A stretch of 64,000 bases of DNA from Cellulophaga sp. RHA19. Its GTDB lineage: Bacteria; Bacteroidota; Bacteroidia; Flavobacteriales; Flavobacteriaceae. Below the pieces are notes generated by a model. That model searched no databases and was not told the DNA's origin. It was given only the letters and a program-made list of their open reading frames with translations. Positions within the stretch are counted from its first letter, which is position 1, and every line of letters begins with the position of its first letter. Below are positions 1 through 64,000 of the stretch, piece by piece. The position numbers and the translations under genes are program-made. The stretch spans positions 186,001-250,000 of the forward strand of contig NZ_PHUL01000001.1 in NCBI RefSeq assembly GCF_002813425.1, read 5' to 3'.

Positions 1-937
1 CAATTTTAGGAAGCTCATTTGTTTTAACAAGCATATCTCCTCTTGTAATGTTAATATCATCTTCTAAAGTGATATTAACAGAACTACCTGCTGGCGCCTC
101 ATTATAAGTCTTATCAAAAAAGAATATCTCTTTTATTTTAGACTGAGTTAAAGAAGGTAAAACAGTTACAGCATCTCCTACTTTTAAGCTTCCACCTGTA
201 ATTTTACCTGCATAGCCTCTAAAATCGTGAAACTCATCTGTTTTTGGCCTGATTACGGTTTGCACAGGAAAACGTACTTTACCAGCATCATATACATCTT
301 GCGCCTCTAATTCTTCTAAATGCCCTAAAATTGTATCACCATTGTACCAAGACATTGCATCTGTTTTGTCTACAATATTATCCCCTTTAAGTGCGCTTAC
401 AGGTATGTAACTTACAATTTGTTCTTCATAAGTACTTTTTGCATTTAAGGCTTCAAAATCTTTTTTGATATTATTAAATACCTCTTCAGAATAGTCTACC
501 AAATCCATTTTATTAACAGCAACTATTACGTTTTTAACACGTAATAAATTATTGATAAAAAAGTGTCGGTATGTTTGTTCTATAACTCCTTTTCTGGCAT
601 CTATTAAAATAATAGCCACCTGAGATGTTGATGCACCTGTAACCATATTTCTGGTATACTCTACGTGACCAGGAGTATCTGCAATAATGTAACTCTTTGT
701 TGGTGTTGAAAAATAGATATGAGCAACATCTATAGTAATACCTTGCTCACGTTCTGCAACTAAACCATCTGTAGCTAATGAAAAATCTAGGTAATCATAC
801 CCACGTTGTTCACTGCTCTTTTTTATGGCCTCTAATTTATCTTCAGTAAGCGATTTTGTATCGTAAAGTAGCCTACCAATTAAGGTACTTTTACCATCAT
901 CTACACTACCTGCTGTTGCTATTTTTAGTACGTTCAT
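1..937 (-). CDS. cysN: Sulfate adenylyltransferase subunit 1, CysN (3' end outside window)
   Basis: GTPase subunit of ATP sulfurylase; with CysD it makes adenosine 5'-phosphosulfate (APS) from sulfate and ATP, driven by GTP hydrolysis. The visible 312 residues show a translation-factor-type G domain: P-loop around GSVDDGKS (10-17), DTPGH (87-91) and NKMD (142-145), followed by the start of the EF-Tu-like beta-barrel domain. The start MNVLKIATAGSVDDGK fits the family. The gene runs off the left edge, so it is not possible to tell whether it is plain CysN or a CysNC fusion carrying APS kinase; this matters because no separate cysC is seen and the neighbouring CysH looks like a PAPS-type enzyme. 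It lies 112 bases downstream of cysD on the same strand, presumably in the same operon. Confidence 0.95.
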   Translation of the reverse strand, partial: MNVLKIATAGSVDDGKSTLIGRLLYDTKSLTEDKLEAIKKSSEQRGYDYLDFSLATDGLVAEREQGITIDVAHIYFSTPTKSYIIADTPGHVEYTRNMVTGASTSQVAIILIDARKGVIEQTYRHFFINNLLRVKNVIVAVNKMDLVDYSEEVFNNIKKDFEALNAKSTYEEQIVSYIPVSALKGDNIVDKTDAMSWYNGDTILGHLEELEAQDVYDAGKVRFPVQTVIRPKTDEFHDFRGYAGKITGGSLKVGDAVTVLPSLTQSKIKEIFFFDKTYNEAPAGSSVNITLEDDINITRGDMLVKTNELPKI

Positions 938-1049
938 TTTATGTGTATTAAGTATAAAGTAGCAAGTACAAAGACTTTGTTACTCTTACTTTTTATATTT
1001 TAAACTTCTTTTTTAACTTATATACTTTAGACTAAGTACGCTGTACTTT

Positions 1050-1997
1050 TTAAAAGTATCCTTGTTGTTTTCTTTTTTCCATAGCAGCCTCGGAGCGCTT
1101 GTCATCTATACGTGCACCACGTTCAGATATTTTAGAATCTCTAATTTCTTCTACTACTTTATCTATAGAATCTGCTTTAGATAAAACTGCTGCCGTACAA
1201 GACATATCACCAACGGTTCTAAATCTTACCCAACGTTCCTCTACTACCTCATCTTCAGCTCTAAAAACAACATCATCTTCTGCAGACCAGATTAAACCAT
1301 CTCTTAAAAAGATGTTTCTTTTGTGTGCAAAATAAATAGATGGAATTTCAATTTGTTCTTTTTGAATATAGCTCCACACATCTAACTCTGTCCAGTTACT
1401 AATAGGAAAAACACGTACATTTTGTCCTATTTCTATAGTACCGTTTAACATATCAAACAATTCTGGTCTCTGGTTCTTTTCATCCCATTGTCCAAAATCA
1501 TCACGAACAGAAAAAATACGTTCTTTTGCTCTGGCTTTTTCCTCATCTCTACGAGCACCACCAATACAAGCATCAAACTTAAATTCTTCAATAGCATCTA
1601 AAAGCGTGGTTGTTTGCAACATATTTCTACTTGCATACTTACCTGTTTCTTCTACTACTTTTCCTTGATCTATAGAATCTTGTACATTTCTAACAATAAG
1701 CTCTACGCCTAATTCCTTAGCCAATTTATCTCTAAATTCTATAGTCTCTGGGAAGTTGTGTCCTGTATCTATATGCATTAATGGAAAAGGAATTTTTGCT
1801 GGCCAAAATGCTTTTTGCGCCAAACGTACAAGTGTAATACTGTCTTTTCCTCCAGAAAATAACAAAACTGGCTTTTCAAACTGAGCTACTACTTCTCTAA
1901 AAATGTATATAGCTTCGTTTTCTAAAGCATTACCTAACCCTTGTAATGAAGTGCTAGTTGTTGTTTGTGATTTTATATCGTTTATCAATGTTTCCAA
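1050..1997 (-). CDS. cysD: Sulfate adenylyltransferase subunit 2, CysD
   Basis: Catalytic subunit of ATP sulfurylase, partner of CysN. The 315-residue protein has the PP-loop nucleotide-binding motif SGGKDS at 48-53 and the conserved HIDTGHNFPE, GGARRDEEKARAKER and VFPISNWTELDVW segments of the CysD family. It is about 15 residues longer than typical because of a Ser/Thr-rich N-terminal tail (TTTSTS). It follows cysH by 44 bases and precedes cysN, so it is the third gene of the DUF2061-cysH-cysD-cysN operon. Cytoplasmic. Function is very secure. Confidence 0.96.
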   Translation of the reverse strand: METLINDIKSQTTTSTSLQGLGNALENEAIYIFREVVAQFEKPVLLFSGGKDSITLVRLAQKAFWPAKIPFPLMHIDTGHNFPETIEFRDKLAKELGVELIVRNVQDSIDQGKVVEETGKYASRNMLQTTTLLDAIEEFKFDACIGGARRDEEKARAKERIFSVRDDFGQWDEKNQRPELFDMLNGTIEIGQNVRVFPISNWTELDVWSYIQKEQIEIPSIYFAHKRNIFLRDGLIWSAEDDVVFRAEDEVVEERWVRFRTVGDMSCTAAVLSKADSIDKVVEEIRDSKISERGARIDDKRSEAAMEKRKQQGYF

Positions 1998-2041
1998 AAT
2001 ATTGGTGTTTTATTTTATATCTTTTTAAATCCTATTTTATC

Positions 2042-2665
2042 CTAAGTGTGCAAACCACACTCTCTATTTTCTAATACCTTAGTAGGATCAAAATATTTAT
2101 GTTCATTTGGTAAATTACGTTCTGCTAAGTATGCATCTAATTGCGCATCTGACCAGTGGTAAAACGGACTAACTTTTAAAACTCCGTCTTTGCTTAAGCT
2201 TAAAATCCCTAAAGAATCTCTAAGTGCAGTTTGTCCTTTTCTTAGGTTAGTAAACCATACATCTGGCTTGTGTTCTGCCATAGCTCTTTTAAAAGGCTCT
2301 AACTTAACTTGCTCTGTAAACTCTTTATGCTTTGGATCGTCTATAGATGGTATACCCATTATAGCATCTCTGTGAGCACTAGTTTGTAAAGGCACATATA
2401 GTTTTACGTTTAAATCTAATGTAGAAATTAACTCTTCTGCGTGCTTATATGTATTTGGCGTATTGTAACCAGTATCACACCAAACAACAGGAATATCTTT
2501 TTTAATTGCTGTAACTGCATTTAGTATAGCAACCTCATACGGTCTAAAATTAGTTGTAACTACAGCATTTCTTGCATATTCTACAGCCCAAGAAATAATT
2601 TCTTCTGGCGGAATACCTCTAAACTGAGCATTTAAATTTTTTATTATATCTTCTGTAAAACCCAT
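2042..2665 (-). CDS. cysH: Phosphoadenosine phosphosulfate (PAPS) reductase-type CysH
   Basis: Reduces (P)APS to sulfite with thioredoxin or glutaredoxin. The catalytic cysteine is C203 in the C-terminal ECGLHT motif. The paired-cysteine motifs that hold the [4Fe-4S] cluster in APS reductases are missing (the equivalent region reads TNLRKGQTALRDS), so the sequence predicts a PAPS-dependent enzyme, which in turn requires an APS kinase not seen in this window. At 207 residues it is a little short for the family (about 230-245). The N-terminal PP-loop region is degenerate (VVTTNFRPYEVAIL), as usual for CysH. It starts 20 bases after the DUF2061 gene and is followed by cysD. Confidence 0.9.
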   Translation of the reverse strand: MGFTEDIIKNLNAQFRGIPPEEIISWAVEYARNAVVTTNFRPYEVAILNAVTAIKKDIPVVWCDTGYNTPNTYKHAEELISTLDLNVKLYVPLQTSAHRDAIMGIPSIDDPKHKEFTEQVKLEPFKRAMAEHKPDVWFTNLRKGQTALRDSLGILSLSKDGVLKVSPFYHWSDAQLDAYLAERNLPNEHKYFDPTKVLENRECGLHT

Positions 2666-2685
2666 TTTGCTATACTTATACGTTA

Positions 2686-2949
2686 TTATTTACCCCACTT
2701 AATTGAATTCCAAACACGTTCGTGAAAAAAATACAATACCATTTTTGTAACTAATTCTATTAAACCAATAGAGAAAGCTAATTTTAATGTTCCTGTAACA
2801 AACCAAGAAATTAAAACCGTGTCTATTGTACCAACTACTCTCCAGCTAATAGACTTAACTATACTCCTTTTTGGACTCTCTGACTGTTTGTCTGACTTGT
2901 AACTTCCTTTAGAAGTTTCTTTATTTAAAATCAATTGATCAGCAATCAT
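2686..2949 (-). CDS. DUF2061 family membrane protein
   Basis: Small protein of 87 residues with two predicted membrane segments (about 38-55 and 58-76) and the DUF2061 signature (SxxKSxSWRxxGTxDT, here SIVKSISWRVVGTIDT). Members of this family are often next to cysteine/sulfate assimilation genes in Bacteroidota, but no activity is established. It is the first gene of the cys operon: a clear -7 promoter element lies 41 bases upstream and cysH begins 20 bases after its stop. By context it may act in sulfate or sulfite handling at the membrane; that is inference only. Confidence 0.85.
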   Translation of the reverse strand: MIADQLILNKETSKGSYKSDKQSESPKRSIVKSISWRVVGTIDTVLISWFVTGTLKLAFSIGLIELVTKMVLYFFHERVWNSIKWGK

Positions 2950-2966
2950 TTTGTTAATTTTTATTA

Positions 2967-2984
2967 CCCTATTTAATTAGTAGG
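2967..2984. promoter_or_regulatory. Candidate operator between cys promoter and first gene
   Basis: The stretch CCCTATTTAATTAGTAGG contains inverted CCTA/TAGG arms separated by nine A/T-rich bases and lies just downstream of the -7 element of the cys operon, where a bound repressor would block RNA polymerase. The adjacent Rrf2-family gene is the obvious candidate ligand. The match is short and unproven. Confidence 0.3.
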
Positions 2985-2989
2985 AATTA

Positions 2990-2997
2990 CAAATGTA
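2990..2997 (-). promoter_or_regulatory. -7 element of the DUF2061-cysH-cysD-cysN promoter
   Basis: On the minus strand the sequence reads TACATTTG, an exact match to the Bacteroidota -7 consensus TA-N2-TTTG. Between it and the DUF2061 start lies an imperfect palindrome (CCTA-N9-TAGG), see separate entry. Confidence 0.6.
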
Positions 2998-3166
2998 AAA
3001 CTTTATATGACATAAGTTGTTAAAAAACGCATAAATCCTATGGTTTTAGTAGATTAATAAAAAATAAGAAGTTTTATTGATGAATCTGAAGTATCTGTAA
3101 GAGAACACAATAGAATAATTGTATCAAAAACAGTATTTACAAATTTAAAAAATGAAAATAGAAGCT

Positions 3167-3574
3167 TTAGATTAAGTCGTTAAGTGTTGTATTCCTATAT
3201 ATTTCTAGTGCACTGTCTCTTACCTTAAGCATTAATTTATGAACAGAACAAGTACCTTCATCTGGGCAGTCATCACACTTTTCATAAAAATTTAAACTAA
3301 CACAGGGTACCATTGCAATAGGACCTTCTAAAACTCTAATAACATCTGTCATTAAAATTTCTGCTGGTTCTTTTATAAGATAGTAACCACCACCTTTACC
3401 TTTTTTAGATGACAAAACACCAGTTCTACGCAACATTAATAGTATACTCTCTAAAAATTTCTGAGAAATATTATTCTGTTGTGCAATTTCTCCAATAGGA
3501 ACAGGATTCCTATCTTCTTTTTGAGCTAAATAAGTTAAGGCTTTTAGCCCGTATTTGGTTTTTTTGGATAGCAT
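3167..3574 (-). CDS. Rrf2-family transcriptional regulator
   Basis: Winged-helix DNA-binding protein of the Rrf2/IscR/CymR family, 135 residues from the start chosen here (MLSKKTKYGLKALTYLAQ, the normal N-terminus of the family). The helix-turn-helix covers residues 1-60 (IGEIAQQNNISQKFLESILLMLR) and is followed by the GGGYYL wing. The C-terminal part has four cysteines (CVSLNFYEKCDDCPDEGTC) in the position where IscR and RsrR hold an Fe-S cluster, so cluster sensing is possible. An upstream in-frame ATG at 3622 would add 16 residues but would place the promoter inside the gene; a perfect -7 element ends only four bases before the chosen ATG. Located between the cys operon and methionine genes, it is a likely cysteine/sulfur regulator (inference). 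Confidence 0.9.
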   Translation of the reverse strand: MLSKKTKYGLKALTYLAQKEDRNPVPIGEIAQQNNISQKFLESILLMLRRTGVLSSKKGKGGGYYLIKEPAEILMTDVIRVLEGPIAMVPCVSLNFYEKCDDCPDEGTCSVHKLMLKVRDSALEIYRNTTLNDLI

Positions 3575-3578
3575 AGTA

Positions 3579-3586
3579 CAAAGATA
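3579..3586 (-). promoter_or_regulatory. -7 element of the Rrf2 gene, predicting a near-leaderless mRNA
   Basis: Minus strand TATCTTTG, exact TA-N2-TTTG match. Its last base is four bases from the ATG, so transcription should begin at or beside the start codon. Confidence 0.55.
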
Positions 3587-3684
3587 GGCAAAATTGGGAT
3601 TTAAAAAAGTGCTGTTAAACACTGCAACTAATTTTAAATTAACCTTTTAATTAAATGCCTAAATATATACTTTATTGCTATAAA

Positions 3685-4848
3685 TTATCCCAATGCTTGC
3701 TTTATATCTGCAATAATATCATCTATATGTTCTAAACCTACAGAAACTCTAACCGTACCATCTGTAATACCTACAGCTACCCTATCTTCTGCTGCCAGTT
3801 TGCTATGCGTTGTAGATGCTGGGTGAGTTACAATACTCCTAGAATCTCCTAGATTTGCAGAAAGCGATAACAACTTTATAGCATTAAAAAATTCTTGTCC
3901 TGCTTGCAAACCTCCTTTTACTTCAAAAGCAACAATACAACCACCTGCTTTCATCTGTTTTATAGCTACTTTATATTGCGGGTGCGATTTTAAAAAAGGG
4001 TATTTAACCCAGTTTACTTTTGGGTGAGCCTCTAAAAACTCTGCTAACTTTAAAGCATTTTCAGAATGCCTATCTACTCTAATTGCTAATGTCTCTAGAC
4101 TTTTAGACAATACCCACGCATTAAAAGGAGACAATGCTGGCCCAGATATTCTAGAAAAACGATACACTTTATCTATTAGATCTGCACTACCAACCGTAAT
4201 ACCTGCTAGTACACGACCTTGACCATCAATTAATTTTGTGCCAGAATGTATTACCAAATCTGCACCAAATTTTATAGGTTGTTGTAAATAAGGAGATGCA
4301 AAACAATTGTCTATAATTAAAATAAGATTGTGTTTTTTAGCAATAGCTCCTAGTACTTCTAAATCTAAAATATCTACAGCCGGATTGGTAGGTGACTCTG
4401 CATATAAAATTTTAGTTTTTGGGGTGATTAAAGCCTCTATACTCTCTAAGTTGTGAGCATCAAAGTAACTTGTAGTCACGTTCCATTTGGGGAAAAAGTT
4501 AACAAATAAACTATGCGTAGAGCCAAATATACTTTTAGATGAAATAATATGATCTCCACTTTCTACCAAAGCAGCAAAAGTCGAAAATACAGCAGCCATA
4601 CCAGAAGCAAAAGCAAAGCCAGTCTCTGCTCCTTCCATTTTGCATATTTTTTCTATAAATTCTGATGTATTAGGATTAGAATATCTAGAGTAAATGTTTC
4701 TATCCTTTTCCTCTGCAAAAGACGCACGCATATCTTCTGCATCCTCAAAAACATAACTAGATGTTAAATATAAAGGTGCCGAATGCTCTAAAAATTGTGA
4801 GCGTTCTATTTGTGTGCGTATTGCGTTGGTTTCAAATTTATTATCCAT
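3685..4848 (-). CDS. Trans-sulfuration family PLP enzyme (O-succinyl/O-acetylhomoserine sulfhydrylase or cystathionine gamma-synthase-like)
   Basis: PLP-dependent enzyme of the Cys/Met metabolism family, 387 residues, full length. PLP-binding lysine K205 lies in HSGTKLIDGQG; the substrate/cofactor segment SRYSNPN is at 54-60 and ESPTNP at 151-156. The family shares one fold for MetZ (O-succinylhomoserine sulfhydrylase), MetB and MetC, and sequence reading alone does not separate them; closest in feel to the MetZ type. The neighbouring acyltransferase domain makes an acylated homoserine, so this enzyme plausibly uses it with sulfide or cysteine. It sits 107 bases downstream of the trifunctional fusion gene on the same strand. 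Confidence 0.85.
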   Translation of the reverse strand: MDNKFETNAIRTQIERSQFLEHSAPLYLTSSYVFEDAEDMRASFAEEKDRNIYSRYSNPNTSEFIEKICKMEGAETGFAFASGMAAVFSTFAALVESGDHIISSKSIFGSTHSLFVNFFPKWNVTTSYFDAHNLESIEALITPKTKILYAESPTNPAVDILDLEVLGAIAKKHNLILIIDNCFASPYLQQPIKFGADLVIHSGTKLIDGQGRVLAGITVGSADLIDKVYRFSRISGPALSPFNAWVLSKSLETLAIRVDRHSENALKLAEFLEAHPKVNWVKYPFLKSHPQYKVAIKQMKAGGCIVAFEVKGGLQAGQEFFNAIKLLSLSANLGDSRSIVTHPASTTHSKLAAEDRVAVGITDGTVRVSVGLEHIDDIIADIKQALG

Positions 4849-4955
4849 AGTATTCTTTTTGTTAGTGACTACCTACTTTTAGTCATTAGCGCTATATTCT
4901 ATTTTCTTTACTCTATTCTCCTGACTATTGTCCCTTACTTATCTCTAAACAAAAG

Positions 4956-7900
4956 CTATCCTTTTTCTGCAATTCTTAAAATATCTCCAAATACACCTCT
5001 TGCAGTTACGGCTGCACCAGCACCTGCTCCTTGTATTACTAATGGATTTTCCCCATAAGACTCGGTATAAATTTCTATGATAGAATCTGAACCTTTTACT
5101 TGTCCCAATGCACTTTCTTTTGGCACAGAAACTAGCTTCACATCTAAAATTCCTTTTTCCTCCTGAAGATTACCGTGCAAATCGCCAACATAACGTAAAA
5201 CGTGATTTGGTTTTTGGTCTGCTTTAATTTTGTCAAATTCGGTATCTAAAGCATCAGACTGACTCAAAAATTCTGATTTACTACCTTCTCTTAATGCTTC
5301 TGGAATTAAATTTTGAATATTAATATCTGAAAACTCATTACTTAACTCTAACTCACGTGCTAAAATCAATAATTTTCTACCAACATCATTACCACATAAA
5401 TCTTCACGCGGATCTGGCTCTGTGTATCCATTTTCCATAGCCTCATTTAAAATAGTAGAAAAAGGTACATTTGCTTCAGAATACGTATTAAAAATATAAC
5501 TTAAAGATCCGGAGAACACCCCTTTAATTCTGGTAATATTTTCACCAGACAAATGCAATAACTTAATAGTATCTATTAAAGGTAAGCCTGCACCAACATT
5601 AGTTTCATACAAGTATTGCTTTTGATTTTTAGCTAATATTTCTCTAAGTTTTTTGTAATAATCAAACCCTAACGTATTTGCTATTTTGTTAGAAGAAACC
5701 AAGTCAAATCCGTTTTCTACTAAATCTACATAATTGGCTACAAAAGCTTCATTTGCTGTATTATCTATAGCAATTAAGTTTTCTAAATGATGCTTTTCTG
5801 CATACTCAAAAATATCTGCAAGCTCATAGGATTTTCCTTTTTCATCTAACTTAGAAGTCCAATCTTCTCCAATTCCTTTTTTACTTAGTAATACTTTTTT
5901 AGAGTTAGCAACTGCAAAAACATTAAGGTTAACTCCTTTACGTTCTTCTATGGCTTTAGCAGATTTTAATAATTGCTCTATTAATGTACCACCAACAGTT
6001 CCGTGACCAAAAATGGCTATGTTTACTTTTTTAGCAACACCAAATATTTGTCCGTGCATTACATTTAAAGCCTTGTGTAAGCTAGATTTTTTAACTACCA
6101 AACTCACGTTTTTACCAGACACCGTATTATTAAACAACAATGGCACAATTTGGTTTTTTATTAATGCATTGTATGGTTTATGAAACGTACTTAAATCCTG
6201 ACCTACAATAGATATTACAGACACATCATTTTGTACAGTTATTAGGTTGATGTCTTTAGAGTAAAAATCTGAAGCAAACTCACGCTCTAAAACCTGCTTT
6301 GCTTTTTCTGCACTTTCTGCATCTACCACCAAACCAATACCACGTTCTGATGAACCTTGGGAAATAATACTAACACTAATTTTTTCATCACCAAGAGTTT
6401 TAAATATACGCGCATCTATACCTGCTTTACCTAACAAACCACGGCCTTCTAAATTAATTAGCGCCACATTTTCTATAACAGAAAGTGATTTTATACCTTC
6501 TTTGGTTGTTTTTGCACTAATTAAAGTACCTTCATTATCACCGTTAAATGTATTTAAAATACGTAGTGGAATATTTTTTTCTAGCAACGGAATAATTGTT
6601 TTTGCGTGCAAAATAGTCGCCCCAAAATTTGCCAGTTCATTAGCCTCAGAATAGCTTAATTGTTCTATTCTTTTGGCATCGGAAACATAATCTGGATTAG
6701 CGGTAAAAATACCATCTACGTGCGTGTAACTTTGTAACTCTACAGCATTTAAAAAGTTTGCAAATAAAGATGCAGAATAGTTACTACCATTTCTACCCAA
6801 GGTTGTGGTTTTACCATCTTCTGTAGACCCAACAAAGCCAGTAATTACAGGCAATACATCACTTGCTATACTAGAAAATAATTGTTGCGTATTTGCTTTA
6901 GAAACCTCTTCTAATACGTTTGCATTACCAAAATTAGCATCTGTTTTTAAAATTTTTCTAGAATCTACAACGGTTGCCTTTACACCCTTTTCACCTAATG
7001 CTTTTACTACATATTGTGCAGAAAGTAACTCTCCGTATGCCAATACTTGATCTTTAATTTTTAAGCTATAATCTCCTAGCAGCGCAACCCCTTCTAAAAT
7101 TTTTAATATCTCTTTGTATTCCGCAGAAAAATCTAACTCTAAACCATTTTGCTGATAACCTTTAAAATCCTCAAAAGTTGAAATATATGCTTCTCCTTCT
7201 GCTGCTAAATCTAATAATTCCTCAAGTGTATCTGTAGAACCTCCACGAGCAGAAACTACTACCGCAATATTTTCTTGTGCCTTGATCTTAGATTCTATTT
7301 TGCCTACCACATTAGAAATACCCTCTCCGTTTCCTAAAGATTTACCTCCAAACTTAATTACTTTTAAATCTTCGGTGCTTTTTTGGTCACTAAAAATTCC
7401 TTTTAATAATTGCTCTAACTGATTAAACTCTATTAAAAAAGCATCATGACCATGTAGTGAGTGTATTTCTCCATAGGTAACATTACTATTAGCTTGTGCT
7501 AGTTGCTTAAACGTATCTTTATTTTCTTTAGCCGTAAAAAACAAATCAGAATCTACACCAATAATATGTATAGAGGTTTTGCTATTTTGTAGGTTGATAA
7601 AAGCCTCGTTACCATCTCTAGTAATATCTATGGTTTTTAACAACTGGTTCATTAATTTATAGGCAGATAACTGAAAACGTTCTTGTAGTTTTTTACCATG
7701 ATGCGTTAACCAACTTTCTACATTAAACAGCTGTTCCTCTGTATTTGTACTACGATTAAAACGTGCTTTAAAAGATTCTGGCGTGCGGTAGCACAACATA
7801 GCGTGCATACGAGCATCATGCACTGGTTGTTTTGAGTTTACCAAAAACTGTTCTTGAATTTGACAATTACCTATTAACCAGTCTGTAGATTTCCAGTCGG

Positions 7901-8339
7901 AAGCCACAGGTATTAAATGTGTTGTTAATTTAGGGTTTAATGCTGCCATTTCCCAAGCAATACCACCACCTAAAGAGCCTCCAATAATTGCGTAAAGCGA
8001 ATTTATTTTTAATTCATCTAAACCTAACAAAAACAAATGAGCAATATCTTTAGCAACAAAATCTTTGTAGTTTTCTATTACAAAACCATCAAAACCATTA
8101 CCAGGGATGTTAAAAGATAGCACTGTATATTTTGTGGTATCTATACATTTGCCCTCGCCAATTAATGTAGACCACCAACCGTCTTCCCCAGACACATTAG
8201 AGTTACCTGTTAAAGCGTGATTTACAAGTACAATTGGAGCTGTGTGCAACTCTGCTCCAAATACTTGGTAAGACAAGTCTATATCTTGTGTTTTACCGCT
8301 AAGCGTTGTATATTTTTTTAGTTTGATATGTTGCAACAT
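4956..8339 (-). CDS. Trifunctional fusion: homoserine O-acetyltransferase (MetX) - aspartokinase - homoserine dehydrogenase (ThrA-like)
   Basis: One uninterrupted reading frame of 1127 residues. Residues 1-315 are a MetX-type alpha/beta hydrolase with nucleophile S122 (GGSLGG), D265 (GVDSDLF) and H298 (HGHDAF), the expected catalytic triad. Residues 325-620 are an aspartokinase (KFGGKS at 329-334, GRNGSN at 515-520) followed by ACT domains to about 760, usually the sites of amino-acid feedback. Residues 772-1127 are homoserine dehydrogenase with the NAD(P) loop GHGTVGG (778-784). ThrA-type kinase/dehydrogenase fusions are common; here the enzyme that acetylates the homoserine product is attached at the N-terminus. 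The protein therefore carries three of the four steps from aspartate to O-acetylhomoserine, lacking only aspartate-semialdehyde dehydrogenase. It lies 70 bases behind the sulfhydrylase gene and is probably under the same SAM-I riboswitch. Confidence 0.93.
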   Translation of the reverse strand: MLQHIKLKKYTTLSGKTQDIDLSYQVFGAELHTAPIVLVNHALTGNSNVSGEDGWWSTLIGEGKCIDTTKYTVLSFNIPGNGFDGFVIENYKDFVAKDIAHLFLLGLDELKINSLYAIIGGSLGGGIAWEMAALNPKLTTHLIPVASDWKSTDWLIGNCQIQEQFLVNSKQPVHDARMHAMLCYRTPESFKARFNRSTNTEEQLFNVESWLTHHGKKLQERFQLSAYKLMNQLLKTIDITRDGNEAFINLQNSKTSIHIIGVDSDLFFTAKENKDTFKQLAQANSNVTYGEIHSLHGHDAFLIEFNQLEQLLKGIFSDQKSTEDLKVIKFGGKSLGNGEGISNVVGKIESKIKAQENIAVVVSARGGSTDTLEELLDLAAEGEAYISTFEDFKGYQQNGLELDFSAEYKEILKILEGVALLGDYSLKIKDQVLAYGELLSAQYVVKALGEKGVKATVVDSRKILKTDANFGNANVLEEVSKANTQQLFSSIASDVLPVITGFVGSTEDGKTTTLGRNGSNYSASLFANFLNAVELQSYTHVDGIFTANPDYVSDAKRIEQLSYSEANELANFGATILHAKTIIPLLEKNIPLRILNTFNGDNEGTLISAKTTKEGIKSLSVIENVALINLEGRGLLGKAGIDARIFKTLGDEKISVSIISQGSSERGIGLVVDAESAEKAKQVLEREFASDFYSKDINLITVQNDVSVISIVGQDLSTFHKPYNALIKNQIVPLLFNNTVSGKNVSLVVKKSSLHKALNVMHGQIFGVAKKVNIAIFGHGTVGGTLIEQLLKSAKAIEERKGVNLNVFAVANSKKVLLSKKGIGEDWTSKLDEKGKSYELADIFEYAEKHHLENLIAIDNTANEAFVANYVDLVENGFDLVSSNKIANTLGFDYYKKLREILAKNQKQYLYETNVGAGLPLIDTIKLLHLSGENITRIKGVFSGSLSYIFNTYSEANVPFSTILNEAMENGYTEPDPREDLCGNDVGRKLLILARELELSNEFSDINIQNLIPEALREGSKSEFLSQSDALDTEFDKIKADQKPNHVLRYVGDLHGNLQEEKGILDVKLVSVPKESALGQVKGSDSIIEIYTESYGENPLVIQGAGAGAAVTARGVFGDILRIAEKG

Positions 8340-8409
8340 AGTAAGCTGTTTTAACCTAGAAAATTACACTAGGTTATTCTTTTAGTTTTAATAAAATTGA
8401 AGAACTATT

Positions 8410-9702
8410 TTAAGCAATAACTTCTGCTTTTATAACTTTAAAAGCCTCCTCTAAATCTAACTTTAAATCGTCTACATCTTCTAAACCAACAGACAAACGA
8501 ATTAGATCTTGACCAACACCAGCAGACTCTTGCTGCTCTACTGTTAATTGTTGATGCGTTGTACTTGCAGGATGAATTATTAAAGATTTAGTATCTCCTA
8601 TGTTTGCTAAAAGAGAAAATATTTTAGTAGCATCTGTTACTTTTTTAGCCGCCTCAAAACCATCTTTTAAACCAAACGTTACTAATCCGCTTTGTCCTTT
8701 TGGTAAATATTCTTTGGCAAGGTCATAGTATTTATTACTTTCTAATCCTGGGTAATTTACCCAAGCAACCTCATCTCTACCCTCTAACCAAGTAGCCAAT
8801 TCTAGTGCGTTTGCACTATGTTGTTTTATACGCACTGGTAAAGTCTCTAAACCTTGTATAATTTGGAAAGCATTAAACGGACTTAAAGCTCCACCAAAAT
8901 CTCTTAACCCCTCTAAAATTAATTTATATGTGAATGCAGCATTACCAAGAGCCTCACTATACACCAAACCGTGGTAACCTGCAGACGGCTCTGTAAACTC
9001 TGGAAACTTCCCGTTTGTCCAGTCAAACGTACCAGCATCTACAATTGCTCCTCCTAAAGAAGTTCCTTGTCCGCCTATATATTTTGTTAGTGAGTGTATT
9101 ACTAAATTAGCTCCGTGCTCTATTGGGTTTAACAATGCTGGTGATGCTACTGTATTATCTACAATAAAAGGCACCTTTGCAGCTTTTGCTTCTTTAGAAA
9201 TTGCTTTTAAATCTAGTACGTCTAATTTTGGGTTTCCTAGCGACTCTACAAAAAATGCTCTTGTATTTTCTTGTACTGCTTTGCCAAAACTTTCTGGGTT
9301 AGATGCATCTACAAAAGTGGTTGTAATACCTAACCTTGGCAAGGTTACATTTAACAAATTAAACGTACCACCATATAAACTGCTAGATGCTACAATGTGG
9401 TCTCCTGCACGTAAAAGAGTTAATAAGCCTGTAGAAATTGCTGCTGTACCAGATGCAAATACTACTGCTCCTACACCACCTTCTGCTGCAGCCAACCTAT
9501 CTTGTAATATTTGATTTGTTGGGTTGTTTAAACGTGTGTAAATAAATCCTAGTTCTGATAACGAGAATAAATTTGCCGCGTGGTCTGTATCTTTAAAAAC
9601 GTATGAAGACGTTTGGTAAATAGGCACTGCTCTTGTACCTGCTGTTTCTGATGGGTTGTGACCTGCGTGTAATGCGTTTGTTGCTAATTTTTGAGTACTC
9701 AT
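8410..9702 (-). CDS. metY: O-acetylhomoserine aminocarboxypropyltransferase (sulfhydrylase), MetY
   Basis: PLP enzyme of 430 residues that joins O-acetylhomoserine with sulfide to give homocysteine. The PLP lysine is in HSLTKYIGGQGTSLGG (around residue 208), and the length of about 430 (against about 390 for MetB/MetZ) and the insert FDWTNGKFPEFTEPSAGYHG are typical of MetY. It uses the product of the fusion protein encoded next and the sulfide from the cys operon. It is the first gene after the SAM-I riboswitch, so high SAM should lower its expression. A second hairpin with a T-run lies between aptamer and start codon. Confidence 0.94.
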   Translation of the reverse strand: MSTQKLATNALHAGHNPSETAGTRAVPIYQTSSYVFKDTDHAANLFSLSELGFIYTRLNNPTNQILQDRLAAAEGGVGAVVFASGTAAISTGLLTLLRAGDHIVASSSLYGGTFNLLNVTLPRLGITTTFVDASNPESFGKAVQENTRAFFVESLGNPKLDVLDLKAISKEAKAAKVPFIVDNTVASPALLNPIEHGANLVIHSLTKYIGGQGTSLGGAIVDAGTFDWTNGKFPEFTEPSAGYHGLVYSEALGNAAFTYKLILEGLRDFGGALSPFNAFQIIQGLETLPVRIKQHSANALELATWLEGRDEVAWVNYPGLESNKYYDLAKEYLPKGQSGLVTFGLKDGFEAAKKVTDATKIFSLLANIGDTKSLIIHPASTTHQQLTVEQQESAGVGQDLIRLSVGLEDVDDLKLDLEEAFKVIKAEVIA

Positions 9703-9736
9703 AATTTTGATTTTTTAATTATTAAAATTGATAAAA

Positions 9737-9780
9737 TAAAAAAGTCAAAACCGCGTCTTGCCGACTTTGCAAGATGGTTT
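9737..9780 (-). terminator. Hairpin with T-run in the metY leader (attenuator or expression platform)
   Basis: Transcript reads AAACC-at-CTTGC-loop-GCAAG-acgc-GGTTT followed by GACTTTTTT, a stem with internal loop and a T-run, 35 bases before the metY ATG and about 65 bases after the SAM-I aptamer. It looks like an intrinsic terminator within the leader, as expected for a riboswitch that works by premature termination, but I do not see a simple antiterminator pairing with the P1 strand. Confidence 0.5.
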
Positions 9781-9844
9781 AAAAATTAAATGAGTTAAAA
9801 AGAAATTGGAAATTTACTTTTTTTGAAATAAAAAAGCTTGTTTC

Positions 9845-9955
9845 GTTATCTGCCTATAGTACCGCTGTACTTGGTAGAATTTAGCACCTTCTTTGTATTG
9901 CACAAAGGGTTGCTAAGGCTTCATTGGGTCTAATCCCTCCGCCTTTCTTGATAAC
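9845..9955 (-). ncRNA. SAM-I riboswitch (S-box) aptamer in the metY leader
   Basis: Minus-strand RNA shows all hallmarks of the S-box: P1 arms GTTATC/GATAAC closing the element; P2 with kink-turn region GGCGGAGGGATTAGACCC followed by AATGAAGCC and TTAGCAACC; P3 CTTTGT-GCAAT-ACAAAG; the conserved AAGGTGCTAAATTC junction; P4 GTAC-AGCG-GTAC. It binds S-adenosylmethionine and in known cases turns the downstream gene off. It controls metY and probably the trifunctional fusion and the PLP enzyme behind it. Confidence 0.95.
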
Positions 9956-9985
9956 TATTCAATAAGTGTTTTGAACTTTGAGTTA

Positions 9986-9993
9986 CAAATATA
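9986..9993 (-). promoter_or_regulatory. -7 element of the SAM-I riboswitch/metY transcript
   Basis: Minus strand TATATTTG, an exact TA-N2-TTTG match, 30 bases upstream of the P1 stem. Confidence 0.6.
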
Positions 9994-10234
9994 TGTTCAG
10001 AAAAATTTAATATCCTAATCTTTTTTGAAAAAATATTGAAATTTACTTTCTAAGTACCGTTAAATAACAGAAACATAATTTTTGTTTGTTTTTGTAACGA
10101 TTTATTAAATTGAAACTTTATTTGTGTTAGGGATTGTAGTGAAAATCCTTTTTTATTTTTCTTAAAAAAGATTGCAACAAAAAGCCCGACCCTTGTGGTA
10201 ACACCCAAATAAAAAGTAGAATATTGAGTATAAA
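9994..10234. other. Gene-free AT-rich spacer between metY leader and metK
   Basis: Rest of the 587-base gap between metY and metK. A 66-codon open frame on the minus strand here has low-complexity, Phe/Lys-rich content and no family resemblance; I see nothing functional apart from the flanking riboswitch promoter and the metK terminator. Confidence 0.5.
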
Positions 10235-10267
10235 AAAAGTGCTTTACCATTACAGCAAAGCACTTTT
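10235..10267 (-). terminator. Intrinsic terminator of metK
   Basis: Eleven-base-pair inverted repeat AAAAGTGCTTT/AAAGCACTTTT with an 11-base loop, continuing on the minus strand into a run of T, starting 23 bases after the metK stop. Confidence 0.85.
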
Positions 10268-10289
10268 ATATATGATTAGAAACTTTATT

Positions 10290-11546
10290 TTAAAGATTAA
10301 AAGCAGCTTTTACTGCGTTTACCATATCTAGTTTTTCCCAAGTAAAAAGTTCTACTTCTTTTTCTACCTTACCATTGTATGGAGACTCAAAAACTTTTGT
10401 GATTGTTTTTGGCTCTTTACCCATATGACCATAAGCTGCGGTTTCTAAATAAATAGGGTTTCTTAGCTTTAAACGATCTTCTATGGCAAAAGGACGCATA
10501 TCAAAAATTTGCGCTACTGTTTTTGCAATTTCTCCGTCTGTTAAATTTACTTTTGCTGTACCATATGTGTCTACATAAATAGAAGTTGGCTCTACTACGC
10601 CTATGGCGTAACTTACTTGTACCAAAATCTCGTCTGCAATACCAGCTGCTACTAAATTTTTAGCTGCGTGCCTTGCTGCATATGCTGCACTACGGTCTAC
10701 TTTACTTGGATCTTTACCACTAAATGCACCACCTCCGTGAGCACCTTTACCACCATAGGTATCTACTATAATTTTACGTCCTGTAAGACCTGTGTCTCCG
10801 TGAGGACCACCAATTACAAATTTACCTGTTGGGTTAATATGGTACTGTATTTTGTCTGTAAATAACGCTTGCACTTTCTCTGGAAATTGCGCTATTACTT
10901 TTGGCATTAAAATAGAAATAATATCTGATTTTATTTGCGCTAACATTTTTTCATCGTCAGCATCAAAATCGTCATGCTGTGTAGATACAACAATAGTATC
11001 TATACGCTGTGGTACGTTATCATCTGAATATTCTATAGTTACCTGCGCCTTTGCATCTGGGCGTAAATAAGAGATTTCTTTACCGTCTCTACGCAATGCT
11101 GCAAGCTCTTGTAATATTTTATGCGATATATCTAATGCCAATGGCATATAGTTTTCTGTTTCTTTGCTTGCGTAACCAAACATCATACCTTGGTCACCGG
11201 CACCTTGCTCTTCTTTAGAACCACGGTCTACACCTTGATTAATGTCTTGTGACTGCTCGTGAATTAAGGAAATAACACCACAAGAATCTCCACTAAATTG
11301 GTAAGCTCCTTTTGTGTAACCAATGTTATTAATTACCTCACGTGCTATGTTTTGCAAATCTACGTAAGTGTTACTTTTTACCTCACCAGCAAGCACTACT
11401 TGCCCAGTTGTAACTAGTGTTTCACAAGCTACTTTACTTTCTGGATCAAAAGCTAAAAAATTATCTAATAATGCATCACTAATTTGATCTGCAATTTTAT
11501 CTGGATGTCCTTCACTTACAGATTCTGATGTGAATAAATATGCCAT
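10290..11546 (-). CDS. metK: S-adenosylmethionine synthetase
   Basis: Makes SAM from methionine and ATP, releasing phosphate and pyrophosphate. The 418-residue protein begins [17 protein letters not shown] (ATP-binding GHPDK loop) and carries [24 protein letters not shown] and [16 protein letters not shown], the two PROSITE-type signatures of the family. It is a little longer than E. coli MetK (384), with an insert [22 protein letters not shown] as found in Bacteroidota. It is monocistronic: own promoter, long structured leader with a SAM-II/SAM-V-like aptamer, and own terminator. Cytoplasmic. Confidence 0.98.
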
Positions 11547-11570
11547 AATATTGTACTTCTATTGTTAGTA

Positions 11571-11633
11571 GAGGAATGGTAAGGTAGATTGCAACAAAAC
11601 AGGAAAAGGTGCTGATAAAAAATCAGCTAAAAT
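11571..11633 (-). promoter_or_regulatory. metK leader expression platform (anti-aptamer strand)
   Basis: Downstream of the aptamer the RNA carries CTGTTTTGTTGCAATC (11602 to 11587), whose first half is complementary to the aptamer 3' pseudoknot strand AAAACAG and whose second half is complementary to the loop strand GATTGCAAC; a further TTCCTC (11576-11571) can pair with the P1 strand GAGGAA. All three pairings nest. A local hairpin GCTGAT-TTTTT-ATCAGC (11611-11627) and an alternative GCTAAAA-CAGA-TTTTAGC (11626-11643) are also possible. This is a plausible SAM-free fold. Confidence 0.6.
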
Positions 11634-11700
11634 CTGTTTTAGCATTTTTTGTAGTACTGAGTAACAGTATACGAGGTTGCAATCAGTCAAATCCTTCCTC
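11634..11700 (-). ncRNA. SAM-II/SAM-V-type riboswitch aptamer in the metK leader
   Basis: The minus-strand RNA contains a P1 stem GAGG/CCTC enclosing GGATTTGACTGATTGCAA, then a linker with a small hairpin (TACTG-TTACT-CAGTA), then AATGCTAAAACAG. This matches the SAM-II core (a conserved ATTTgA-N-TTGCAA in the loop and GCTAAA in the 3' strand), and the H-type pseudoknot pairing is kept by CTG with CAG. The longer linker is more like SAM-V, which shares the same binding core. Placement before metK fits a SAM sensor. I judged this by eye; a covariance-model scan is needed to choose between SAM-II and SAM-V. Confidence 0.75.
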
Positions 11701-11713
11701 TTAATTTAGACTG

Positions 11714-11721
11714 CAAAAGTA
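11714..11721 (-). promoter_or_regulatory. -7 element of the metK promoter
   Basis: Minus strand TACTTTTG, exact TA-N2-TTTG match, placing the transcription start just before the SAM-II-like aptamer and giving a leader of about 160 bases. Confidence 0.6.
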
Positions 11722-11754
11722 TAAAATTAGATTGGTTCTAAAATAGTTTTAACG

Positions 11755-11806
11755 AAAAAATAAGAGGCTACAGTTACAAATTGCTTTGTATACCATAACC
11801 TCTTTA
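11755..11806 (-). terminator. Intrinsic terminator of the outer-membrane barrel gene
   Basis: Minus-strand transcript has AAGAGG ... CCTCTT arms around a smaller ACAAA/TTTGT hairpin, followed by ATTTTTT, starting 20 bases after the stop codon. Confidence 0.65.
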
Positions 11807-11824
11807 TTAACAAACAATGCTGTA

Positions 11825-14593
11825 TTACAGGTTGTACCTTACTTTTAAGGTTACGTATCTAGGTTGTATAAAATACTCGCTTGTGCTTACAAACAAGGTA
11901 TTATCACTATCCTGGTTTAAAGATTCTGTATTAAATAAGTTGGTTACCCCTAAAATATACTCCCATTTGCTATCCTTTTTTTGATAACCTAATGTAGCAT
12001 CCATAAAAGAATATGTATTTAAACTTTCTATCTCGTTTTTGTAATTGTAGTAAGAGTAGTCTGCATTAAAAATAAAATCTCTTAAAAAAGTAGCATCTAG
12101 TTTTACACTTGGCTGATGTGTATAATATTTTATACTAGAGCCATTTGGCTGTTCGTAATTGTTTACCGCTAAATTATAACCAAACTCTATATTTGGCGCA
12201 TTTAAAAAACGTGTCCCCAAACTACCTCTGTAAGTAGTTGTAAAAGATTCGTTAATTGCCTGCTCATTATCTACTATTTGGTTAAACTTAGAATAGTTCA
12301 TAGTTGCTCCTAAACCTGCTTTTATTTTACCAAAAGTACGCTCAAAAGATCCGTTTGCAGAAAAGGTTTCGTCTGCAAAGTTAGAATTAAATGGAGACGA
12401 TATTCTGTTAGATGTTTGTATAAACTCATCATCTGATGTTGCTGGATAATCTGGATTAGGGAAATTTAAGAAGTCTGATATATTACGTACTTGGTCTACC
12501 CTTTTGTTATATGAAAGTGATGCTCTAATATTACTAAAATTAAACATATTAAAATTATTGTAACGCAAGCTTAAGTTATGAGATAGTGCACTTTCTAAAT
12601 CTCTATTACCTTGAAAAAGAGAGTTATAATTGTTCATGACAAAAGAAGATGCAAACTGGTTCACATCAGAAAAACTTGTCATCATTCTGTAACTAAAGTT
12701 GATATCTTCACTCTTTTTTAGTTGTAACCTTGTATTAAAACTTGGTAGTAAACGAACAAAGTCATCTGTAACAGTAGATCCTAATTGTTCATTTTTTGTA
12801 GTGTAGTTATGTACAGACAAACCAGGTGTAAATGTAAATGCACCAGCTTTTACTCTGTACTCAAAAGCCATATAAATATCTATAAAGTTATACTTTACAT
12901 CATTTTCTACAGAGCTAACAGCATCGTTTAATGTAAACTTGTTTCCGTTGTTTAGAATCTGAAAAATTTCTGAATTAAATTTTTGTGTACTTAATAAAGA
13001 ACCAAGCGTAAACTTTACATTACTCTTATCGCCTGTAATATACCAGTAATCTATTCTTGCATCTAGCTTATTGGTTTTTACTCTTTTGTCTTGTACTACA
13101 TCATAACCATCTTGGTTTTGGTCCATACCTAAAACCTCATCTAACCTAAACTGGTCACTCTGTGCTAGCGCTGCATTATAAAAAGGGTCTTCTTCTTGTA
13201 TTAGATACTGCGCTTCTACTGCAAATATATTTTTAGCGTTTAATGTGTAATAGTAATTAGCGTTTTGATTTATACTGTATGGATCTTGTTTTTGAACCTC
13301 ATCTATATTACCTGTTAAATTAGAGAACAAATCTTGTACTTCTTTTTGGCTAGATATTCTACCAAAAATATCATAATCAAAATGATTATCTGCATTAGGC
13401 TTGTAGCTAGAACTTAACTTAATTAAAGCCAAATCACTTCTTTGGTTTGTAACACTTTCTGTTAATTCATCTGGTGAAGGCTGGCTACCATCTGCATTAG
13501 CTTTGTATTGTCTAAATGTATTTTGCTGCATATCTGTAACGTTACCAGAGTAGATTGCAAAACCACTTAAATCCCAAGTTTTTTTAGGAGAATAACTAAA
13601 GTTAGCAGCACCAAACTTAGAACTAATTTCTTGAGCTCTATTATTTTGTAATGTTAAAAAACCCATATCACTAGAACCTACATTAAAACTTGTACCAGTG
13701 TTAGCACTACCGCCATTACCAAAACCACCCGTAAATCTAAAATAATCTCTACGTGTAAATGGTACCTCGCCAATATTATTAAAATTGGTAATTAAGTTTA
13801 TACTATAATTAGGGTTGTAATAAAATAATTTAGGGTGAGCTATGTAGCGTTCCTTATTACCAACACCCGCAGTTATTTCTCCAAACCAAAAATTCTTTTT
13901 ACCTTCTTTAAGCTTAATATTAATTGCGTAACTGTCTTGGTTGTCTGTAACACCTTTTAATTGACCAACTTCATTGTAGTTTTTTAAAACCTGTATTTTA
14001 TCTAAGGCATTTGCAGGTATATTTTTTGATGCCAATTTGCTATCACCATCAAAAAAGTCTTTACCCTCTACCATTACTTTACCAACAGACTGACCCTCAA
14101 CTTCTATTTCCCCATCATCATTAACCTCTACACCTGGTAAATTTTTAAGAACGTCTTCAAGTTTTTTTTCAGTTCCTGTGGCAAAAGAATCTGCATTATA
14201 CTCTATAGTATCTCCTTTTACATTAACAGGCATCTCATACGTAATTTCTACACCATCTAAACTTTCAGCTTCATCTAATAGTGTAAAATCTCTTTTAATA
14301 TCTGCCTCTTTAGTTTCTAAAATAATTTCCCTTGTTTTAAAACCTAGATAACTTACCTTAATATTATATTTAGAGTTTTCCTCTACATTCATTTTGTAAA
14401 TACCTTTTTCATTGGTAATTCCAAAACCATCCAACGCTTTAGTTTCTGCATTAATAGCCACTACGTTAGCCATTTCTAAAGGGTTATTAAGACTATCCAT
14501 AACAACACCAGTAACTGTAATTTTTTGTGCCTGTACCACTCCGGTTATAGCAATACAAGCCATAACCATAAAAAACTTTATGATTTTTTTCAT
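11825..14593 (-). CDS. Outer-membrane beta-barrel protein with carboxypeptidase-regulatory-like domain (TonB-dependent-receptor-like)
   Basis: 922 residues. Signal peptide MKKIIKFFMVMACIAITGVVQAQ, then a carboxypeptidase-D-like regulatory domain (about 24-105: VTGVVMDSLNNPLEMANVV), a plug-like segment (about 125-225, with ATGTEKKLEDVLKNLPGVEV and GKVMVEGKDFF) and a long OMP_b-brl_3-type barrel to the C-terminus. It sits in the outer membrane; the substrate is unknown. These proteins differ from SusC by lacking the long SusC N-terminus and a SusD partner. It is followed in transcription order from the GLPGLI gene 28 bases upstream, the usual pairing in Flavobacteriaceae, suggesting they act together. 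Confidence 0.85.
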   Translation of the reverse strand: MKKIIKFFMVMACIAITGVVQAQKITVTGVVMDSLNNPLEMANVVAINAETKALDGFGITNEKGIYKMNVEENSKYNIKVSYLGFKTREIILETKEADIKRDFTLLDEAESLDGVEITYEMPVNVKGDTIEYNADSFATGTEKKLEDVLKNLPGVEVNDDGEIEVEGQSVGKVMVEGKDFFDGDSKLASKNIPANALDKIQVLKNYNEVGQLKGVTDNQDSYAINIKLKEGKKNFWFGEITAGVGNKERYIAHPKLFYYNPNYSINLITNFNNIGEVPFTRRDYFRFTGGFGNGGSANTGTSFNVGSSDMGFLTLQNNRAQEISSKFGAANFSYSPKKTWDLSGFAIYSGNVTDMQQNTFRQYKANADGSQPSPDELTESVTNQRSDLALIKLSSSYKPNADNHFDYDIFGRISSQKEVQDLFSNLTGNIDEVQKQDPYSINQNANYYYTLNAKNIFAVEAQYLIQEEDPFYNAALAQSDQFRLDEVLGMDQNQDGYDVVQDKRVKTNKLDARIDYWYITGDKSNVKFTLGSLLSTQKFNSEIFQILNNGNKFTLNDAVSSVENDVKYNFIDIYMAFEYRVKAGAFTFTPGLSVHNYTTKNEQLGSTVTDDFVRLLPSFNTRLQLKKSEDINFSYRMMTSFSDVNQFASSFVMNNYNSLFQGNRDLESALSHNLSLRYNNFNMFNFSNIRASLSYNKRVDQVRNISDFLNFPNPDYPATSDDEFIQTSNRISSPFNSNFADETFSANGSFERTFGKIKAGLGATMNYSKFNQIVDNEQAINESFTTTYRGSLGTRFLNAPNIEFGYNLAVNNYEQPNGSSIKYYTHQPSVKLDATFLRDFIFNADYSYYNYKNEIESLNTYSFMDATLGYQKKDSKWEYILGVTNLFNTESLNQDSDNTLFVSTSEYFIQPRYVTLKVRYNL

Positions 14594-14621
14594 TATAAAT
14601 TTATATTAAAACTGATGAAAT

Positions 14622-15455
14622 TTAACGACCTCTACCACCTGATCCTCTACGCTGCTGAAAATTCTGCATCATCTCCTGACGCTTTTTTATCATAAGCTCG
14701 TCAAAGTCTTTTTGGTTAATATCTTTTCCTTTAGTTGGTGCTTTTACCTCTACAACATCATCTGCGTTCATAACAATTTTGCTACATACCAAAGTAGATC
14801 CTTCTTGCTCTATTTCTAATATTAAGCCAGGTAAACCCCAGTATTCTGCTGGACCTTGACTAATAGGAATATCTAATGTATACCAAGCCACAACCGTTTT
14901 TTCTGTAGGTATTTTACGTTCAGACTGCTCTCCTTGTCTACCACGCCTAAACATTCTAGTCATAGCACCTACACCTGTAGTATCTATTGGAGTTGTAAGT
15001 GTTGCCTTGTAAACTGTATAGTTTCCTATTTTTTTAGTCTCTGAGCCCATTTTCCATTCAGGCTTTTTTAACTCATCTTTAATTAAAAAGTTTTTACTAT
15101 ACATTTCTACTTGGTTGGTATAACTTTGTTCCTTTATATTTTTATAATATTTACCAGTAGAACCACTACCTACAAAACGCAACCAACCTGGTCCGCCACC
15201 TCCAGGAGCCTCTAACTTTTCATCTTCTACGTAGTAAGACTCGGTTCTGTTAAACGTTAAAATATATGTTTTTTCCATAGCGCTTTTCATACGCTCCATA
15301 ATTTCCTTTTTACGAGCTTCTGGCATATCTCTACCTCCAAAATCTGGAGCCTTTGTAACTTTTGTTTCATAAATGGCTTTTCCTTGGAAGTCTTGTGCCG
15401 TTACTGCAAATACAGAACTAATTAAAGTAATTGCAACAAAAAAAATATTCTTCAT
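14622..15455 (-). CDS. GLPGLI family secreted protein
   Basis: 277 residues from the start chosen here (MKNIFFVAITLISSVFAVTAQ, a good signal peptide); an in-frame ATG seven codons upstream (15476) is possible but adds polar residues before the signal. The family signature appears as YWGLPGLILEIEQE near residue 215, preceded by VAWYTLDIPISQGP. The C-terminus is Arg/Gly/Gln-rich (QQRRGSGGRGR). GLPGLI proteins are widespread periplasmic or surface proteins of Bacteroidota with no proven function, often encoded beside a barrel protein like the one that follows here. Confidence 0.88.
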   Translation of the reverse strand: MKNIFFVAITLISSVFAVTAQDFQGKAIYETKVTKAPDFGGRDMPEARKKEIMERMKSAMEKTYILTFNRTESYYVEDEKLEAPGGGGPGWLRFVGSGSTGKYYKNIKEQSYTNQVEMYSKNFLIKDELKKPEWKMGSETKKIGNYTVYKATLTTPIDTTGVGAMTRMFRRGRQGEQSERKIPTEKTVVAWYTLDIPISQGPAEYWGLPGLILEIEQEGSTLVCSKIVMNADDVVEVKAPTKGKDINQKDFDELMIKKRQEMMQNFQQRRGSGGRGR

Positions 15456-15594
15456 ATTTATATGTTTTATATCCATAGCGGATAGTTAGCTTTCAACTAC
15501 TTAGACTATCATCTTTCAATTTAGTTTAATGCTTATTCGTATTTTTTTTGAAAAAATCGTTTTAAACATACGTATATGACTTATTTTATCGTTG

Positions 15595-15602
15595 TAACTT
15601 TG
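15595..15602 (+). promoter_or_regulatory. -7 element upstream of the deoxynucleoside kinase gene
   Basis: TAACTTTG, exact TA-N2-TTTG match; predicts a 5' leader of about 130 bases before the kinase start. Confidence 0.5.
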
Positions 15603-15739
15603 CATAAATACAATGGTTTAGTACTGTTTTTAAAAAGTTTTAGCTTTAATACTGCAAACATTTTTAGATACTAGTCTTATCTTGTATATTGTGCGACCCC
15701 TATATCGGTCTAATAAAAATATATAAACACATACAGAAT

Positions 15740-16360
15740 ATGCATATTGCAGTAGCAGGAAACATAGGTGCAGGGAAAACAACTTTAACCAGATTGCTAG
15801 CCAAACATTTTAATTGGCAACCAAATTTTGAAGATGTTGTAGACAATCCTTACTTAGATGATTTTTACAACCAAATGGAACGTTGGAGTTTTAATTTGCA
15901 GATTTACTTTTTAAATAGCAGATTTAGACAAATTTTACAAATTAGAGAAAGTGGTAAAGACATAATACAGGACAGAACAATATATGAAGATGCCTTTATT
16001 TTTGCTCCTAACCTACACGCAATGGGCTTATTAACTAACAGAGATTTTGAAAACTACACAAGTCTTTTTGAGTTAATGGAAAGTTTAGTACAACCACCAG
16101 ATTTACTTATTTACTTAAGAAGTTCTATTCCTAATTTAGTAAACCAAATACATAAAAGAGGAAGAGATTATGAAAACACCATTTCTATTGACTATTTAAG
16201 TAGATTAAATGAACGTTATGAAGCTTGGATACACGGTTATGACAAAGGAAACTTATTAATTATTGATGTAGATAATTTAAATTTTGTTGATGATCCTGAG
16301 GATTTAGGATTTGTAATTAATAAAATTGATGCAGAAATAAATGGATTATTTCAGCCATAA
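15740..16360 (+). CDS. Deoxynucleoside kinase (dNK/dGK family)
   Basis: Phosphorylates deoxynucleosides in the salvage pathway using ATP. 206 residues from the ATG chosen (MHIAVAGNIGAGKTTL), which gives the P-loop at residues 7-14 as usual; an upstream in-frame ATG (15689) would add 17 unrelated residues. Other family marks: ED of NFEDVVDNPYLDDFY, the DRTIYEDAFIFA segment and the lid RGRDYENTISIDYL. A close paralogue is fused to folK at 49228-50373. Ends in a strong bidirectional-looking terminator. Base specificity cannot be read from the sequence. Confidence 0.92.
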   Translation: MHIAVAGNIGAGKTTLTRLLAKHFNWQPNFEDVVDNPYLDDFYNQMERWSFNLQIYFLNSRFRQILQIRESGKDIIQDRTIYEDAFIFAPNLHAMGLLTNRDFENYTSLFELMESLVQPPDLLIYLRSSIPNLVNQIHKRGRDYENTISIDYLSRLNERYEAWIHGYDKGNLLIIDVDNLNFVDDPEDLGFVINKIDAEINGLFQP

Positions 16361-16366
16361 AAAATT

Positions 16367-16396
16367 AAAAACCACACTAAATAGTGTGGTTTTTTT
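16367..16396 (+). terminator. Intrinsic terminator between kinase and membrane pyrophosphatase genes
   Basis: Near-perfect inverted repeat AAAACCACACTA/TAGTGTGGTTTT followed by T-run on plus strand and preceded by A-rich sequence, so it may serve both convergent genes. Confidence 0.85.
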
Positions 16397-16418
16397 ATTT
16401 CCTCAATAAAGTCTAATA

Positions 16419-18857
16419 TTAGTTTTTATAGTCTACCTCTATAGTTTTAGAGTTATTGTCTTTAACAATATTAATCTCTACGCCTTCTTTTTCCTTAGCA
16501 GCTTTTATCTTTTCTGTAATTTCTTCTACAGTACCATTTACAACCTGTATATTTTTATTTACTTCTCCTTCTTTTGTAATTATAGTTGTAATAGTTGCCA
16601 CAGCTAAATCATTATTACTAGCATCAATTTTTACATTCAATTCCTTTTTTGTTTGATGCTCTGTTGACGTTGAACCATCCTCTATATGTCCGCCTAAAAT
16701 AGGAGCTATAACTAAACCTATTAAACACGTTAATTTTATTAATATATTCATTGACGGACCAGAAGTATCTTTAAAAGGATCACCAACTGTATCTCCTGTA
16801 ACTGCAGCTTTATGTGCATCAGACCCTTTAAAAGTCATTTCTCCGTTAATCTCTACTCCTGCTTCAAAAGATTTTTTAGCATTGTCCCAAGCACCACCAG
16901 CGTTATTTTGAAAAATAGCCCAAAGCACACCACTTACTGTAACGCCAGCCATATAACCACCAAGCATTTCTGCAATAGCCATATTATTCATTCCAAATAA
17001 CATAGGAACAAACGCTATTACTAACGGAAAACCTATGGTTAACAAACCAGGTAACATCATTTCCTTTAAAGATGCTTGTGTAGAAATTGCTACACACTTA
17101 TCATATTCTGGTTTTCCTGTACCTTCCATAATACCCGGAATATCTTTAAACTGCCTGCGTACTTCTTGCACCATTTCCATAGCTGCTTTACCAACAGCAT
17201 TCATTGCCAATGCAGAGAATACTACAGGCACCATACCACCAACAAATAACATAGCTAAAACTGGAGCTTTAAAAATATTAATTCCGTCTATACCAGTAAA
17301 TGTAACATAAGCAGCAAACAAAGCTAATGATGTTAATGCAGCAGAAGCAATAGCAAAACCTTTACCTGTTGCAGCAGTTGTATTACCAACCGAGTCTAAG
17401 ATATCTGTACGCTCACGCACAATTGGTTCTTGTTCACTCATCTCAGCAATACCACCAGCATTGTCAGATATTGGCCCAAATGCATCTATAGCCAATTGCA
17501 TAGCCGTAGTAGCCATCATTGCAGAAGCTGCCAGTGCAACACCATAAAAACCAGCAAATGCGTATGAAGCCCAAATGGCTCCTGCAAATAATAATACTGA
17601 AGGAAAAGTAGAAATCATACCAGTTGCCAAACCAGCAATAATATTTGTACCTGCACCTGTACTAGATTGTTGTACAATTTTTAAAATTGGTTTTTTACCC
17701 AAACCTGTATAGTATTCTGTTACAGATGAAATTACAGCACCTACTACTAAACCAACTAAAGTTGCATAAAAAACACGCATAGATGAGATTGCTATTTTAC
17801 CCTCTCCAAAAAATTCCATTTGCATTGTCTCTGGTAGCATCCAAGTAACCAAGCCAAAACAAGAAGCAGCCACTAAACCTATAGAAACCCAATTTCCTAA
17901 ATTTAATGCCCCCATAACTTGTGCTTCTTTAGCGTCGTTACTTTTAATTTTAACCAACACTGTACCAATAATAGAGATTATAATACCCGCACCCGCAATA
18001 GCCATTGGCAGTAAAATTGGCCCAATACCTCCAAAGGCATCTTGTATAGAGCCTCCCATATCTTTAATAACATAATTACCCAAAACCATAGCAGCTAAGA
18101 CTGTAGCCACATAAGAACCAAATAGATCTGCTCCCATACCAGCTACATCACCTACATTATCACCTACATTGTCTGCTATTGTTGCCGGGTTTCTAGGATC
18201 ATCTTCTGGGATACCTGCCTCTACCTTACCTACTAAATCTGCACCAACATCTGCTGCTTTTGTATAAATACCACCACCTACTCTAGCAAATAAAGCTATA
18301 GATTCTGCTCCCAAAGAAAAACCAGCAAGCGTCTCTAAAACAATAGTCATATCTTCTACACCTGTCCAGCCATTTGGCATAAAAACAAATTGATAAAAAA
18401 TAATAAAAAAAGCTGTTAAACCTAAAACAGCCAAACCAGCAACTCCAAGTCCCATAACAGTACCACCACCAAAAGATATTTTTAATGCATTTGGCAAACT
18501 TGTACGTGCTGCTTGGGTAGTTCGTACATTTGTTTTTGTTGCAATCTTCATTCCTATATTACCTGCAAAAGCAGAAAACACAGCTCCAAAAATAAAAGCT
18601 ACCACAATTAACCAATGAGTAGTGGGCACTACTACAGATACTATAGCAAGTAGCACACTTACAATTACTACAAAGATTGCTAAAAGCTTGTACTCTGCTT
18701 TTAAAAAAGCTAAAGCACCTTCATATATGTGATCTGAAATTTCTTTCATTTTACCATCACCTGCATCTTGTTTCATTACCCAAGATTGTTTTACAACCAT
18801 ATAAACTAATCCCAACAACGCCATTACAATTGGCGCATAAATAATCATTGACTCCAT
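16419..18857 (-). CDS. hppA: K+-dependent ion-translocating membrane pyrophosphatase
   Basis: Integral membrane pump that uses pyrophosphate hydrolysis to export Na+ and/or H+. 812 residues with about 16 membrane segments. The catalytic loop is [23 protein letters not shown] followed by [17 protein letters not shown]; the segment NTTAATGKG carries the alanine typical of K+-dependent types (K+-independent pumps have lysine there). After the last membrane segment ([15 protein letters not shown], about residue 730) there is an extra tail of about 80 hydrophilic residues ([14 protein letters not shown] onward) that ordinary M-PPases lack. Its neighbour on the same strand is the soluble pyrophosphatase, but a terminator separates them. 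Na+ versus H+ specificity cannot be assigned by eye. Confidence 0.95.
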
Positions 18858-18913
18858 ATTTTGTAATTGTTTAATTATTAGCCTAGTAAATGTAACAAAA
18901 TGAAACTTAACAA

Positions 18914-18949
18914 AAAAACCCTTTCATATTTATCATATGAAAGGGTTTT
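18914..18949 (-). terminator. Intrinsic terminator of the soluble pyrophosphatase gene
   Basis: AAAACCCTTTCATAT-loop-ATATGAAAGGGTTTT inverted repeat, about 28 bases after the ppa stop; T-run on the minus strand. Confidence 0.85.
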
Positions 18950-18976
18950 TAAGTAAATTACTGATGATTTGTTATT

Positions 18977-19504
18977 TTAAATCTTAAAGGCGTCTTTAGC
19001 TTTAAATTCACTTTCATCATATCTTTCGATACATTTATTTAGTATTTGGTAAGCTTCTTTGGCATCTCCCCAAGCACCTACGTCTACTTTTTTCTTTTCT
19101 AAATCTTTATACACCTGAAAGAAATGTTCTATTTCTTTTATTTGGTGAGGATTCATATCCGATAAATCATTTAATATATTCCAGATTGGATCCGATACAG
19201 GTACACAGATTATTTTTTCATCTGGACCTTTTTCGTCTGCCATATGAAAAACCCCAATTGGCTTTACTTCTACAACACACATAGGAAAAGTTGGTTCACC
19301 ACCTAAAACTAATACATCTAACGGGTCACCATCTAATGCTAGTGTTTCTGGTATAAAACCATAATCTGCAGGATACATCATTGAAGAAAACAACATTCTA
19401 TCAAAACGTATCTTTTTTAAATCAAAATCGTATTCGTACTTATTTCTACTTCCTTTTGGAATCTCTATTAATACATCAAAAGATGTTTTTCCGTGTTTAG
19501 TCAT
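18977..19504 (-). CDS. ppa: Inorganic pyrophosphatase (class I, soluble)
   Basis: Hydrolyses pyrophosphate to two phosphates in the cytoplasm. 175 residues, full length for family I. Metal/active-site motif DYGFIPETLALDGDPLDVLV (shortened signature DGDPLDVLV) is present, as are the substrate residues in EIPKGSRNKYEYD and DPIWNILNDL. It lies upstream of the membrane pyrophosphatase gene on the same strand with its own terminator between, so the cell keeps both an energy-wasting and an energy-conserving pyrophosphatase side by side. Confidence 0.96.
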   Translation of the reverse strand: MTKHGKTSFDVLIEIPKGSRNKYEYDFDLKKIRFDRMLFSSMMYPADYGFIPETLALDGDPLDVLVLGGEPTFPMCVVEVKPIGVFHMADEKGPDEKIICVPVSDPIWNILNDLSDMNPHQIKEIEHFFQVYKDLEKKKVDVGAWGDAKEAYQILNKCIERYDESEFKAKDAFKI

Positions 19505-19588
19505 TCTTATTATTAATTATTATACAAAAATAGTGTAATCTACAGGAACAAAAAGTATTTTTTAGTTTAAATTATTGATAGCTTACTA

Positions 19589-22087
19589 TTAAAAATTAAA
19601 CCCAAAAGAGCCTGTTACACTAAAAGGGCGTGCATTTGGATTATCAAAATAGTTCCCTCTAAAGTTAAAATCAACGCGTAATATTTTAAATATATTGCCT
19701 ATCCCAAAAGAATATTCCCAATACATCTCATCAGATGGTGCCATTAACGGAATATTAGTTGGAGCATTTAATGCAATATTTTCTGATGACAACTCTCCCC
19801 AAACACCTCTTAAACCTACAATTTCTCTTAAGTTTAATTTTCTCATAAAAGGAATACGAGAAAACAACCTTCCATTAAAATTATGTTCTAAATGCACAGA
19901 TGCGTATGTATCTGTTACAAATTCGTAAAAATCTAAATTTGGGAATGTGTTATATATTGAAAACAATGTTTGATTACCTGGCACAACATTTAACAGACCC
20001 AAAGGCACTTCACCAAATGTTTTACCTACTTCTACAGTACTATATAGCCTTCCAAAACCGCCAATTTGCCAAGGCTGACCGTAAGAGAATTGCACTTTAT
20101 TATAATCAAAATTGCTCTCCATTGGACCTTTAAATCCTTTAGAATAATTAAATAATAATGTACTATACTCGTCATTAATACTTTTACGTTCAACACCATA
20201 ACCAATAGTACGTTTTCCTGGTGTATAAATTAAGGTAGCCGTAAAATCTAATTGCTTTATTTCTGATGATACTCCTGTTACAGACTCTGCATCTACATAA
20301 TCTAAACTAAAAGCATCTGGTAAAGCAGAGCTAAGTTTTCTATACGAGTTACCAACTCTTAGTCTTACATTATTTACAGGCTCCACTTCTACACTAAAAG
20401 CAGATAAATCTATATTTGTTAACCTGTCATTAGAACCAACAGTAAACACAGATGAAGAAGCAATACTTCTACCCAGAACATCATTAGTAGCTGTTAAACT
20501 TAAACCCATTTGCTCAACATCTTGCCTATGCCCTCCAGAGATTATTAGTCTACTTTTTTTATCTACCAACCACTTTCCAGAAATACCGTGTTTTACTTTA
20601 TCATCGCCAAAACCATAAGCCAAATAACCTTCTATACGCCAAGGGTCATTTTGCCCAAAGTATGTACGCGCACCTGCCCTTACCCTAACACCTTCTGCAT
20701 CATTATATCCAAAAACACTGTATACATCACCAATGTCTAAATTCCATTTATCAATCTCTACATAACCAGAACCCAGTATACTAACTATGTTATAGTAGGT
20801 GTTAAATTTAGGAACTGTTTTTAAGGTGTCTAGCAATTGATATACACCTTTTTCATCTTTATTAAGCTGCTCTAACCTATTTTCTGTCCAAAAATTATCA
20901 TCCCTACTAAAAGCTTCTGGACTGTACTCGTCCACGCTCTCTTTATAGAATTTTTTATCTTTAGGTACATCAAACTTATAGTTATTATGAATAGTAGTAC
21001 GCTTACCATAAATACCTTTAGAAGTTTCTTTTTTGTTAAGACTAAAATCGCTTAACATATAATCTCTTTTTAAAAGAAAAACAGAATCGTTAACAACATC
21101 AAACTCTTGCTCTATATAAATTTCTTTTACCCAGTTTATATTGGCACTTTTTGTAACCTCTAAATTTATTTTTTTTATTGCGTAAGTAGAATCGTTTACC
21201 CAAAAATCTCCTTTAAAAGTAAGCTCATTTTTACGTCTAGGATAGTAAATAATATTGTAACACCATTTATTGTCTATAAAAGCACTATCTGCTAAAGCAT
21301 AGTTGTAAACATCTACACCAGTTTTAGAAAGTGGACTAGTAAAGCTTTTATCAAAAAACTTTAAGTAATTGTTGTAGATATCATAATCTGAATATAAATC
21401 CTCTACAAATGCTGATATAGCTTGATTATTAGAAAAGCCAGAATTTTTACTTCCTTGTAACTTTTCTTTTTTAACTCCTAAAACATTATCACCATTAACT
21501 TTATGAAAAGTTTCGTTTAAAAAAATTGGCAAGTACGTTTTACCCGTTACTCTTGAGGTATCTAAATCGTTAAAAACAAACTCTAAACCTCTAAACATTT
21601 TACTTTTTATTAAAGCACTGTCTATGGTATTTAGGTCAAACTCTACTTTCTCATACTTATCATACTCATATTGATTGTATTTACGTAAGCCATTTTCTCG
21701 TTTTTTAGCCCATATTTTTTTAAGAATATCTATTGCTGGATTATTTTTTTTAGAAAGTTTGCCCGAAAAAATAACAACTTCGTCTAACTGTTCTCCAGAT
21801 TCTTTTAATACTGCTTCAATTTTATAGGTAACCTTTGTTTTAAGTGTTATCTCTAAAGTTTCATATCCAACAAATGACACTTGTAAAAGACTGTGATTAT
21901 TATCAGACTCCATATAAAAGCGACCATCATCGTTAGTTATGGTACCTTCGGTAGAATTTTTAAATAAAACATTGGCAAATGCAACTGGCTCACCAAATTC
22001 ATCTACAACAACACCACTTACTTTTGTTTGCGCATAATTTAAGAGGCAAACAAAACAAAATAGAACAAAAAAGAATTTTTTTATCAT
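19589..22087 (-). CDS. DUF5686 / carboxypeptidase-like regulatory domain outer-membrane protein
   Basis: 832 residues. Signal peptide MIKKFFFVLFCFVCLLNYAQ, a carboxypeptidase-D regulatory-like beta-sandwich (about 22-105: TKVSGVVVDEFGEPVAFANV), then a region with the DUF5686 pattern (KIWAKKRENGLRKYNQYEYDKYEK) and a C-terminal beta barrel ending FSVTGSFGFNF with a terminal Phe, the usual outer-membrane barrel end. Function unknown; widespread in Bacteroidota. It follows ppa by 84 bases in the opposite transcription order (upstream of ppa), and the gap to pdhB contains the pdhB terminator, so it is probably its own unit. Confidence 0.85.
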   Translation of the reverse strand: MIKKFFFVLFCFVCLLNYAQTKVSGVVVDEFGEPVAFANVLFKNSTEGTITNDDGRFYMESDNNHSLLQVSFVGYETLEITLKTKVTYKIEAVLKESGEQLDEVVIFSGKLSKKNNPAIDILKKIWAKKRENGLRKYNQYEYDKYEKVEFDLNTIDSALIKSKMFRGLEFVFNDLDTSRVTGKTYLPIFLNETFHKVNGDNVLGVKKEKLQGSKNSGFSNNQAISAFVEDLYSDYDIYNNYLKFFDKSFTSPLSKTGVDVYNYALADSAFIDNKWCYNIIYYPRRKNELTFKGDFWVNDSTYAIKKINLEVTKSANINWVKEIYIEQEFDVVNDSVFLLKRDYMLSDFSLNKKETSKGIYGKRTTIHNNYKFDVPKDKKFYKESVDEYSPEAFSRDDNFWTENRLEQLNKDEKGVYQLLDTLKTVPKFNTYYNIVSILGSGYVEIDKWNLDIGDVYSVFGYNDAEGVRVRAGARTYFGQNDPWRIEGYLAYGFGDDKVKHGISGKWLVDKKSRLIISGGHRQDVEQMGLSLTATNDVLGRSIASSSVFTVGSNDRLTNIDLSAFSVEVEPVNNVRLRVGNSYRKLSSALPDAFSLDYVDAESVTGVSSEIKQLDFTATLIYTPGKRTIGYGVERKSINDEYSTLLFNYSKGFKGPMESNFDYNKVQFSYGQPWQIGGFGRLYSTVEVGKTFGEVPLGLLNVVPGNQTLFSIYNTFPNLDFYEFVTDTYASVHLEHNFNGRLFSRIPFMRKLNLREIVGLRGVWGELSSENIALNAPTNIPLMAPSDEMYWEYSFGIGNIFKILRVDFNFRGNYFDNPNARPFSVTGSFGFNF

Positions 22088-22139
22088 AACTAATTCTTAA
22101 AAGCAACCTATTGATTTATAAAGTTTTTAGAAAAAGAAA

Positions 22140-22166
22140 AAAGCTTTGCCACACAGGCAAAGCTTT
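22140..22166 (-). terminator. Intrinsic terminator of pdhB
   Basis: AAAGCTTTGCC-ACACA-GGCAAAGCTTT perfect 11-base-pair stem; minus strand continues into TTTTCTTTTTC. Begins 25 bases after the stop. Confidence 0.88.
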
Positions 22167-22190
22167 AGTTCTTTATAAAAAACTAAAATC

Positions 22191-23168
22191 TTATTTATAT
22201 AAAACTTTTTTAACTGCCTTAATAACGTCTGTATGGTTAGGCAACCATTCTTCTAATAAAACAGGAGAATAAGGAGCAGGTGTATCTGCTGTGTTTATTC
22301 TTTCTACAGGAGCATCTAAATAATCAAATGCATTAGACTGTATATGGTATGTAATTTCTGTTGCTATGTTACCAAAAGGCCAAGCTTCTTCTAATACTAC
22401 TAATCTGTTGGTTTTTTTAACTGATTTTAAAACCGCATCGTAATCTAAAGGTTTAACTGTTCTTAAATCTATAATTTCACAGCTAATACCCTCTTTTGCC
22501 AATTCATCTGCAGCAGTGTAAGCCTCTTTAATAATTTTACCAAAAGAAACTATAGTAACATCTGTACCTTCTCTTTTAATATCTGCAACACCTAAAGGCA
22601 ATGTATATTCTCCTTCAGGAACTTCACCTTTATCACCATACATTTGCTCAGACTCCATAAAAATAACAGGGTCATCATCTTGTATAGCTGCTTTTAATAA
22701 GCCTTTTGCATCCATAGGATTAGACGGGACAACAACTTTTAAACCAGGACAATTAGCAAACCAGCTCTCAAAAGCTTGTGAGTGAGTAGCAGCTAACTGG
22801 CCAGCAGAAGCAGTAGGACCACGAAAAACTATAGGACAATTAAATTGCCCACCAGACATTTGTCTAATTTTTGCAGCATTATTTATTATTTGGTCTATAC
22901 CAACCAAAGAAAAGTTAAATGTCATAAACTCCACTATAGGTCTATTTCCGTTCATTGCAGAACCAATAGCTATACCAGCAAAGCCTAATTCAGAAATTGG
23001 AGTATCTATTACTCTTTTAGCGCCAAATTCATCTAACATACCTTTAGATGCTTTGTAAGCACCATTATACTCAGCTACTTCTTCACCCATCAAATAGATA
23101 GATTCATCTTTTCGCATCTCTTCAGACATAGCCTCAGCAATAGCCTCTCTAAACTGTAATGTTTTCAT
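22191..23168 (-). CDS. pdhB: Pyruvate dehydrogenase E1 component, beta subunit
   Basis: Thiamine-diphosphate-dependent E1 subunit that with E1-alpha decarboxylates pyruvate for acetyl-CoA synthesis. 325 residues, full length: N-terminal transketolase-like pyrimidine-binding domain (MKTLQFREAIAEAMSEEMRKDESIYLMGEEVAEYNGAYK starts with the conserved E in MGEEV) and C-terminal domain (EEGISCEIIDLRTVKPLD). A branched-chain 2-oxoacid E1-beta would look similar; the GAYKASKGM and GQLAATHSQAFESWFANCPGLKV segments favour pyruvate. No E1-alpha or E2 gene is adjacent; the gene has its own promoter and terminator, so the complex is encoded in separate places. Confidence 0.93.
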   Translation of the reverse strand: MKTLQFREAIAEAMSEEMRKDESIYLMGEEVAEYNGAYKASKGMLDEFGAKRVIDTPISELGFAGIAIGSAMNGNRPIVEFMTFNFSLVGIDQIINNAAKIRQMSGGQFNCPIVFRGPTASAGQLAATHSQAFESWFANCPGLKVVVPSNPMDAKGLLKAAIQDDDPVIFMESEQMYGDKGEVPEGEYTLPLGVADIKREGTDVTIVSFGKIIKEAYTAADELAKEGISCEIIDLRTVKPLDYDAVLKSVKKTNRLVVLEEAWPFGNIATEITYHIQSNAFDYLDAPVERINTADTPAPYSPVLLEEWLPNHTDVIKAVKKVLYK

Positions 23169-23206
23169 TTACGTGGAATAAATTAATATAATGATAAAAA
23201 CGCTAG

Positions 23207-23214
23207 CAAAAATA
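23207..23214 (-). promoter_or_regulatory. -7 element of the pdhB promoter
   Basis: Minus strand TATTTTTG, exact TA-N2-TTTG match, 38 bases upstream of the start codon. Confidence 0.55.
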
Positions 23215-23336
23215 GGAAATAATCTTTCAATTACAGTTAACATACTGGCAAAAAAACGATAAAATTTATTATGCATGCATAGTAAATTACAAATTTTATT
23301 GGTATCTTAGCCAAGTTATTATAAAATTGATAAAAG

Positions 23337-24083
23337 ATGAAAATATTAGTCTGCATAAGTAACGTACCAGACACTACTTCTAAAATTAACTTTACAGAAG
23401 GAGATACTAAGTTTGATACAAACGGTGTACAATTTGTAATTAATCCAAATGATGAATTTGGTCTTACAAGAGCAATGTGGTTTAAAGAAAAACAAGGAGC
23501 AACTGTACATGTTGTGAACGTTGGTACCGCAACAACAGAACCTACAATAAGAAAAGCATTAGCAATTGGCGCTGATGAAGCAATACGTGTTAACGCAGAA
23601 CCTACTGATGGTTTTTTTGTAGCACAACAACTAGCCGAAGTAATTAAAAACGGAAGTTACGATCTTGTAATTGCAGGTCGTGAGTCTATTGACTATAATG
23701 GAGGTATGGTACCAGGTATGATTGCCACATTATTAGATATGAACTTTGTAAATACTTGTACCGGCTTAGAGATTGATGGCGATACTGTTACAGCTACTAG
23801 AGAAATAGATGGTGGTAAAGAAAAAATAAGCACGTCATTACCTTTAGTTATAGGCGGACAAAAAGGTTTAGTTGAAGAAAGCGATTTAAGGATACCTAAT
23901 ATGAGAGGTATTATGATGGCTCGTAAAAAAGCACTAACAGTTGTAGAACCAACCGGAGCAGATGCCGCAACTAACGATGTTAGTTTTGATAAGCCTGCTG
24001 CAAAAGGAGCTGTAAAACTAGTTGATGCAGATAACATAGACGAGTTAATTAACTTATTACATAACGAAGCAAAAGCAATCTAA
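23337..24083 (+). CDS. etfB: Electron transfer flavoprotein, beta subunit
   Basis: AMP-binding beta subunit of ETF, which takes electrons from acyl-CoA dehydrogenases and passes them to ETF-quinone oxidoreductase. 248 residues beginning MKILVCISNVPDTTSKINF. The signature LVIAGRESIDYNGGMVPGMIA and the recognition-loop region (DLRIPNMRGIMMARKK) are present. It is separated from etfA by three bases, so they are translated from one mRNA. Divergent from pdhB; a weak TATCTTAG element lies about 26 bases upstream of the start. Confidence 0.96.
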   Translation: MKILVCISNVPDTTSKINFTEGDTKFDTNGVQFVINPNDEFGLTRAMWFKEKQGATVHVVNVGTATTEPTIRKALAIGADEAIRVNAEPTDGFFVAQQLAEVIKNGSYDLVIAGRESIDYNGGMVPGMIATLLDMNFVNTCTGLEIDGDTVTATREIDGGKEKISTSLPLVIGGQKGLVEESDLRIPNMRGIMMARKKALTVVEPTGADAATNDVSFDKPAAKGAVKLVDADNIDELINLLHNEAKAI

Positions 24084-24086
24084 TTT

Positions 24087-25055
24087 ATGTCAGTTTTAGT
24101 ATACACAGAATCAGAAAACGGAAAATTTAAAAAGAGTGCTTTTGAAGTAGCTTCTTATGCTTACGCAGTAGCTCAACAATTAGGCACAACTGTTACCGCT
24201 GTATCTTTTAATGCAGAAGGTAATGACACTCTAGGTAACTATGGTGTTACTAAAGTGTTAAATATTAGCAATGAAACTCTAAAAACTTTTAATGCAAAAG
24301 CATATGCACACGCGTTAACAGAAGCAGTTGAGAAAGAAACAGCTAAAGTTGTTATAATAGGCTCTAGCACAGATAGTAAATATTTAGCACCTATGGTGGC
24401 TGCTAAATTAAAAGCTGGTTATGCTCCAAACGTGGTAGATGCTCCAGAAAGCACATCACCATTTAAAGTAAAAAGAACAGTATTTAGTAATAAGGGTTTT
24501 GCCCACACAACTATAGACACAGATATTAAGGTTGTTGGGGTATCTAACAATGCATTTGGCGCTAAAGAAAATAGCGCAACTGCAGCAGTAGAAGATTTTT
24601 CTCCTGCTATTACAGATGCAGACTTTTCTACTAAATCTATAGAAATAGATAAAGTTGTTGGTAAAGCAACTATTGCAGATGCAGATGTAGTTGTATCTGG
24701 TGGTAGAGGTTTAAAAGGTCCAGAAAACTGGGGAATGATTGAAGAATTAGCAGACGTACTTGGTGCTGCAACAGCTTGTTCTAAACCAGTATCAGATTTA
24801 GGATGGAGACCTCACAGCGAGCACGTAGGACAAACAGGTAAACCTGTAGCAAGTAATTTATACATTGCTATTGGTATTTCTGGAGCTATACAGCACCTTG
24901 CTGGAATTAGCGCTTCTAAAGTAAAAGTTGTAATTAATACAGATCCAGAAGCTCCTTTCTTTAAGGCTGCAGATTATGGTATTGTTGGCGATGCTTTTGA
25001 AGTTGTTCCTACCTTAATCGAAAAATTAAAAGAATTTAAAGCGCAAAACGCTTAA
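24087..25055 (+). CDS. etfA: Electron transfer flavoprotein, alpha subunit
   Basis: FAD-binding subunit of ETF, 322 residues. The C-terminal FAD domain shows VVSGGRGLKGPENWGMI, then HVGQTGKPVASNLYIA and GISGAIQHLAG with the INTDPEAPFFKAADYGIVGD end, all diagnostic. Forms the heterodimer with EtfB just upstream. After its stop comes a long hairpin before the bifunctional nuclease gene. Confidence 0.97.
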   Translation: MSVLVYTESENGKFKKSAFEVASYAYAVAQQLGTTVTAVSFNAEGNDTLGNYGVTKVLNISNETLKTFNAKAYAHALTEAVEKETAKVVIIGSSTDSKYLAPMVAAKLKAGYAPNVVDAPESTSPFKVKRTVFSNKGFAHTTIDTDIKVVGVSNNAFGAKENSATAAVEDFSPAITDADFSTKSIEIDKVVGKATIADADVVVSGGRGLKGPENWGMIEELADVLGAATACSKPVSDLGWRPHSEHVGQTGKPVASNLYIAIGISGAIQHLAGISASKVKVVINTDPEAPFFKAADYGIVGDAFEVVPTLIEKLKEFKAQNA

Positions 25056-25076
25056 TTTTTTATAAATTGTGCCCAT

Positions 25077-25130
25077 ACTAAAGGGCTGCTTAAATACAAG
25101 GTAATCCCTTTTATTTAGGCAGCCCTTAGT
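25077..25130 (+). terminator. Long hairpin between etfA and the bifunctional nuclease gene
   Basis: Arms ACTAAAGGGCTGCTTAAATA and TATTTAGGCAGCCCTTAGT pair over about 19 bases with one bulge and one mismatch; the loop itself holds AAGG-TAAT-CCTT. Only a weak AT-rich tail (AATTTTAAATTTT) follows and the next ATG is 17 bases away. It may be a terminator for etfBA, a processing signal, or a leader element. Confidence 0.6.
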
Positions 25131-25146
25131 AATTTTAAATTTTAAT

Positions 25147-25779
25147 ATGAGTTTAGTACGACTAAAAATAAAAGGAATATCATACAGCCAAACACAAAAT
25201 GGCGCTTATGCCCTTATATTAAATGAAGTAGATGGTGATAGAAAACTACCTATAGTTATTGGTGCTTTTGAAGCCCAATCTATAGCAATTGCCTTAGAAA
25301 AAGAAATTAAACCACCAAGACCACTAACGCACGATCTTTTTAAAAATTTTGCTGATAGATTTGCTATCGTAATTAATCAAGTTATAATACACAAACTTGT
25401 AGATGGCGTTTTTTACTCTAGTATTATTTGTGAAAGAGATATGGTTGAAGAAATTATAGACGCCAGAACAAGTGATGCTATAGCATTAGCATTACGTTTT
25501 GACGCCCCTATATTTACTTACAAAACTATTTTAGACAAAGCTGGTATTTTCTTAAAATTCTCTTCTAAAGATGAAGATGAAGACCCAGATAAAGATGACA
25601 GTATTATGGTTGATGAAATTCTACAAGAAGGAGAAACCGTAGAACTGGAGTCTAACCCTTCTGATGCTTACAGAGAATTAAATTTAAGTGAGCTACACGA
25701 AGAATTAAATAAAGCAGTTACAAATGAAGATTACGAGAAAGCTGCAAAATTACGAGATGAAATCTCAAAAAGAAAATAA
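25147..25779 (+). CDS. Bifunctional nuclease family protein (DUF151) with C-terminal UVR motif
   Basis: 210 residues. The N-terminal part (1-140) is the DUF151 bifunctional nuclease domain (VRLKIKGISYSQTQNGAYALIL, LPIVIGAFEAQSIAIALE, ARTSDAIALALRFDAPIF). An acidic linker (KDEDEDPDKDDS) leads to a UVR-type helical hairpin at the end (LHEELNKAVTNEDYEKAAKLRDEI), the motif by which UvrB and UvrC or ClpC-type partners interact. Family members have DNase and RNase activity in the few cases tested. It is 19 bases upstream of the nucleoside transporter gene, so a nucleic-acid breakdown and uptake link is possible (inference). Confidence 0.88.
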   Translation: MSLVRLKIKGISYSQTQNGAYALILNEVDGDRKLPIVIGAFEAQSIAIALEKEIKPPRPLTHDLFKNFADRFAIVINQVIIHKLVDGVFYSSIICERDMVEEIIDARTSDAIALALRFDAPIFTYKTILDKAGIFLKFSSKDEDEDPDKDDSIMVDEILQEGETVELESNPSDAYRELNLSELHEELNKAVTNEDYEKAAKLRDEISKRK

Positions 25780-25798
25780 CACTTACACAAAACTTACT

Positions 25799-27292
25799 AT
25801 GAAAAAAAGTTACTGGATTTTCCTATTTGCTTTTTTTGTTATATTTCCATCTATAGCACAAGACTCTATACCTGCACAAGCAGCTGTAGAAACCATACAA
25901 ACCACAACAACAGATACTACAATAAAACCTATTATAGACAATGCAGGGTTTTCCGTTAGCAGTTTATTAAGAGGACTTTTAGGTATGGCTGTTTTAATAT
26001 TAATAGCCTTTTTATTTAGTGCAAACCGTAAAGCCATAAACTGGAAAACAGTTGGTATTGGTCTGGGCTTGCAGCTAGTTATTGCAATTGGCGTGTTAAA
26101 AATTGAATTTATTGCTGTTGTTTTTGATAGCGTAGGTAAAGTTTTTGTTAGCATACTTGATTTTACCACTAAAGGGAGTAAATTTTTATTTGAAGGATTG
26201 GTAACAGATATGGATAAATTTGGATTCATATTTGCTTTTCAAGTTTTACCAACTATCATTTTCTTTTCTGCATTAACATCTGTACTGTTTTACCTAGGAA
26301 TAATTCAGCGTGTTGTAAAAGCACTAGCCAAACTATTAACAAAAACACTAGGCATATCTGGCGCAGAAAGTTTATCTGTAGCTGGTAATATATTTTTAGG
26401 TCAGACTGAAGCCCCACTATTAATAAAAGCTTATTTAGAAAAAATGAATAAGTCTGAAATTTTATTAGTTATGGTTGGCGGTATGGCAACAGTAGCTGGC
26501 GCTGTTTTAGCTGCTTATATTGGGTTTCTAGGAGGAAATGACCCTGTTTTAAGATTAGAATTTGCTAAGCACTTATTAGCCGCTTCTGTAATGGCTGCTC
26601 CAGGTGCTATTGTAATTTCTAAAATATTATACCCACAGACTGAAAAAGTGGACACAAATGTGCATGTTTCACAAGATAAAATAGGTGCTAACATTTTAGA
26701 TGCTATTGCAAACGGAACAACTGAAGGTTTAAAATTAGCTGTAAATGTTGGCGCAATGCTTTTAGTATTTGTTGCCCTTATTGCTATGGTTAACGGAATC
26801 CTAAGTGGTGCTGCAGGCTTTGATGGTATCACAATAAAATCTTTAGACATATCTTGGCATTTTACATCATTAAACACCATAATAGACAACAATCACAAAC
26901 AATACGACTGCTTGTCACTAGAGTTTATTTTAGGCTACATTTTTGCGCCGTTAATGTGGCTAATAGGTGTTGCAAAAGAAGACGTAATGCTTATGGGACA
27001 ATTACTAGGAGTAAAATTGGCTGCCAGTGAATTTATTGGATACAAGCAATTAGCAGAACTAAAAAATATTGCTGCTAATCCGCATTTTACTTACAACAAA
27101 TCTATTTTAATGGCTACTTATATGCTTTGTGGCTTTGCCAACTTTGCTTCAATTGGTATACAAATAGGCGGTATAGGATCTTTAGCTCCTAATCAAAGAA
27201 AAACATTATCAGAACTTGGACTTAAAGCTGTATTAGGAGGCTCTATAGCATCATTACTTTCTGCTACTATTGCAGGTATGATATTAGGCTAA
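25799..27292 (+). CDS. NupC-type concentrative nucleoside transporter
   Basis: Inner-membrane cation-coupled nucleoside uptake protein of the CNT family, 497 residues from the start chosen (MKKSYWIFLFAFFVIFPSIAQ, looks like a signal peptide followed by a 35-residue periplasmic stretch rich in Thr). A longer frame from 25724 would overlap the preceding gene and is not preferred. Family hallmarks: SLSVAGNIFLGQTEAPLLIK and MVGGMATVAGAVLAAY, and SEFIGYKQLAELKN plus LCGFANFASIGIQIGGIGSLAP near the end. The extra cleavable N-terminus is typical for Bacteroidota members. Confidence 0.93.
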   Translation: MKKSYWIFLFAFFVIFPSIAQDSIPAQAAVETIQTTTTDTTIKPIIDNAGFSVSSLLRGLLGMAVLILIAFLFSANRKAINWKTVGIGLGLQLVIAIGVLKIEFIAVVFDSVGKVFVSILDFTTKGSKFLFEGLVTDMDKFGFIFAFQVLPTIIFFSALTSVLFYLGIIQRVVKALAKLLTKTLGISGAESLSVAGNIFLGQTEAPLLIKAYLEKMNKSEILLVMVGGMATVAGAVLAAYIGFLGGNDPVLRLEFAKHLLAASVMAAPGAIVISKILYPQTEKVDTNVHVSQDKIGANILDAIANGTTEGLKLAVNVGAMLLVFVALIAMVNGILSGAAGFDGITIKSLDISWHFTSLNTIIDNNHKQYDCLSLEFILGYIFAPLMWLIGVAKEDVMLMGQLLGVKLAASEFIGYKQLAELKNIAANPHFTYNKSILMATYMLCGFANFASIGIQIGGIGSLAPNQRKTLSELGLKAVLGGSIASLLSATIAGMILG

Positions 27293-27328
27293 CATCAACC
27301 TAAAACACAATAATTTTATAAACTAGCT

Positions 27329-27372
27329 AATAAGTTTTGGATATATGATTTAATCATTATTCAAAACTTATT
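27329..27372 (+). terminator. Nested hairpin after the nucleoside transporter gene
   Basis: AATAAGTTTTG/CAAAACTTATT (11 base pairs) encloses a second ATGATT/AATCAT hairpin; it is followed by two direct copies of ATTTAATTACTTATT and then TTTT. Probable transcription end of the nuclease-transporter pair. Confidence 0.6.
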
Positions 27373-27461
27373 ATTTAATTACTTATTATTTAATTACTTA
27401 TTTTTACATAAGACTAAACAATTTCTGTTTACACCAAACAGAAGAAAGATACTGCTTTAAA

Positions 27462-28286
27462 ATGAAACAATATCACGACTTACTTAAACACGTACAAGAA
27501 ACAGGAAACCAAAAAGGAGATCGTACTGGCACCGGAACAATAAGTGTTTTTGGTCACCAAATGCGTTTTGACCTTAGCAAAGGTTTTCCTATGGTTACCA
27601 CAAAAAAATTACATTTAAAATCTATTATATACGAATTACTTTGGTTTTTAAAAGGTGATACAAATATTGCTTATTTACAAGAAAACGGAGTCCGTATTTG
27701 GAATGAGTGGGCCGATGAAAATGGAGATTTAGGACCAGTTTACGGACACCAATGGCGTAATTGGAATAGCGAGGATATTGACCAAATTAAAGAGGTAATT
27801 GAAACACTAAAAAACAACCCTAACAGCAGAAGAATGATGGTTACCGCTTGGAATCCTAGCGTATTACCAGACACATCTGTTTCTTTCTCTGAAAATGTAG
27901 CAAACGGTAAAGCAGCACTTCCTCCTTGTCACGCATTTTTTCAGTTTTACGTTGCAGATGGAAAACTATCTTGTCAATTGTACCAAAGAAGCGCAGATAT
28001 CTTTTTAGGTGTACCATTTAACATTGCTTCTTATGCCTTGTTTACTATGATGATGGCGCAAGTTTGTGGTTATGAAGCAGGAGACTTTATTCACACTTTT
28101 GGTGATGCCCACATTTACAATAACCACCTAGAACAAGTAGAACTACAACTAAGCAGAGAACCTAGGGCTTTACCTAAAATGATATTAAACCCAGAAGTAA
28201 AAAATATTTTTGATTTTACTTTTGAAGACTTTACTTTAGAAGGTTATGATCCGCACCCACACATTAAAGGAAAAGTAGCCATATAA
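27462..28286 (+). CDS. thyA: Thymidylate synthase
   Basis: Methylates dUMP to dTMP using methylenetetrahydrofolate, leaving dihydrofolate. 274 residues. Catalytic cysteine C156 in [12 protein letters not shown]; other conserved segments RTGTGT (21-26), [12 protein letters not shown] and the [21 protein letters not shown] substrate region. It is 10 residues longer than E. coli ThyA because of an insert ([16 protein letters not shown]) just before the active site, common in Bacteroidota. Followed after 18 bases by dihydrofolate reductase, which recycles its product. Confidence 0.98.
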
Positions 28287-28304
28287 ACATATAAAATATT
28301 AATT

Positions 28305-28802
28305 GTGCAAAAAATAATTGCTATTGCAGCTGCTGCAGAAAATAATGCTTTAGGAAAAGATAATGACTTACTTTGGCATTTGCCAGATGACTTTAAACGC
28401 TTTAAAAAACTTACTACCGGCAACCCAATAGTAATGGGTAGAAAAACTTTTGAAAGCTTTCCTAAGCCTTTACCCAACAGAAAGCATATTGTAATCACCA
28501 GAGATAAAAACTATACTATAGAGCATAGCAATTGCGTTGTTGTACACTCATTACAAGACGCCCTAGACATTACAAAAGACAATGAATTAGTTTATATAAT
28601 TGGGGGCGGAGAAATATACAAATTAGCATTAGCAAACACACACCAAATAGAACTAACAAGAGTACACGCTATTTTTGATGCTGACACTTTTTTTCCTGAA
28701 CTAAATGATGACAACTGGGAAATAGTTTTTGAAGAATATCATCCAAAAGATGTCAAGCACAAAATAGACTTCACTTACATAACATATGTGCGCAAGTGCT
28801 AA
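28305..28802 (+). CDS. folA: Dihydrofolate reductase
   Basis: Reduces dihydrofolate to tetrahydrofolate with NADPH. 165 residues, start codon GTG (no ATG upstream in frame after thyA; the GTG gives the canonical N-terminus QKIIAIAAAAENNALGKDN). Motifs: LLWHLPDDFKRFK (substrate Asp at the DDF), GNPIVMGRKTFESFPKPLPNR and IIGGGEIYKLAL. Translationally coupled pair with thyA. Its stop is only six bases from the convergent murI stop, with no terminator hairpin between. Confidence 0.96.
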   Translation: MQKIIAIAAAAENNALGKDNDLLWHLPDDFKRFKKLTTGNPIVMGRKTFESFPKPLPNRKHIVITRDKNYTIEHSNCVVVHSLQDALDITKDNELVYIIGGGEIYKLALANTHQIELTRVHAIFDADTFFPELNDDNWEIVFEEYHPKDVKHKIDFTYITYVRKC

Positions 28803-28808
28803 ATAATT

Positions 28809-29600
28809 TTAAAAATCTAGATAATAAACAGCTATAGAAGCATCTACATTTTTTAGAAAAGATTTTAAAATAGACACATCTGCATTAGTAAAAAACTTAT
28901 GCAAAGAAGAAACATTATTTTTGTTTAATAAATTTTCTTTTTCTAAAATAACCTTAGTCTGTTTAGCAACCGCCTCACCAGAATCTATAATATTTACGTG
29001 CTGAGGCAACAACTCTTTAAGCACAGGAATTAAGTACGGATAATGAGTACAACCCAAAACAAGATAATCTATATTTTGAGCTAACATAGGAGTTAATAAT
29101 GCTTTTAAGAGATCTTTACATTCCTTTGATGCTGCCTTACCAGATTCTATTAAAGGAACCAAACCCTTACCTTCCTTTTCAATAATTTTAATGCCCTCTG
29201 CGTGGTTTTTAACCGTACTATGGAACAAACTACTAGACAAGGTACCTTTAGTTGCTAAAACACCTACAGTTTTAGAGTTAGATTGCAACACTGCTGGCTT
29301 TATAGCTGGCTCTATACCAATAAAAGAAACACCTGTATACGTTTGCCTAAGATAACTAATAGCATTAGTTGTTGCTGTATTGCAAGCAACAACTATTATC
29401 TTACAATTATACTCTAACAAAAGCTCTGTATTCTTAATACTAAGCTTTAATATATCCTCTGCAGATTTCTCTCCATAAGGTGCATTAGCACTATCTGCAA
29501 GATAAATAGTATTCTCTAAGGGTAATAATTTATGAATTTCTTTCCAGATAGATGTACCACCTACACCAGAATCAAAAACACCAATAGGATTGTTATGCAT
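28809..29600 (-). CDS. murI: Glutamate racemase
   Basis: Makes D-glutamate for peptidoglycan. 263 residues; the two catalytic cysteines are C73 (VVACNTATTNA) and the one in LVLGCTHYPYL (about 184). N-terminal IGVFDSGVGG with the catalytic Asp/Ser is present. Convergent with folA and located 95 bases downstream of the OmpH gene, with a terminator in between. Confidence 0.97.
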   Translation of the reverse strand: MHNNPIGVFDSGVGGTSIWKEIHKLLPLENTIYLADSANAPYGEKSAEDILKLSIKNTELLLEYNCKIIVVACNTATTNAISYLRQTYTGVSFIGIEPAIKPAVLQSNSKTVGVLATKGTLSSSLFHSTVKNHAEGIKIIEKEGKGLVPLIESGKAASKECKDLLKALLTPMLAQNIDYLVLGCTHYPYLIPVLKELLPQHVNIIDSGEAVAKQTKVILEKENLLNKNNVSSLHKFFTNADVSILKSFLKNVDASIAVYYLDF

Positions 29601-29644
29601 TGTAACCTATAATTTAGAAGCCTAAATATACTATAAAGTAACAA

Positions 29645-29672
29645 AAAAGGCCGTGCAAATAGCACAGCCTTT
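29645..29672 (-). terminator. Intrinsic terminator of the bamA-ompH operon
   Basis: AAAGGC-C-GTGC-loop-GCAC-A-GCCTTT with T-run on the minus strand, 24 bases after the last ompH stop. Confidence 0.85.
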
Positions 29673-29695
29673 ATGAAATAAACTAGTATAGCTTA

Positions 29696-30205
29696 TTAGA
29701 ATTTTAATTCCTTTTTTACGTCTGCTAAAAGATCTTTTCCTTTAGAAACAAGAAGACCTGCACCTGGACTAGCATCAATTACATAGTCAAAACCTTGAGC
29801 AGCTGCTACTTTTTCTATAGCTTTCATTGCAGACTCTTGTATTGGAGCTAACAATTCTTGTTGCTTTTTTTGCAATTCTTGCTGTGCAGCTTGCTGTGCA
29901 GTCTGAATTGTTTTTTGGTATGTCATTATTTCTTGCTCTCTTTTTGCATTTTCTTCTGCAGTTTTAGAAGCTGCTTCATTTTGGTACTGCGTAGCTTTAT
30001 TTCTAGCTTCTGCCATACTTGCCTGTATGTCTGCACCTAAAGTTTCGTTTAACTTCTTTAATTCTGCATCTGCGCTCTTCATTGCAGGCATTTCTTGTAA
30101 CAACTGCTGTACATTAATATGCGCAACTTTAGACTGTGCGTTTACAAATGCTGTTGTAGCTACAAATAATACTAATGCTACTGCTATCTTCTTTAAATGT
30201 TTCAT
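29696..30205 (-). CDS. OmpH/Skp family periplasmic chaperone (copy 1)
   Basis: 169 residues. Signal peptide MKHLKKIAVALVLFVATTAFVNAQ, then KVAHINVQQLLQEMPAMKSA (the Skp N-terminal strand), a long coiled coil rich in Gln, Ala and Lys (about 50-130), and the C-terminal strand FDYVIDASPGAGLLVSKGKDL. Skp proteins hold unfolded outer-membrane proteins during transit through the periplasm. It is the last gene of the DUF6089-uppS-bamA-ompH-ompH operon, next to the second OmpH copy. Confidence 0.92.
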   Translation of the reverse strand: MKHLKKIAVALVLFVATTAFVNAQSKVAHINVQQLLQEMPAMKSADAELKKLNETLGADIQASMAEARNKATQYQNEAASKTAEENAKREQEIMTYQKTIQTAQQAAQQELQKKQQELLAPIQESAMKAIEKVAAAQGFDYVIDASPGAGLLVSKGKDLLADVKKELKF

Positions 30206-30262
30206 AATAGTAATTGAATGTTAATTTAAGTATTTAGTTAATTTTAGTGTATAGACTCTTTT

Positions 30263-31048
30263 TTAATTACCGTCCTTTTCTTCTTTGGTTTTCTTTTGTT
30301 TAGCTGCCTTTTCTTCTAATAATTTTTTTCTTCTAGCTTCGTAAGCTTTTTTACGCTCTTCACGCAACTTTAACTGCTCTGCTCTTTTTTCCTCTGCACT
30401 CTTAGCTCTGGCCGCGTCTGCCTCTTTAGCTTGTTCTTGCCTAACCTTTAAAGCTTCTGTAATAGGCTTGTCTTCTTCTTCGTCTTCAAACCTACTTCTT
30501 GCACTCTTTTTAGGGGCACTAATTTTTCTAGTCCTAGAAATAGCTCTAAGTACTAACTCACTAATGTCATTTCTTTTTTCTGCATACAACATTACAACAT
30601 CTGCAGATTTATCAAAAATAAAATCGTAATTTTTATTCTTACCTATCTTTTGTACCTCATTAAAAACCTGATCTTGTATTGGCTGCACCAGTCTTAACTT
30701 TTGCATAACCAAATCTCCTTGAGGACCAAATCTATCTTGTTGGTATTGTAGCATTTCTTTTTCTAACAATGCTATTTCTTCCTCACGTTCTTCTATTAAC
30801 TCGTTAGTTAATAAAACTTTTTCTGCAAGCAAGGTTTGTCGCATATCAAAGATTTGCTTTTTCTCACCTTCAATCTCTAACTTCCATTTTTCAACTTTAC
30901 TAGCAAGTTGCGCATTAGCCTCTCTATACTCTTCTACATTCTCTAGAATGTATTCCATATCTACATAGGCAACCCTTACACCTCTCTGGGCAAAAATACT
31001 AGTTGACAGTAGCAACGTAGTTAAAATTAAAAGAACTTTTGTTTTCAT
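30263..31048 (-). CDS. OmpH/Skp family periplasmic chaperone (copy 2, with charged C-terminal tail)
   Basis: 261 residues from the start chosen (MKTKVLLILTTLLLSTSIFAQ is a good signal peptide; an upstream ATG at 31087 would add 13 residues). VRVAYVDMEYILENVEEYREAN begins the Skp fold and the coiled coil spans about 35-110. Unlike the first copy it has an extra tail of about 90 residues rich in Lys, Glu, Arg and Ala (from SARSRFEDEEEDK on), which should be helical and highly charged. Located directly downstream of bamA. Probably a chaperone for barrel proteins; the role of the tail is unknown. Confidence 0.9.
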   Translation of the reverse strand: MKTKVLLILTTLLLSTSIFAQRGVRVAYVDMEYILENVEEYREANAQLASKVEKWKLEIEGEKKQIFDMRQTLLAEKVLLTNELIEEREEEIALLEKEMLQYQQDRFGPQGDLVMQKLRLVQPIQDQVFNEVQKIGKNKNYDFIFDKSADVVMLYAEKRNDISELVLRAISRTRKISAPKKSARSRFEDEEEDKPITEALKVRQEQAKEADAARAKSAEEKRAEQLKLREERKKAYEARRKKLLEEKAAKQKKTKEEKDGN

Positions 31049-31149
31049 TTTGTTTATCGTTTTAATACATAGAAAATATCGTGCCAAAAATATTAATCAC
31101 CTAAATACAAGCTTATTAACATATGGTAAATTAGAAATATTCTTTGTAA

Positions 31150-33774
31150 TTAAAACTGCTGACCAATGATGAAGTGTGTTTGCCATCCACTTGGCTCAGT
31201 AGAGGTAGGTAAGTTATCCTTATCAAACCCATAACCAAAGTCAATTCCCAATAGACCAAAAGCTGGCATAAATATGCGCAACCCTACTCCGGCCGATCGT
31301 TTAATTTCAAACGGATTAAATTCAGTAAAATTGTTGAAAGAGTTACCTCCTTCTAAAAATCCTAGTGCATATATAGATGCTGATGGTTTTAAAGTGATAG
31401 GATACCTAAGTTCCATAGAGAATTTATTATAAACCACACCACCTTCTTGCTCATTAGTACTTGCTACTACTGGCGTTAAAGATTGGTTTTCATACCCTCT
31501 TAATTGTACAGTTTCTCTACCATCTAAAGTAAAGTTTCCTAAACCATCACCACCAACAAAATAACGCTCAAAAGGCACATTACCTATATCATTGTTATAA
31601 TTACCTAAGAAACCAAACTCTGCGTTAGAACGTAAAACTAAATCACCAGTAAGTGTTGTGTACCAATCTCCTTTAAAACTAGCTTTATAAAATTCTAACC
31701 ATTTAAATCTGTCTTCTTCTATTTTTTCTAAACGAGTTTGCTGAAAAGGACTTAAACTACCAGTAGTATTTCTTACCTCCTGCAATTCATCACTCTCCTC
31801 TTTTAAACCTTTATAATCTTTATCAGAAAATAATGAGTAAGGTGGTGTTGCTTTAAGTTTAAATTGAAAACTAGATCCTCCACGAGGAAATATTTTACCA
31901 CCTGCTAAAGATTCTCTAGACAATCCAAATGTATAAGAAAGTGAATTTGCAGAACCATTACCAAAATTAAACAAACCTATGTTGTAATCTTGAAAATCAT
32001 ATAGTTGATACGCTAATGAATGAGAAGCTACAAAATAATCATCAGGCCACTTTAATCTTTTTGCCAAACCTACAGAAATACTAGAAATTGAAAACTGTCT
32101 ACTTTTATCAATCTCGTTAGAAGTATAATCGTATGCAAACTGCTGTGTCCTAGATAAAGAAGTATTAAATTGTACTGGTTTTTTACCTCCTAGCCATGGC
32201 TCAGAAAAATTAAGACTATAAACTCTATACGTTCTACTTGCCTGTAATCTAATAGCAAATGTTTGTCCGTCTCCCATAGGAACAGGCGTATAAGCTTCTT
32301 TTTTAAATATATTTTTTAATGAAAAGTTATTAAAAGACAACCCTAAAGTACCTATAAAGCCACCACCGCCGTAGCCACCTTGTAATTCTATTTGACTAGA
32401 ACCAGCCTCTAATACACTATAATTAATATCTACAGTACCTGCATCAGGATTTGGATTAAGTACATCTGGCTTAATACTTTCTGCATCAAAATAACCTAAA
32501 GCACCTAATTCTCTTATACTCCTAATAATATTGGCTTTGTTATATTTTTGACCAGGACGTGTTCTTAACTCTCTAAAAATTACGTGGTCGTTTGTTTTAT
32601 CATTACCAGTAACTGTAACGTGATCAAGAAACGTTTCTTTCCCCTCAATAATTCTAATTTCAAAATTAATAGTATCATTCTCTGCAGAAACCTCTACTGG
32701 TGTTATTCTAGAAAACATATAACCATTATTCTGATACAAACTACTTAAATCGTCTGGATCTGGCTTTGTGTTATCTTCAATTCTTTTTTTAAGCAATACA
32801 CCATTATATGTATTCCCTTTTTTAATACCCAAAGCTCTTGTTAAAAATGCATCTGGATATACGGTATTACCAACAAAATCTATATCTCCAAAGTAATACT
32901 TATTACCTTCTTCTACTTTAATATTGATTTTAATATTATTATCATCAACATCTGTAATAGTATCAGAAACTACTCTTGCATCTCTATAACCGCTTTCTGC
33001 ATATTTCTCTACAAGAGAAGTTAAGTCGTTCTTGTAATCTTCTTCTATGTATTTAGATTTTTTCCAAAAACGGTAAAACTTTTTCTTTTTAGTTTTCTTT
33101 AGTGCTTTACGTAGTTTTTTTGCTGCCAACTGATCGTTACCATCAAAAGTAATATCACTAATTTTTACCTTTTCTCCTTTTTTGATATTAATTACCATTT
33201 TCTGAGCATTGGTTTCTGATGTATCTACAGCAGTTACAATATTCACATTAGTATTTAAATACCCTTGTTTTTTGTACTTATTTTTTAGGTAATTCTCTGT
33301 ATTATTAATAAGACTCTGAGTAATTTTTTTACCCTTTTTAAGATCTGTATCATCAATAATATCTGCTACTTTACGTTTTTTAACTCCGTACACAGTAACA
33401 TCTGTAAGCGTAGGGCGCTCTACAATATTAAGTTCTAAAAAAACTTTTTCCCCCTTTATATCTGTAATATAAAAATTAATATCACTAAAAAGCTCTAAAC
33501 CCCATAGCTTATTAATTACCGCACTAATTTCTTCTCCAGGAAGCGTAATTGGTTGTCCAACCCTAAGACCGGTAAAAGTGACTACAGTCTGCTCGTTATA
33601 GCTTTTTACGCCTGTAATTTCTAAACCACCTAAAATATACTTTTTACCATCTTCATAAGATGTTTCTTGCGCAAAAGCGACTAAGTTTGTAAAAAGGAAA
33701 AGGATGGTAATAATTGAACCAAAAGTAATGGCTCTTTTGGTTGTGTTAGTTGAGTTGTTCGCTAGTTTTTCCAA
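31150..33774 (-). CDS. bamA: Outer membrane protein assembly factor BamA
   Basis: Central subunit of the complex that inserts beta-barrel proteins in the outer membrane. 874 residues: signal segment (about 17-35), POTRA repeats over about 45-450 (for example YILGGLEITGVKSYNEQTVV, TLTDVTVYGVKKRKVADII, KISDITFDGNDQLAAKKL, YFGDIDFVGNTVYPDAFL, FLDHVTVTGNDKTNDHVI), then the 16-strand Omp85 barrel with the RGYENQSL loop segment (normally VRGF) and terminal phenylalanine. Only start available makes it overlap uppS by 29 bases. There is a Lys-rich stretch (KKLRKALKKTKKKKFYRFWKKSK) within the third POTRA. Confidence 0.97.
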   Translation of the reverse strand: MEKLANNSTNTTKRAITFGSIITILFLFTNLVAFAQETSYEDGKKYILGGLEITGVKSYNEQTVVTFTGLRVGQPITLPGEEISAVINKLWGLELFSDINFYITDIKGEKVFLELNIVERPTLTDVTVYGVKKRKVADIIDDTDLKKGKKITQSLINNTENYLKNKYKKQGYLNTNVNIVTAVDTSETNAQKMVINIKKGEKVKISDITFDGNDQLAAKKLRKALKKTKKKKFYRFWKKSKYIEEDYKNDLTSLVEKYAESGYRDARVVSDTITDVDDNNIKINIKVEEGNKYYFGDIDFVGNTVYPDAFLTRALGIKKGNTYNGVLLKKRIEDNTKPDPDDLSSLYQNNGYMFSRITPVEVSAENDTINFEIRIIEGKETFLDHVTVTGNDKTNDHVIFRELRTRPGQKYNKANIIRSIRELGALGYFDAESIKPDVLNPNPDAGTVDINYSVLEAGSSQIELQGGYGGGGFIGTLGLSFNNFSLKNIFKKEAYTPVPMGDGQTFAIRLQASRTYRVYSLNFSEPWLGGKKPVQFNTSLSRTQQFAYDYTSNEIDKSRQFSISSISVGLAKRLKWPDDYFVASHSLAYQLYDFQDYNIGLFNFGNGSANSLSYTFGLSRESLAGGKIFPRGGSSFQFKLKATPPYSLFSDKDYKGLKEESDELQEVRNTTGSLSPFQQTRLEKIEEDRFKWLEFYKASFKGDWYTTLTGDLVLRSNAEFGFLGNYNNDIGNVPFERYFVGGDGLGNFTLDGRETVQLRGYENQSLTPVVASTNEQEGGVVYNKFSMELRYPITLKPSASIYALGFLEGGNSFNNFTEFNPFEIKRSAGVGLRIFMPAFGLLGIDFGYGFDKDNLPTSTEPSGWQTHFIIGQQF

Positions 33775-34486
33775 ATCTTCGTTCTCTGTTCTGATAATTT
33801 TTAATTGCGTCTACTAAATGATGTTCTTTAAAGTCTGGCCAAAGTACATCTGTAAAGTACAGCTCTGCATACGCTATTTGCCAAAGTAAAAAATTACTTA
33901 TACGGTGTTCACCGCTGGTTCTAATAAGTAAATCTACGTCTGGTAAATTTTGCGTGTAAAGATGGTTATTAATAATGATTTCATCAATATTTTCGGGAGA
34001 AATTATATTATTTTTAACTTTGATACTAATTTCCTGAACAGCTGTTCTAATCTCATCCCTAGAACCATAACTTAATGCCAATGTTAGCGTCATACCAGTA
34101 TTTGCCGAGGTTTTAGCTATAACATTCTTAAGTTCTTCACCTGCTTTTTTAGGTAACAAATCTAAGTTACCTATTGCATTAAGTTTTATGTTGTTTTTGT
34201 TAAGAGTTTTAACTTCTTTCTTTAATGAAGACACCAAAATACGCATTAACGTATCTACTTCTAGCTTTGGTCTATTCCAATTTTCTGTAGAAAAAGTGTA
34301 TAAAGTTAAGTAACCTACTCCTATTTTTGCGCAATTCTCCACTACTCTACGCACTGTTTTAACACCATTTTCATGGCCAAAAATACGTAGTTTTCCTTTT
34401 TGTTTAGCCCATCTACCATTACCATCCATAATAATAGCTAAATGGTCTGGTATGTTTTCTTTATTTAAATCTTCTATAGTATCCAT
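33746..34486 (-). CDS. uppS: Isoprenyl (undecaprenyl) diphosphate synthase
   Basis: Cis-prenyltransferase making the C55 lipid carrier for cell-wall synthesis. 246 residues; DGNGRWA (21-27) with the catalytic Asp21, FSTENWNRP, and the C-terminal RTSGEHRISNFLLWQIAYAELYF and WPDF signatures. Its 3' end overlaps bamA by 29 bases and it follows the DUF6089 gene by nine bases, so the whole envelope operon is tightly coupled. Confidence 0.97.
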   Translation of the reverse strand: MDTIEDLNKENIPDHLAIIMDGNGRWAKQKGKLRIFGHENGVKTVRRVVENCAKIGVGYLTLYTFSTENWNRPKLEVDTLMRILVSSLKKEVKTLNKNNIKLNAIGNLDLLPKKAGEELKNVIAKTSANTGMTLTLALSYGSRDEIRTAVQEISIKVKNNIISPENIDEIIINNHLYTQNLPDVDLLIRTSGEHRISNFLLWQIAYAELYFTDVLWPDFKEHHLVDAIKNYQNRERRFGKTSEQLN

Positions 34487-34495
34487 AAGTATAAT

Positions 34496-35191
34496 TTACT
34501 CAAAACAATCTGAGCACGGTTTTCTACCAAAGGTGTAAGTTAGTGTAAAACCTGAAAAAACATACCAATCATCACTAAAAATATTTCCAAACTTAGGATC
34601 TATTAAGGTAGATACGTTAGCTTTTTCCGGATTACTAGCGTCTAAATTATCTGTAAACGTGTATCTAGCACCAATTTCTGCGCCTAAGATAAAAAATTGA
34701 TTTAATCTATACTTTAATCCAACTGTCATTGGAATAGCAAAATCGCCTTCTCGCTGATCTAAATCTTGCAAAAAACCTACTTCAAAGTAATTATAATCGT
34801 ACCTAAAATAGGTAACGCCTGTATATAAATAAGGAGTAAAAGCTGGCCCTAACTTGTGCAGATTGTATTCTACAAAATTAACTTCTAAGCCAGCAGAAAA
34901 TTCTGTTACAGTATTCTCCATTTTTAGCTGTCTTTTTTGCCTGTAAGCTAAGCCCGACTTTAAATCATCTGCAACAAATTTACCATGTAGTATACTTGCG
35001 CGCCACGCATAGCGTTTACTTTTGTTCCACTTAAAAATACCTCCATAAGCAAAGCCACTTGGACTAATATAGTTTGTTTTACCAACATCACCTATATTAT
35101 TTAACCCTCCAGCAAGTACACCTACCTCATAGGTTTGCGCACTAACGACTCCAAAAAAGGAAAATAATAGAATTGCAATAAATATTCTCAT
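34496..35191 (-). CDS. DUF6089 family outer-membrane barrel protein
   Basis: 231 residues. Signal peptide MRIFIAILLFSFFGVVSAQ; the rest has an eight-stranded small barrel pattern (alternating strands such as YEVGVLAGGLNNIGDVG, AYGGIFKWNKSKRYAWRAS, PYLYTGVTYFRYDYN, TVGLKYRLNQFFILGAEIG, FSGFTLTYTFGRK) and ends DCFE after KPCSDC. This family is regularly the first gene before uppS and bamA in Flavobacteriaceae; function unknown. First gene of the operon with a perfect -7 promoter element. Confidence 0.88.
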   Translation of the reverse strand: MRIFIAILLFSFFGVVSAQTYEVGVLAGGLNNIGDVGKTNYISPSGFAYGGIFKWNKSKRYAWRASILHGKFVADDLKSGLAYRQKRQLKMENTVTEFSAGLEVNFVEYNLHKLGPAFTPYLYTGVTYFRYDYNYFEVGFLQDLDQREGDFAIPMTVGLKYRLNQFFILGAEIGARYTFTDNLDASNPEKANVSTLIDPKFGNIFSDDWYVFSGFTLTYTFGRKPCSDCFE

Positions 35192-35208
35192 AACTCATAT
35201 AAAGTTTG

Positions 35209-35216
35209 CAAATGTA
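35209..35216 (-). promoter_or_regulatory. -7 element of the DUF6089-uppS-bamA-ompH-ompH operon
   Basis: Minus strand TACATTTG, exact TA-N2-TTTG match, 17 bases before the start codon. An inverted repeat ATAGGAT/ATCCTAT (35222-35244) lies immediately upstream in the -35 region and could be a regulator site or the end of the nadK transcript. Confidence 0.55.
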
Positions 35217-35309
35217 ACACTATAGGATTTTAGTAGCATCCTATTATTACACCTCTGTTCTCTCTCTTGAATAACAGTTTTACACCCTATTTATTGTTTT
35301 AAAAAACAA

Positions 35310-36191
35310 TTAATTACGTTTATCTTCTCCCCACAAAAGTTTATTGCGTAAAGTTTTTAGAAAACTTTCAGAAGTATATTCAATCATTTTAACTGTAAAA
35401 TCGGCTTTTTTAACCGTTATTTCTGTGCCATTTTCCAAAGTAACAATTCTGGAATCTAAAGAAAGTAAATGATTTTTTTCTCTACCCGAAACTTTTAATT
35501 TAACCACTGTATTATCGGAGATAACTAAAGGTCTCGCATTTAAATTATGTGGTGCAATTGGTGTTATAACCAAAGATTTTGCCGTAGGTGTAATTACCGG
35601 CCCACCGCAACTTAAAGAGTACCCTGTAGAACCTGTTGGTGTAGAAACTATGAGTCCGTCTGCCCAATAAGAGTTTAAATACTCATCATTTAAAAAAGTA
35701 TCTACTGTAATCATAGACGTAGTATCTTTTCTACTTACAGTAACTTCATTTAAAGCAAAGTTTATAGCCCCAAATTCTGGTATATCTACATTTGAGCTTA
35801 CTGCTACCAAGCTTCTATCTACAACAGTGTAATCTTTTGCAACAAACTCTTGCACTACCTTTTTAACGTCTTCTTTTTTAAAAGTTGACAAAAACCCAAG
35901 ACGACCTGTATTTACACCTACAATTGGTATTCCTAAATCTTTAACAAAAGTTATAGCGCGTAATATTGTACCATCACCACCAAAACTTACAAACATATCA
36001 AAAGTAGCATCTAAACCGCTATCTTCTGTAAAAATTGAAAAAGGCTCAATTTTTTTTGACGTTGTAATAAAATTATAAAAATCTTCTTCAAAACTAATTG
36101 CTGCATTATGTAGTTTTAACTCACTTAAAAGTTCTAGTACATAGTCTACAGTATCGTCGTTATAAGTTTGTCCGTAAATGGCAACTTTCAT
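35310..36191 (-). CDS. nadK: NAD kinase
   Basis: Phosphorylates NAD to NADP. 293 residues, with the GGDGT motif at 71-75, the NE-containing FALNEVTVSRKDTTSMI and the glycine-rich STPTGSTGYSLSCGGP segments of the family. Preceded by the CBS-domain gene with four bases between; both are transcribed together, an arrangement common in this family of bacteria. Confidence 0.97.
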   Translation of the reverse strand: MKVAIYGQTYNDDTVDYVLELLSELKLHNAAISFEEDFYNFITTSKKIEPFSIFTEDSGLDATFDMFVSFGGDGTILRAITFVKDLGIPIVGVNTGRLGFLSTFKKEDVKKVVQEFVAKDYTVVDRSLVAVSSNVDIPEFGAINFALNEVTVSRKDTTSMITVDTFLNDEYLNSYWADGLIVSTPTGSTGYSLSCGGPVITPTAKSLVITPIAPHNLNARPLVISDNTVVKLKVSGREKNHLLSLDSRIVTLENGTEITVKKADFTVKMIEYTSESFLKTLRNKLLWGEDKRN

Positions 36192-36195
36192 ACAG

Positions 36196-36852
36196 TTATA
36201 CGTTTAAGTATTTATCTAAATAATTAGAGCGCTCTTTTAAATCTTCAAGAAAAAGATCATCATCATTACCATATAAAATACTGTAATTATAACGCCTAAA
36301 AGACTGTGTAATTTCATTTAAATTTGCAGAAGTTATTTTTAATGTAACCTGCGCTACATCATTCTCTATTTCTGTAATAAAAGCCCCGTATAACTTAGCA
36401 TTATTACTTTCTACAATTTGTGCTATTTCACTAAAAGAATAATCAGATATTCCTTTTGCAACAACTAAAATACCTCCTGGCTCTGTAAAAAACGGTGTAC
36501 CTATAAATAAAGCCACAATATCTGTTAAGTCATAATAACCAACAAAAGCTTCATCTTTATCTAACACAGGTAAAATATTAGCGTCATTTTTAGAAAAGAC
36601 CTCCAAAACATCCAACCATGAGGTATCAGAGTCAACACAAAAAGTTTCTAGATTGTATTTATAATCTTCAATTTTTTTCCCTTTTTCAAAAGTTTTAAAA
36701 TCGTTTTCAGCAATCATCCCTACTAACTTGCTTTTATCTACAACAGCAACATGTGAAAAAGTAGTTGTTTTAAAAAAACGAATTACCTCTTCCATACTGT
36801 CGTTTATAGAAAACGTAGGAATTGTTGATAATATATTAGACTGTATCTGCAT
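36196..36852 (-). CDS. CBS-domain protein upstream of nadK
   Basis: 218 residues. Two CBS motifs fill about residues 1-125 (MEEVIRFFKTTTFSHVAVVDKSKLVGMI and VLEVFSKNDANILPVLDKDEAFVGYY); the remaining 90 residues form an ACT-like region (GILVVAKGISDYSFSEIAQIVESNNAKLYGAFI, DVAQVTLKI). CBS pairs bind adenine nucleotides, so with NAD kinase as a direct partner in the operon it may sense adenylate or NAD(P) state; this is inference. No transporter or enzyme domain is attached. Divergent from pdxJ. Confidence 0.87.
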   Translation of the reverse strand: MQIQSNILSTIPTFSINDSMEEVIRFFKTTTFSHVAVVDKSKLVGMIAENDFKTFEKGKKIEDYKYNLETFCVDSDTSWLDVLEVFSKNDANILPVLDKDEAFVGYYDLTDIVALFIGTPFFTEPGGILVVAKGISDYSFSEIAQIVESNNAKLYGAFITEIENDVAQVTLKITSANLNEITQSFRRYNYSILYGNDDDLFLEDLKERSNYLDKYLNV

Positions 36853-36969
36853 AGCTTAAATATTACTGCAAATTAATAATAATTTTTTCGACCAAGGTCA
36901 TAAACACCAAGGCTTTTAATAAAAATAAAAAACCTTTACTAACTAACAACAAAAGCTATGCCTTATTTG

Positions 36970-36977
36970 TATTTTTG
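36970..36977 (+). promoter_or_regulatory. -7 element of the pdxJ promoter
   Basis: TATTTTTG, exact TA-N2-TTTG match, 21 bases before the pdxJ start codon. Confidence 0.55.
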
Positions 36978-36998
36978 CAATAGCAAAAGAAAATTAAA

Positions 36999-37712
36999 AT
37001 GACAAAATTAAGTGTTAACGTTAATAAAATTGCCACACTAAGAAACTCTAGAGGCGGCGATGTACCTAATTTATGTAAAGTTGCAACAGATATAGAGTCT
37101 TTTGGCGCAGAAGGTATAACTATTCACCCAAGGCCAGATGAACGACATATTAGATACCAAGATGCGCGAGATTTAAAAAAAATTGTAACTACAGAATACA
37201 ATATAGAAGGTAACCCTATTAAAAAATTTATAGACTTAGTTTTAGAAACACAACCTACACAGGTTACCTTAGTACCAGATGCTATAGATGCCATTACATC
37301 TAATGCTGGCTGGGACACCATAAAAAACAAAGATTTTTTAAAAGAGGTTATTACCACATTTAAAGCTAACAGCATTAGAACTTCTATTTTTGTTAATGCC
37401 GATTTAAAAATGATTGAAGGAGCTGCAGAAACAGGAACAGACCGCATAGAGTTATACACAGAAAGTTTTGCTGATGCATACGCAAAAGGAGACAAAAATG
37501 GCGTACAGCCTTTTACTGATGCTGCAATTTTGGCACATAAATTAGGCTTAGGCATAAATGCAGGCCACGACCTTAGCTTAGATAACATTGCTTATTTTAA
37601 AGAGAAAGTTCCTAACCTATTAGAAGTATCTATTGGGCACGCTTTAATTAGCGAATCTCTTTACTTAGGCTTAGAAAATGTTGTAAATATGTACTTAAAC
37701 AAATTAAAATAA
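36999..37712 (+). CDS. pdxJ: Pyridoxine 5'-phosphate synthase
   Basis: Condenses 1-deoxyxylulose 5-phosphate with 3-amino-2-oxopropyl phosphate to pyridoxine phosphate. 237 residues, TIM barrel; conserved start [34 protein letters not shown], and [25 protein letters not shown]. Supplies the PLP used by the trans-sulfuration enzymes elsewhere in the window. Its stop codon overlaps the next start by one base (TAATG). Confidence 0.97.
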
Positions 37713-38482
37713 TGCCACAGTTACATTCTAAAATACTTGGAGAAGGACAACCTTTGTTAATTTTACACGGATTTTTAGGAATGTCTGACAATTGGAAAAC
37801 CCTAGGCAATAAATACGCAGAAGAAGGTCTACAAGTACACTTAATAGATCAGCGCAATCACGGCAAAAGTTTTCATTCTACCGAGTTTAATTATGACATT
37901 CTTGCCAATGACATTGAAGAATATATTAATGAGCACAATTTAAAAGACTGTATAGTTTTAGGACACTCTATGGGGGGTAAAACCGCAATGCAATTAGCTT
38001 GCAGTTACCCAGACTTGGTTAGTAAACTATTAATTGCAGACATTGCTCCTAAATTTTACCCACCACACCACCATGAAATAATTAATGGTTTAAAAGCATT
38101 AGACCTTAATATAATTAACTCCAGAACACAAGCTAGCGAAGAGTTAGCCAAACACATTTCTAACGCAGGTGTGCGTCAGTTTTTACTAAAAAACCTGTAC
38201 TGGGTAGAAAAAGGGAAACTTGGATTTAGATTTAATTTAGACGTTTTAGCAGAACGTATGGAGCAAATTGGAGAAAACATAGATGCATCTGCTACATACA
38301 ACAGACCAACCTTATTTTTAAGAGGAGACAAGTCTGAATATATTTCACCTATGGATACAGATATTATAAAAACTCATTTTCCTAACGCAGACATACAAAC
38401 CATAACAAACGCAGGTCACTGGTTACACGCAGAAAACCCTAAGGAATTCTTAGAAAAATCGCTTATCTTTATAAAAAGTTAA
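37712..38482 (+). CDS. Alpha/beta hydrolase (YbfF-like)
   Basis: 256-residue alpha/beta fold hydrolase. Oxyanion region ILHGFLGMSDNWKTLG, nucleophile serine in LGHSMGGKTAMQLA (about residue 92), catalytic acid near RGDKSEYI, and histidine in ITNAGHWLHAENP. Resembles short-chain acyl esterases of the YbfF type; natural substrate unknown. Translationally coupled to pdxJ by a one-base stop/start overlap, so a link to vitamin B6 or to membrane lipids is possible but not shown. Confidence 0.87.
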   Translation: MPQLHSKILGEGQPLLILHGFLGMSDNWKTLGNKYAEEGLQVHLIDQRNHGKSFHSTEFNYDILANDIEEYINEHNLKDCIVLGHSMGGKTAMQLACSYPDLVSKLLIADIAPKFYPPHHHEIINGLKALDLNIINSRTQASEELAKHISNAGVRQFLLKNLYWVEKGKLGFRFNLDVLAERMEQIGENIDASATYNRPTLFLRGDKSEYISPMDTDIIKTHFPNADIQTITNAGHWLHAENPKEFLEKSLIFIKS

Positions 38483-38501
38483 CCCATTAAATACACTAGC
38501 T

Positions 38502-38852
38502 ATGAAAACCATTCTACGTATATTATTAAGTGCCATTGCCGTTGTTGTATTATCTAAAGTTTTGCCCGGTATTGGCGTAGACTGCTATACTACCGCAATT
38601 ATTGTTGCAGTTGTATTAAGTTTATTAAACTTTTTTATTAAGCCATTACTTGTGATACTTACATTACCAGTAACCATTGTAACTCTAGGGCTATTTTTAC
38701 TTGTAATAAACGCATGCATTATAAAATTAGCAGGCTATTTTGTTTCAGGATTTACTGTAGATAGTTGGCTGTGGGCCATAGTATTTAGCTTATTATTATC
38801 GCTATTACAATCTATATTATTTTCTGTCTTAAAAACCGATAAGGAAAAATAA
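38502..38852 (+). CDS. Phage-holin-family (YvlD-like) small membrane protein
   Basis: 116 residues with four predicted membrane helices (about 4-20, 27-47, 52-80, 88-110) and the family pattern LLNFFIKPLLVILTLPVTIVTLGLF. The name comes from a Pfam family (phage holin 4-2 superfamily) but chromosomal members of this type are ordinary inner-membrane proteins, not lysis proteins. Lies 19 bases after the hydrolase gene; function unknown. Confidence 0.85.
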   Translation: MKTILRILLSAIAVVVLSKVLPGIGVDCYTTAIIVAVVLSLLNFFIKPLLVILTLPVTIVTLGLFLLVINACIIKLAGYFVSGFTVDSWLWAIVFSLLLSLLQSILFSVLKTDKEK

Positions 38853-38884
38853 CATACCCTTTTGTATTACAACAATTTAAAAAC

Positions 38885-38915
38885 TTGTAGACCTAATTAA
38901 AATGTACTATTTTTG
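38885..38915 (+). promoter_or_regulatory. Promoter of tig
   Basis: TTG (38885-38887), 20-base spacer, TATTTTTG (38908-38915): both -33 and -7 elements fit the Bacteroidota consensus. Start codon 36 bases later. Confidence 0.65.
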
Positions 38916-38950
38916 CAGCCCATTTTATTTAAGTAAAATCAGATTCAAAA

Positions 38951-40279
38951 ATGAATATTACAAAAGAGCAGATTGATGCATTGAATGCAGTTGTAAAAGT
39001 TGCTATCACTAAAGAGGATTACCAAGATAAGGTAAAAGCAATTCTTGATGATTATAGAAAGCAAGCAAACATACCAGGTTTTAGAAAAGGACATGTACCA
39101 ATGGGCCTTATTAAAAAACAATACGGTAAGGCTGTTTTAGTAGACGAAGTAAATAAACTTATACAAGACAACCTAAATAAATACTTAACTGAAGAAAAGT
39201 TAGATGTTCTTGGTAACCCTTTACCAAAACAACAAGACGACTTTAACTGGGATGCAGAAAATTTAGATTTTGAATTTGAACTAGGTTTAGCTCCAGAATT
39301 TGAAGCTCCAATTAAGACAAAAAAAGCAATTACACAGTACAAGATAGTTGCAGATAAAAAAATGATAGACGAGCAAGTAGAACGTATTGGTAAACAATAC
39401 GGTAAACTTATCTCTAAAACTGAAGTATCTAAAAAAGACGAAGTAACTGGTACTTTTGCTAACGAAAAAGAAGAAATAAGCAACAAAACTACTATAGAGC
39501 TAAGCAACATTAAAGCTAAAAAAGCTACTGATGCTTTAGTTGGTAAAAAAGTTGGCGATGTTGTTACATTAAAAACAAAAGGTCTTTTTAAAGAAGATTA
39601 CCAATTATCTAGTGCATTAGGTTTAGCAGCAGATAAATCTGCAGATTTAAACACAGAAGTTACTTTTACTATTGAAGAAATTAACGAGCGTGAGCCTGCA
39701 GAAATGAACCAAGAGTTGTTTGACAAGTTATTTGGTGAAGAAAAAATTTCTTCTGAAAAAGAACTTAGAGACAAAATAAAAGAAGATACAGAAAAACAAT
39801 TTGAGCAGCAATCTGATCAAAAATTGTTAAATGATATTACTGAAAACTTTATTGAAAACGTAAAGTTTGATTTACCTACTGAATTCTTAAAAAAATGGAT
39901 TCAAATGACAGGTGAAAAGCCATTGACAGAAGAGGAAGCAACAGCTGAATTTGAAAAATCTGAAAAAGGTTTACGTTACCAATTAATTGAAGGTAAAATA
40001 ATTCAAGAAAACAAGCTTCAAGTAGAATTTGATGAGTTAAAGGAATTTGCTAAAGGTTTCATTAAATCTCAAATGGCACAGTACGGACAATTAAATCCTG
40101 CTGAAGAAGAATTAGACAATATTGCAGGTAGAATTATGTCTAACCAAGATGAAGTTAAAAGATTGTCTGAGCAGTTAATGAGTCAAAAACTATTAACACT
40201 TTACAAAGAAAAAGCAAACCTTAAAACTAAGGAGCTTTCTTATGACGATTTCGTTAAAGAAGTTTACGGAAAAGAGTAA
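38951..40279 (+). CDS. tig: Trigger factor
   Basis: Ribosome-bound chaperone with peptidyl-prolyl isomerase domain. 442 residues. Ribosome-binding domain about 1-130 with the signature as GFRKGHVPMGLIKKQYG (E. coli GFRxGKVP); FKBP-like domain about 145-245 (AKKATDALVGKKVGDVVTLK); C-terminal helical chaperone arms about 250-440. The FKBP domain has lost some aromatic active-site residues, as often in Bacteroidota. Followed by a strong terminator, so it is separated from clpP even though the order tig-clpP-clpX is the classic one. Confidence 0.95.
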   Translation: MNITKEQIDALNAVVKVAITKEDYQDKVKAILDDYRKQANIPGFRKGHVPMGLIKKQYGKAVLVDEVNKLIQDNLNKYLTEEKLDVLGNPLPKQQDDFNWDAENLDFEFELGLAPEFEAPIKTKKAITQYKIVADKKMIDEQVERIGKQYGKLISKTEVSKKDEVTGTFANEKEEISNKTTIELSNIKAKKATDALVGKKVGDVVTLKTKGLFKEDYQLSSALGLAADKSADLNTEVTFTIEEINEREPAEMNQELFDKLFGEEKISSEKELRDKIKEDTEKQFEQQSDQKLLNDITENFIENVKFDLPTEFLKKWIQMTGEKPLTEEEATAEFEKSEKGLRYQLIEGKIIQENKLQVEFDELKEFAKGFIKSQMAQYGQLNPAEEELDNIAGRIMSNQDEVKRLSEQLMSQKLLTLYKEKANLKTKELSYDDFVKEVYGKE

Positions 40280-40424
40280 ATTTTATCTTATGCATTGTTA
40301 AAAAAAAGCTACTGCATATATGGTAAAACAAAAAATTCCGTTAAATTTAGTATCAAACTATAGTATAAAGCTTCAAAAGCAAATTAGACTATAGGTCGTC
40401 ACTAAAAAAAATAAGTATATTTAC

Positions 40425-40459
40425 GGTGCCGAAAGTATAAATTTTCGGCACCTTTTTTT
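40425..40459 (+). terminator. Strong intrinsic terminator between tig and clpP
   Basis: GGTGCCGAAA-gtataaa-TTTTCGGCACC followed by TTTTTTT; 10 base pairs with six G-C, one of the strongest hairpins in the window. It lies close to clpP (24 bases from its start), so it could also act as a leader attenuator of clpP. Confidence 0.88.
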
Positions 40460-40482
40460 ATTTAAAATACCAAATACTACAT

Positions 40483-41163
40483 ATGGACTACGGAAAAGAA
40501 TTTAAGAACTACGCCATAAAGGACCAAGGGATAAACAGCATGTACTATGATAAAATCTTAAGTACAATGTACCCAAGCAATATGACGCCTAACATTATTG
40601 AAGAAAGACAACTAAATGCTATTGCAATGGATGTTTTCTCTAGATTAATGATGGACAGAATTATATTTTTAGGAACAGGTATTAATGACCAAGTTGCTAA
40701 TATAGTACAAGCACAATTATTGTTTTTAGAAAGTGCAGATGCATCTAAAGACATTCAAATATATATTAACTCTCCAGGAGGTAGTGTTTATGCTGGTTTA
40801 GGCATCTATGACACTATGCAGTTTATTAAACCAGACGTTGCTACAATATGTACTGGTATGGCAGCATCTATGGGTGCAGTTTTACTTTGCGCAGGTGAAA
40901 AAGGAAAACGTAGTGGTTTAACACACTCTCGTGTTATGATTCACCAACCATTAGGTGGCGCACAAGGGCAAGCTAGTGACATAGAAATTACAGCAAGAGA
41001 GATATTAAAACTTAAAGATGAGTTGTATAACATTATTGCAACACACTCTGGCCAACCTTTTGACAAAGTTAGCGATGACAGTGACAGAGATTACTGGATG
41101 AAAGCTGACGAAGCAAAAGCCTATGGTATGATAGACGAAATATTAGTAAGGGACAAGAAATAA
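40483..41163 (+). CDS. clpP: ATP-dependent Clp protease proteolytic subunit
   Basis: Serine protease chamber subunit. 226 residues; catalytic S129 (GMAASMGA) and H154 (VMIHQPLGG) are in place, with the Asp in the [10 protein letters not shown] region. The first 30 residues are an extension compared with mature E. coli ClpP and probably a propeptide. Works with ClpX encoded 45 bases downstream. Confidence 0.98.
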
Positions 41164-41208
41164 AACCGACTAATAAACACCTTACTCCCAAAGAGAAGAA
41201 GTAGACTT

Positions 41209-42444
41209 ATGGCAAAGGAAAATTTAGAATGTTCTTTTTGTAAAAGAACCAAAGCAGAAACCAATATATTAATTGCCGGCGAAGGCGCACATATTTGTGA
41301 CCGTTGTATAGAGCAAGCATATGGTATTGTTATAGAAGACACTAAACAGTCTAAAACGGACAGTTTATCTGCAGAACTGGTTCTAAAAAAACCTATGGAT
41401 ATAAAAGAGTTTTTAGACACTTTTATTATAGGACAAGAACGCACCAAAAAAGTAATGTCTGTTGCAGTATACAACCACTACAAAAGACTATTACAGCCCT
41501 CTAGTGCAGATGACGATGTAGAAATACAAAAAAGTAACATTGTAATGGCTGGGCAAACTGGTACCGGAAAAACATTAATGGCTAAAACAATTGCCAAAAT
41601 GTTAAACGTACCTTTAGCAATTGTAGACGCTACTGTATTAACAGAAGCAGGCTATGTTGGTGAAGATGTAGAGAGTTTACTAACACGTCTTTTGCAAGCT
41701 GCTGACTATAATTTAGAAAAAGCAGAACGCGGCATTGTTTTTATAGATGAGATTGATAAAATTGCTCGCAAGAGCGATAACCCTTCTATTACAAGAGACG
41801 TTTCTGGAGAAGGAGTACAACAAGGTCTATTAAAATTATTAGAAGGTACGGTTGTTAACGTTCCGCCAAAAGGAGGACGTAAGCACCCAGATCAGAAATT
41901 TATTGAAGTAAACACAGAAAATATCTTATTTATTGCTGGTGGTGCTTTTGATGGTATTGAGCGTATTATAACTAAGCGTTTAAATATGCAAGCAGTTGGT
42001 TACAGTGCATCTAAACTAGATGAAAACGTAGACAACTCTAACATACTACAATACATTATTCCAAAAGATTTAAAAGAGTTTGGTTTAATACCAGAAATTA
42101 TTGGTCGTTTACCTGTACTAACACATATGAATCCGTTAGACAAGAAAACACTACGAGCAATACTTACTGAACCTAAAAATGCTATCATAAAGCAATATGA
42201 GAAGCTTTTTGCTATGGATAACATTAAGTTTTCTATAACAGATGAAGCTTTAGATTATATTGTATCTAAAGCAATAGAGTACAAATTAGGAGCAAGAGGT
42301 TTACGCTCTTTATGTGAAGCTATTTTTACAGATGCTATGTTTGAGCTACCCAGTAGCGAAGACAAAGAATTTAAAGTAACACAAGAGTATGCAGAGAACA
42401 AACTATCTTACGAGACAGTTAAAAAATTAAAAGCCGTTTCATAA
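41209..42444 (+). CDS. clpX: Clp protease ATP-binding unfoldase subunit ClpX
   Basis: AAA+ unfoldase, 411 residues. N-terminal zinc finger C8-x2-C11 and C30-x2-C33; Walker [10 protein letters not shown] at 115-122; Walker [10 protein letters not shown]; the IGF-type loop is not obvious by eye (region around RIITKRLNM is sensor). Feeds substrates to ClpP encoded just upstream. The last codons are part of a terminator hairpin (AAAAGCCGTTT). Confidence 0.98.
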
Positions 42445-42458
42445 CAAAACGGCTTTTA
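42429..42458. terminator. Terminator hairpin overlapping the clpX stop
   Basis: AAAAGCCGTTT-cataaca-AAACGGCTTTT, 11 base pairs; the minus-strand copy is followed by AATTTTTTAA, so it serves best as the terminator of the convergent hydrolase gene. Confidence 0.7.
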
Positions 42459-42472
42459 CAATCTATATTAAA

Positions 42473-42505
42473 AATATCCTAAAGTTTTCTTTAGGATATT
42501 TTTTT
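42473..42505 (+). terminator. Terminator of clpX
   Basis: AATATCCTAAAG-TTTT-CTTTAGGATATT followed by TTTTTT on the plus strand. The 3' arm overlaps the last codons of the convergent hydrolase gene. Confidence 0.8.
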
Positions 42506-43081
42506 TGCTAAAACTTTAATTTTAGCTGTTTTCTTTTCTTGTTCTGGCTTAACCATTACTTTTTTTAAAAGGTCTAGACAAACTTTTTGTATCACCTGAG
42601 AGTCAGAATACATTTCATGACCAAAGTTTTCTACAACCTCTAATTCCACACCAATAGTCTCAGACCATTTTGTAGAAGGTCTATACAAGTCTTTACTACC
42701 AAAAAGCATCTTTACATCTCCATCTACACGCTCTACCTCTTTACGCACTCTAGTTGCAGACACCGCATATAAAGATTTCATAGGCAAACCTTTTAAGTTT
42801 GCTTTCCAAGCAATAGACCCACCCATACTAAAAGCTAAGTAATGAGCTGGTTTTGTTTCTTTTTTTAATAAATGAGATACCGCTGTATCTACACCACCTT
42901 CTACAAAGGCAGTATGAATATTTTTTTCGGTTTGCTTTAGCAAATCTACATTTGCCAATTGCTGAATATCATAATACTCAATCTCATAATACTGCTGTAG
43001 GTATGCCAAGTATGAGGTAATCCACATTCCCTTTTTAGGACCCCACATATCTGACAAAACAACTAGTCTTTCTGAATTCAT
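42491..43081 (-). CDS. Small alpha/beta hydrolase
   Basis: 196 residues, compact alpha/beta hydrolase. Nucleophile region YLAFSMGGSIAWKANL (serine near residue 83), acid near MLFGSKDLYRPS and histidine in VVENFGHEMYSD. N-terminal LVVLSDMWGPKKGMWI. The C-terminal 20 residues are Lys-rich (KPEQEKKTAKIKVLAKK). Substrate unknown; convergent with clpX, and upstream of nothing obvious (70 bases behind the GH3 gene on the same strand). Confidence 0.75.
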   Translation of the reverse strand: MNSERLVVLSDMWGPKKGMWITSYLAYLQQYYEIEYYDIQQLANVDLLKQTEKNIHTAFVEGGVDTAVSHLLKKETKPAHYLAFSMGGSIAWKANLKGLPMKSLYAVSATRVRKEVERVDGDVKMLFGSKDLYRPSTKWSETIGVELEVVENFGHEMYSDSQVIQKVCLDLLKKVMVKPEQEKKTAKIKVLAKKIS

Positions 43082-43150
43082 ATTTTATAGTTTTATATAC
43101 TGGTTAGGTTTATATATGCAATATGAAGCATAACTAGTAAATAAACCAAT

Positions 43151-44665
43151 TTATTTGTTCATTAGAAGCAATTCATCGATATAGTCCCTTTTATTAGACA
43201 ATCTTGGTATCTTATGTTGCCCTCCCAATTTACTTCTATCTTTTAACCAATCATAAAAAAGATTCTCCCTGGAAATGTGCACTTTAGGCATATTTAAGGT
43301 TATATTATTATAACGTTTAGCTTCATAATCTGAGTTTAAAGATTTTAAAGCATTATCTAACAACTCCGTAAAATGATTAATATCCGCAGGTTCTTTTCTA
43401 AACTCTATAATCCACTCGTGTGCTCCTTTTTCCCTACCTACCATAAAAACAGGTGCAACAGTATAATCTTTTATTTGTGCAGCAGTTTTTTTGCATACTT
43501 TTTTTAATGCCTCTTCTGCATTTTCAATAATTAACTCCTCCCCAAAAACATTTATATGGTGCTTGGTACGACCTGTAATTTTTATTCTGTACGGACTAAC
43601 TGATGTAAACCTTACTGTATCACCTATTTTATAACGCCACAAACCTGCATTAGTAGTAATTATAATAGCATAGTTTTTATGTAATTCCACATCCCAAAGT
43701 GCTATTACTTTTTGATCTTCAGCCCCATATGCATCCATCGGAATAAATTCATAAAAAATACCATAATCTAACATCAACAATAAATCATCTGCATTGTTCC
43801 TATCCTGTATAGCAAAGAACCCTTCAGATGCATTATAAATTTCATAATAGTTAAACTGTTTACGCGGCAATAAGGCTTTGTATTGATCTTTATAAGGGCT
43901 AAAACTTACACCTCCGTGAAAATAAACCTCAAGATTTTCCCAAACCTCAAACAAATGACTTTTACCTGTTTGCTCTAACATATTGTTAAGCAACACCAAC
44001 ATCCAAGATGGCACACCCGCTAAACTTGTAACATTTTCTAGTTTACTTTCGTTAATAATTGCATCTAACTTCGTTTCCCATTCGCTCATTAAAGACACTT
44101 TATTACTTGGCGTACTACTCATTTCTGCCCAAAAAGGCATATTATCAATTAGTATAGCAGATAAATCTCCAAAAAAACTACCATTATCCTCGTATAAATC
44201 TTTACTACCACCTAAACGCAAACTCTTGCCTGTAAACAATTGCGAGTTTTCATTATTATTAAGATACAAGCACAATAGATCTTTACCAGATTTAAAATGA
44301 CAATCTTCTAATGCTTCAGAACTAACAGGAATAAATTTACTTTTTGCATTAGTAGTACCACTACTTTTTGCAAACCATTTTATACTCGTAGGCCAAAAAA
44401 TGTTTTGTTCTCCCCTTCTAGTTCGCTCTACAAAAGGCTCTACTTCCTCATAAGAAACAATTGGCACACGAGCAGCAAATTCTTTGTAATTTGTGATAGA
44501 CGCAAAGTCGTACTGCCTACCAACCTCAGTATCTTTAGCAATACTAAGCAACTTAAACATTACTTCTTCCTGAACCTCAGCTGGGTATTTTAAAAAAAGT
44601 TCTATTTGGTGATACCGCTTTTTTAGCAACCAAGAAGCAATAGAATTAACAAAAGGTATTGACAT
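43151..44665 (-). CDS. GH3 auxin-responsive-promoter family protein (acyl-adenylating amidosynthetase fold)
   Basis: 504 residues covering the whole GH3 family. Recognisable segments: ATP-binding SSGTTNAKSKFIPVS (about 100-115), YNASEGFFAIQD (about 285), GLWRYKIGDTVRFTS and ITGRTKHHINVFGEELI near the C-terminal cap. Plant GH3 enzymes join amino acids to jasmonate or auxin through an acyl-adenylate; the bacterial homologues, common in Bacteroidota, have no settled substrate. Divergent from the DUF2797 gene, with 83 bases between the two starts used here. Confidence 0.9.
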   Translation of the reverse strand: MSIPFVNSIASWLLKKRYHQIELFLKYPAEVQEEVMFKLLSIAKDTEVGRQYDFASITNYKEFAARVPIVSYEEVEPFVERTRRGEQNIFWPTSIKWFAKSSGTTNAKSKFIPVSSEALEDCHFKSGKDLLCLYLNNNENSQLFTGKSLRLGGSKDLYEDNGSFFGDLSAILIDNMPFWAEMSSTPSNKVSLMSEWETKLDAIINESKLENVTSLAGVPSWMLVLLNNMLEQTGKSHLFEVWENLEVYFHGGVSFSPYKDQYKALLPRKQFNYYEIYNASEGFFAIQDRNNADDLLLMLDYGIFYEFIPMDAYGAEDQKVIALWDVELHKNYAIIITTNAGLWRYKIGDTVRFTSVSPYRIKITGRTKHHINVFGEELIIENAEEALKKVCKKTAAQIKDYTVAPVFMVGREKGAHEWIIEFRKEPADINHFTELLDNALKSLNSDYEAKRYNNITLNMPKVHISRENLFYDWLKDRSKLGGQHKIPRLSNKRDYIDELLLMNK

Positions 44666-44748
44666 TTTTAGGTATCTTTATCCTGAAAATTTTCAGTAGT
44701 TATTTTGATAAAAATAGCCCATACAACTTTAATATTCAAATACATTTT

Positions 44749-45543
44749 ATGCAGTACCAAGGTGTTTTACAAAAAATGCAAACCGAGAACGGAAACCCTA
44801 TACAATATTATTTAGTTTTTGAGAATGATTTTTTAAATGTTAATCAGATTTTAAACAAATCTGTAGAAATTTCATTTATAAAACACCAATGCCTTAATTG
44901 CAAGTTAGACAAGCCCATATACAGACAAGGTTTTTGCAAATCGTGTTTTTTTGAGATTCCAACCGCAGGAGATTGGATAATGAGACCTGAGCTAAGCACA
45001 GCACATTTAGACCAAGAAGATCGAGATTTAGCTTACGAAAAAAAAGTTCAACTACAGCCACATATTGTTTACATAGCAAACTCTAGCAACGTAAAAGTTG
45101 GTGTTACTCGCAAAACACAAGTACCAACAAGGTGGATAGACCAAGGAGCACACGAAGCCATAGAAATAGTAGAAGTACCAAACCGCTACTTAGCAGGCAT
45201 TACAGAAGTTGCTTTAAAAGACCACGTAGGCGATAAAACCAACTGGAGAAAAATGCTTACCAATACTGTAGATGACGAAAACTTAATTGAGTGGCGCAAC
45301 AAACTAAAACAATATATACCTGAGGAAGCTGCACAGTATTTTATTGAAGATAATAAAGAAACTCATTTAGAGTTTCCGGTAATGCAATATCCAGAAAAAG
45401 TAAAAAGTCTTAATCTGGATAAAACACCTAATTACAAAGGCACACTAAAAGGCATTAAAGGCCAGTACCTAATTTTTGAAGATAATACCGTTTTTAATAT
45501 TAGAAGTAACGAAGGCTACTACGTAAGTTTAACTATTGCTTAG
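44749..45543 (+). CDS. DUF2797 family protein with zinc-ribbon
   Basis: 264 residues from the start MQYQGVLQKMQTENG, the usual N-terminus of this family; an in-frame ATG at 44659 would overlap the divergent gene. A four-cysteine zinc site C-x2-C ... C-x2-C is in QCLNCKLDKPIYRQGFCKSC. Later segments (VYIANSSNVKVGVTRKTQ, WIDQGAHEAIEIVEVPNRYLAG, GDKTNWRKML) resemble a GIY-YIG-like nuclease-fold region with conserved VGVTR. No proven function. Its end overlaps the convergent AsmA gene by 11 bases. Confidence 0.85.
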   Translation: MQYQGVLQKMQTENGNPIQYYLVFENDFLNVNQILNKSVEISFIKHQCLNCKLDKPIYRQGFCKSCFFEIPTAGDWIMRPELSTAHLDQEDRDLAYEKKVQLQPHIVYIANSSNVKVGVTRKTQVPTRWIDQGAHEAIEIVEVPNRYLAGITEVALKDHVGDKTNWRKMLTNTVDDENLIEWRNKLKQYIPEEAAQYFIEDNKETHLEFPVMQYPEKVKSLNLDKTPNYKGTLKGIKGQYLIFEDNTVFNIRSNEGYYVSLTIA

Positions 45544-48274
45544 TAGTATCTTTTTCTGTTTCTTTTTTCTTTTTACCAAACAAGCCTCCTAAAATTTCCT
45601 TTACAGCTTCTTTTTGGGTTTCTTGTTTGGTACTAGTTTCTGTATCTTTTTCTACAGCAGTAGTATCTTTTTTACCTAACAAGCCACCAACCACATCTTT
45701 TACAACAGAAGTTTTAGCATCATCTTGGGTTAAAGAATCTGTTTTAGATTTATTTTTATTTAGCAGATCGCTAATAACACTAGTTGCTTTATCTTTCCCT
45801 TTTGCTATTAGTTTTTGCTTTTCTATTTCTATTAACTGACTTGTTAAGTTTTTAACACCACTAGTTAAATCTGTTTTAACCTCTGGACTTGTAAAATCAC
45901 CTCCAATATTAGCCGTTACAGGTATTGTTAAATCCTCTAAGTTTTTGTCATCTATTTTAGCTATTAACTTAGTAACATCACTACCCAAATATTTAGCAGG
46001 TACTTCTACAGTGGCATTGTAAGCCAACTTACTATCAAATGTATGACTACCAGCAACATTCATTACAATATCTCCATAATTAAGCTTAAATGGCTTAACA
46101 GACACCTTACCATTATCAAAAGATAAAGCAGTTTTTAATCCGTTTAAATTTAATTTTTCAGGTTTTAAAAAACTAAGCTTATCACTTAATGCTGTTACAA
46201 ATTTCTCTTGCTTACCATCTAACTCTGTCTGCATTAACTCTGCCAATACCTTACCAGATATTGTAGTTAAGTCTGGCGTAAAATCATCTTTTAAATTACC
46301 CGCTACAGAAATATCAGAATTTAAATTACCTCTAATAATTTTTGCTACAGGCGCTAAAACCTCTAACATCTCTAAACCTTTTAAAGCCTGACTGATATTA
46401 AACTGGTTCATTCCTAAATTCATAGCAAAAGTAGCAGCTTCATTTTTAGTAGAAACCTCACCATTAAAAGCCATTTTTCCACCAAATAAAGACGTAGTCA
46501 TATTAGACAATGTTGCTGTTTCATCTTTAATACGCAATGTACCTTTTACATCTTTAAGCGTTAAATTATCATACAATACCGTATTTGCATTGGCAGTAAT
46601 TGTTGCATCTAAAAACGATGGTATTTTCAATTTCTCTTCAGTAACAGGTTGCTTCTCTTCTGTTTTTTCAGTTGATGTTTCTGTAGTCTCTTCCTCATCT
46701 ACCATAAAATCATTTAAAGCAAACGTATTAGAATTTAAAGCAAAATCTCCTTTTACTTTTTCATCCTTAAACATAAAACCTAACAAATTTGTAATTGTAC
46801 CTTTTGCTGAAAAATCTGTAGTACCAGTTTTTCCTTGAAACTCATTTAACGATACCGTTTTTGGATTAAATGACAAAGATGTTGTTGTAATCTGCACAGG
46901 GTTTTTAAGCTCATCAGAATTATACTTAAAATCCTTTAAATCTAACGTACCACTTGTTGTTGTGTTTTGATATTGTTCTTTTTCTATAGAAGCCATATCA
47001 AAAGCTGTAGTAACATCTGCCTTAAGCATCCCCTTTAAGTTTAAATCTGCTGGTGCAGGATACGCCTGTGATATGTTAGCTAAATTCATACTACCATCTA
47101 AATGCGCTTTAACCTTAGTGTTACCCATTAGATCTGTAATTTGAGAGTTAAGATTAAACCTATCCTGATCTATTGCAAAAGCTAATTTTTTAATATCTAC
47201 CGAAGTATCCTCTACCAAACCAGTTGTGTTATCTATAGCTGCATTTATAAAAATACTAGTAACAGACTTAGGTAAGTCTGGATATTTAAATGACGCATTG
47301 TCCGAATTTAACTTTACTGAAAACTTAGGAATATGAGTTTCATCTACAATACCATTAAGTTTACCTTCTACCGTAAATTTTCCTGTAGTTTTTACGTTTT
47401 CAATACTTTTAGTATACTCTTCTGGCACTAATGCTAAAAAGTTTTTAAACTCACTAGACAATGTTTTAAAGTTGATGTTTACCTCTTGGTTATCATCATT
47501 AACCTTAACAAAACCATCAAAAACTAATGGTAATTGGTTAATTAAAGCTTCGTTCTTTAAAAAAGAATACTTACTCTCTTTTAAATCTATACCAATTAGA
47601 GCATCTAAACCTACTTTATTTCTATTAAGATAATTTGTACCACCCATACCAAAAGACACAAGCGCATTTGTTTTAGTATCTAACTCAGACTTCTCTAGAG
47701 ATAAATCTCCTGTACCAGAATGCTGCAATTCTGTTAGAGCTAAAGCCATACCAGAAGTTTGGTCTACATATACAATACTAGAGTTTGTAATTTTATAAGA
47801 TTCCATAGCCAATGTAAAGCTACTCCCCTCTTCTTCTGCCGTTTCTGGAGTTGCAGCTGCAGACGGATCTTTTTTAGCAATATCGTAATTAGCAATACTA
47901 TCTTTATTAACCATAATATTTACAGATGCACCATCTACAGCCAAGCTTTTAATACCAATAGCTTCAGATGGATCTTTAAACAACTCTGTAATTGCTAATT
48001 CTAATGAAATTTCTTTAGATGCAAACAGCGTATCACCAGCAAAAGGCGCTTTATTAGTTAACACCAAATCATTAATAGTAACATTTGCATTAGGAAAGCT
48101 AGAAAACAAACTAAGGTCTGCACTAGCAAAATCTAATGTAGCCTCTATATTGTTATTAACCTTATCCTTTATTATTTTTTCAATTTTACCTTGTAAAAAG
48201 AAAGGAGCTGCAATAAGCAGAACTACTATTAACAATACTACAATACCTATAATTTTTAATATTTTCTTTTTCAT
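45533..48274 (-). CDS. AsmA family protein
   Basis: 913 residues. One N-terminal membrane helix (IIGIVVLLIVVLLIAAPFFL, 8-27), then the AsmA N-terminal domain (IEKIIKDKVNNNIEATLDFASADLSLFSSFPNANVTINDLVL) and a long periplasmic repeat-rich beta region, AsmA_2 near 600-760 (FNGEVSTKNEAATFAMNLGMNQF). The C-terminal 120 residues are Lys/Thr/Asp-rich low complexity with three GLLGKK/GLFGKK repeats separated by acidic linkers. AsmA-like proteins are now seen as bridges for phospholipid transfer to the outer membrane; the assignment to that job here is by family only. Confidence 0.88.
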   Translation of the reverse strand: MKKKILKIIGIVVLLIVVLLIAAPFFLQGKIEKIIKDKVNNNIEATLDFASADLSLFSSFPNANVTINDLVLTNKAPFAGDTLFASKEISLELAITELFKDPSEAIGIKSLAVDGASVNIMVNKDSIANYDIAKKDPSAAATPETAEEEGSSFTLAMESYKITNSSIVYVDQTSGMALALTELQHSGTGDLSLEKSELDTKTNALVSFGMGGTNYLNRNKVGLDALIGIDLKESKYSFLKNEALINQLPLVFDGFVKVNDDNQEVNINFKTLSSEFKNFLALVPEEYTKSIENVKTTGKFTVEGKLNGIVDETHIPKFSVKLNSDNASFKYPDLPKSVTSIFINAAIDNTTGLVEDTSVDIKKLAFAIDQDRFNLNSQITDLMGNTKVKAHLDGSMNLANISQAYPAPADLNLKGMLKADVTTAFDMASIEKEQYQNTTTSGTLDLKDFKYNSDELKNPVQITTTSLSFNPKTVSLNEFQGKTGTTDFSAKGTITNLLGFMFKDEKVKGDFALNSNTFALNDFMVDEEETTETSTEKTEEKQPVTEEKLKIPSFLDATITANANTVLYDNLTLKDVKGTLRIKDETATLSNMTTSLFGGKMAFNGEVSTKNEAATFAMNLGMNQFNISQALKGLEMLEVLAPVAKIIRGNLNSDISVAGNLKDDFTPDLTTISGKVLAELMQTELDGKQEKFVTALSDKLSFLKPEKLNLNGLKTALSFDNGKVSVKPFKLNYGDIVMNVAGSHTFDSKLAYNATVEVPAKYLGSDVTKLIAKIDDKNLEDLTIPVTANIGGDFTSPEVKTDLTSGVKNLTSQLIEIEKQKLIAKGKDKATSVISDLLNKNKSKTDSLTQDDAKTSVVKDVVGGLLGKKDTTAVEKDTETSTKQETQKEAVKEILGGLFGKKKKETEKDTTKQ

Positions 48275-48384
48275 ACAGAACTATTTTTTTCTTTTTTAAA
48301 ATTGAGCTAAACCAGGTAAACAAATTAGATATTTTTAGATTGTATTATAAATCTTACAATTAAAACAACTAAAGGTCTATTTTA

Positions 48385-49095
48385 TTATGACTCCAATGTT
48401 ATTTCTTGGTTTATTTTTAAATTAAATCTTTTTCTCATTATATATACGAAGAAATACAACAAAGGGGTGTCTACAAATGCTATAATTATCTTAAAAATAA
48501 AACCACTAATTAACAAACCCGTAAACTTTTCCCAGCCAATTTCTCCAAAAGAACACAAAAGCAGCAAAACTGTACACGTGTCTACAAACTGAGAGAAAAA
48601 AGTTGAAAAATTATTACGCAACCATAAATGCTTACCTTTTGTTATTTTTTTCCAGAAATGATACACTTGTATATCTACAAACTGCGCAAACAAATACGCT
48701 AACATAGATGCCGTAACAGCTAAAATTGTGTTACCAAAAACATCTTTAAACATTGCATTACTAACAGAAGACCAACTTGTGGCTTCAGAAGCAGATGCTA
48801 AATACACTATTAACAATGAAAAAAATGAAGCAAAAATACCAGCTATTACAATTTGGTTAGCACTTTTTTTACCGTAGATTTCAGAAATTAAATCGGTTAA
48901 CAAAAAAGTAACAGGATAAGGTAGCACACCCACAGAAATCTCAAACAAGTTTGCCCCAAAAATGGTAACATCTCCAAAAGGTTGCCAAATAAAAAATTTC
49001 TGAAAAATAAGATTAGACACCACCAAAGACGTTATAAAAAGTGCTCCTAGGTACAAATATATTTTAAAGGCTAATTTTTTATCTGTTTTGTTCAT
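48385..49095 (-). CDS. Queuosine precursor transporter (YhhQ/VUT family)
   Basis: 236 residues with six or seven membrane helices. Family marks: FEISVGVLPYPVTFLLTDLISEIYGKKSAN, and FVDIQVYHFWKKITKGKHLWLRNNFSTFFSQFVDT. E. coli YhhQ imports preQ0/preQ1 for queuosine tRNA modification. No preQ1 riboswitch is visible in the 130-base upstream region. Divergent from folK-kinase fusion. Confidence 0.92.
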   Translation of the reverse strand: MNKTDKKLAFKIYLYLGALFITSLVVSNLIFQKFFIWQPFGDVTIFGANLFEISVGVLPYPVTFLLTDLISEIYGKKSANQIVIAGIFASFFSLLIVYLASASEATSWSSVSNAMFKDVFGNTILAVTASMLAYLFAQFVDIQVYHFWKKITKGKHLWLRNNFSTFFSQFVDTCTVLLLLCSFGEIGWEKFTGLLISGFIFKIIIAFVDTPLLYFFVYIMRKRFNLKINQEITLES

Positions 49096-49227
49096 ATATA
49101 GGGTCTGCTGTTCTAATTTACTTGTAATTTGTAAAGATACTTAAGTTAAGCTTTTAATACCTTTACAAAAAAGATATTTAATTTTAAGATAGCGCCTTAA
49201 AAACTATTTTATTTACTTTGTTTTTAA

Positions 49228-50373
49228 ATGAAGAAGAACGTTACAACTGCATACCTATCTATAGGAAGTAATTTAGGTGATAAGATAGTAAACTTACAAG
49301 ATGCCATTTTTTTATTAAAGGAAAAAGCAGGTAGCATTGCTGGTATTTCTAAAGTTTACAAATGCGAATCATGGGGTTTTGAGTCGGACGACTTTTTAAA
49401 CGCCTGCGTTGCTATTAACACAACTAAAGACCCTTTTGAGCTTTTAGATATTATTTTTGAAATAGAAACACACTTAGGAAGGCAGCGAACAGATGAAGCT
49501 GGTTACCAAGCCAGAACCATAGACATAGACATTATTTACTATGGCAAAGAGGTAATTAACACCGAGAAATTAGTGGTGCCACACCCAAACTTACAATTTA
49601 GAAGTTTTGTTTTGCGCCCTTTAGCAGATGTTGGTCCGCAATTTTACCACCCAATACTTAACAAAGACTCCAGAAACTTGTTTCAGGAATGTAAAGACAA
49701 AGGTAAAATAGAGCGTACAGAAAGAAGGTTATATGAAGACAGAGAAAGCATTCTTGCCAAAGCACAATTTTTAGCCATAGAGGGTAACATTGGAGCAGGT
49801 AAAACCACTTTAGCCAATAAAATATCTGAAGATTATAATGCTAAGCTAATTGTAGAGCGTTTTGCAGACAATCCATTTTTACCAAAATTTTACGAGGATC
49901 AAGCTAGATATGCTTTTTCTTTAGAAATGTCTTTTTTAGCAGATCGTTACCAACAATATTCAGATGATACTTCTCAGCTAGATTTATTTAAGTCTTTTAT
50001 GGTAAGTGATTATGATATATTTAAATCTCTCATATTTGCAAAAGTAACTTTGCAACAAGACGAGTTTAAATTATACCGTAAGTTGTTTGACTTAATGTAT
50101 AAAGATGTAAAAAAGCCAGATGTTTTTGTGTACTTATACCAAAACACAGAGCGCTTAATTGCTAACATTAAAAAACGTGGTCGTGAATATGAACAGGATA
50201 TACAGACCGATTATCTAGAAAAAATTAACAAAGGTTATTTAGATTTCATAAAAAGTTACCCACAGCAAAATACCTTTATTATAGACGTAAGCGACCTTGA
50301 CTTTGTAGCTAATACAGCTGATTATGAGCACATTTTACACGAAATTGAAGGTTACATTTTACGTAACTTATAG
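49228..50373 (+). CDS. folK: Fusion of HPPK (FolK) and deoxynucleoside kinase
   Basis: 381 residues. Residues 1-155 are 6-hydroxymethyl-7,8-dihydropterin pyrophosphokinase (LSIGSNLGDK at 10-19, RTIDIDIIYYG at 96-106, VPHPNLQFRSFVLRPLADV). Residues 180-381 are a complete deoxynucleoside kinase with P-loop EGNIGAGKTT (185-194), the ERFADNPFLPKFY and RGREYEQDIQTDYL lid. The first makes a folate precursor, the second salvages deoxynucleosides, so both feed DNA precursor supply. The join is in frame, without a stop or repeat, and the architecture is known in this family of bacteria. The kinase half is paralogous to the free one at 15740-16360. Confidence 0.95.
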   Translation: MKKNVTTAYLSIGSNLGDKIVNLQDAIFLLKEKAGSIAGISKVYKCESWGFESDDFLNACVAINTTKDPFELLDIIFEIETHLGRQRTDEAGYQARTIDIDIIYYGKEVINTEKLVVPHPNLQFRSFVLRPLADVGPQFYHPILNKDSRNLFQECKDKGKIERTERRLYEDRESILAKAQFLAIEGNIGAGKTTLANKISEDYNAKLIVERFADNPFLPKFYEDQARYAFSLEMSFLADRYQQYSDDTSQLDLFKSFMVSDYDIFKSLIFAKVTLQQDEFKLYRKLFDLMYKDVKKPDVFVYLYQNTERLIANIKKRGREYEQDIQTDYLEKINKGYLDFIKSYPQQNTFIIDVSDLDFVANTADYEHILHEIEGYILRNL

Positions 50374-50403
50374 AAAAACACAAATATTAAATTAACAGTT
50401 ATT

Positions 50404-50515
50404 TCACAATTTATTTGCAAGATTGAAAACGTTTTCTTTAATTGCATATCTCTTAACAGAGGAACTAACTAACTCAAACTACATACGAGACCCAACTTTG
50501 TTGGGTCTTTTTTTT
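50404..50515 (+). other. Untranslated stretch ending in a strong terminator, possible small RNA
   Basis: The folK-fusion stop is 115 bases before a textbook terminator (AGACCCAACTTTGTTGGGTCT at 50488-50508 followed by eight T). The intervening 100 bases carry no open frame. It may just be a long 3' UTR, or a small RNA with its own promoter; TTTATTTG at 50411-50418 is a one-mismatch -7 element. Confidence 0.4.
50488..50515 (+). terminator. Intrinsic terminator after the folK fusion
   Basis: AGACCCAAC-ttt-GTTGGGTCT with eight T following; strong GC-rich stem for this genome. Also lies 23 bases before the end of the convergent methyltransferase gene. Confidence 0.88.
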
Positions 50516-50537
50516 GTCTATAAACTAAATATGCTTT

Positions 50538-51071
50538 TTATTTCTGTTGTAGTTTAGACCATAAATCCCAAACCACTACACCAGCACTTACAGATATATT
50601 TAAAGAGTGTTTTGTGCCGTATTGCGGAATTTCTAAAACCACATCACTAGCAGTAACCACATCTTGGGCAACACCTTTAACTTCGTTACCAAAAATTAGT
50701 GCATACTTTTGGTTTTTATCAACCTTAAAATCATTTAAAAAAGTAGCATTTTCTGCTTGCTCTACAGAAAGCATTTTGTAACCATTATTTTGTAATTGCT
50801 GTACCAATGGCAATGTTTCTTCTACATACTCCCAAGCAACGCTATCTGTAGCGCCCAAAGCTGTTTTTTGTATGTCTTTATGTGGCGGTTTTGCAGTAAT
50901 ACCACACAGGTATATTTTTTCAATTAAAAAAGCATCAGCTGTTCTAAAAACAGATCCAATGTTGTTTAAACTTCTAATATTATCTAAAATAATAACAATA
51001 GGCGTTTTCTCTGCTTGTTTAAACTCTTCAATATTTAATCGCTCTAATTCGTTATTTTTTAATTTTCTCAT
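50538..51071 (-). CDS. SpoU/TrmH family RNA 2'-O-methyltransferase
   Basis: 177 residues from the start MRKLKNNELERLN (an in-frame ATG 10 codons earlier, 51101, is less likely). SPOUT knot motifs: motif 1 NIRSLNNIGSVFRTADAF, motif 2 YALIFGNEVKGV, motif 3 IPQYGTKHSLNISVSAGVVVWDL. SAM-dependent methylation of ribose in tRNA or rRNA. The precise target (TrmH position 18 or an rRNA site) cannot be read from the sequence. Divergent from mutS. Confidence 0.9.
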   Translation of the reverse strand: MRKLKNNELERLNIEEFKQAEKTPIVIILDNIRSLNNIGSVFRTADAFLIEKIYLCGITAKPPHKDIQKTALGATDSVAWEYVEETLPLVQQLQNNGYKMLSVEQAENATFLNDFKVDKNQKYALIFGNEVKGVAQDVVTASDVVLEIPQYGTKHSLNISVSAGVVVWDLWSKLQQK

Positions 51072-51183
51072 TCTATTTATATCTAGTAAACTTATCCACA
51101 AATATCAACAAAGGTTTTGTAACCAAAGAGAAAAACTTAAATTCGTTTTGTAATTTTTAAGTTAATCATTAAGATTTTTCAAT

Positions 51184-53811
51184 TTGCCTAAAACAAGTAC
51201 ACCAAAGAAGAAAAAGGTAACCCCTTTAATGCAGCAATACAACGCTATAAAAACAAAGTATCCAGATGCTATGTTGCTTTTTCGCGTTGGAGATTTTTAT
51301 GAAACCTTTGGTGATGATGCCGTTAAAGCATCTAAAATTTTAGGAATTATATGTACACACCGTAATAATGGTGGAGAAAAAACAGAATTAGCTGGTTTTC
51401 CACATCATTCTTTAAACACCTATTTACCAAAATTGGTAAAAGCAGGACAACGTGTAGCTATTTGTGATCAGTTAGAAGACCCTAAACAAACCAAAACAAT
51501 TGTAAAAAGAGGCGTTACAGAATTGGTAACTCCTGGTGTGGCTTTAAATGATGATATTTTATCTGCCAAAACCAACAACTTTTTATGTGCTGTACATTTT
51601 GGAAGAAAAAAAGTAGGTGTATCTTTTTTAGATATTTCTACCGGAGAATTTTTAACATCAGAAGGTACAGAAGAGCAAATTGATAAATTACTACAAAACT
51701 TTGCTCCTAATGAGGTCTTGGTGTCTAAAACACATAAAAAAGATTTTTTAAAAATATTTGGCACTGAGTTTCATACTTTTTTTGTTGAAGATTGGATTTT
51801 TCAGGAAGATTACGCTCAAGAAACACTTACCAAACATTTTAATACTGCAACCTTAAAAGGTTTTGGAGTTGCACATTTAGAGCAAGGTATTATGGCATCT
51901 GGTGCTGTTTTACATTATTTATCTGAAACACAACACCACAAACTACAACACATAAATACGCTACAACGTATTGCCGAGGAAGAATACATTTGGATGGATA
52001 GGTTTACTATTAAAAATCTAGAGCTGTACCACTCTTATAACCCAAATGCTGTTACTCTTTTAGATGTTATAGACAAAACCATATCACCTATGGGTGGGCG
52101 TATGCTAAAACGCTGGTTAGCTTTGCCTTTAAAAAATGTAGAAAAAATAAAAAGAAGACACCAAGTTATAGAGTACTTACAAGCTAATGATTCCATTTTG
52201 CACAAATTGCAACAGTCTATAAAGCAAATGGGAGATTTAGAACGTTTAATTTCTAAGGTAGCAACAGCTAAAATATCACCTAAAGAAGTAGTACAACTTA
52301 AAAATTCTTTAGAAGCCATACTACCTGTTAAGCAACTTACAAGCACTAGTAAAAACGAAGCTGTAAAACTTATAGGAGACCAATTACACGGTTGTGATAT
52401 GCTACGCGCTAAAATTAAAGAAATGATTAGCGAAGATGCTCCTGTAAATATGCTTAAAGGCGAAACTATAGCCAAAGGATATTCTGCCGAGTTAGATGAG
52501 CTACGTGGTTTGGCATTTTCTGGCAAAGACTATTTAAATAAAATGTTAGAGAGAGAAACCGAACGCACCGGAATTACCTCTTTAAAAATAGCTAGCAATA
52601 ATGTATTTGGATATTATATAGAAGTACGTAATACCCATAAAGATAAAGTACCAGAAGAATGGATACGTAAGCAAACCTTAGTAAATGCAGAGCGTTACAT
52701 TACTGAAGAATTAAAAGAATACGAGAGCAAAATATTAGGTGCAGAAGAACGCATACAAGTTTTAGAGCAAGAACTATTTTCTAAACTAGTTGTTTGGATG
52801 CAAGAGTATATTGCCCCAGTACAACACAATGCGCAATTAATTGCACAACTAGATTGCCTTTGTGGTTTTACACAATTGGCAACAGACAATAAATATACAG
52901 CTCCTGTAATAGACGACTCTACCGACTTAGAAATTGTAAACGGAAGACACCCTGTTATAGAAAAACAATTACCTGTTGGTGAAGCATATATTGCTAACGA
53001 TGTTACCCTAAACCGAGAAGAGCAACAAATAATAATGATTACAGGGCCAAATATGAGTGGCAAATCTGCCATATTACGCCAAACAGCCTTAATTGTGTTA
53101 CTAGCACAAATGGGAAGTTTTGTACCTGCAGAAGCTGCTAAAATTGGTTACGTAGACAAAATATTTACTAGAGTTGGTGCTAGTGACAACATCTCTATGG
53201 GAGAATCTACTTTTATGGTAGAGATGAACGAGACTGCATCTATCTTAAACAACCTATCTAACCGTAGTTTGGTATTGTTAGATGAAATTGGCCGTGGTAC
53301 TAGTACTTATGATGGTATTTCTATTGCGTGGGCAATATCAGAATACCTACACCAGCACCCAACACAAGCAAAAACATTGTTTGCTACACACTACCACGAG
53401 TTAAATGAAATGACAGCAACATTTAGCAGAATAAAAAACTACAACGTATCTGTAAAAGAACTAAAAGACAATGTCTTGTTTTTGCGCAAACTTACTCCTG
53501 GTGGTAGTGAACATAGTTTTGGTATACACGTAGCAAAAATGGCTGGTATGCCACAGCAAGTTATTTCTAAAGCAAATAAAATACTTAAAAAGTTAGAGAA
53601 GTCTCACTCTAGTGAAGAACTAACTACTAAACTAACAGATGCCCAAAACGAAATGCAACTGAGCTTTTTTAATATGGATGATCCTTTGTTATTAGAGTTA
53701 AAAGAAGAGATAATAGACTTAGATATTAACACGCTAACACCTGTAGAAGCCTTAATGAAGCTAAATGAAATAAAAAGATTGCTTTCTGCACAAAAAAAAG
53801 ATGAAGTGTAA
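51184..53811 (+). CDS. mutS: DNA mismatch repair protein MutS
   Basis: Recognises mismatches. 875 residues: mismatch-binding domain I (about 15-125) with the Phe-x-Glu motif in [10 protein letters not shown], connector, core/lever/clamp domains, ATPase (Walker A GPNMSGKS about 621-628; Walker [17 protein letters not shown]) and C-terminal helix-turn-helix. The start codon is TTG: an in-frame stop lies 21 bases upstream, no ATG lies between, and the first internal ATG (LMQQ) would remove conserved residues VTPL. Monocistronic as far as visible. Confidence 0.97.
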
Positions 53812-53886
53812 AACGCTCATTTTATGTTGTTTGAAAATGAAATTTAAAAATAGATAAAAAATATCGATATTTTTTTTGAAAATAGC

Positions 53887-53916
53887 TTTGTGGTTTAGAA
53901 AAATGTCTTAAATTTG
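53887..53916 (+). promoter_or_regulatory. Promoter of the tRNA-Gly/tRNA-Leu operon
   Basis: TTTG (53887-53890), 18-base spacer, TAAATTTG (53909-53916), exact -7 consensus; 37 bases before the first tRNA. Confidence 0.7.
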
Positions 53917-53953
53917 CACCCGCATCTGATAAAGATGTACGTTCATAAAAATT

Positions 53954-54025
53954 GCGAAAGTAGCTCAGGGGTAGAGCATCACCTTGCCAAGGTGGAGGTC
54001 GAGGGTTCGAATCCCTTTTTTCGCT
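53954..54025 (+). tRNA. tRNA-Gly (anticodon GCC)
   Basis: Cloverleaf: acceptor GCGAAAG/TTTTCGC, D arm GCTC...GAGC, anticodon stem TCACC/GGTGG with loop TTGCCAA (anticodon GCC), T arm GAGGG-TTCGAAT-CCCTT. Discriminator T; CCA is not encoded (next bases CAG). Confidence 0.95.
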
Positions 54026-54070
54026 CAGAAAAAATTATACCAATTGCCTGTTAGTAATAACAGCTAATTT

Positions 54071-54154
54071 GCTCGAGTGGTGGAATTGGTAGACACGTTG
54101 GACTTAAAATCCAATGGACATTAGTCCGTATGGGTTCAAGTCCCATCTCGAGTA
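54071..54154 (+). tRNA. tRNA-Leu (anticodon TAA)
   Basis: Class II tRNA with a long variable arm (TGGACATTAGTCC), anticodon stem TTGGA/TCCAA with loop CTTAAAA (anticodon TAA, reads UUA/UUG), T arm ATGGG-TTCAAGT-CCCAT. Acceptor stem GCTCGAG/CTCGAGT has a G1-U72 wobble pair. CCA not encoded. Confidence 0.95.
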
Positions 54155-54155
54155 C

Positions 54156-54192
54156 AAAACCCTTGTTAATCTAACGATTTTCAAGGGTTTTT
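54156..54192 (+). terminator. Terminator of the tRNA operon
   Basis: AAAACCCTTG/CAAGGGTTTT inverted repeat with TTGCTTTTT following, one base after the tRNA-Leu. Confidence 0.8.
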
Positions 54193-54273
54193 GCTTTTTA
54201 TATGTTTTTAGTTTTTCTTCTCCCTAAAAAACAGAGTACTACTTTACCTACTTATTTATATATTGCAGAAAAT

Positions 54274-54297
54274 ATACTTTAAATTAAGTTAAAGTAT
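54274..54297. promoter_or_regulatory. Perfect palindrome before the small-gene cluster (candidate operator)
   Basis: ATACTTTAA-ATTAAG-TTAAAGTAT, a 9-base perfect inverted repeat with six-base spacer, 35 bases before the first gene of the cluster. A/T rich with a central asymmetric spacer, suited to a dimeric DNA-binding protein; not followed by T-run so not a terminator. Confidence 0.45.
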
Positions 54298-54331
54298 CAA
54301 TTGTTTATTTTACAGCCATACATCATATTTA

Positions 54332-54691
54332 ATGAGTGACATTACTCCACATAGCCAAGAACAAAGTCAAAATCAGCAACAAGAGGAAACTCACCAAGCG
54401 CAACCTATTATTATTAATCAAAATAATAACAACCAAGGCTCTAACCCAATTGGTATAGCCGGTTTTATAATCTCTATACTTGCTTATATTTTATATTGTG
54501 TCCCTTTTCTAGGGCACCTAATATGGATTTTAGGACTTGTATTATCTATAATTGGACTTTTTAGTCGTCCACGTGGACTTGCCATTGCTGGTGTAGTTAT
54601 CTCTTTGATATGGATTATTTTTTATGCTATGATTTTTGCTGGAATATTATTTTTAGGCGCTGCTAGCGAAGGCATACAGGGTATGCATTAA
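54332..54691 (+). CDS. DUF4190-like small membrane protein with Q/N-rich N-terminus
   Basis: 119 residues. The first 45 are polar, Gln/Asn/His-rich (SQEQSQNQQQEETHQAQP, IINQNNNNQGSN) and lack any signal peptide; the rest is two or three hydrophobic helices (IGIAGFIISILAYILYCVPF, LIWILGLVLSIIGLF, LAIAGVVISLIWIIFYAMIFAGILFLG) in the DUF4190 pattern (GLAIAGVVIS). No known function. First of several same-strand genes of unknown role. Confidence 0.7.
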   Translation: MSDITPHSQEQSQNQQQEETHQAQPIIINQNNNNQGSNPIGIAGFIISILAYILYCVPFLGHLIWILGLVLSIIGLFSRPRGLAIAGVVISLIWIIFYAMIFAGILFLGAASEGIQGMH

Positions 54692-54727
54692 AATAGCTTT
54701 ATAAGGAACAAACAATATCTAACAATA

Positions 54728-55225
54728 ATGAAAACTTACACCCTACTCTTTCTTTTATTTTTGATGAGTGCAACAGGCACTTGTCAGCATACACAAGAAA
54801 CAGACACAACAAGCTATTTAAAATCGGGCTTTTATATTTTAAACGATTCTGTTGGAGTAAAAGTTTTTGTTCCAAGTTTTAACAAAACACAATACGTTAA
54901 CACTAAAACATTAATTCCTATTACAGATATTAAAAAGTGTTCTACTGTTGGTATGGATGCTACATTTGGAAACTCTGGAGAAAAACAATTTGGATTAAAT
55001 ATAACATTTACACCAGACGGAGATATTAAAATGCAAATTGCTACAGATATAGCTTTTCAAGAGCGTAAAAGCATAGGATTATTTGTAGATAACAAAATTA
55101 TTAATGCCTTTTACGTAAATAGTAAAATTAGAAACGGAAATTATTTTCTAGCACTTAATTTACCTTTCGCAGAGATTAGGCAATTGGAAAAGAAAATTAA
55201 TTCTGAACTTAAAAAAGAGAAATAA
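54728..55225 (+). CDS. Secreted protein resembling a stand-alone SecD P1-head domain
   Basis: 165 residues with a signal peptide (MKTYTLLFLLFLMSATGTCQ; the LMSATGTC end could also be a lipobox-like site, weakly). The mature part (AEFGLNITFT-like segment at QFGLNITFTPDGDIKMQIAT, then GLFVDNKIINAFYVNSKIRNGNYFLALNL) follows the pattern of the periplasmic head of SecD, which holds translocating proteins. There is no membrane part, so it is not SecD. Function unknown. It lies 36 bases after the DUF4190-like gene. Confidence 0.55.
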   Translation: MKTYTLLFLLFLMSATGTCQHTQETDTTSYLKSGFYILNDSVGVKVFVPSFNKTQYVNTKTLIPITDIKKCSTVGMDATFGNSGEKQFGLNITFTPDGDIKMQIATDIAFQERKSIGLFVDNKIINAFYVNSKIRNGNYFLALNLPFAEIRQLEKKINSELKKEK

Positions 55226-55244
55226 AATACTAGTTTTAACAGCT

Positions 55245-55430
55245 ATGAGAAAAACAATATTAATTATTGGTGTTGCGCTTGCACTTGTAAATGTTATATA
55301 CAGCTTTTTTAGAAATGTAGATACCATCTATTTTTTTGGCCAAGATGTAAATATTTGGGTATACCGACTAATTTGGTCATTTATGGCTGTACTTATTTTT
55401 AACGCCTACCGTAAAGAAACAAGAAAATAA
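55245..55430 (+). CDS. Small membrane protein, unknown
   Basis: 61 residues with two hydrophobic helices (ILIIGVALALVNVIYSFF and WVYRLIWSFMAVLIFNAY) and a basic end (RKETRK). Begins 19 bases after the preceding gene and is too small for family assignment; taken as real because it is in a tight run of genes and starts with a good MRKTILIIG start. Confidence 0.6.
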   Translation: MRKTILIIGVALALVNVIYSFFRNVDTIYFFGQDVNIWVYRLIWSFMAVLIFNAYRKETRK

Positions 55431-55538
55431 AGCATCTTATTTTTCACGATAATATACTTACCTATTACGAATAAACATTAACACATTACAATATCATTTC
55501 TACTTTTTAAATTGCTCTCTATTATATAGAAGAATAAT

Positions 55539-56462
55539 ATGATACGCAATAATACAAAGAATACAACCATAACAAGCAGATTCAATTTTCTGTATGTATT
55601 CTTGTTATTTTTTTTAGTAGCGGTATTATTTTTTCTTTACATCCTTTTAGTCACCAAAGAAGAGATTGTACTATTTTTAATAGGCTTTATGACGTTTGTA
55701 TTATACGGTTTTTACATAATAGCAAAAAGCCTAGTTTTTTTTAGAGCCAATTCTAAAAACATGAGAGTAGGCCTATTTAAAACTTATAGCTATAATGATA
55801 TACTTAGCGTAGAACTTTACAGCTCTATACCTTCTAAATTTATGTTTTTTATCTTTTATGAAAAAGGACTAACCATACATTTAAAAAACAATAAAAAAAT
55901 ACACTTAAAAGAAACATACTACTCCAACTTTTGGAAAATACGTCTGTACTTAGACAATAAATTCAATAAAAAGCAACTACAAGAAAGCAAGCCAGTAGAC
56001 AAAAGCAGAATTAATATAACCAACAAAACCATAGCTACACCATTTTATATTTTTGGCAATAGAATACTAATGTCAATAGCAGTAATAGCAACTTTTATAT
56101 TACTAATAGACCTATGCACAACGAGCTATTTAAATCCTGGGTATTTTATATTTAGTATGGGTACGTTTCTTTTTTTGTTACTTTTTACAACACAAATGGA
56201 TTATATAGAAAGTTCTAAAAATTACATCGTCATTAAAAATTTAATAAATCCGTTTGTAAAAAAAATAATACCTACTAAAGATATAGCACACACCTCTAAA
56301 GAAACCGTAGGCGGTGGTAAAAACAAAAAAACATTTATAATTTTACACACTATCTACCATAAAAAATTTAAAGTTTCTATAGATTTTATAAGTCTTAAAA
56401 GAGAAGGTAATATAATTGAACAAATTAAAAAACTAGATATCCCTTACAGAGATTACACCTAA
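55539..56462 (+). CDS. Membrane protein with two TM-pair plus PH-like units, unknown
   Basis: 307 residues. Two repeats of the same plan: two membrane helices (about 16-65), then a mixed beta region with KTYSYNDILSVELYSS and GLTIHLKNNKKIHLKET; then again two helices (about 178-225) and a second beta region (YIVIKNLINPFVKKIIPTKDIAHTSKE, then KFKVSIDFISLKREGNIIEQIKKL). This looks like the bacterial PH (YdbT/YcxB-type) membrane proteins in tandem. Function unknown. Lys/Asn-rich and AT-rich compared with the housekeeping genes. Confidence 0.6.
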   Translation: MIRNNTKNTTITSRFNFLYVFLLFFLVAVLFFLYILLVTKEEIVLFLIGFMTFVLYGFYIIAKSLVFFRANSKNMRVGLFKTYSYNDILSVELYSSIPSKFMFFIFYEKGLTIHLKNNKKIHLKETYYSNFWKIRLYLDNKFNKKQLQESKPVDKSRINITNKTIATPFYIFGNRILMSIAVIATFILLIDLCTTSYLNPGYFIFSMGTFLFLLLFTTQMDYIESSKNYIVIKNLINPFVKKIIPTKDIAHTSKETVGGGKNKKTFIILHTIYHKKFKVSIDFISLKREGNIIEQIKKLDIPYRDYT

Positions 56463-56481
56463 CAATATATAATATAAAACA

Positions 56482-57210
56482 ATGAAGTTATTTAAAATTA
56501 TATGTTTTGCATTTGCAATTTGCAATAGTGCATTTGCCCAAGAAGAATACAATTACTCTGATGAGCTACTAACAACCACATTTAAAGCCTACCAAGCAGT
56601 AGATTTTGATATGGCAAACAGTATGTTTCCTTTTGTAAAAGAGCGTTTTTTAGAACATTTAAAAGACTCCACTAGTTTTACAAATTCATATGATAGTTTA
56701 TCTAAACATATAAGCATAAAATACAGCTTAGACAGTATAGTAAAAATATACTCCTGGGGACAAAGAGACTCTGGCTGTTGCCACTCCTCTGTTTTATATG
56801 CACAATACAAAACAGAAGATAACACTATTAAACATACAAACTTAAAAGACCCAAATACAGGCGGAATAGATGTTTTTACTACTGGTTTGCATAGGATAAA
56901 AATTAACAACCAGCCGCACTACTTAATATTGGGCTGGGGAACTTGTTGTGGTGGTAAACATCATAGCACAGCAACAGTGTACAAAATAGCTGATGGCGTC
57001 TTACAAAAAAGCGATACTGCTTTTATTGGCGAAAATTATATTTTTACAGAAGCAAACCGCGGACAAGACATTAAACTAACGTACAATGAAGAAAAAAAAA
57101 TATTGTCTTATTTTAGTTATCCAGAAGATGAGGAAACCGGTTTTTACAAAAGAGAACAAACACTTGCTCAATGGAAACTAACCAACAAAGGGTTTAAAAA
57201 AGAAAAATAA
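56482..57210 (+). CDS. Secreted protein of unknown function
   Basis: 242 residues with signal peptide MKLFKIICFAFAICNSAFAQ. The mature protein has an acidic start (EEYNYSDELL), paired cysteines in a GQRDSGCCHSS segment and WGTCCGGKHHS, which suggests disulfides or metal binding, and a C-terminal beta part (VYKIADGVLQKSDTAFIG). No family recognised. Stops two bases before the DUF5071 gene start. Confidence 0.6.
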   Translation: MKLFKIICFAFAICNSAFAQEEYNYSDELLTTTFKAYQAVDFDMANSMFPFVKERFLEHLKDSTSFTNSYDSLSKHISIKYSLDSIVKIYSWGQRDSGCCHSSVLYAQYKTEDNTIKHTNLKDPNTGGIDVFTTGLHRIKINNQPHYLILGWGTCCGGKHHSTATVYKIADGVLQKSDTAFIGENYIFTEANRGQDIKLTYNEEKKILSYFSYPEDEETGFYKREQTLAQWKLTNKGFKKEK

Positions 57211-57212
57211 TA

Positions 57213-57593
57213 GTGCAACCACAACTGCCAAAACACAAAGGAGATACAGAAGCCGTAGCCAACTTAAAAGACTATAGTTACAAGCAAGTAAAACCAATAG
57301 TACCAGAACTATTAACTTGGTTGCAAGATTTAAACTGGCCCATTGCAGGCCCAATAGCATTGTATTTACAATCTATAGCAGAATATATTACAGATGATAT
57401 TATTGCAATTTTAAGGGGTCAAGATGAAGTTTGGAAATACTGGCTTGTATTAGTTTTTGGCACAAATGCAACAGCTCCAATAGCCCCAAAACTACTGGCC
57501 GAATTTAAACGAATTGCCACACAACCCACAAAAGCAGAAATAGCTGAAGAAACACAAGACTTAGCTTTAGAGGTGATTAAGAATTTAAGCTAA
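57213..57593 (+). CDS. DUF5071 family protein
   Basis: 126 residues, GTG start, two bases after the previous stop. The pattern LPKHKGDTEAVANLKDYSYKQVKPIVPELLTWLQDLNWPIAGPI is the DUF5071 hallmark and is followed by a short HEAT-like helical region (ILRGQDEVWKYWLVLVF). No proven function; DUF5071 proteins are often found in contexts of toxin-immunity genes, which fits the SUFU gene that follows. Cytoplasmic, no signal peptide. Confidence 0.82.
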   Translation: MQPQLPKHKGDTEAVANLKDYSYKQVKPIVPELLTWLQDLNWPIAGPIALYLQSIAEYITDDIIAILRGQDEVWKYWLVLVFGTNATAPIAPKLLAEFKRIATQPTKAEIAEETQDLALEVIKNLS

Positions 57594-57642
57594 AGCTTAT
57601 TTAGTAGCCAACTACACATAATTATATACCAATTACAGATTT

Positions 57643-58290
57643 ATGACACTAAAAGAATACAAAAATAAATATACAGAAGAAGACGCTGTTGGTTGGGACT
57701 ATATAGACTCTGCAATAGAAAAAATATACCCTGAGCAAAACCCACAACATTATGCACCACAATTACCTTATGCATTAGGTGGCACAGAACCTATAGACGG
57801 TATTAGCGTTTACAATAGCACCTTGCAAGAACCTCATTTTCATTATATTTCTTACGGATTTTCTGAGCTGTATTACAATGAGGAATCTGTTGGTGAAGAA
57901 TACAGTAAACTTGGTTTTGAACTTACGTTTAGACTAAAAAAATATAGTGATGAAGACAATGTTAACTGGGCTTGTAATTTAATTCAGAATTTAGGAAAAT
58001 ACGTTTTCAGCAAAGAAAAATGGTTTGAGGAATACCATCTTATACCTGCAAACGGACCAATAAGAAGTAATTACAACACAGATATTACAGCAATAGCATT
58101 TGTTATAGACAAAGAATTAGGCGTATTAAACACACCACACGGAGAGGTTCAGTTTTTACAAATGGTTGGCTTAACTAACACAGAGTACGAAGAGCTTAAG
58201 CAAAGTCCCAGCACCACAAAAACTAAAGAATTGCTAGAAAAACTAAAACAAAACAACCCTTTACTTATTACAGATTTAGAACGTAAGTAA
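57643..58290 (+). CDS. SUFU (suppressor of fused) domain protein
   Basis: 215 residues. The SUFU pattern is clear: GWDYIDSAIEKIYPEQNPQHYAP, GGTEPIDGISVYNS, HFHYISYGFSELYYNEESVGEEYSKLGFELTFRLKK, and DKELGVLNTPHGEVQFLQMVGLTNTEYEEL. In animals Sufu binds Gli factors; in bacteria SUFU domains are typical immunity proteins of polymorphic toxin systems (established for the family, not for this protein). No toxin gene is within reach. It ends the run of small genes, followed by a terminator. Confidence 0.9.
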   Translation: MTLKEYKNKYTEEDAVGWDYIDSAIEKIYPEQNPQHYAPQLPYALGGTEPIDGISVYNSTLQEPHFHYISYGFSELYYNEESVGEEYSKLGFELTFRLKKYSDEDNVNWACNLIQNLGKYVFSKEKWFEEYHLIPANGPIRSNYNTDITAIAFVIDKELGVLNTPHGEVQFLQMVGLTNTEYEELKQSPSTTKTKELLEKLKQNNPLLITDLERK

Positions 58291-58327
58291 TAAAATATTA
58301 CATCTATTTTAAATAAATTAAGCCACT

Positions 58328-58355
58328 AAACCCTTCAATTTTTATTGAGGGGTTT
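58328..58355 (+). terminator. Terminator after the SUFU gene
   Basis: AAACCC-t-TCAAT-tttt-ATTGA-g-GGGTTT, T-rich tail, about 37 bases after the stop. Confidence 0.78.
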
Positions 58356-58535
58356 TGTTGTTTTTATGGTTACGTAATTACAAAAAAGAACTTTTGTAAG
58401 ACAAAAATGCGCATTAAATAACAGCTGAAAATATTATTTATTACTAAATAAGATATACAAACACAATGCAGTAATCTAAAAATAAGACCGTTATACAATT
58501 TAACATTTTCTTACGAAATTCACCTGATAACTCAT

Positions 58536-58543
58536 TATATTTG
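58536..58543 (+). promoter_or_regulatory. -7 element of the GH98-like gene
   Basis: TATATTTG, exact TA-N2-TTTG match, 28 bases before the start codon. Confidence 0.5.
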
Positions 58544-58571
58544 ACAGTTAATACTTGCAAATATTACTACT

Positions 58572-61079
58572 ATGAAATCAAATGACAAGTTATCAAAATT
58601 ACTACTCGTATTTATTACAGTACTATTTACACAATCTAATTACCTATGCGCCCAAAATTTTAGCAGTGCTCCAGAATTAATTACACCAAGAGAAACTTGG
58701 CAAATATCTAAAGAGGCACTTTCATTTAGGTTTATAGCCCCAAATGATAATAGTTTTAGAAATATCATTAAAAATAATGTTATAAGTGTTGGTGGGTTTG
58801 ACAATATTAAACCAAAGCCTTTTGCACAACAAACAGCTGTTTACAGAATTCAGATCTCTAAAGAAGAAGATTTCTCTAGCTCTTCTATTATTTATAGCAA
58901 ACATTTAAAATTGTGGTCAATGCAACACGGAACCACACAACACATACCTAATCAAATTTTTTCTCCTGGAACTTATTACTGGAGAATGAGGTGCGAGGTA
59001 GATAAAGGCGGTACAAAAAGAACAAGTCCGTGGTCTGTTAAAAAGAAATTTAAATTGGTAAACAAGTCGGTACAACCAATGCGTTATAAAATATCAGATA
59101 GCAATCCGTTGTTTGTTATTGCAGACGCACATACAGCAGAGCTACATAATGATGATGCTAGTTATTTTGCTAACATGCATAAAGACGGCTTTACTAAAAA
59201 CGATTTTTCTGCAAATAAACGCAAACACGTTGCCGTGGTTTTAAACGATAGATCTAAAGGCGCTGAGCGTTTTATAGAAGACAACTATGCTGTAGGTGAA
59301 TATTTAGACCTATATAATAAAATTGAAGACTGGGGATATAAAACAATGATTTTTCACCAATACTCCTTAGCAGAACAAGATTGGTTTTATCGTAAATACC
59401 CAAATTGTATTGGAAATTTTACTGGTGAAACCGAAGATTTAGTCCTGTATTATGAAAAAGATGATGAGTTTAATAAAGAAACTAATCTTTTTTTTAACAG
59501 GTCTTTAAAGTTAGCAGAATTACACGGTGGTTATTTTATGAATGCAACACACTACTACAGTAAAGCTTATGTGTCTGCACAGTTTTCTCCTATGTTTACA
59601 AACTCTGAGGTTTACAATAACCTAAAAAAATACAGTAAACACATTATATGGGGAACAAAAAACAATAGCTCTTACGCTAAACATGTTATGGATGGCTACT
59701 GGCAAGGTTTATGGCTAGACAACGTTATAGGACAAAGAGTAGCTTGGATAGAGAACTATTTTAATCGTTCTGCACATAATATTAATAAAAAGGTATGGCC
59801 TTTAGTTAATAGCAAAAGTACAGATACATATACTCCAATTACCTTAATGAGTAAAGAAATGCTGTATTCTGCTGCTAATGGTGGTACCGTGTTTGTAATT
59901 AGAGATAATGATAACTCTACAAATGATGATGCAGCAAACAGGAGATCTGCCAGAAGAGACCATCTATACAAATTGTTTGAAAAAATTGTAGATGAAAAGT
60001 TAATTACTCCTAAAGCTCAAGTAAAAGCCAATACAAAAAAAGCGGTGCAGTTTATTACTGCAGCGGAGCACGGTACAAGAAAAAAAGAGGATTATAAAAC
60101 TATTTATCAAAAATATAAGGAGCTATTTAGTAAAACACATAAGGTTACAAAATACGATAACGAAAAAATAGCAACTGATGTAATACCAGACAATCAAGGA
60201 ACATATGGTATTATACCTATTGTTTCTAAATTTAGTGGAGCTGCAGACTGGCGAGTAACCAGATTAAAATTAGACGATATTAATACAGGAGCCAAGGTTA
60301 ATAATGCTTTTAACGCAAAAGCACCTCATAAAGGTACTGCTTGGGTTAATAAAACTGGCAAAAAATATATTATCCTTAATTCTGTTGAAGGCAGAAAATA
60401 CTTAGATAACCAAACTTACAATATAGATTTTGGAGACAGTAATTTTATAAATAGCATTAAAGGTGGTATTAACATAAGCACCTATATTGTTAGTAAACTA
60501 AATAGTGAAGGCGACAAGCTTACCTTAATTGTTAACTCTAATAAGTACCAACAGTACTTAATAAACAAACCAGACGTTAAGGTGGCTTCTAGCCCTATTG
60601 AAAACACTAAAATTCTAGTTAATTGCGACTCTAAACCTAAGGTAACACTTAATATTGATGATGCTCTGGTTTCTTCAGATTGGGATGGAAGCACTAAAAC
60701 TTTAACATTAAAAATTAAACACGATGCTAAGTTTAATGATATAGTAACTGTAACCATTAATGAAAACACAAGTACAGCATCTGCTAATAAAACTTTATTA
60801 GAAACTAAAACAGATAGTCTTAATAAAGAGGTAGATCAAGAAAATTTAAAATTATTTCCTAATCCAACTACTAATTTTTTACAAGTAGATTATAAAAAAG
60901 ATTCTCAAATTAAAGAGATTTTTATTAGGGACGTAAATGGACTTTTAATTAAAACTGTAAATTACACTAACACAACATCTCCTTACACTGTAGATGTAAG
61001 TAAATTATCTAAAGGAATTTACTTTTTGAGCTTTAAAGACTCTAGTAAAATTATAACTAAAAAATTTATAGTTAATTAA
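58572..61079 (+). CDS. T9SS-secreted GH98-like glycoside hydrolase
   Basis: 835 residues. Signal peptide (1-28, ending YLCAQ), FN3-like domain about 33-162 (ending SPWSVKKKFKL), then a catalytic-type region about 175-600: FYRKYPNCIGNFTGETED (272-289), SLKLAELHGGYFMNATHYYS, MDGYWQGLWLDNVIGQRVAW, EKIVDEKLITPKAQVKANTKKA and TYGIIPIVSK, which follow the order and spacing of GH98 (endo-beta-galactosidases / endo-xylanases); E286 would be the equivalent of the catalytic Glu in that family. C-terminal type IX sorting domain from about 760 (LFPNPTTNFLQVDY to KKFIVN). Exported to the cell surface. Substrate not readable. The upstream 280 bases hold only a promoter and a terminator. Confidence 0.7.
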   Translation: MKSNDKLSKLLLVFITVLFTQSNYLCAQNFSSAPELITPRETWQISKEALSFRFIAPNDNSFRNIIKNNVISVGGFDNIKPKPFAQQTAVYRIQISKEEDFSSSSIIYSKHLKLWSMQHGTTQHIPNQIFSPGTYYWRMRCEVDKGGTKRTSPWSVKKKFKLVNKSVQPMRYKISDSNPLFVIADAHTAELHNDDASYFANMHKDGFTKNDFSANKRKHVAVVLNDRSKGAERFIEDNYAVGEYLDLYNKIEDWGYKTMIFHQYSLAEQDWFYRKYPNCIGNFTGETEDLVLYYEKDDEFNKETNLFFNRSLKLAELHGGYFMNATHYYSKAYVSAQFSPMFTNSEVYNNLKKYSKHIIWGTKNNSSYAKHVMDGYWQGLWLDNVIGQRVAWIENYFNRSAHNINKKVWPLVNSKSTDTYTPITLMSKEMLYSAANGGTVFVIRDNDNSTNDDAANRRSARRDHLYKLFEKIVDEKLITPKAQVKANTKKAVQFITAAEHGTRKKEDYKTIYQKYKELFSKTHKVTKYDNEKIATDVIPDNQGTYGIIPIVSKFSGAADWRVTRLKLDDINTGAKVNNAFNAKAPHKGTAWVNKTGKKYIILNSVEGRKYLDNQTYNIDFGDSNFINSIKGGINISTYIVSKLNSEGDKLTLIVNSNKYQQYLINKPDVKVASSPIENTKILVNCDSKPKVTLNIDDALVSSDWDGSTKTLTLKIKHDAKFNDIVTVTINENTSTASANKTLLETKTDSLNKEVDQENLKLFPNPTTNFLQVDYKKDSQIKEIFIRDVNGLLIKTVNYTNTTSPYTVDVSKLSKGIYFLSFKDSSKIITKKFIVN

Positions 61080-61097
61080 ACATACAATTCTTAATAC

Positions 61098-61131
61098 AAA
61101 AGCCTCTTCAATAAAAAATGAAGAGGCTTTT
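61098..61131 (+). terminator. Terminator of the GH98-like gene
   Basis: AAAGCCTCTTCA-ataaaaaa-TGAAGAGGCTTT followed by TTTT, 12 base pairs. Confidence 0.9.
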
Positions 61132-61189
61132 TTTCTTTAAACAAAACTGTTCTTTTTAAAATTAACACTAACCACAGTACTGCTCTTTT

Positions 61190-61197
61190 TACTTTTG
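61190..61197 (+). promoter_or_regulatory. -7 element of the protease-like/AraC pair
   Basis: TACTTTTG, exact TA-N2-TTTG match, 38 bases before the start codon. Confidence 0.5.
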
Positions 61198-61235
61198 TGT
61201 ACTTTAGTTTTTCTAATACCTAACCAATTAAAGCT

Positions 61236-62144
61236 ATGCTTAAAAACTTATGCCTATGCATTTTATTAATTGTATTTGTTTGTGCTAATTCTTTTTCTCA
61301 ACAAATTGAAACAAACTTTCTTGGTTCTTTTCCGTTTACTTTTACTTCTAAAAACAACATTGCAGTACAGGCCATTTTAAATAAAAAAGACACTGTTAGT
61401 TTAATGCTACATACAGCAGCAGAATCTATAACTTTAATTAAAGATAGCGCCACAAAAGTAACTAGCGTACAATGGAACACAGAAGATACTGTAGAAAGTT
61501 GGGGAGGTAAAAGCACGTCTAGACATAGCAATAGCAACACATTACAAATAGGAAGTTTTAATTGGGAAAATTTACCTATTTGGGAAAATAAAAATTCAGG
61601 ACCAGGAACAGATGGCAAATTTGGACCTAGTTTATTTAAGCGCAAAGCCCTACATATTAGCTTTACAAACCACAAAATAACGGTATACAAAACAATACCT
61701 AAAAAAATAAAAGGGTATAAAAAAATCCCTTTAAATTATAAAGACGGATTTATGTTTTTAGGCGGAGAAAGTAGTATTGAATCTAAAAAGTATACCAACA
61801 CATTTTTAATTCACTCTGGGTATACTGGTTTTATTTTGTTTGATGATGATTTTGCTAAAACAAATAAATTAGATTCGCTTTTAAAAATAACAGACACTAA
61901 AGAACTTAAAGACTCTTATGGTAATGTACTAAAAACACAAAAGGCTATTTTGCCTAAATTTAAAGTTGGCAAAACTACATTTAAAAATGTCCCTATTGGC
62001 TTTTTTAAAGGCGCAATTGCTAGGCAAAGTATGAGTGTTTTAGGTACTGATTTTTTAAAAAGGTTTGATTTTTATATTAGTGCAGATAGAACATTTATGT
62101 ACTTAAAGCCAAACAAAAACTATAATTTACCCTATAACAAATAA
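61236..62144 (+). CDS. Two-lobed pepsin/retropepsin-like protein without catalytic aspartates
   Basis: 302 residues with signal peptide (MLKNLCLCILLIVFVCANSFSQ). Two copies of the aspartic-protease lobe: first lobe SLMLHTAAESITL where active enzymes have D-T-G; then LFKRKALHISFTNHKITVY; second lobe FLIHSGYTGFILFDDDF, again H in place of Asp, and SVLGTDFLKRFDFYISADRTFMYL. Both catalytic Asp positions are His, so it is probably not an active protease and may bind a ligand or peptide instead. Secreted. The AraC-type gene follows after 25 bases, probably in the same transcript. Confidence 0.7.
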   Translation: MLKNLCLCILLIVFVCANSFSQQIETNFLGSFPFTFTSKNNIAVQAILNKKDTVSLMLHTAAESITLIKDSATKVTSVQWNTEDTVESWGGKSTSRHSNSNTLQIGSFNWENLPIWENKNSGPGTDGKFGPSLFKRKALHISFTNHKITVYKTIPKKIKGYKKIPLNYKDGFMFLGGESSIESKKYTNTFLIHSGYTGFILFDDDFAKTNKLDSLLKITDTKELKDSYGNVLKTQKAILPKFKVGKTTFKNVPIGFFKGAIARQSMSVLGTDFLKRFDFYISADRTFMYLKPNKNYNLPYNK

Positions 62145-62169
62145 CATTAAATCAAAAAATAAATAGTAA

Positions 62170-62487
62170 ATGGATGTTTTAGATCATTTTACAGAATTAG
62201 TAAATAAGCACTTTATTACACAACACGAGATTTCTTTTTATGAAAAAGAACTTGGTTTAAAACCTAAGTATTTAAGTAAACTTGCTAAAAAAAATAATTT
62301 ACAACCACCTTGTCAAGTTTTATTAGAAAAGCAAATAACACACGGCAAACAATTGCTAAAACAAACAGATAAAACCATTAAAGAAATTGCTTTTGAAATG
62401 AACTTTGAAGATCATTTTTATTTTAGTAAAGTATTTAAACGCAAAACTGGGCAAACACCTACAGAATACAGAAGTTCTTTAAAGTGA
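62170..62487 (+). CDS. AraC-type DNA-binding domain protein (no sensor domain)
   Basis: 105 residues, essentially only the double helix-turn-helix of AraC/XylS (about 20-102): EKELGLKPKYLSKLAKKNN and IKEIAFEMNFEDHFYFSKVFKRKTGQTPTEYR. The typical 170-residue sensing domain of the family is missing, but start and stop look normal, so it is likely a complete small regulator rather than a broken gene. Twenty-five bases after the protease-like gene; upstream of the AhpD-like gene, whose promoter starts just behind it. Confidence 0.85.
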   Translation: MDVLDHFTELVNKHFITQHEISFYEKELGLKPKYLSKLAKKNNLQPPCQVLLEKQITHGKQLLKQTDKTIKEIAFEMNFEDHFYFSKVFKRKTGQTPTEYRSSLK

Positions 62488-62498
62488 ACCTTTGTCCA

Positions 62499-62529
62499 TT
62501 GCCAATTGTTATACACGGCTATACCTTTG
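62499..62529 (+). promoter_or_regulatory. Promoter of the AhpD-like gene
   Basis: TTG (62499-62501), 20-base spacer, TACCTTTG (62522-62529), good -33/-7 match, 29 bases before the start codon. Confidence 0.6.
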
Positions 62530-62557
62530 CTTTTTTAAAAATTAAAAATTAGCAGAA

Positions 62558-63118
62558 ATGAAAAATTTTACAAAGCATAGCATAGAAAGCGCTCCAGAAG
62601 CATCTAAAGAACTCTTAAAATACGGAGAGCAAAAATACGGAGCTGTGCCTAACTTGTTTAAATATATGGCTGGCGCACCTGCATCTTTAGAAGCGTATAA
62701 CAGTTTATTTAAAATATTTTCTACTACGTCTTTTACAGCTGGTGAGCAACACCTAATATTACTTGCTGCAAGTGTTGTTAACAAATGTGATTATTGTACT
62801 GCTGCACATACTAGAGCCGCTAAAGCAAATGGTGTAGCATCTAAAACCCTAAATGCTATACGCAAACAAAAACAGCTAGAAGACACTAGGTTAGATGTAC
62901 TTGTAAATATTACCAAAAAAATTACAGAGACCAGAGGTAACGTTTCTAAAAACGATTTAGAGGTTTTTTACAATGCAGGTTTTTCCCCAGAAAATATAAT
63001 GGAAATTATTGTTGGCGTATCCTTAAAAACCCTAAGTAACTACATTAACCACATTACAGAAAATGTGATAAACGAATCTTTAGAACCTTTTGCGGTTGGT
63101 AAAGAAATTGAAGATTAA
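62558..63118 (+). CDS. Carboxymuconolactone decarboxylase family protein (AhpD-like)
   Basis: 186 residues, two helical repeats. The peroxidase-like redox motif is C-x2-C-x3-H (CDYCTAAHT, about residues 74-82), as in AhpD-type alkyl hydroperoxidases, with LAASVVNKCDYC. Likely reduces peroxides or works with a thiol partner, no specific assignment. It has its own promoter and terminator. The AraC domain upstream may regulate it (inference from position). Confidence 0.88.
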   Translation: MKNFTKHSIESAPEASKELLKYGEQKYGAVPNLFKYMAGAPASLEAYNSLFKIFSTTSFTAGEQHLILLAASVVNKCDYCTAAHTRAAKANGVASKTLNAIRKQKQLEDTRLDVLVNITKKITETRGNVSKNDLEVFYNAGFSPENIMEIIVGVSLKTLSNYINHITENVINESLEPFAVGKEIED

Positions 63119-63146
63119 AAAATTCAGATCATTATTATACTTTTAT

Positions 63147-63178
63147 ACAAACCACCATTTAGGTGGTTTTGTTTTTTT
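63147..63178 (+). terminator. Terminator of the AhpD-like gene
   Basis: ACAAACCACC-attta-GGTGGTTTTGT followed by TTTTTTT. Confidence 0.87.
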
Positions 63179-63205
63179 AACTTGTGAGTTATTTACGTAT
63201 TTAAT

Positions 63206-64000
63206 ATGAAACATATAGTTTATACCTGTTTTCTAGCAATTTTGTTTTTAACGTCTTGTAAAACCAATTCAAGAACCTTAATAACCAATGCAAACAAAGA
63301 CATTACATATTGGGGAAGAGTAGATACTACTGCGACAGATAGTACAGATTTACATTGGTCTGGCACATCTATAAAATTAAATTTTGAAGGTTCCGATATA
63401 GAAGCCTTATTACAAGATGAAAAAGGAGAAAACTACTATAATATTCTTGTAGATAATGACAGCACTAAATTATTACGATTAGATACTACAAAACGTTATT
63501 ATACACTTGCCCGTAATTTAAAAAAAGGAAAGCATACTGTAGAGTTGTTTAAAAGAACAGAATGGGATAAAGGCAAAACAAGCTTTTTTGGTTTTAAACT
63601 GAATAAAAAAGGTAAAATACTACCAAAAGACACACCTAAAACCAGAAAAATTGAATTTTACGGAAACTCTATTACTGCTGGTTATGCTGTTGAAGATTAT
63701 ACTGGCAATGACAGACCAGATAGTACATACACCAACAATTATTTAAGTTACGCTGCTATTACAGCCAGACATTTTAATGCCGAATACAGAGCTATTTGCA
63801 AAAGCGGAATTGGAATTACTGTAAGCTGGTTTCCCATAATAATGCCAGAGCTATACAATAGGCTAAATCCTAATAATAAAAACAGCTTATGGGATTTTTC
63901 TTTGTACCAGCCAGATATAGTTGTTGTAAATTTATTTCAGAATGATTCTTGGATAGTGAATATGCCAAAAAATGAAGAATTTAAACATAGGTTTGGGAAC
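63206..64000 (+). CDS. SGNH esterase lipoprotein, CE2 (acetylxylan esterase-like), 3' end outside window
   Basis: 265 codons up to the right edge, no stop. Lipoprotein signal FLAILFLTSCKTN with lipidated C18. An N-terminal jelly-roll part (YWGRVDTTATDSTDLHWSGTSIKLNFEG ... GKHTVELFKRTEW) precedes an SGNH domain with the nucleophile S155 in FYGNSITAGYAVED, and QPDIVVVNLFQND (block III) later. This two-domain plan is that of carbohydrate esterase family 2, which removes acetyl groups from polysaccharides. Being beside a GH98-like enzyme it may work on the same polymer (inference). Confidence 0.85.
   Translation, partial: MKHIVYTCFLAILFLTSCKTNSRTLITNANKDITYWGRVDTTATDSTDLHWSGTSIKLNFEGSDIEALLQDEKGENYYNILVDNDSTKLLRLDTTKRYYTLARNLKKGKHTVELFKRTEWDKGKTSFFGFKLNKKGKILPKDTPKTRKIEFYGNSITAGYAVEDYTGNDRPDSTYTNNYLSYAAITARHFNAEYRAICKSGIGITVSWFPIIMPELYNRLNPNNKNSLWDFSLYQPDIVVVNLFQNDSWIVNMPKNEEFKHRFGN

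Follow-up and report, generated by a model that had tools for sequence, protein, structure and literature searches.

Among the closest described systems are the proteobacterial SAM-II riboswitches (RF00521; metX, metA, metZ), which like the element analysed here contain an H-type pseudoknot aptamer for SAM and for which OFF logic is expected. According to one account they act by directly occluding the ribosome site (PMC10907184), while others describe them with terminators (PMC1273637, PMC2258182, PMC9373788). Bacteroidota are reported to lack Shine-Dalgarno sequences (PMC6847099), so that the usual SAM-II mode of action would be unavailable to them. SAM-II long loops (RF01726) have been reported for Bacteroidetes and marine samples (Weinberg 2010, PMC2864571); the published aptamer is the same as the one found here, and the main text of that paper, its supplement aside, holds nothing on an expression platform or an anti-aptamer strand for RF01726. 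Strand-exchange riboswitches, in which aptamer and platform pairings are mutually exclusive and switching is probably kinetic, as is proposed for the present locus, commonly use one strand of the first helix of the aptamer as the switching sequence and are described as much less understood than other riboswitch mechanisms (PMC10907184).

The metK leader and its predicted rod

The window, that is the whole stretch of 64,000 nt from Cellulophaga sp. RHA19 that was analysed, carries metK on its (-) strand (10290..11546; methionine adenosyltransferase, 418 aa; TIGR01034 at 508 bits, cut-off 309.4), and all leader features given below lie on the same strand. A covariance model places a SAM-II long-loop aptamer (RF01726, 11629..11706) that spans the full model (positions 1-60) at 65.7 bits, above the gathering score of 44, and from its family it is expected to bind SAM. 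The metK ATG (11546-11544) lies 87 nt downstream of the aptamer, while on the other side a Bacteroidota-type -7 box (TACTTTTG, 11714..11721) fits TAnnTTTG, which we take to be the flavobacterial -7 consensus, and would put the transcript start just 5' of the aptamer. With metK 3' and the promoter box 5', the aptamer lies in the 5' leader of a SAM/methionine gene. Of the 194 leaders of the survey described below, 183 have TAnnTTTG within the 45 nt that precede the aptamer, where about 10 are expected from base shuffles, at a median spacing of 13 nt.

Three segments of the aptamer find complements in the downstream part of the leader. Module a (GAGGAA, 11695..11700) is the P1 5' strand, module b (GATTGCAAC, 11676..11684) comprises the conserved loop and the first base of the P1 3' strand, and module c (AAAACAG, 11634..11640) is the aptamer 3' strand, presumably that of the pseudoknot as assigned from SAM-II architecture. 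An exact block search locates the matching segments in nested order as c' (CTGTTTT, 11596..11602), b' (GTTGCAATC, 11587..11595) and a' (TTCCTC, 11571..11576), of which c' and b' are contiguous (CTGTTTT followed by GTTGCAATC, 16 nt, 11602-11587), while the GAGGAA/TTCCTC pairing amounts to 7 bp when the flanking A-T is counted. The exact complementarity to three aptamer parts and the nesting of the three pairings had both been claimed in an earlier note on this DNA, with coordinates and pairings that proved right. Between c and c' lies the capping hairpin of the rod (GCTGAT-TTTTT-ATCAGC, 11611..11627) that is predicted in both states and whose stem, as judged by eye, co-varies in most of seven leaders of the window's type (GTTGA/TCAAC, GTTAA/TTGAC). 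The ATG begins 24 nt past TTCCTC, and the 20 nt preceding it (11547..11566), which folding leaves outside the rod, correspond to a stretch that is 49% A across the 194 leaders.

Folded without constraint (ViennaRNA), the leader adopts as its minimum-energy structure a single rod of -41.1 kcal/mol, so that the one alternative fold destroying the aptamer, as proposed in the earlier note, emerged unprompted. Sequence, folding and the co-adaptation described below agree in predicting that pairing with the expression platform breaks up the aptamer when no ligand is bound. The best nested chain of exact complementary blocks of at least 6 nt measures 30 nt in this leader (the three blocks originally noted account for 23), a length reached by 0/846 other stretches of the same length on both strands of the window, where the maximum is 21; the view that the complementarity is far from chance is upheld for the nested exact blocks. 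Predicted pairs between the aptamer and the downstream strand number 25.3 against a mean of 9.6 over the 846 stretches, although as many are predicted in 27 of these and in 2/49 stretches upstream of window ORFs, and a minimum energy equal to or lower than that of the leader is found for 43/846. The rod is favoured over the aptamer and downstream strand folded apart by -15.9 kcal/mol in the window (median -9.4 among leaders), an advantage that is overstated because the SAM-stabilised pseudoknot is left out of secondary-structure energies. As a control, the SAM-I leader of a neighbouring gene gave 11.1 pairs against 12.6 in base shuffles, that is no excess.

That SAM-I riboswitch (9843-9957 (-)) precedes a metY-type gene (8410-9702), and the SAM-I and SAM-II elements of the metY-type gene and of metK are 1.7 kb apart in one genome; in 2007 no species was then known with both (PMC2258182). 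A second SAM-I is present in the same genome (G000:C1:180698-180815). A Flavo-1 RNA (RF01705, 10122-10195 (+), 59.6 bits) lies antiparallel between the end of metK and the SAM-I element that precedes the metY-type gene.

Matched strands across the family

RF01726 matches were obtained in 53/60, 283/299 and 45/296 genomes of three overlapping sets, and in 18/18 Cellulophaga genomes examined. From 207 loci (L001-L207), nine without a usable aptamer or gene (L066, L067, L070, L108, L200, L202, L205-L207), three duplicates and one false aptamer (L106) were dropped, leaving 194 distinct parsed leaders, 191 of them before metK, which is how the metK association of RF01726 was counted in the present survey. 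These 194 are the best-scoring and hand-picked ones among the matches listed, so that high scorers are over-represented, and a single genus (L085, L093) comes from outside the order of the window. One leader that was too short was omitted from the start-helix duplex and strict terminator analyses, leaving 193 for the duplex counts.

Predicted aptamer-downstream pairs reach a median of 23.7 in the 194 leaders against 11.0 in dinucleotide-shuffled strands. Pairing is at least the median of 60 dinucleotide shuffles in 193/194 leaders and is matched by at most 5% of shuffles in 138 (kinship among leaders ignored); the other 56 are individually non-significant and z is negative in three. Leaders from families other than that of the window behave in the same manner, with 21 of 22 above the shuffle median and 15 at the 5% level. 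The segments paired with a probability above 0.5 include the P1 5' strand in 114 leaders, RATTTG in 128, ATTGCA in 102 and GCTAAA in 114. When the P1 strand, the middle and the 3' strand are counted as three modules, 152/194 leaders have two or more of them predicted to pair. None of the four main segments exceeds 0.5 in six leaders (L021, L031, L035, L175, L188, L193), the first of which is one of the seven window-type leaders. The 3' end of the anti-aptamer strand lies a median of 24 nt before the ATG (193 leaders), the same distance as in the window. What had been noted as a feature of this metK leader is real here but belongs to a design that is spread across the family and is not special to this metK.

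The letters of the strand change while its layout persists. Eleven aligned leaders (L084, L090 and nine of the L097-L107 set) build the same arrangement from different sequences, with CTTTAG in 11/11, GCAATT in nine and, in the nine L097-L107 leaders, a T-rich strand containing CCTC or TCTC; the aptamer partners that these face are CTAAAG, GATTGC and GAGGAAAAA. Compared across RF01726 leaders, the anti-aptamer design recurs with changing sequences and its targets differ between lineages. As a separate observation, some leaders (e.g. L155, L157, L159, L181) have a GACG...CGTC hairpin that takes up the initial bases of their anti-aptamer strand, GTCAAATC. It is present in 21/44 leaders that carry the anti-aptamer strand GTCAAAT, and could possibly serve as a counter-fold of the SAM-bound state in part of the family.

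Changes of target are seen even within Cellulophaga. The pattern GCTAAAACAGA + CTGTTTT + TTGCAATC occurs exactly in five named records, all from this genus. In alignment A1, read by eye, CTGTTTT and TTGCAATC are present in 7/7 window-type leaders of the genus and TTCCTC or TTTCTC in 6/7, the exception being L021, for which the predicted rod is also weak. Absence of the complementarity from close relatives, which according to the earlier note would have spoken against the pairing, was not what related metK leaders displayed. Ten further distinct leaders of the genus are of another type, and in most of them a strand before the ATG is nearly complementary to GGAnGGATTTGAC, which lies next to the other target in the aptamer. 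L034 has GTCAAATCCTTCC and L010 has GTCAAGTCCATTC as such a strand, while the fit is poorer in L006 and L033. All 17 leaders of the genus lie above the median of their dinucleotide shuffles, only 8 of them at the 5% level. As aligned, the targeted segment has changed within one genus, and the 16-base contiguity belongs to the subclade of the window.

Because the conserved aptamer makes classical covariation scarce, the fit between the two strands was assessed with a swap test, in which 87 leaders (one per distinct aptamer core, kinship not tree-corrected) were scored with their own and with reciprocally swapped downstream strands. This test also stands in for a column-by-column count of rod covariance, since MAFFT misaligns L021 in alignment A1. 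Matched strands paired better in 3275 of 3741 reciprocal pairs, worse in 439 and equally in 27, and none of 5000 permutations did as well (z -11.4). A control with the strand reversed, which preserves relatedness, gave z -2.1, and three shuffles gave -1.1, -1.9 and +1.4. By this measure the downstream strands are each adapted to the aptamer of their own leader. Individual leaders show the co-change directly, as in L163 (GGTC/GACC with AATAATTTG/CAAATTATT; aptamer AATAATTTGGTC with GACCAAATTATT) and L014 (GGC/GCC; aptamer GATTTGGC with GCCAAATC). The base 5' of ATTTG pairs in all 82 scored leaders (G-C 71, G-U 8, A-U 3). The picture of position-by-position co-change is mixed: a CAAAT-like partner of ATTTG is found in only 100/194 strands, 55 of the 76 aptamers with AC have a GT partner, and the rarer triplets before ATTTG lack an exact partner (CGG 0/6, GGG 0/5). 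Aptamer, anti-aptamer strand and their co-adaptation are what sequence comparison shows.

Proposed strand exchange and the off step

We regard the leader as probably a strand-exchange SAM-OFF riboswitch with a SAM-II long-loop aptamer; its SAM dependence, polarity and kinetics, like the Rho step discussed below, are inferred. RNA polymerase would make the aptamer first and, some 30-60 nt later, a strand that is in effect an inverted partial copy of it. At low SAM this strand would invade the aptamer at three places and turn the leader into one rod, which would stop 24 nt short of the metK AUG and leave the start region free, with metK on. With SAM bound, the aptamer would withstand the invasion and the C-rich, G-poor strand would stay single, with metK off.

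Under plentiful SAM, SAM-responsive riboswitches are expected to lower metK. The same expectation for metK at abundant SAM is found in the published description of such riboswitches (PMC2864571). Since metK should be SAM-repressed, the rod would correspond to expression in the absence of SAM, which makes the direction of control, held to be unclear in the earlier note, less open. The choice between the two folds would probably be made once, during transcription, because the rod is predicted to be about 16 kcal/mol better than the separate folds in the window. The aptamer of Agrobacterium metA is reported to have a dissociation constant near 1 uM (PMC1273637). At this value and an illustrative SAM concentration of 100 uM, the gain from binding is only about 2.8 kcal/mol (the pseudoknot contribution being extra), which again suggests a one-time kinetic choice. 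On these modelled energies the switch is probably kinetic.

For the off step our tentative preference is Rho loading on the exposed downstream strand, because folding and scans revealed no SAM-switched terminator and, in the window, no clear block of the start site. When its last 20 nt are left aside, the downstream strand has a C content of 0.23 and a G content of 0.11, whereas 104 intergenic upstream stretches of the surveyed loci have 0.137 for either base, and C is at least twice G in 114/194 downstream strands against 11/104 of these stretches. The C-richness is partly forced by complementarity to the purine-rich aptamer; outside the anti-aptamer, too, C exceeds G in 151/194 leaders and falls below it in 19. 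Positions -35 to -21 are predicted to be more open with the aptamer occupied in 136/194 leaders and less open in 13. Rho is encoded in the same genome (L220 931-2595 (+), G000:C1 at about 3.71 Mb, a 554-aa frame). Its N-terminal part is long, basic and of low complexity, and Bacteroides Rho has been reported to contain a disordered region.

A translational off step would keep the same strand exchange and let the strand freed by SAM pair with the metK start region without a Shine-Dalgarno sequence, and we judge it rather unlikely for this leader. It draws on eleven leaders (L052, L053, L055-L058, L061-L064, L113) in which a helix of 9-12 bp joins the first 22 nt after the aptamer to the start region; the 5' strand of this helix also complements the aptamer 3' strand, with which it would compete, and L056 is changed on both sides. 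In these leaders the helix (e.g. TTGCTTT/AAAGCAA) encloses the anti-aptamer strand and includes the metK start region, and eight of the eleven come from genomes listed as smaller than 2 Mb. In 47/194 leaders the absence of bound aptamer makes the start region (-20 to -1) more open and in 21 less open, while shuffles lean the opposite way, and for Flavobacterium johnsoniae a lowered degree of structure has been reported around the start, from -20 to 20 (PMC6847099). Against this, the start-region duplex energy over 193 leaders is -4.55 compared with -4.37 for a shuffled start, with 21/193 at the 5% level and a worse value in the window. The cost of opening the window start region differs by only about 0.5 kcal/mol (5.4 to 6.0, bound harder), and among the 194 leaders there are 96 in which the bound state is harder to open by over 0.5 kcal/mol and 54 in which it is easier (p 0.05 when compared with shuffles). 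Relative to own shuffles the start-region cost is high in 58 leaders and low in 43, with mixed sign in the eleven-leader group. General start-site sequestration was set aside after these three tests gave weak results of mixed sign, and the models do not convincingly sequester the start codon of the window; the family may employ more than one exit for shut-off.

Intrinsic attenuation by a SAM-dependent terminator is improbable. The earlier note had pointed to a GCTAAAA/TTTTAGC hairpin followed by T6, and this hairpin does exist in the window (-4.0 kcal/mol, ViennaRNA), with the T run three bases on. However, TGA intervenes, the hairpin occupies the aptamer 3' strand, and by eye it is only partly kept in the seven window-type leaders. 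The transcriptional model built on it is unlikely, because the hairpin requires a strand that is locked once SAM binds and would therefore terminate at low SAM. A loose scan returned one terminator-like site where 0.1 was expected, namely the capping hairpin (11627-11611) with the tail ACCTTTTCCT, but as this hairpin is predicted in both states it would not switch. A stricter scan of downstream strands alone (hairpin of -5 kcal/mol or lower, T-rich tail) found sites in 12/194 leaders against 3 in shuffles and none in the window. Folding and the two scans thus yielded no hairpin and U run confined to the ligand-bound state of the window. Very improbable, too, is that SAM acts by blocking an AUG within the aptamer (AAAAAAUGCUAAA) as the start of a short upstream frame relevant to metK. 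An ATG stands at this position in 169/194 leaders, in an A-rich context by eye, but 25 have another triplet, which in 14 is not ATG, GTG or TTG. The frame is no longer than the other two, reaching at least 20 codons in 56 leaders against 64 and 57, and it is more prone to early closure (at most 4 codons in 69 leaders against 47 and 42). In the window AAAAAAUG of the aptamer opens a 26-codon frame (11645-11565 (-)) that extends across all of the anti-aptamer strand and ends 18 nt short of metK. A conserved upstream frame starting at the aptamer AUG is unsupported, and in 4/6 other window-type leaders the frame closes after MLKQI. The least probable reading, one we find scarcely credible, makes the complementarity an unselected by-product of a purine-rich aptamer and a pyrimidine-rich leader. 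The leader is C/T-rich outside the anti-aptamer as well, and the 27/846 window stretches with an equal predicted pair number fit this reading, but composition-preserving shuffles fall short of the real pairing, the swap test with its reversed and shuffled controls opposes it, the exact nested blocks recur in 0/846, and CTGTTTT and TTGCAATC are conserved. Chance and composition were rejected as the source on these grounds (shuffles, the 846 stretches, swap test and controls).

Taking strand exchange and the preferred Rho step together, it is conceivable, and we put it forward more as a conjecture, that in Flavobacteriales the SAM-II pseudoknot has become part of a kinetic strand-exchange switch which needs neither Shine-Dalgarno sequences nor intrinsic terminators. 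In it, a leader-long inverted copy of the aptamer would cover or uncover a strand on which Rho loads; this copy would follow the changes of the aptamer, yet would have been re-targeted to different aptamer segments several times.

Relation to described riboswitches

In the open-licence literature, the supplement of PMC2864571 aside, we found no prior description of an anti-aptamer platform for RF01726. Among the literature matches listed, no Bacteroidota case of riboswitch-controlled Rho-dependent termination was found either. Riboswitch control of Rho-dependent termination was reportedly described by Hollands in 2012, in Proteobacteria. The likeness to such systems lies in the proposed last step, in which the ligand would leave a rut-like strand exposed.

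By membership we class the element as a SAM-II long-loop riboswitch and by mechanism as a probable strand-exchange switch. Direct occlusion as described for SAM-II does not fit the window leader, in which 87 nt separate the aptamer from the ATG and no Shine-Dalgarno-like sequence is seen by eye in the 3' strand. Unlike RF00521, the leader continues over that distance with an anti-aptamer strand and with no SAM-switched terminator found. RF01726 leaders display, at the level of sequence, what replaces the usual SAM-II action in Bacteroidota, and riboswitch shut-off in this phylum becomes directly testable as a matter of Rho versus start-site control. The natural variation among nearly two hundred leaders, with their matched strands, provides material for testing strand exchange, which here, unlike the usual case, would engage as many as three parts of a pseudoknot aptamer and has targets that change between lineages.
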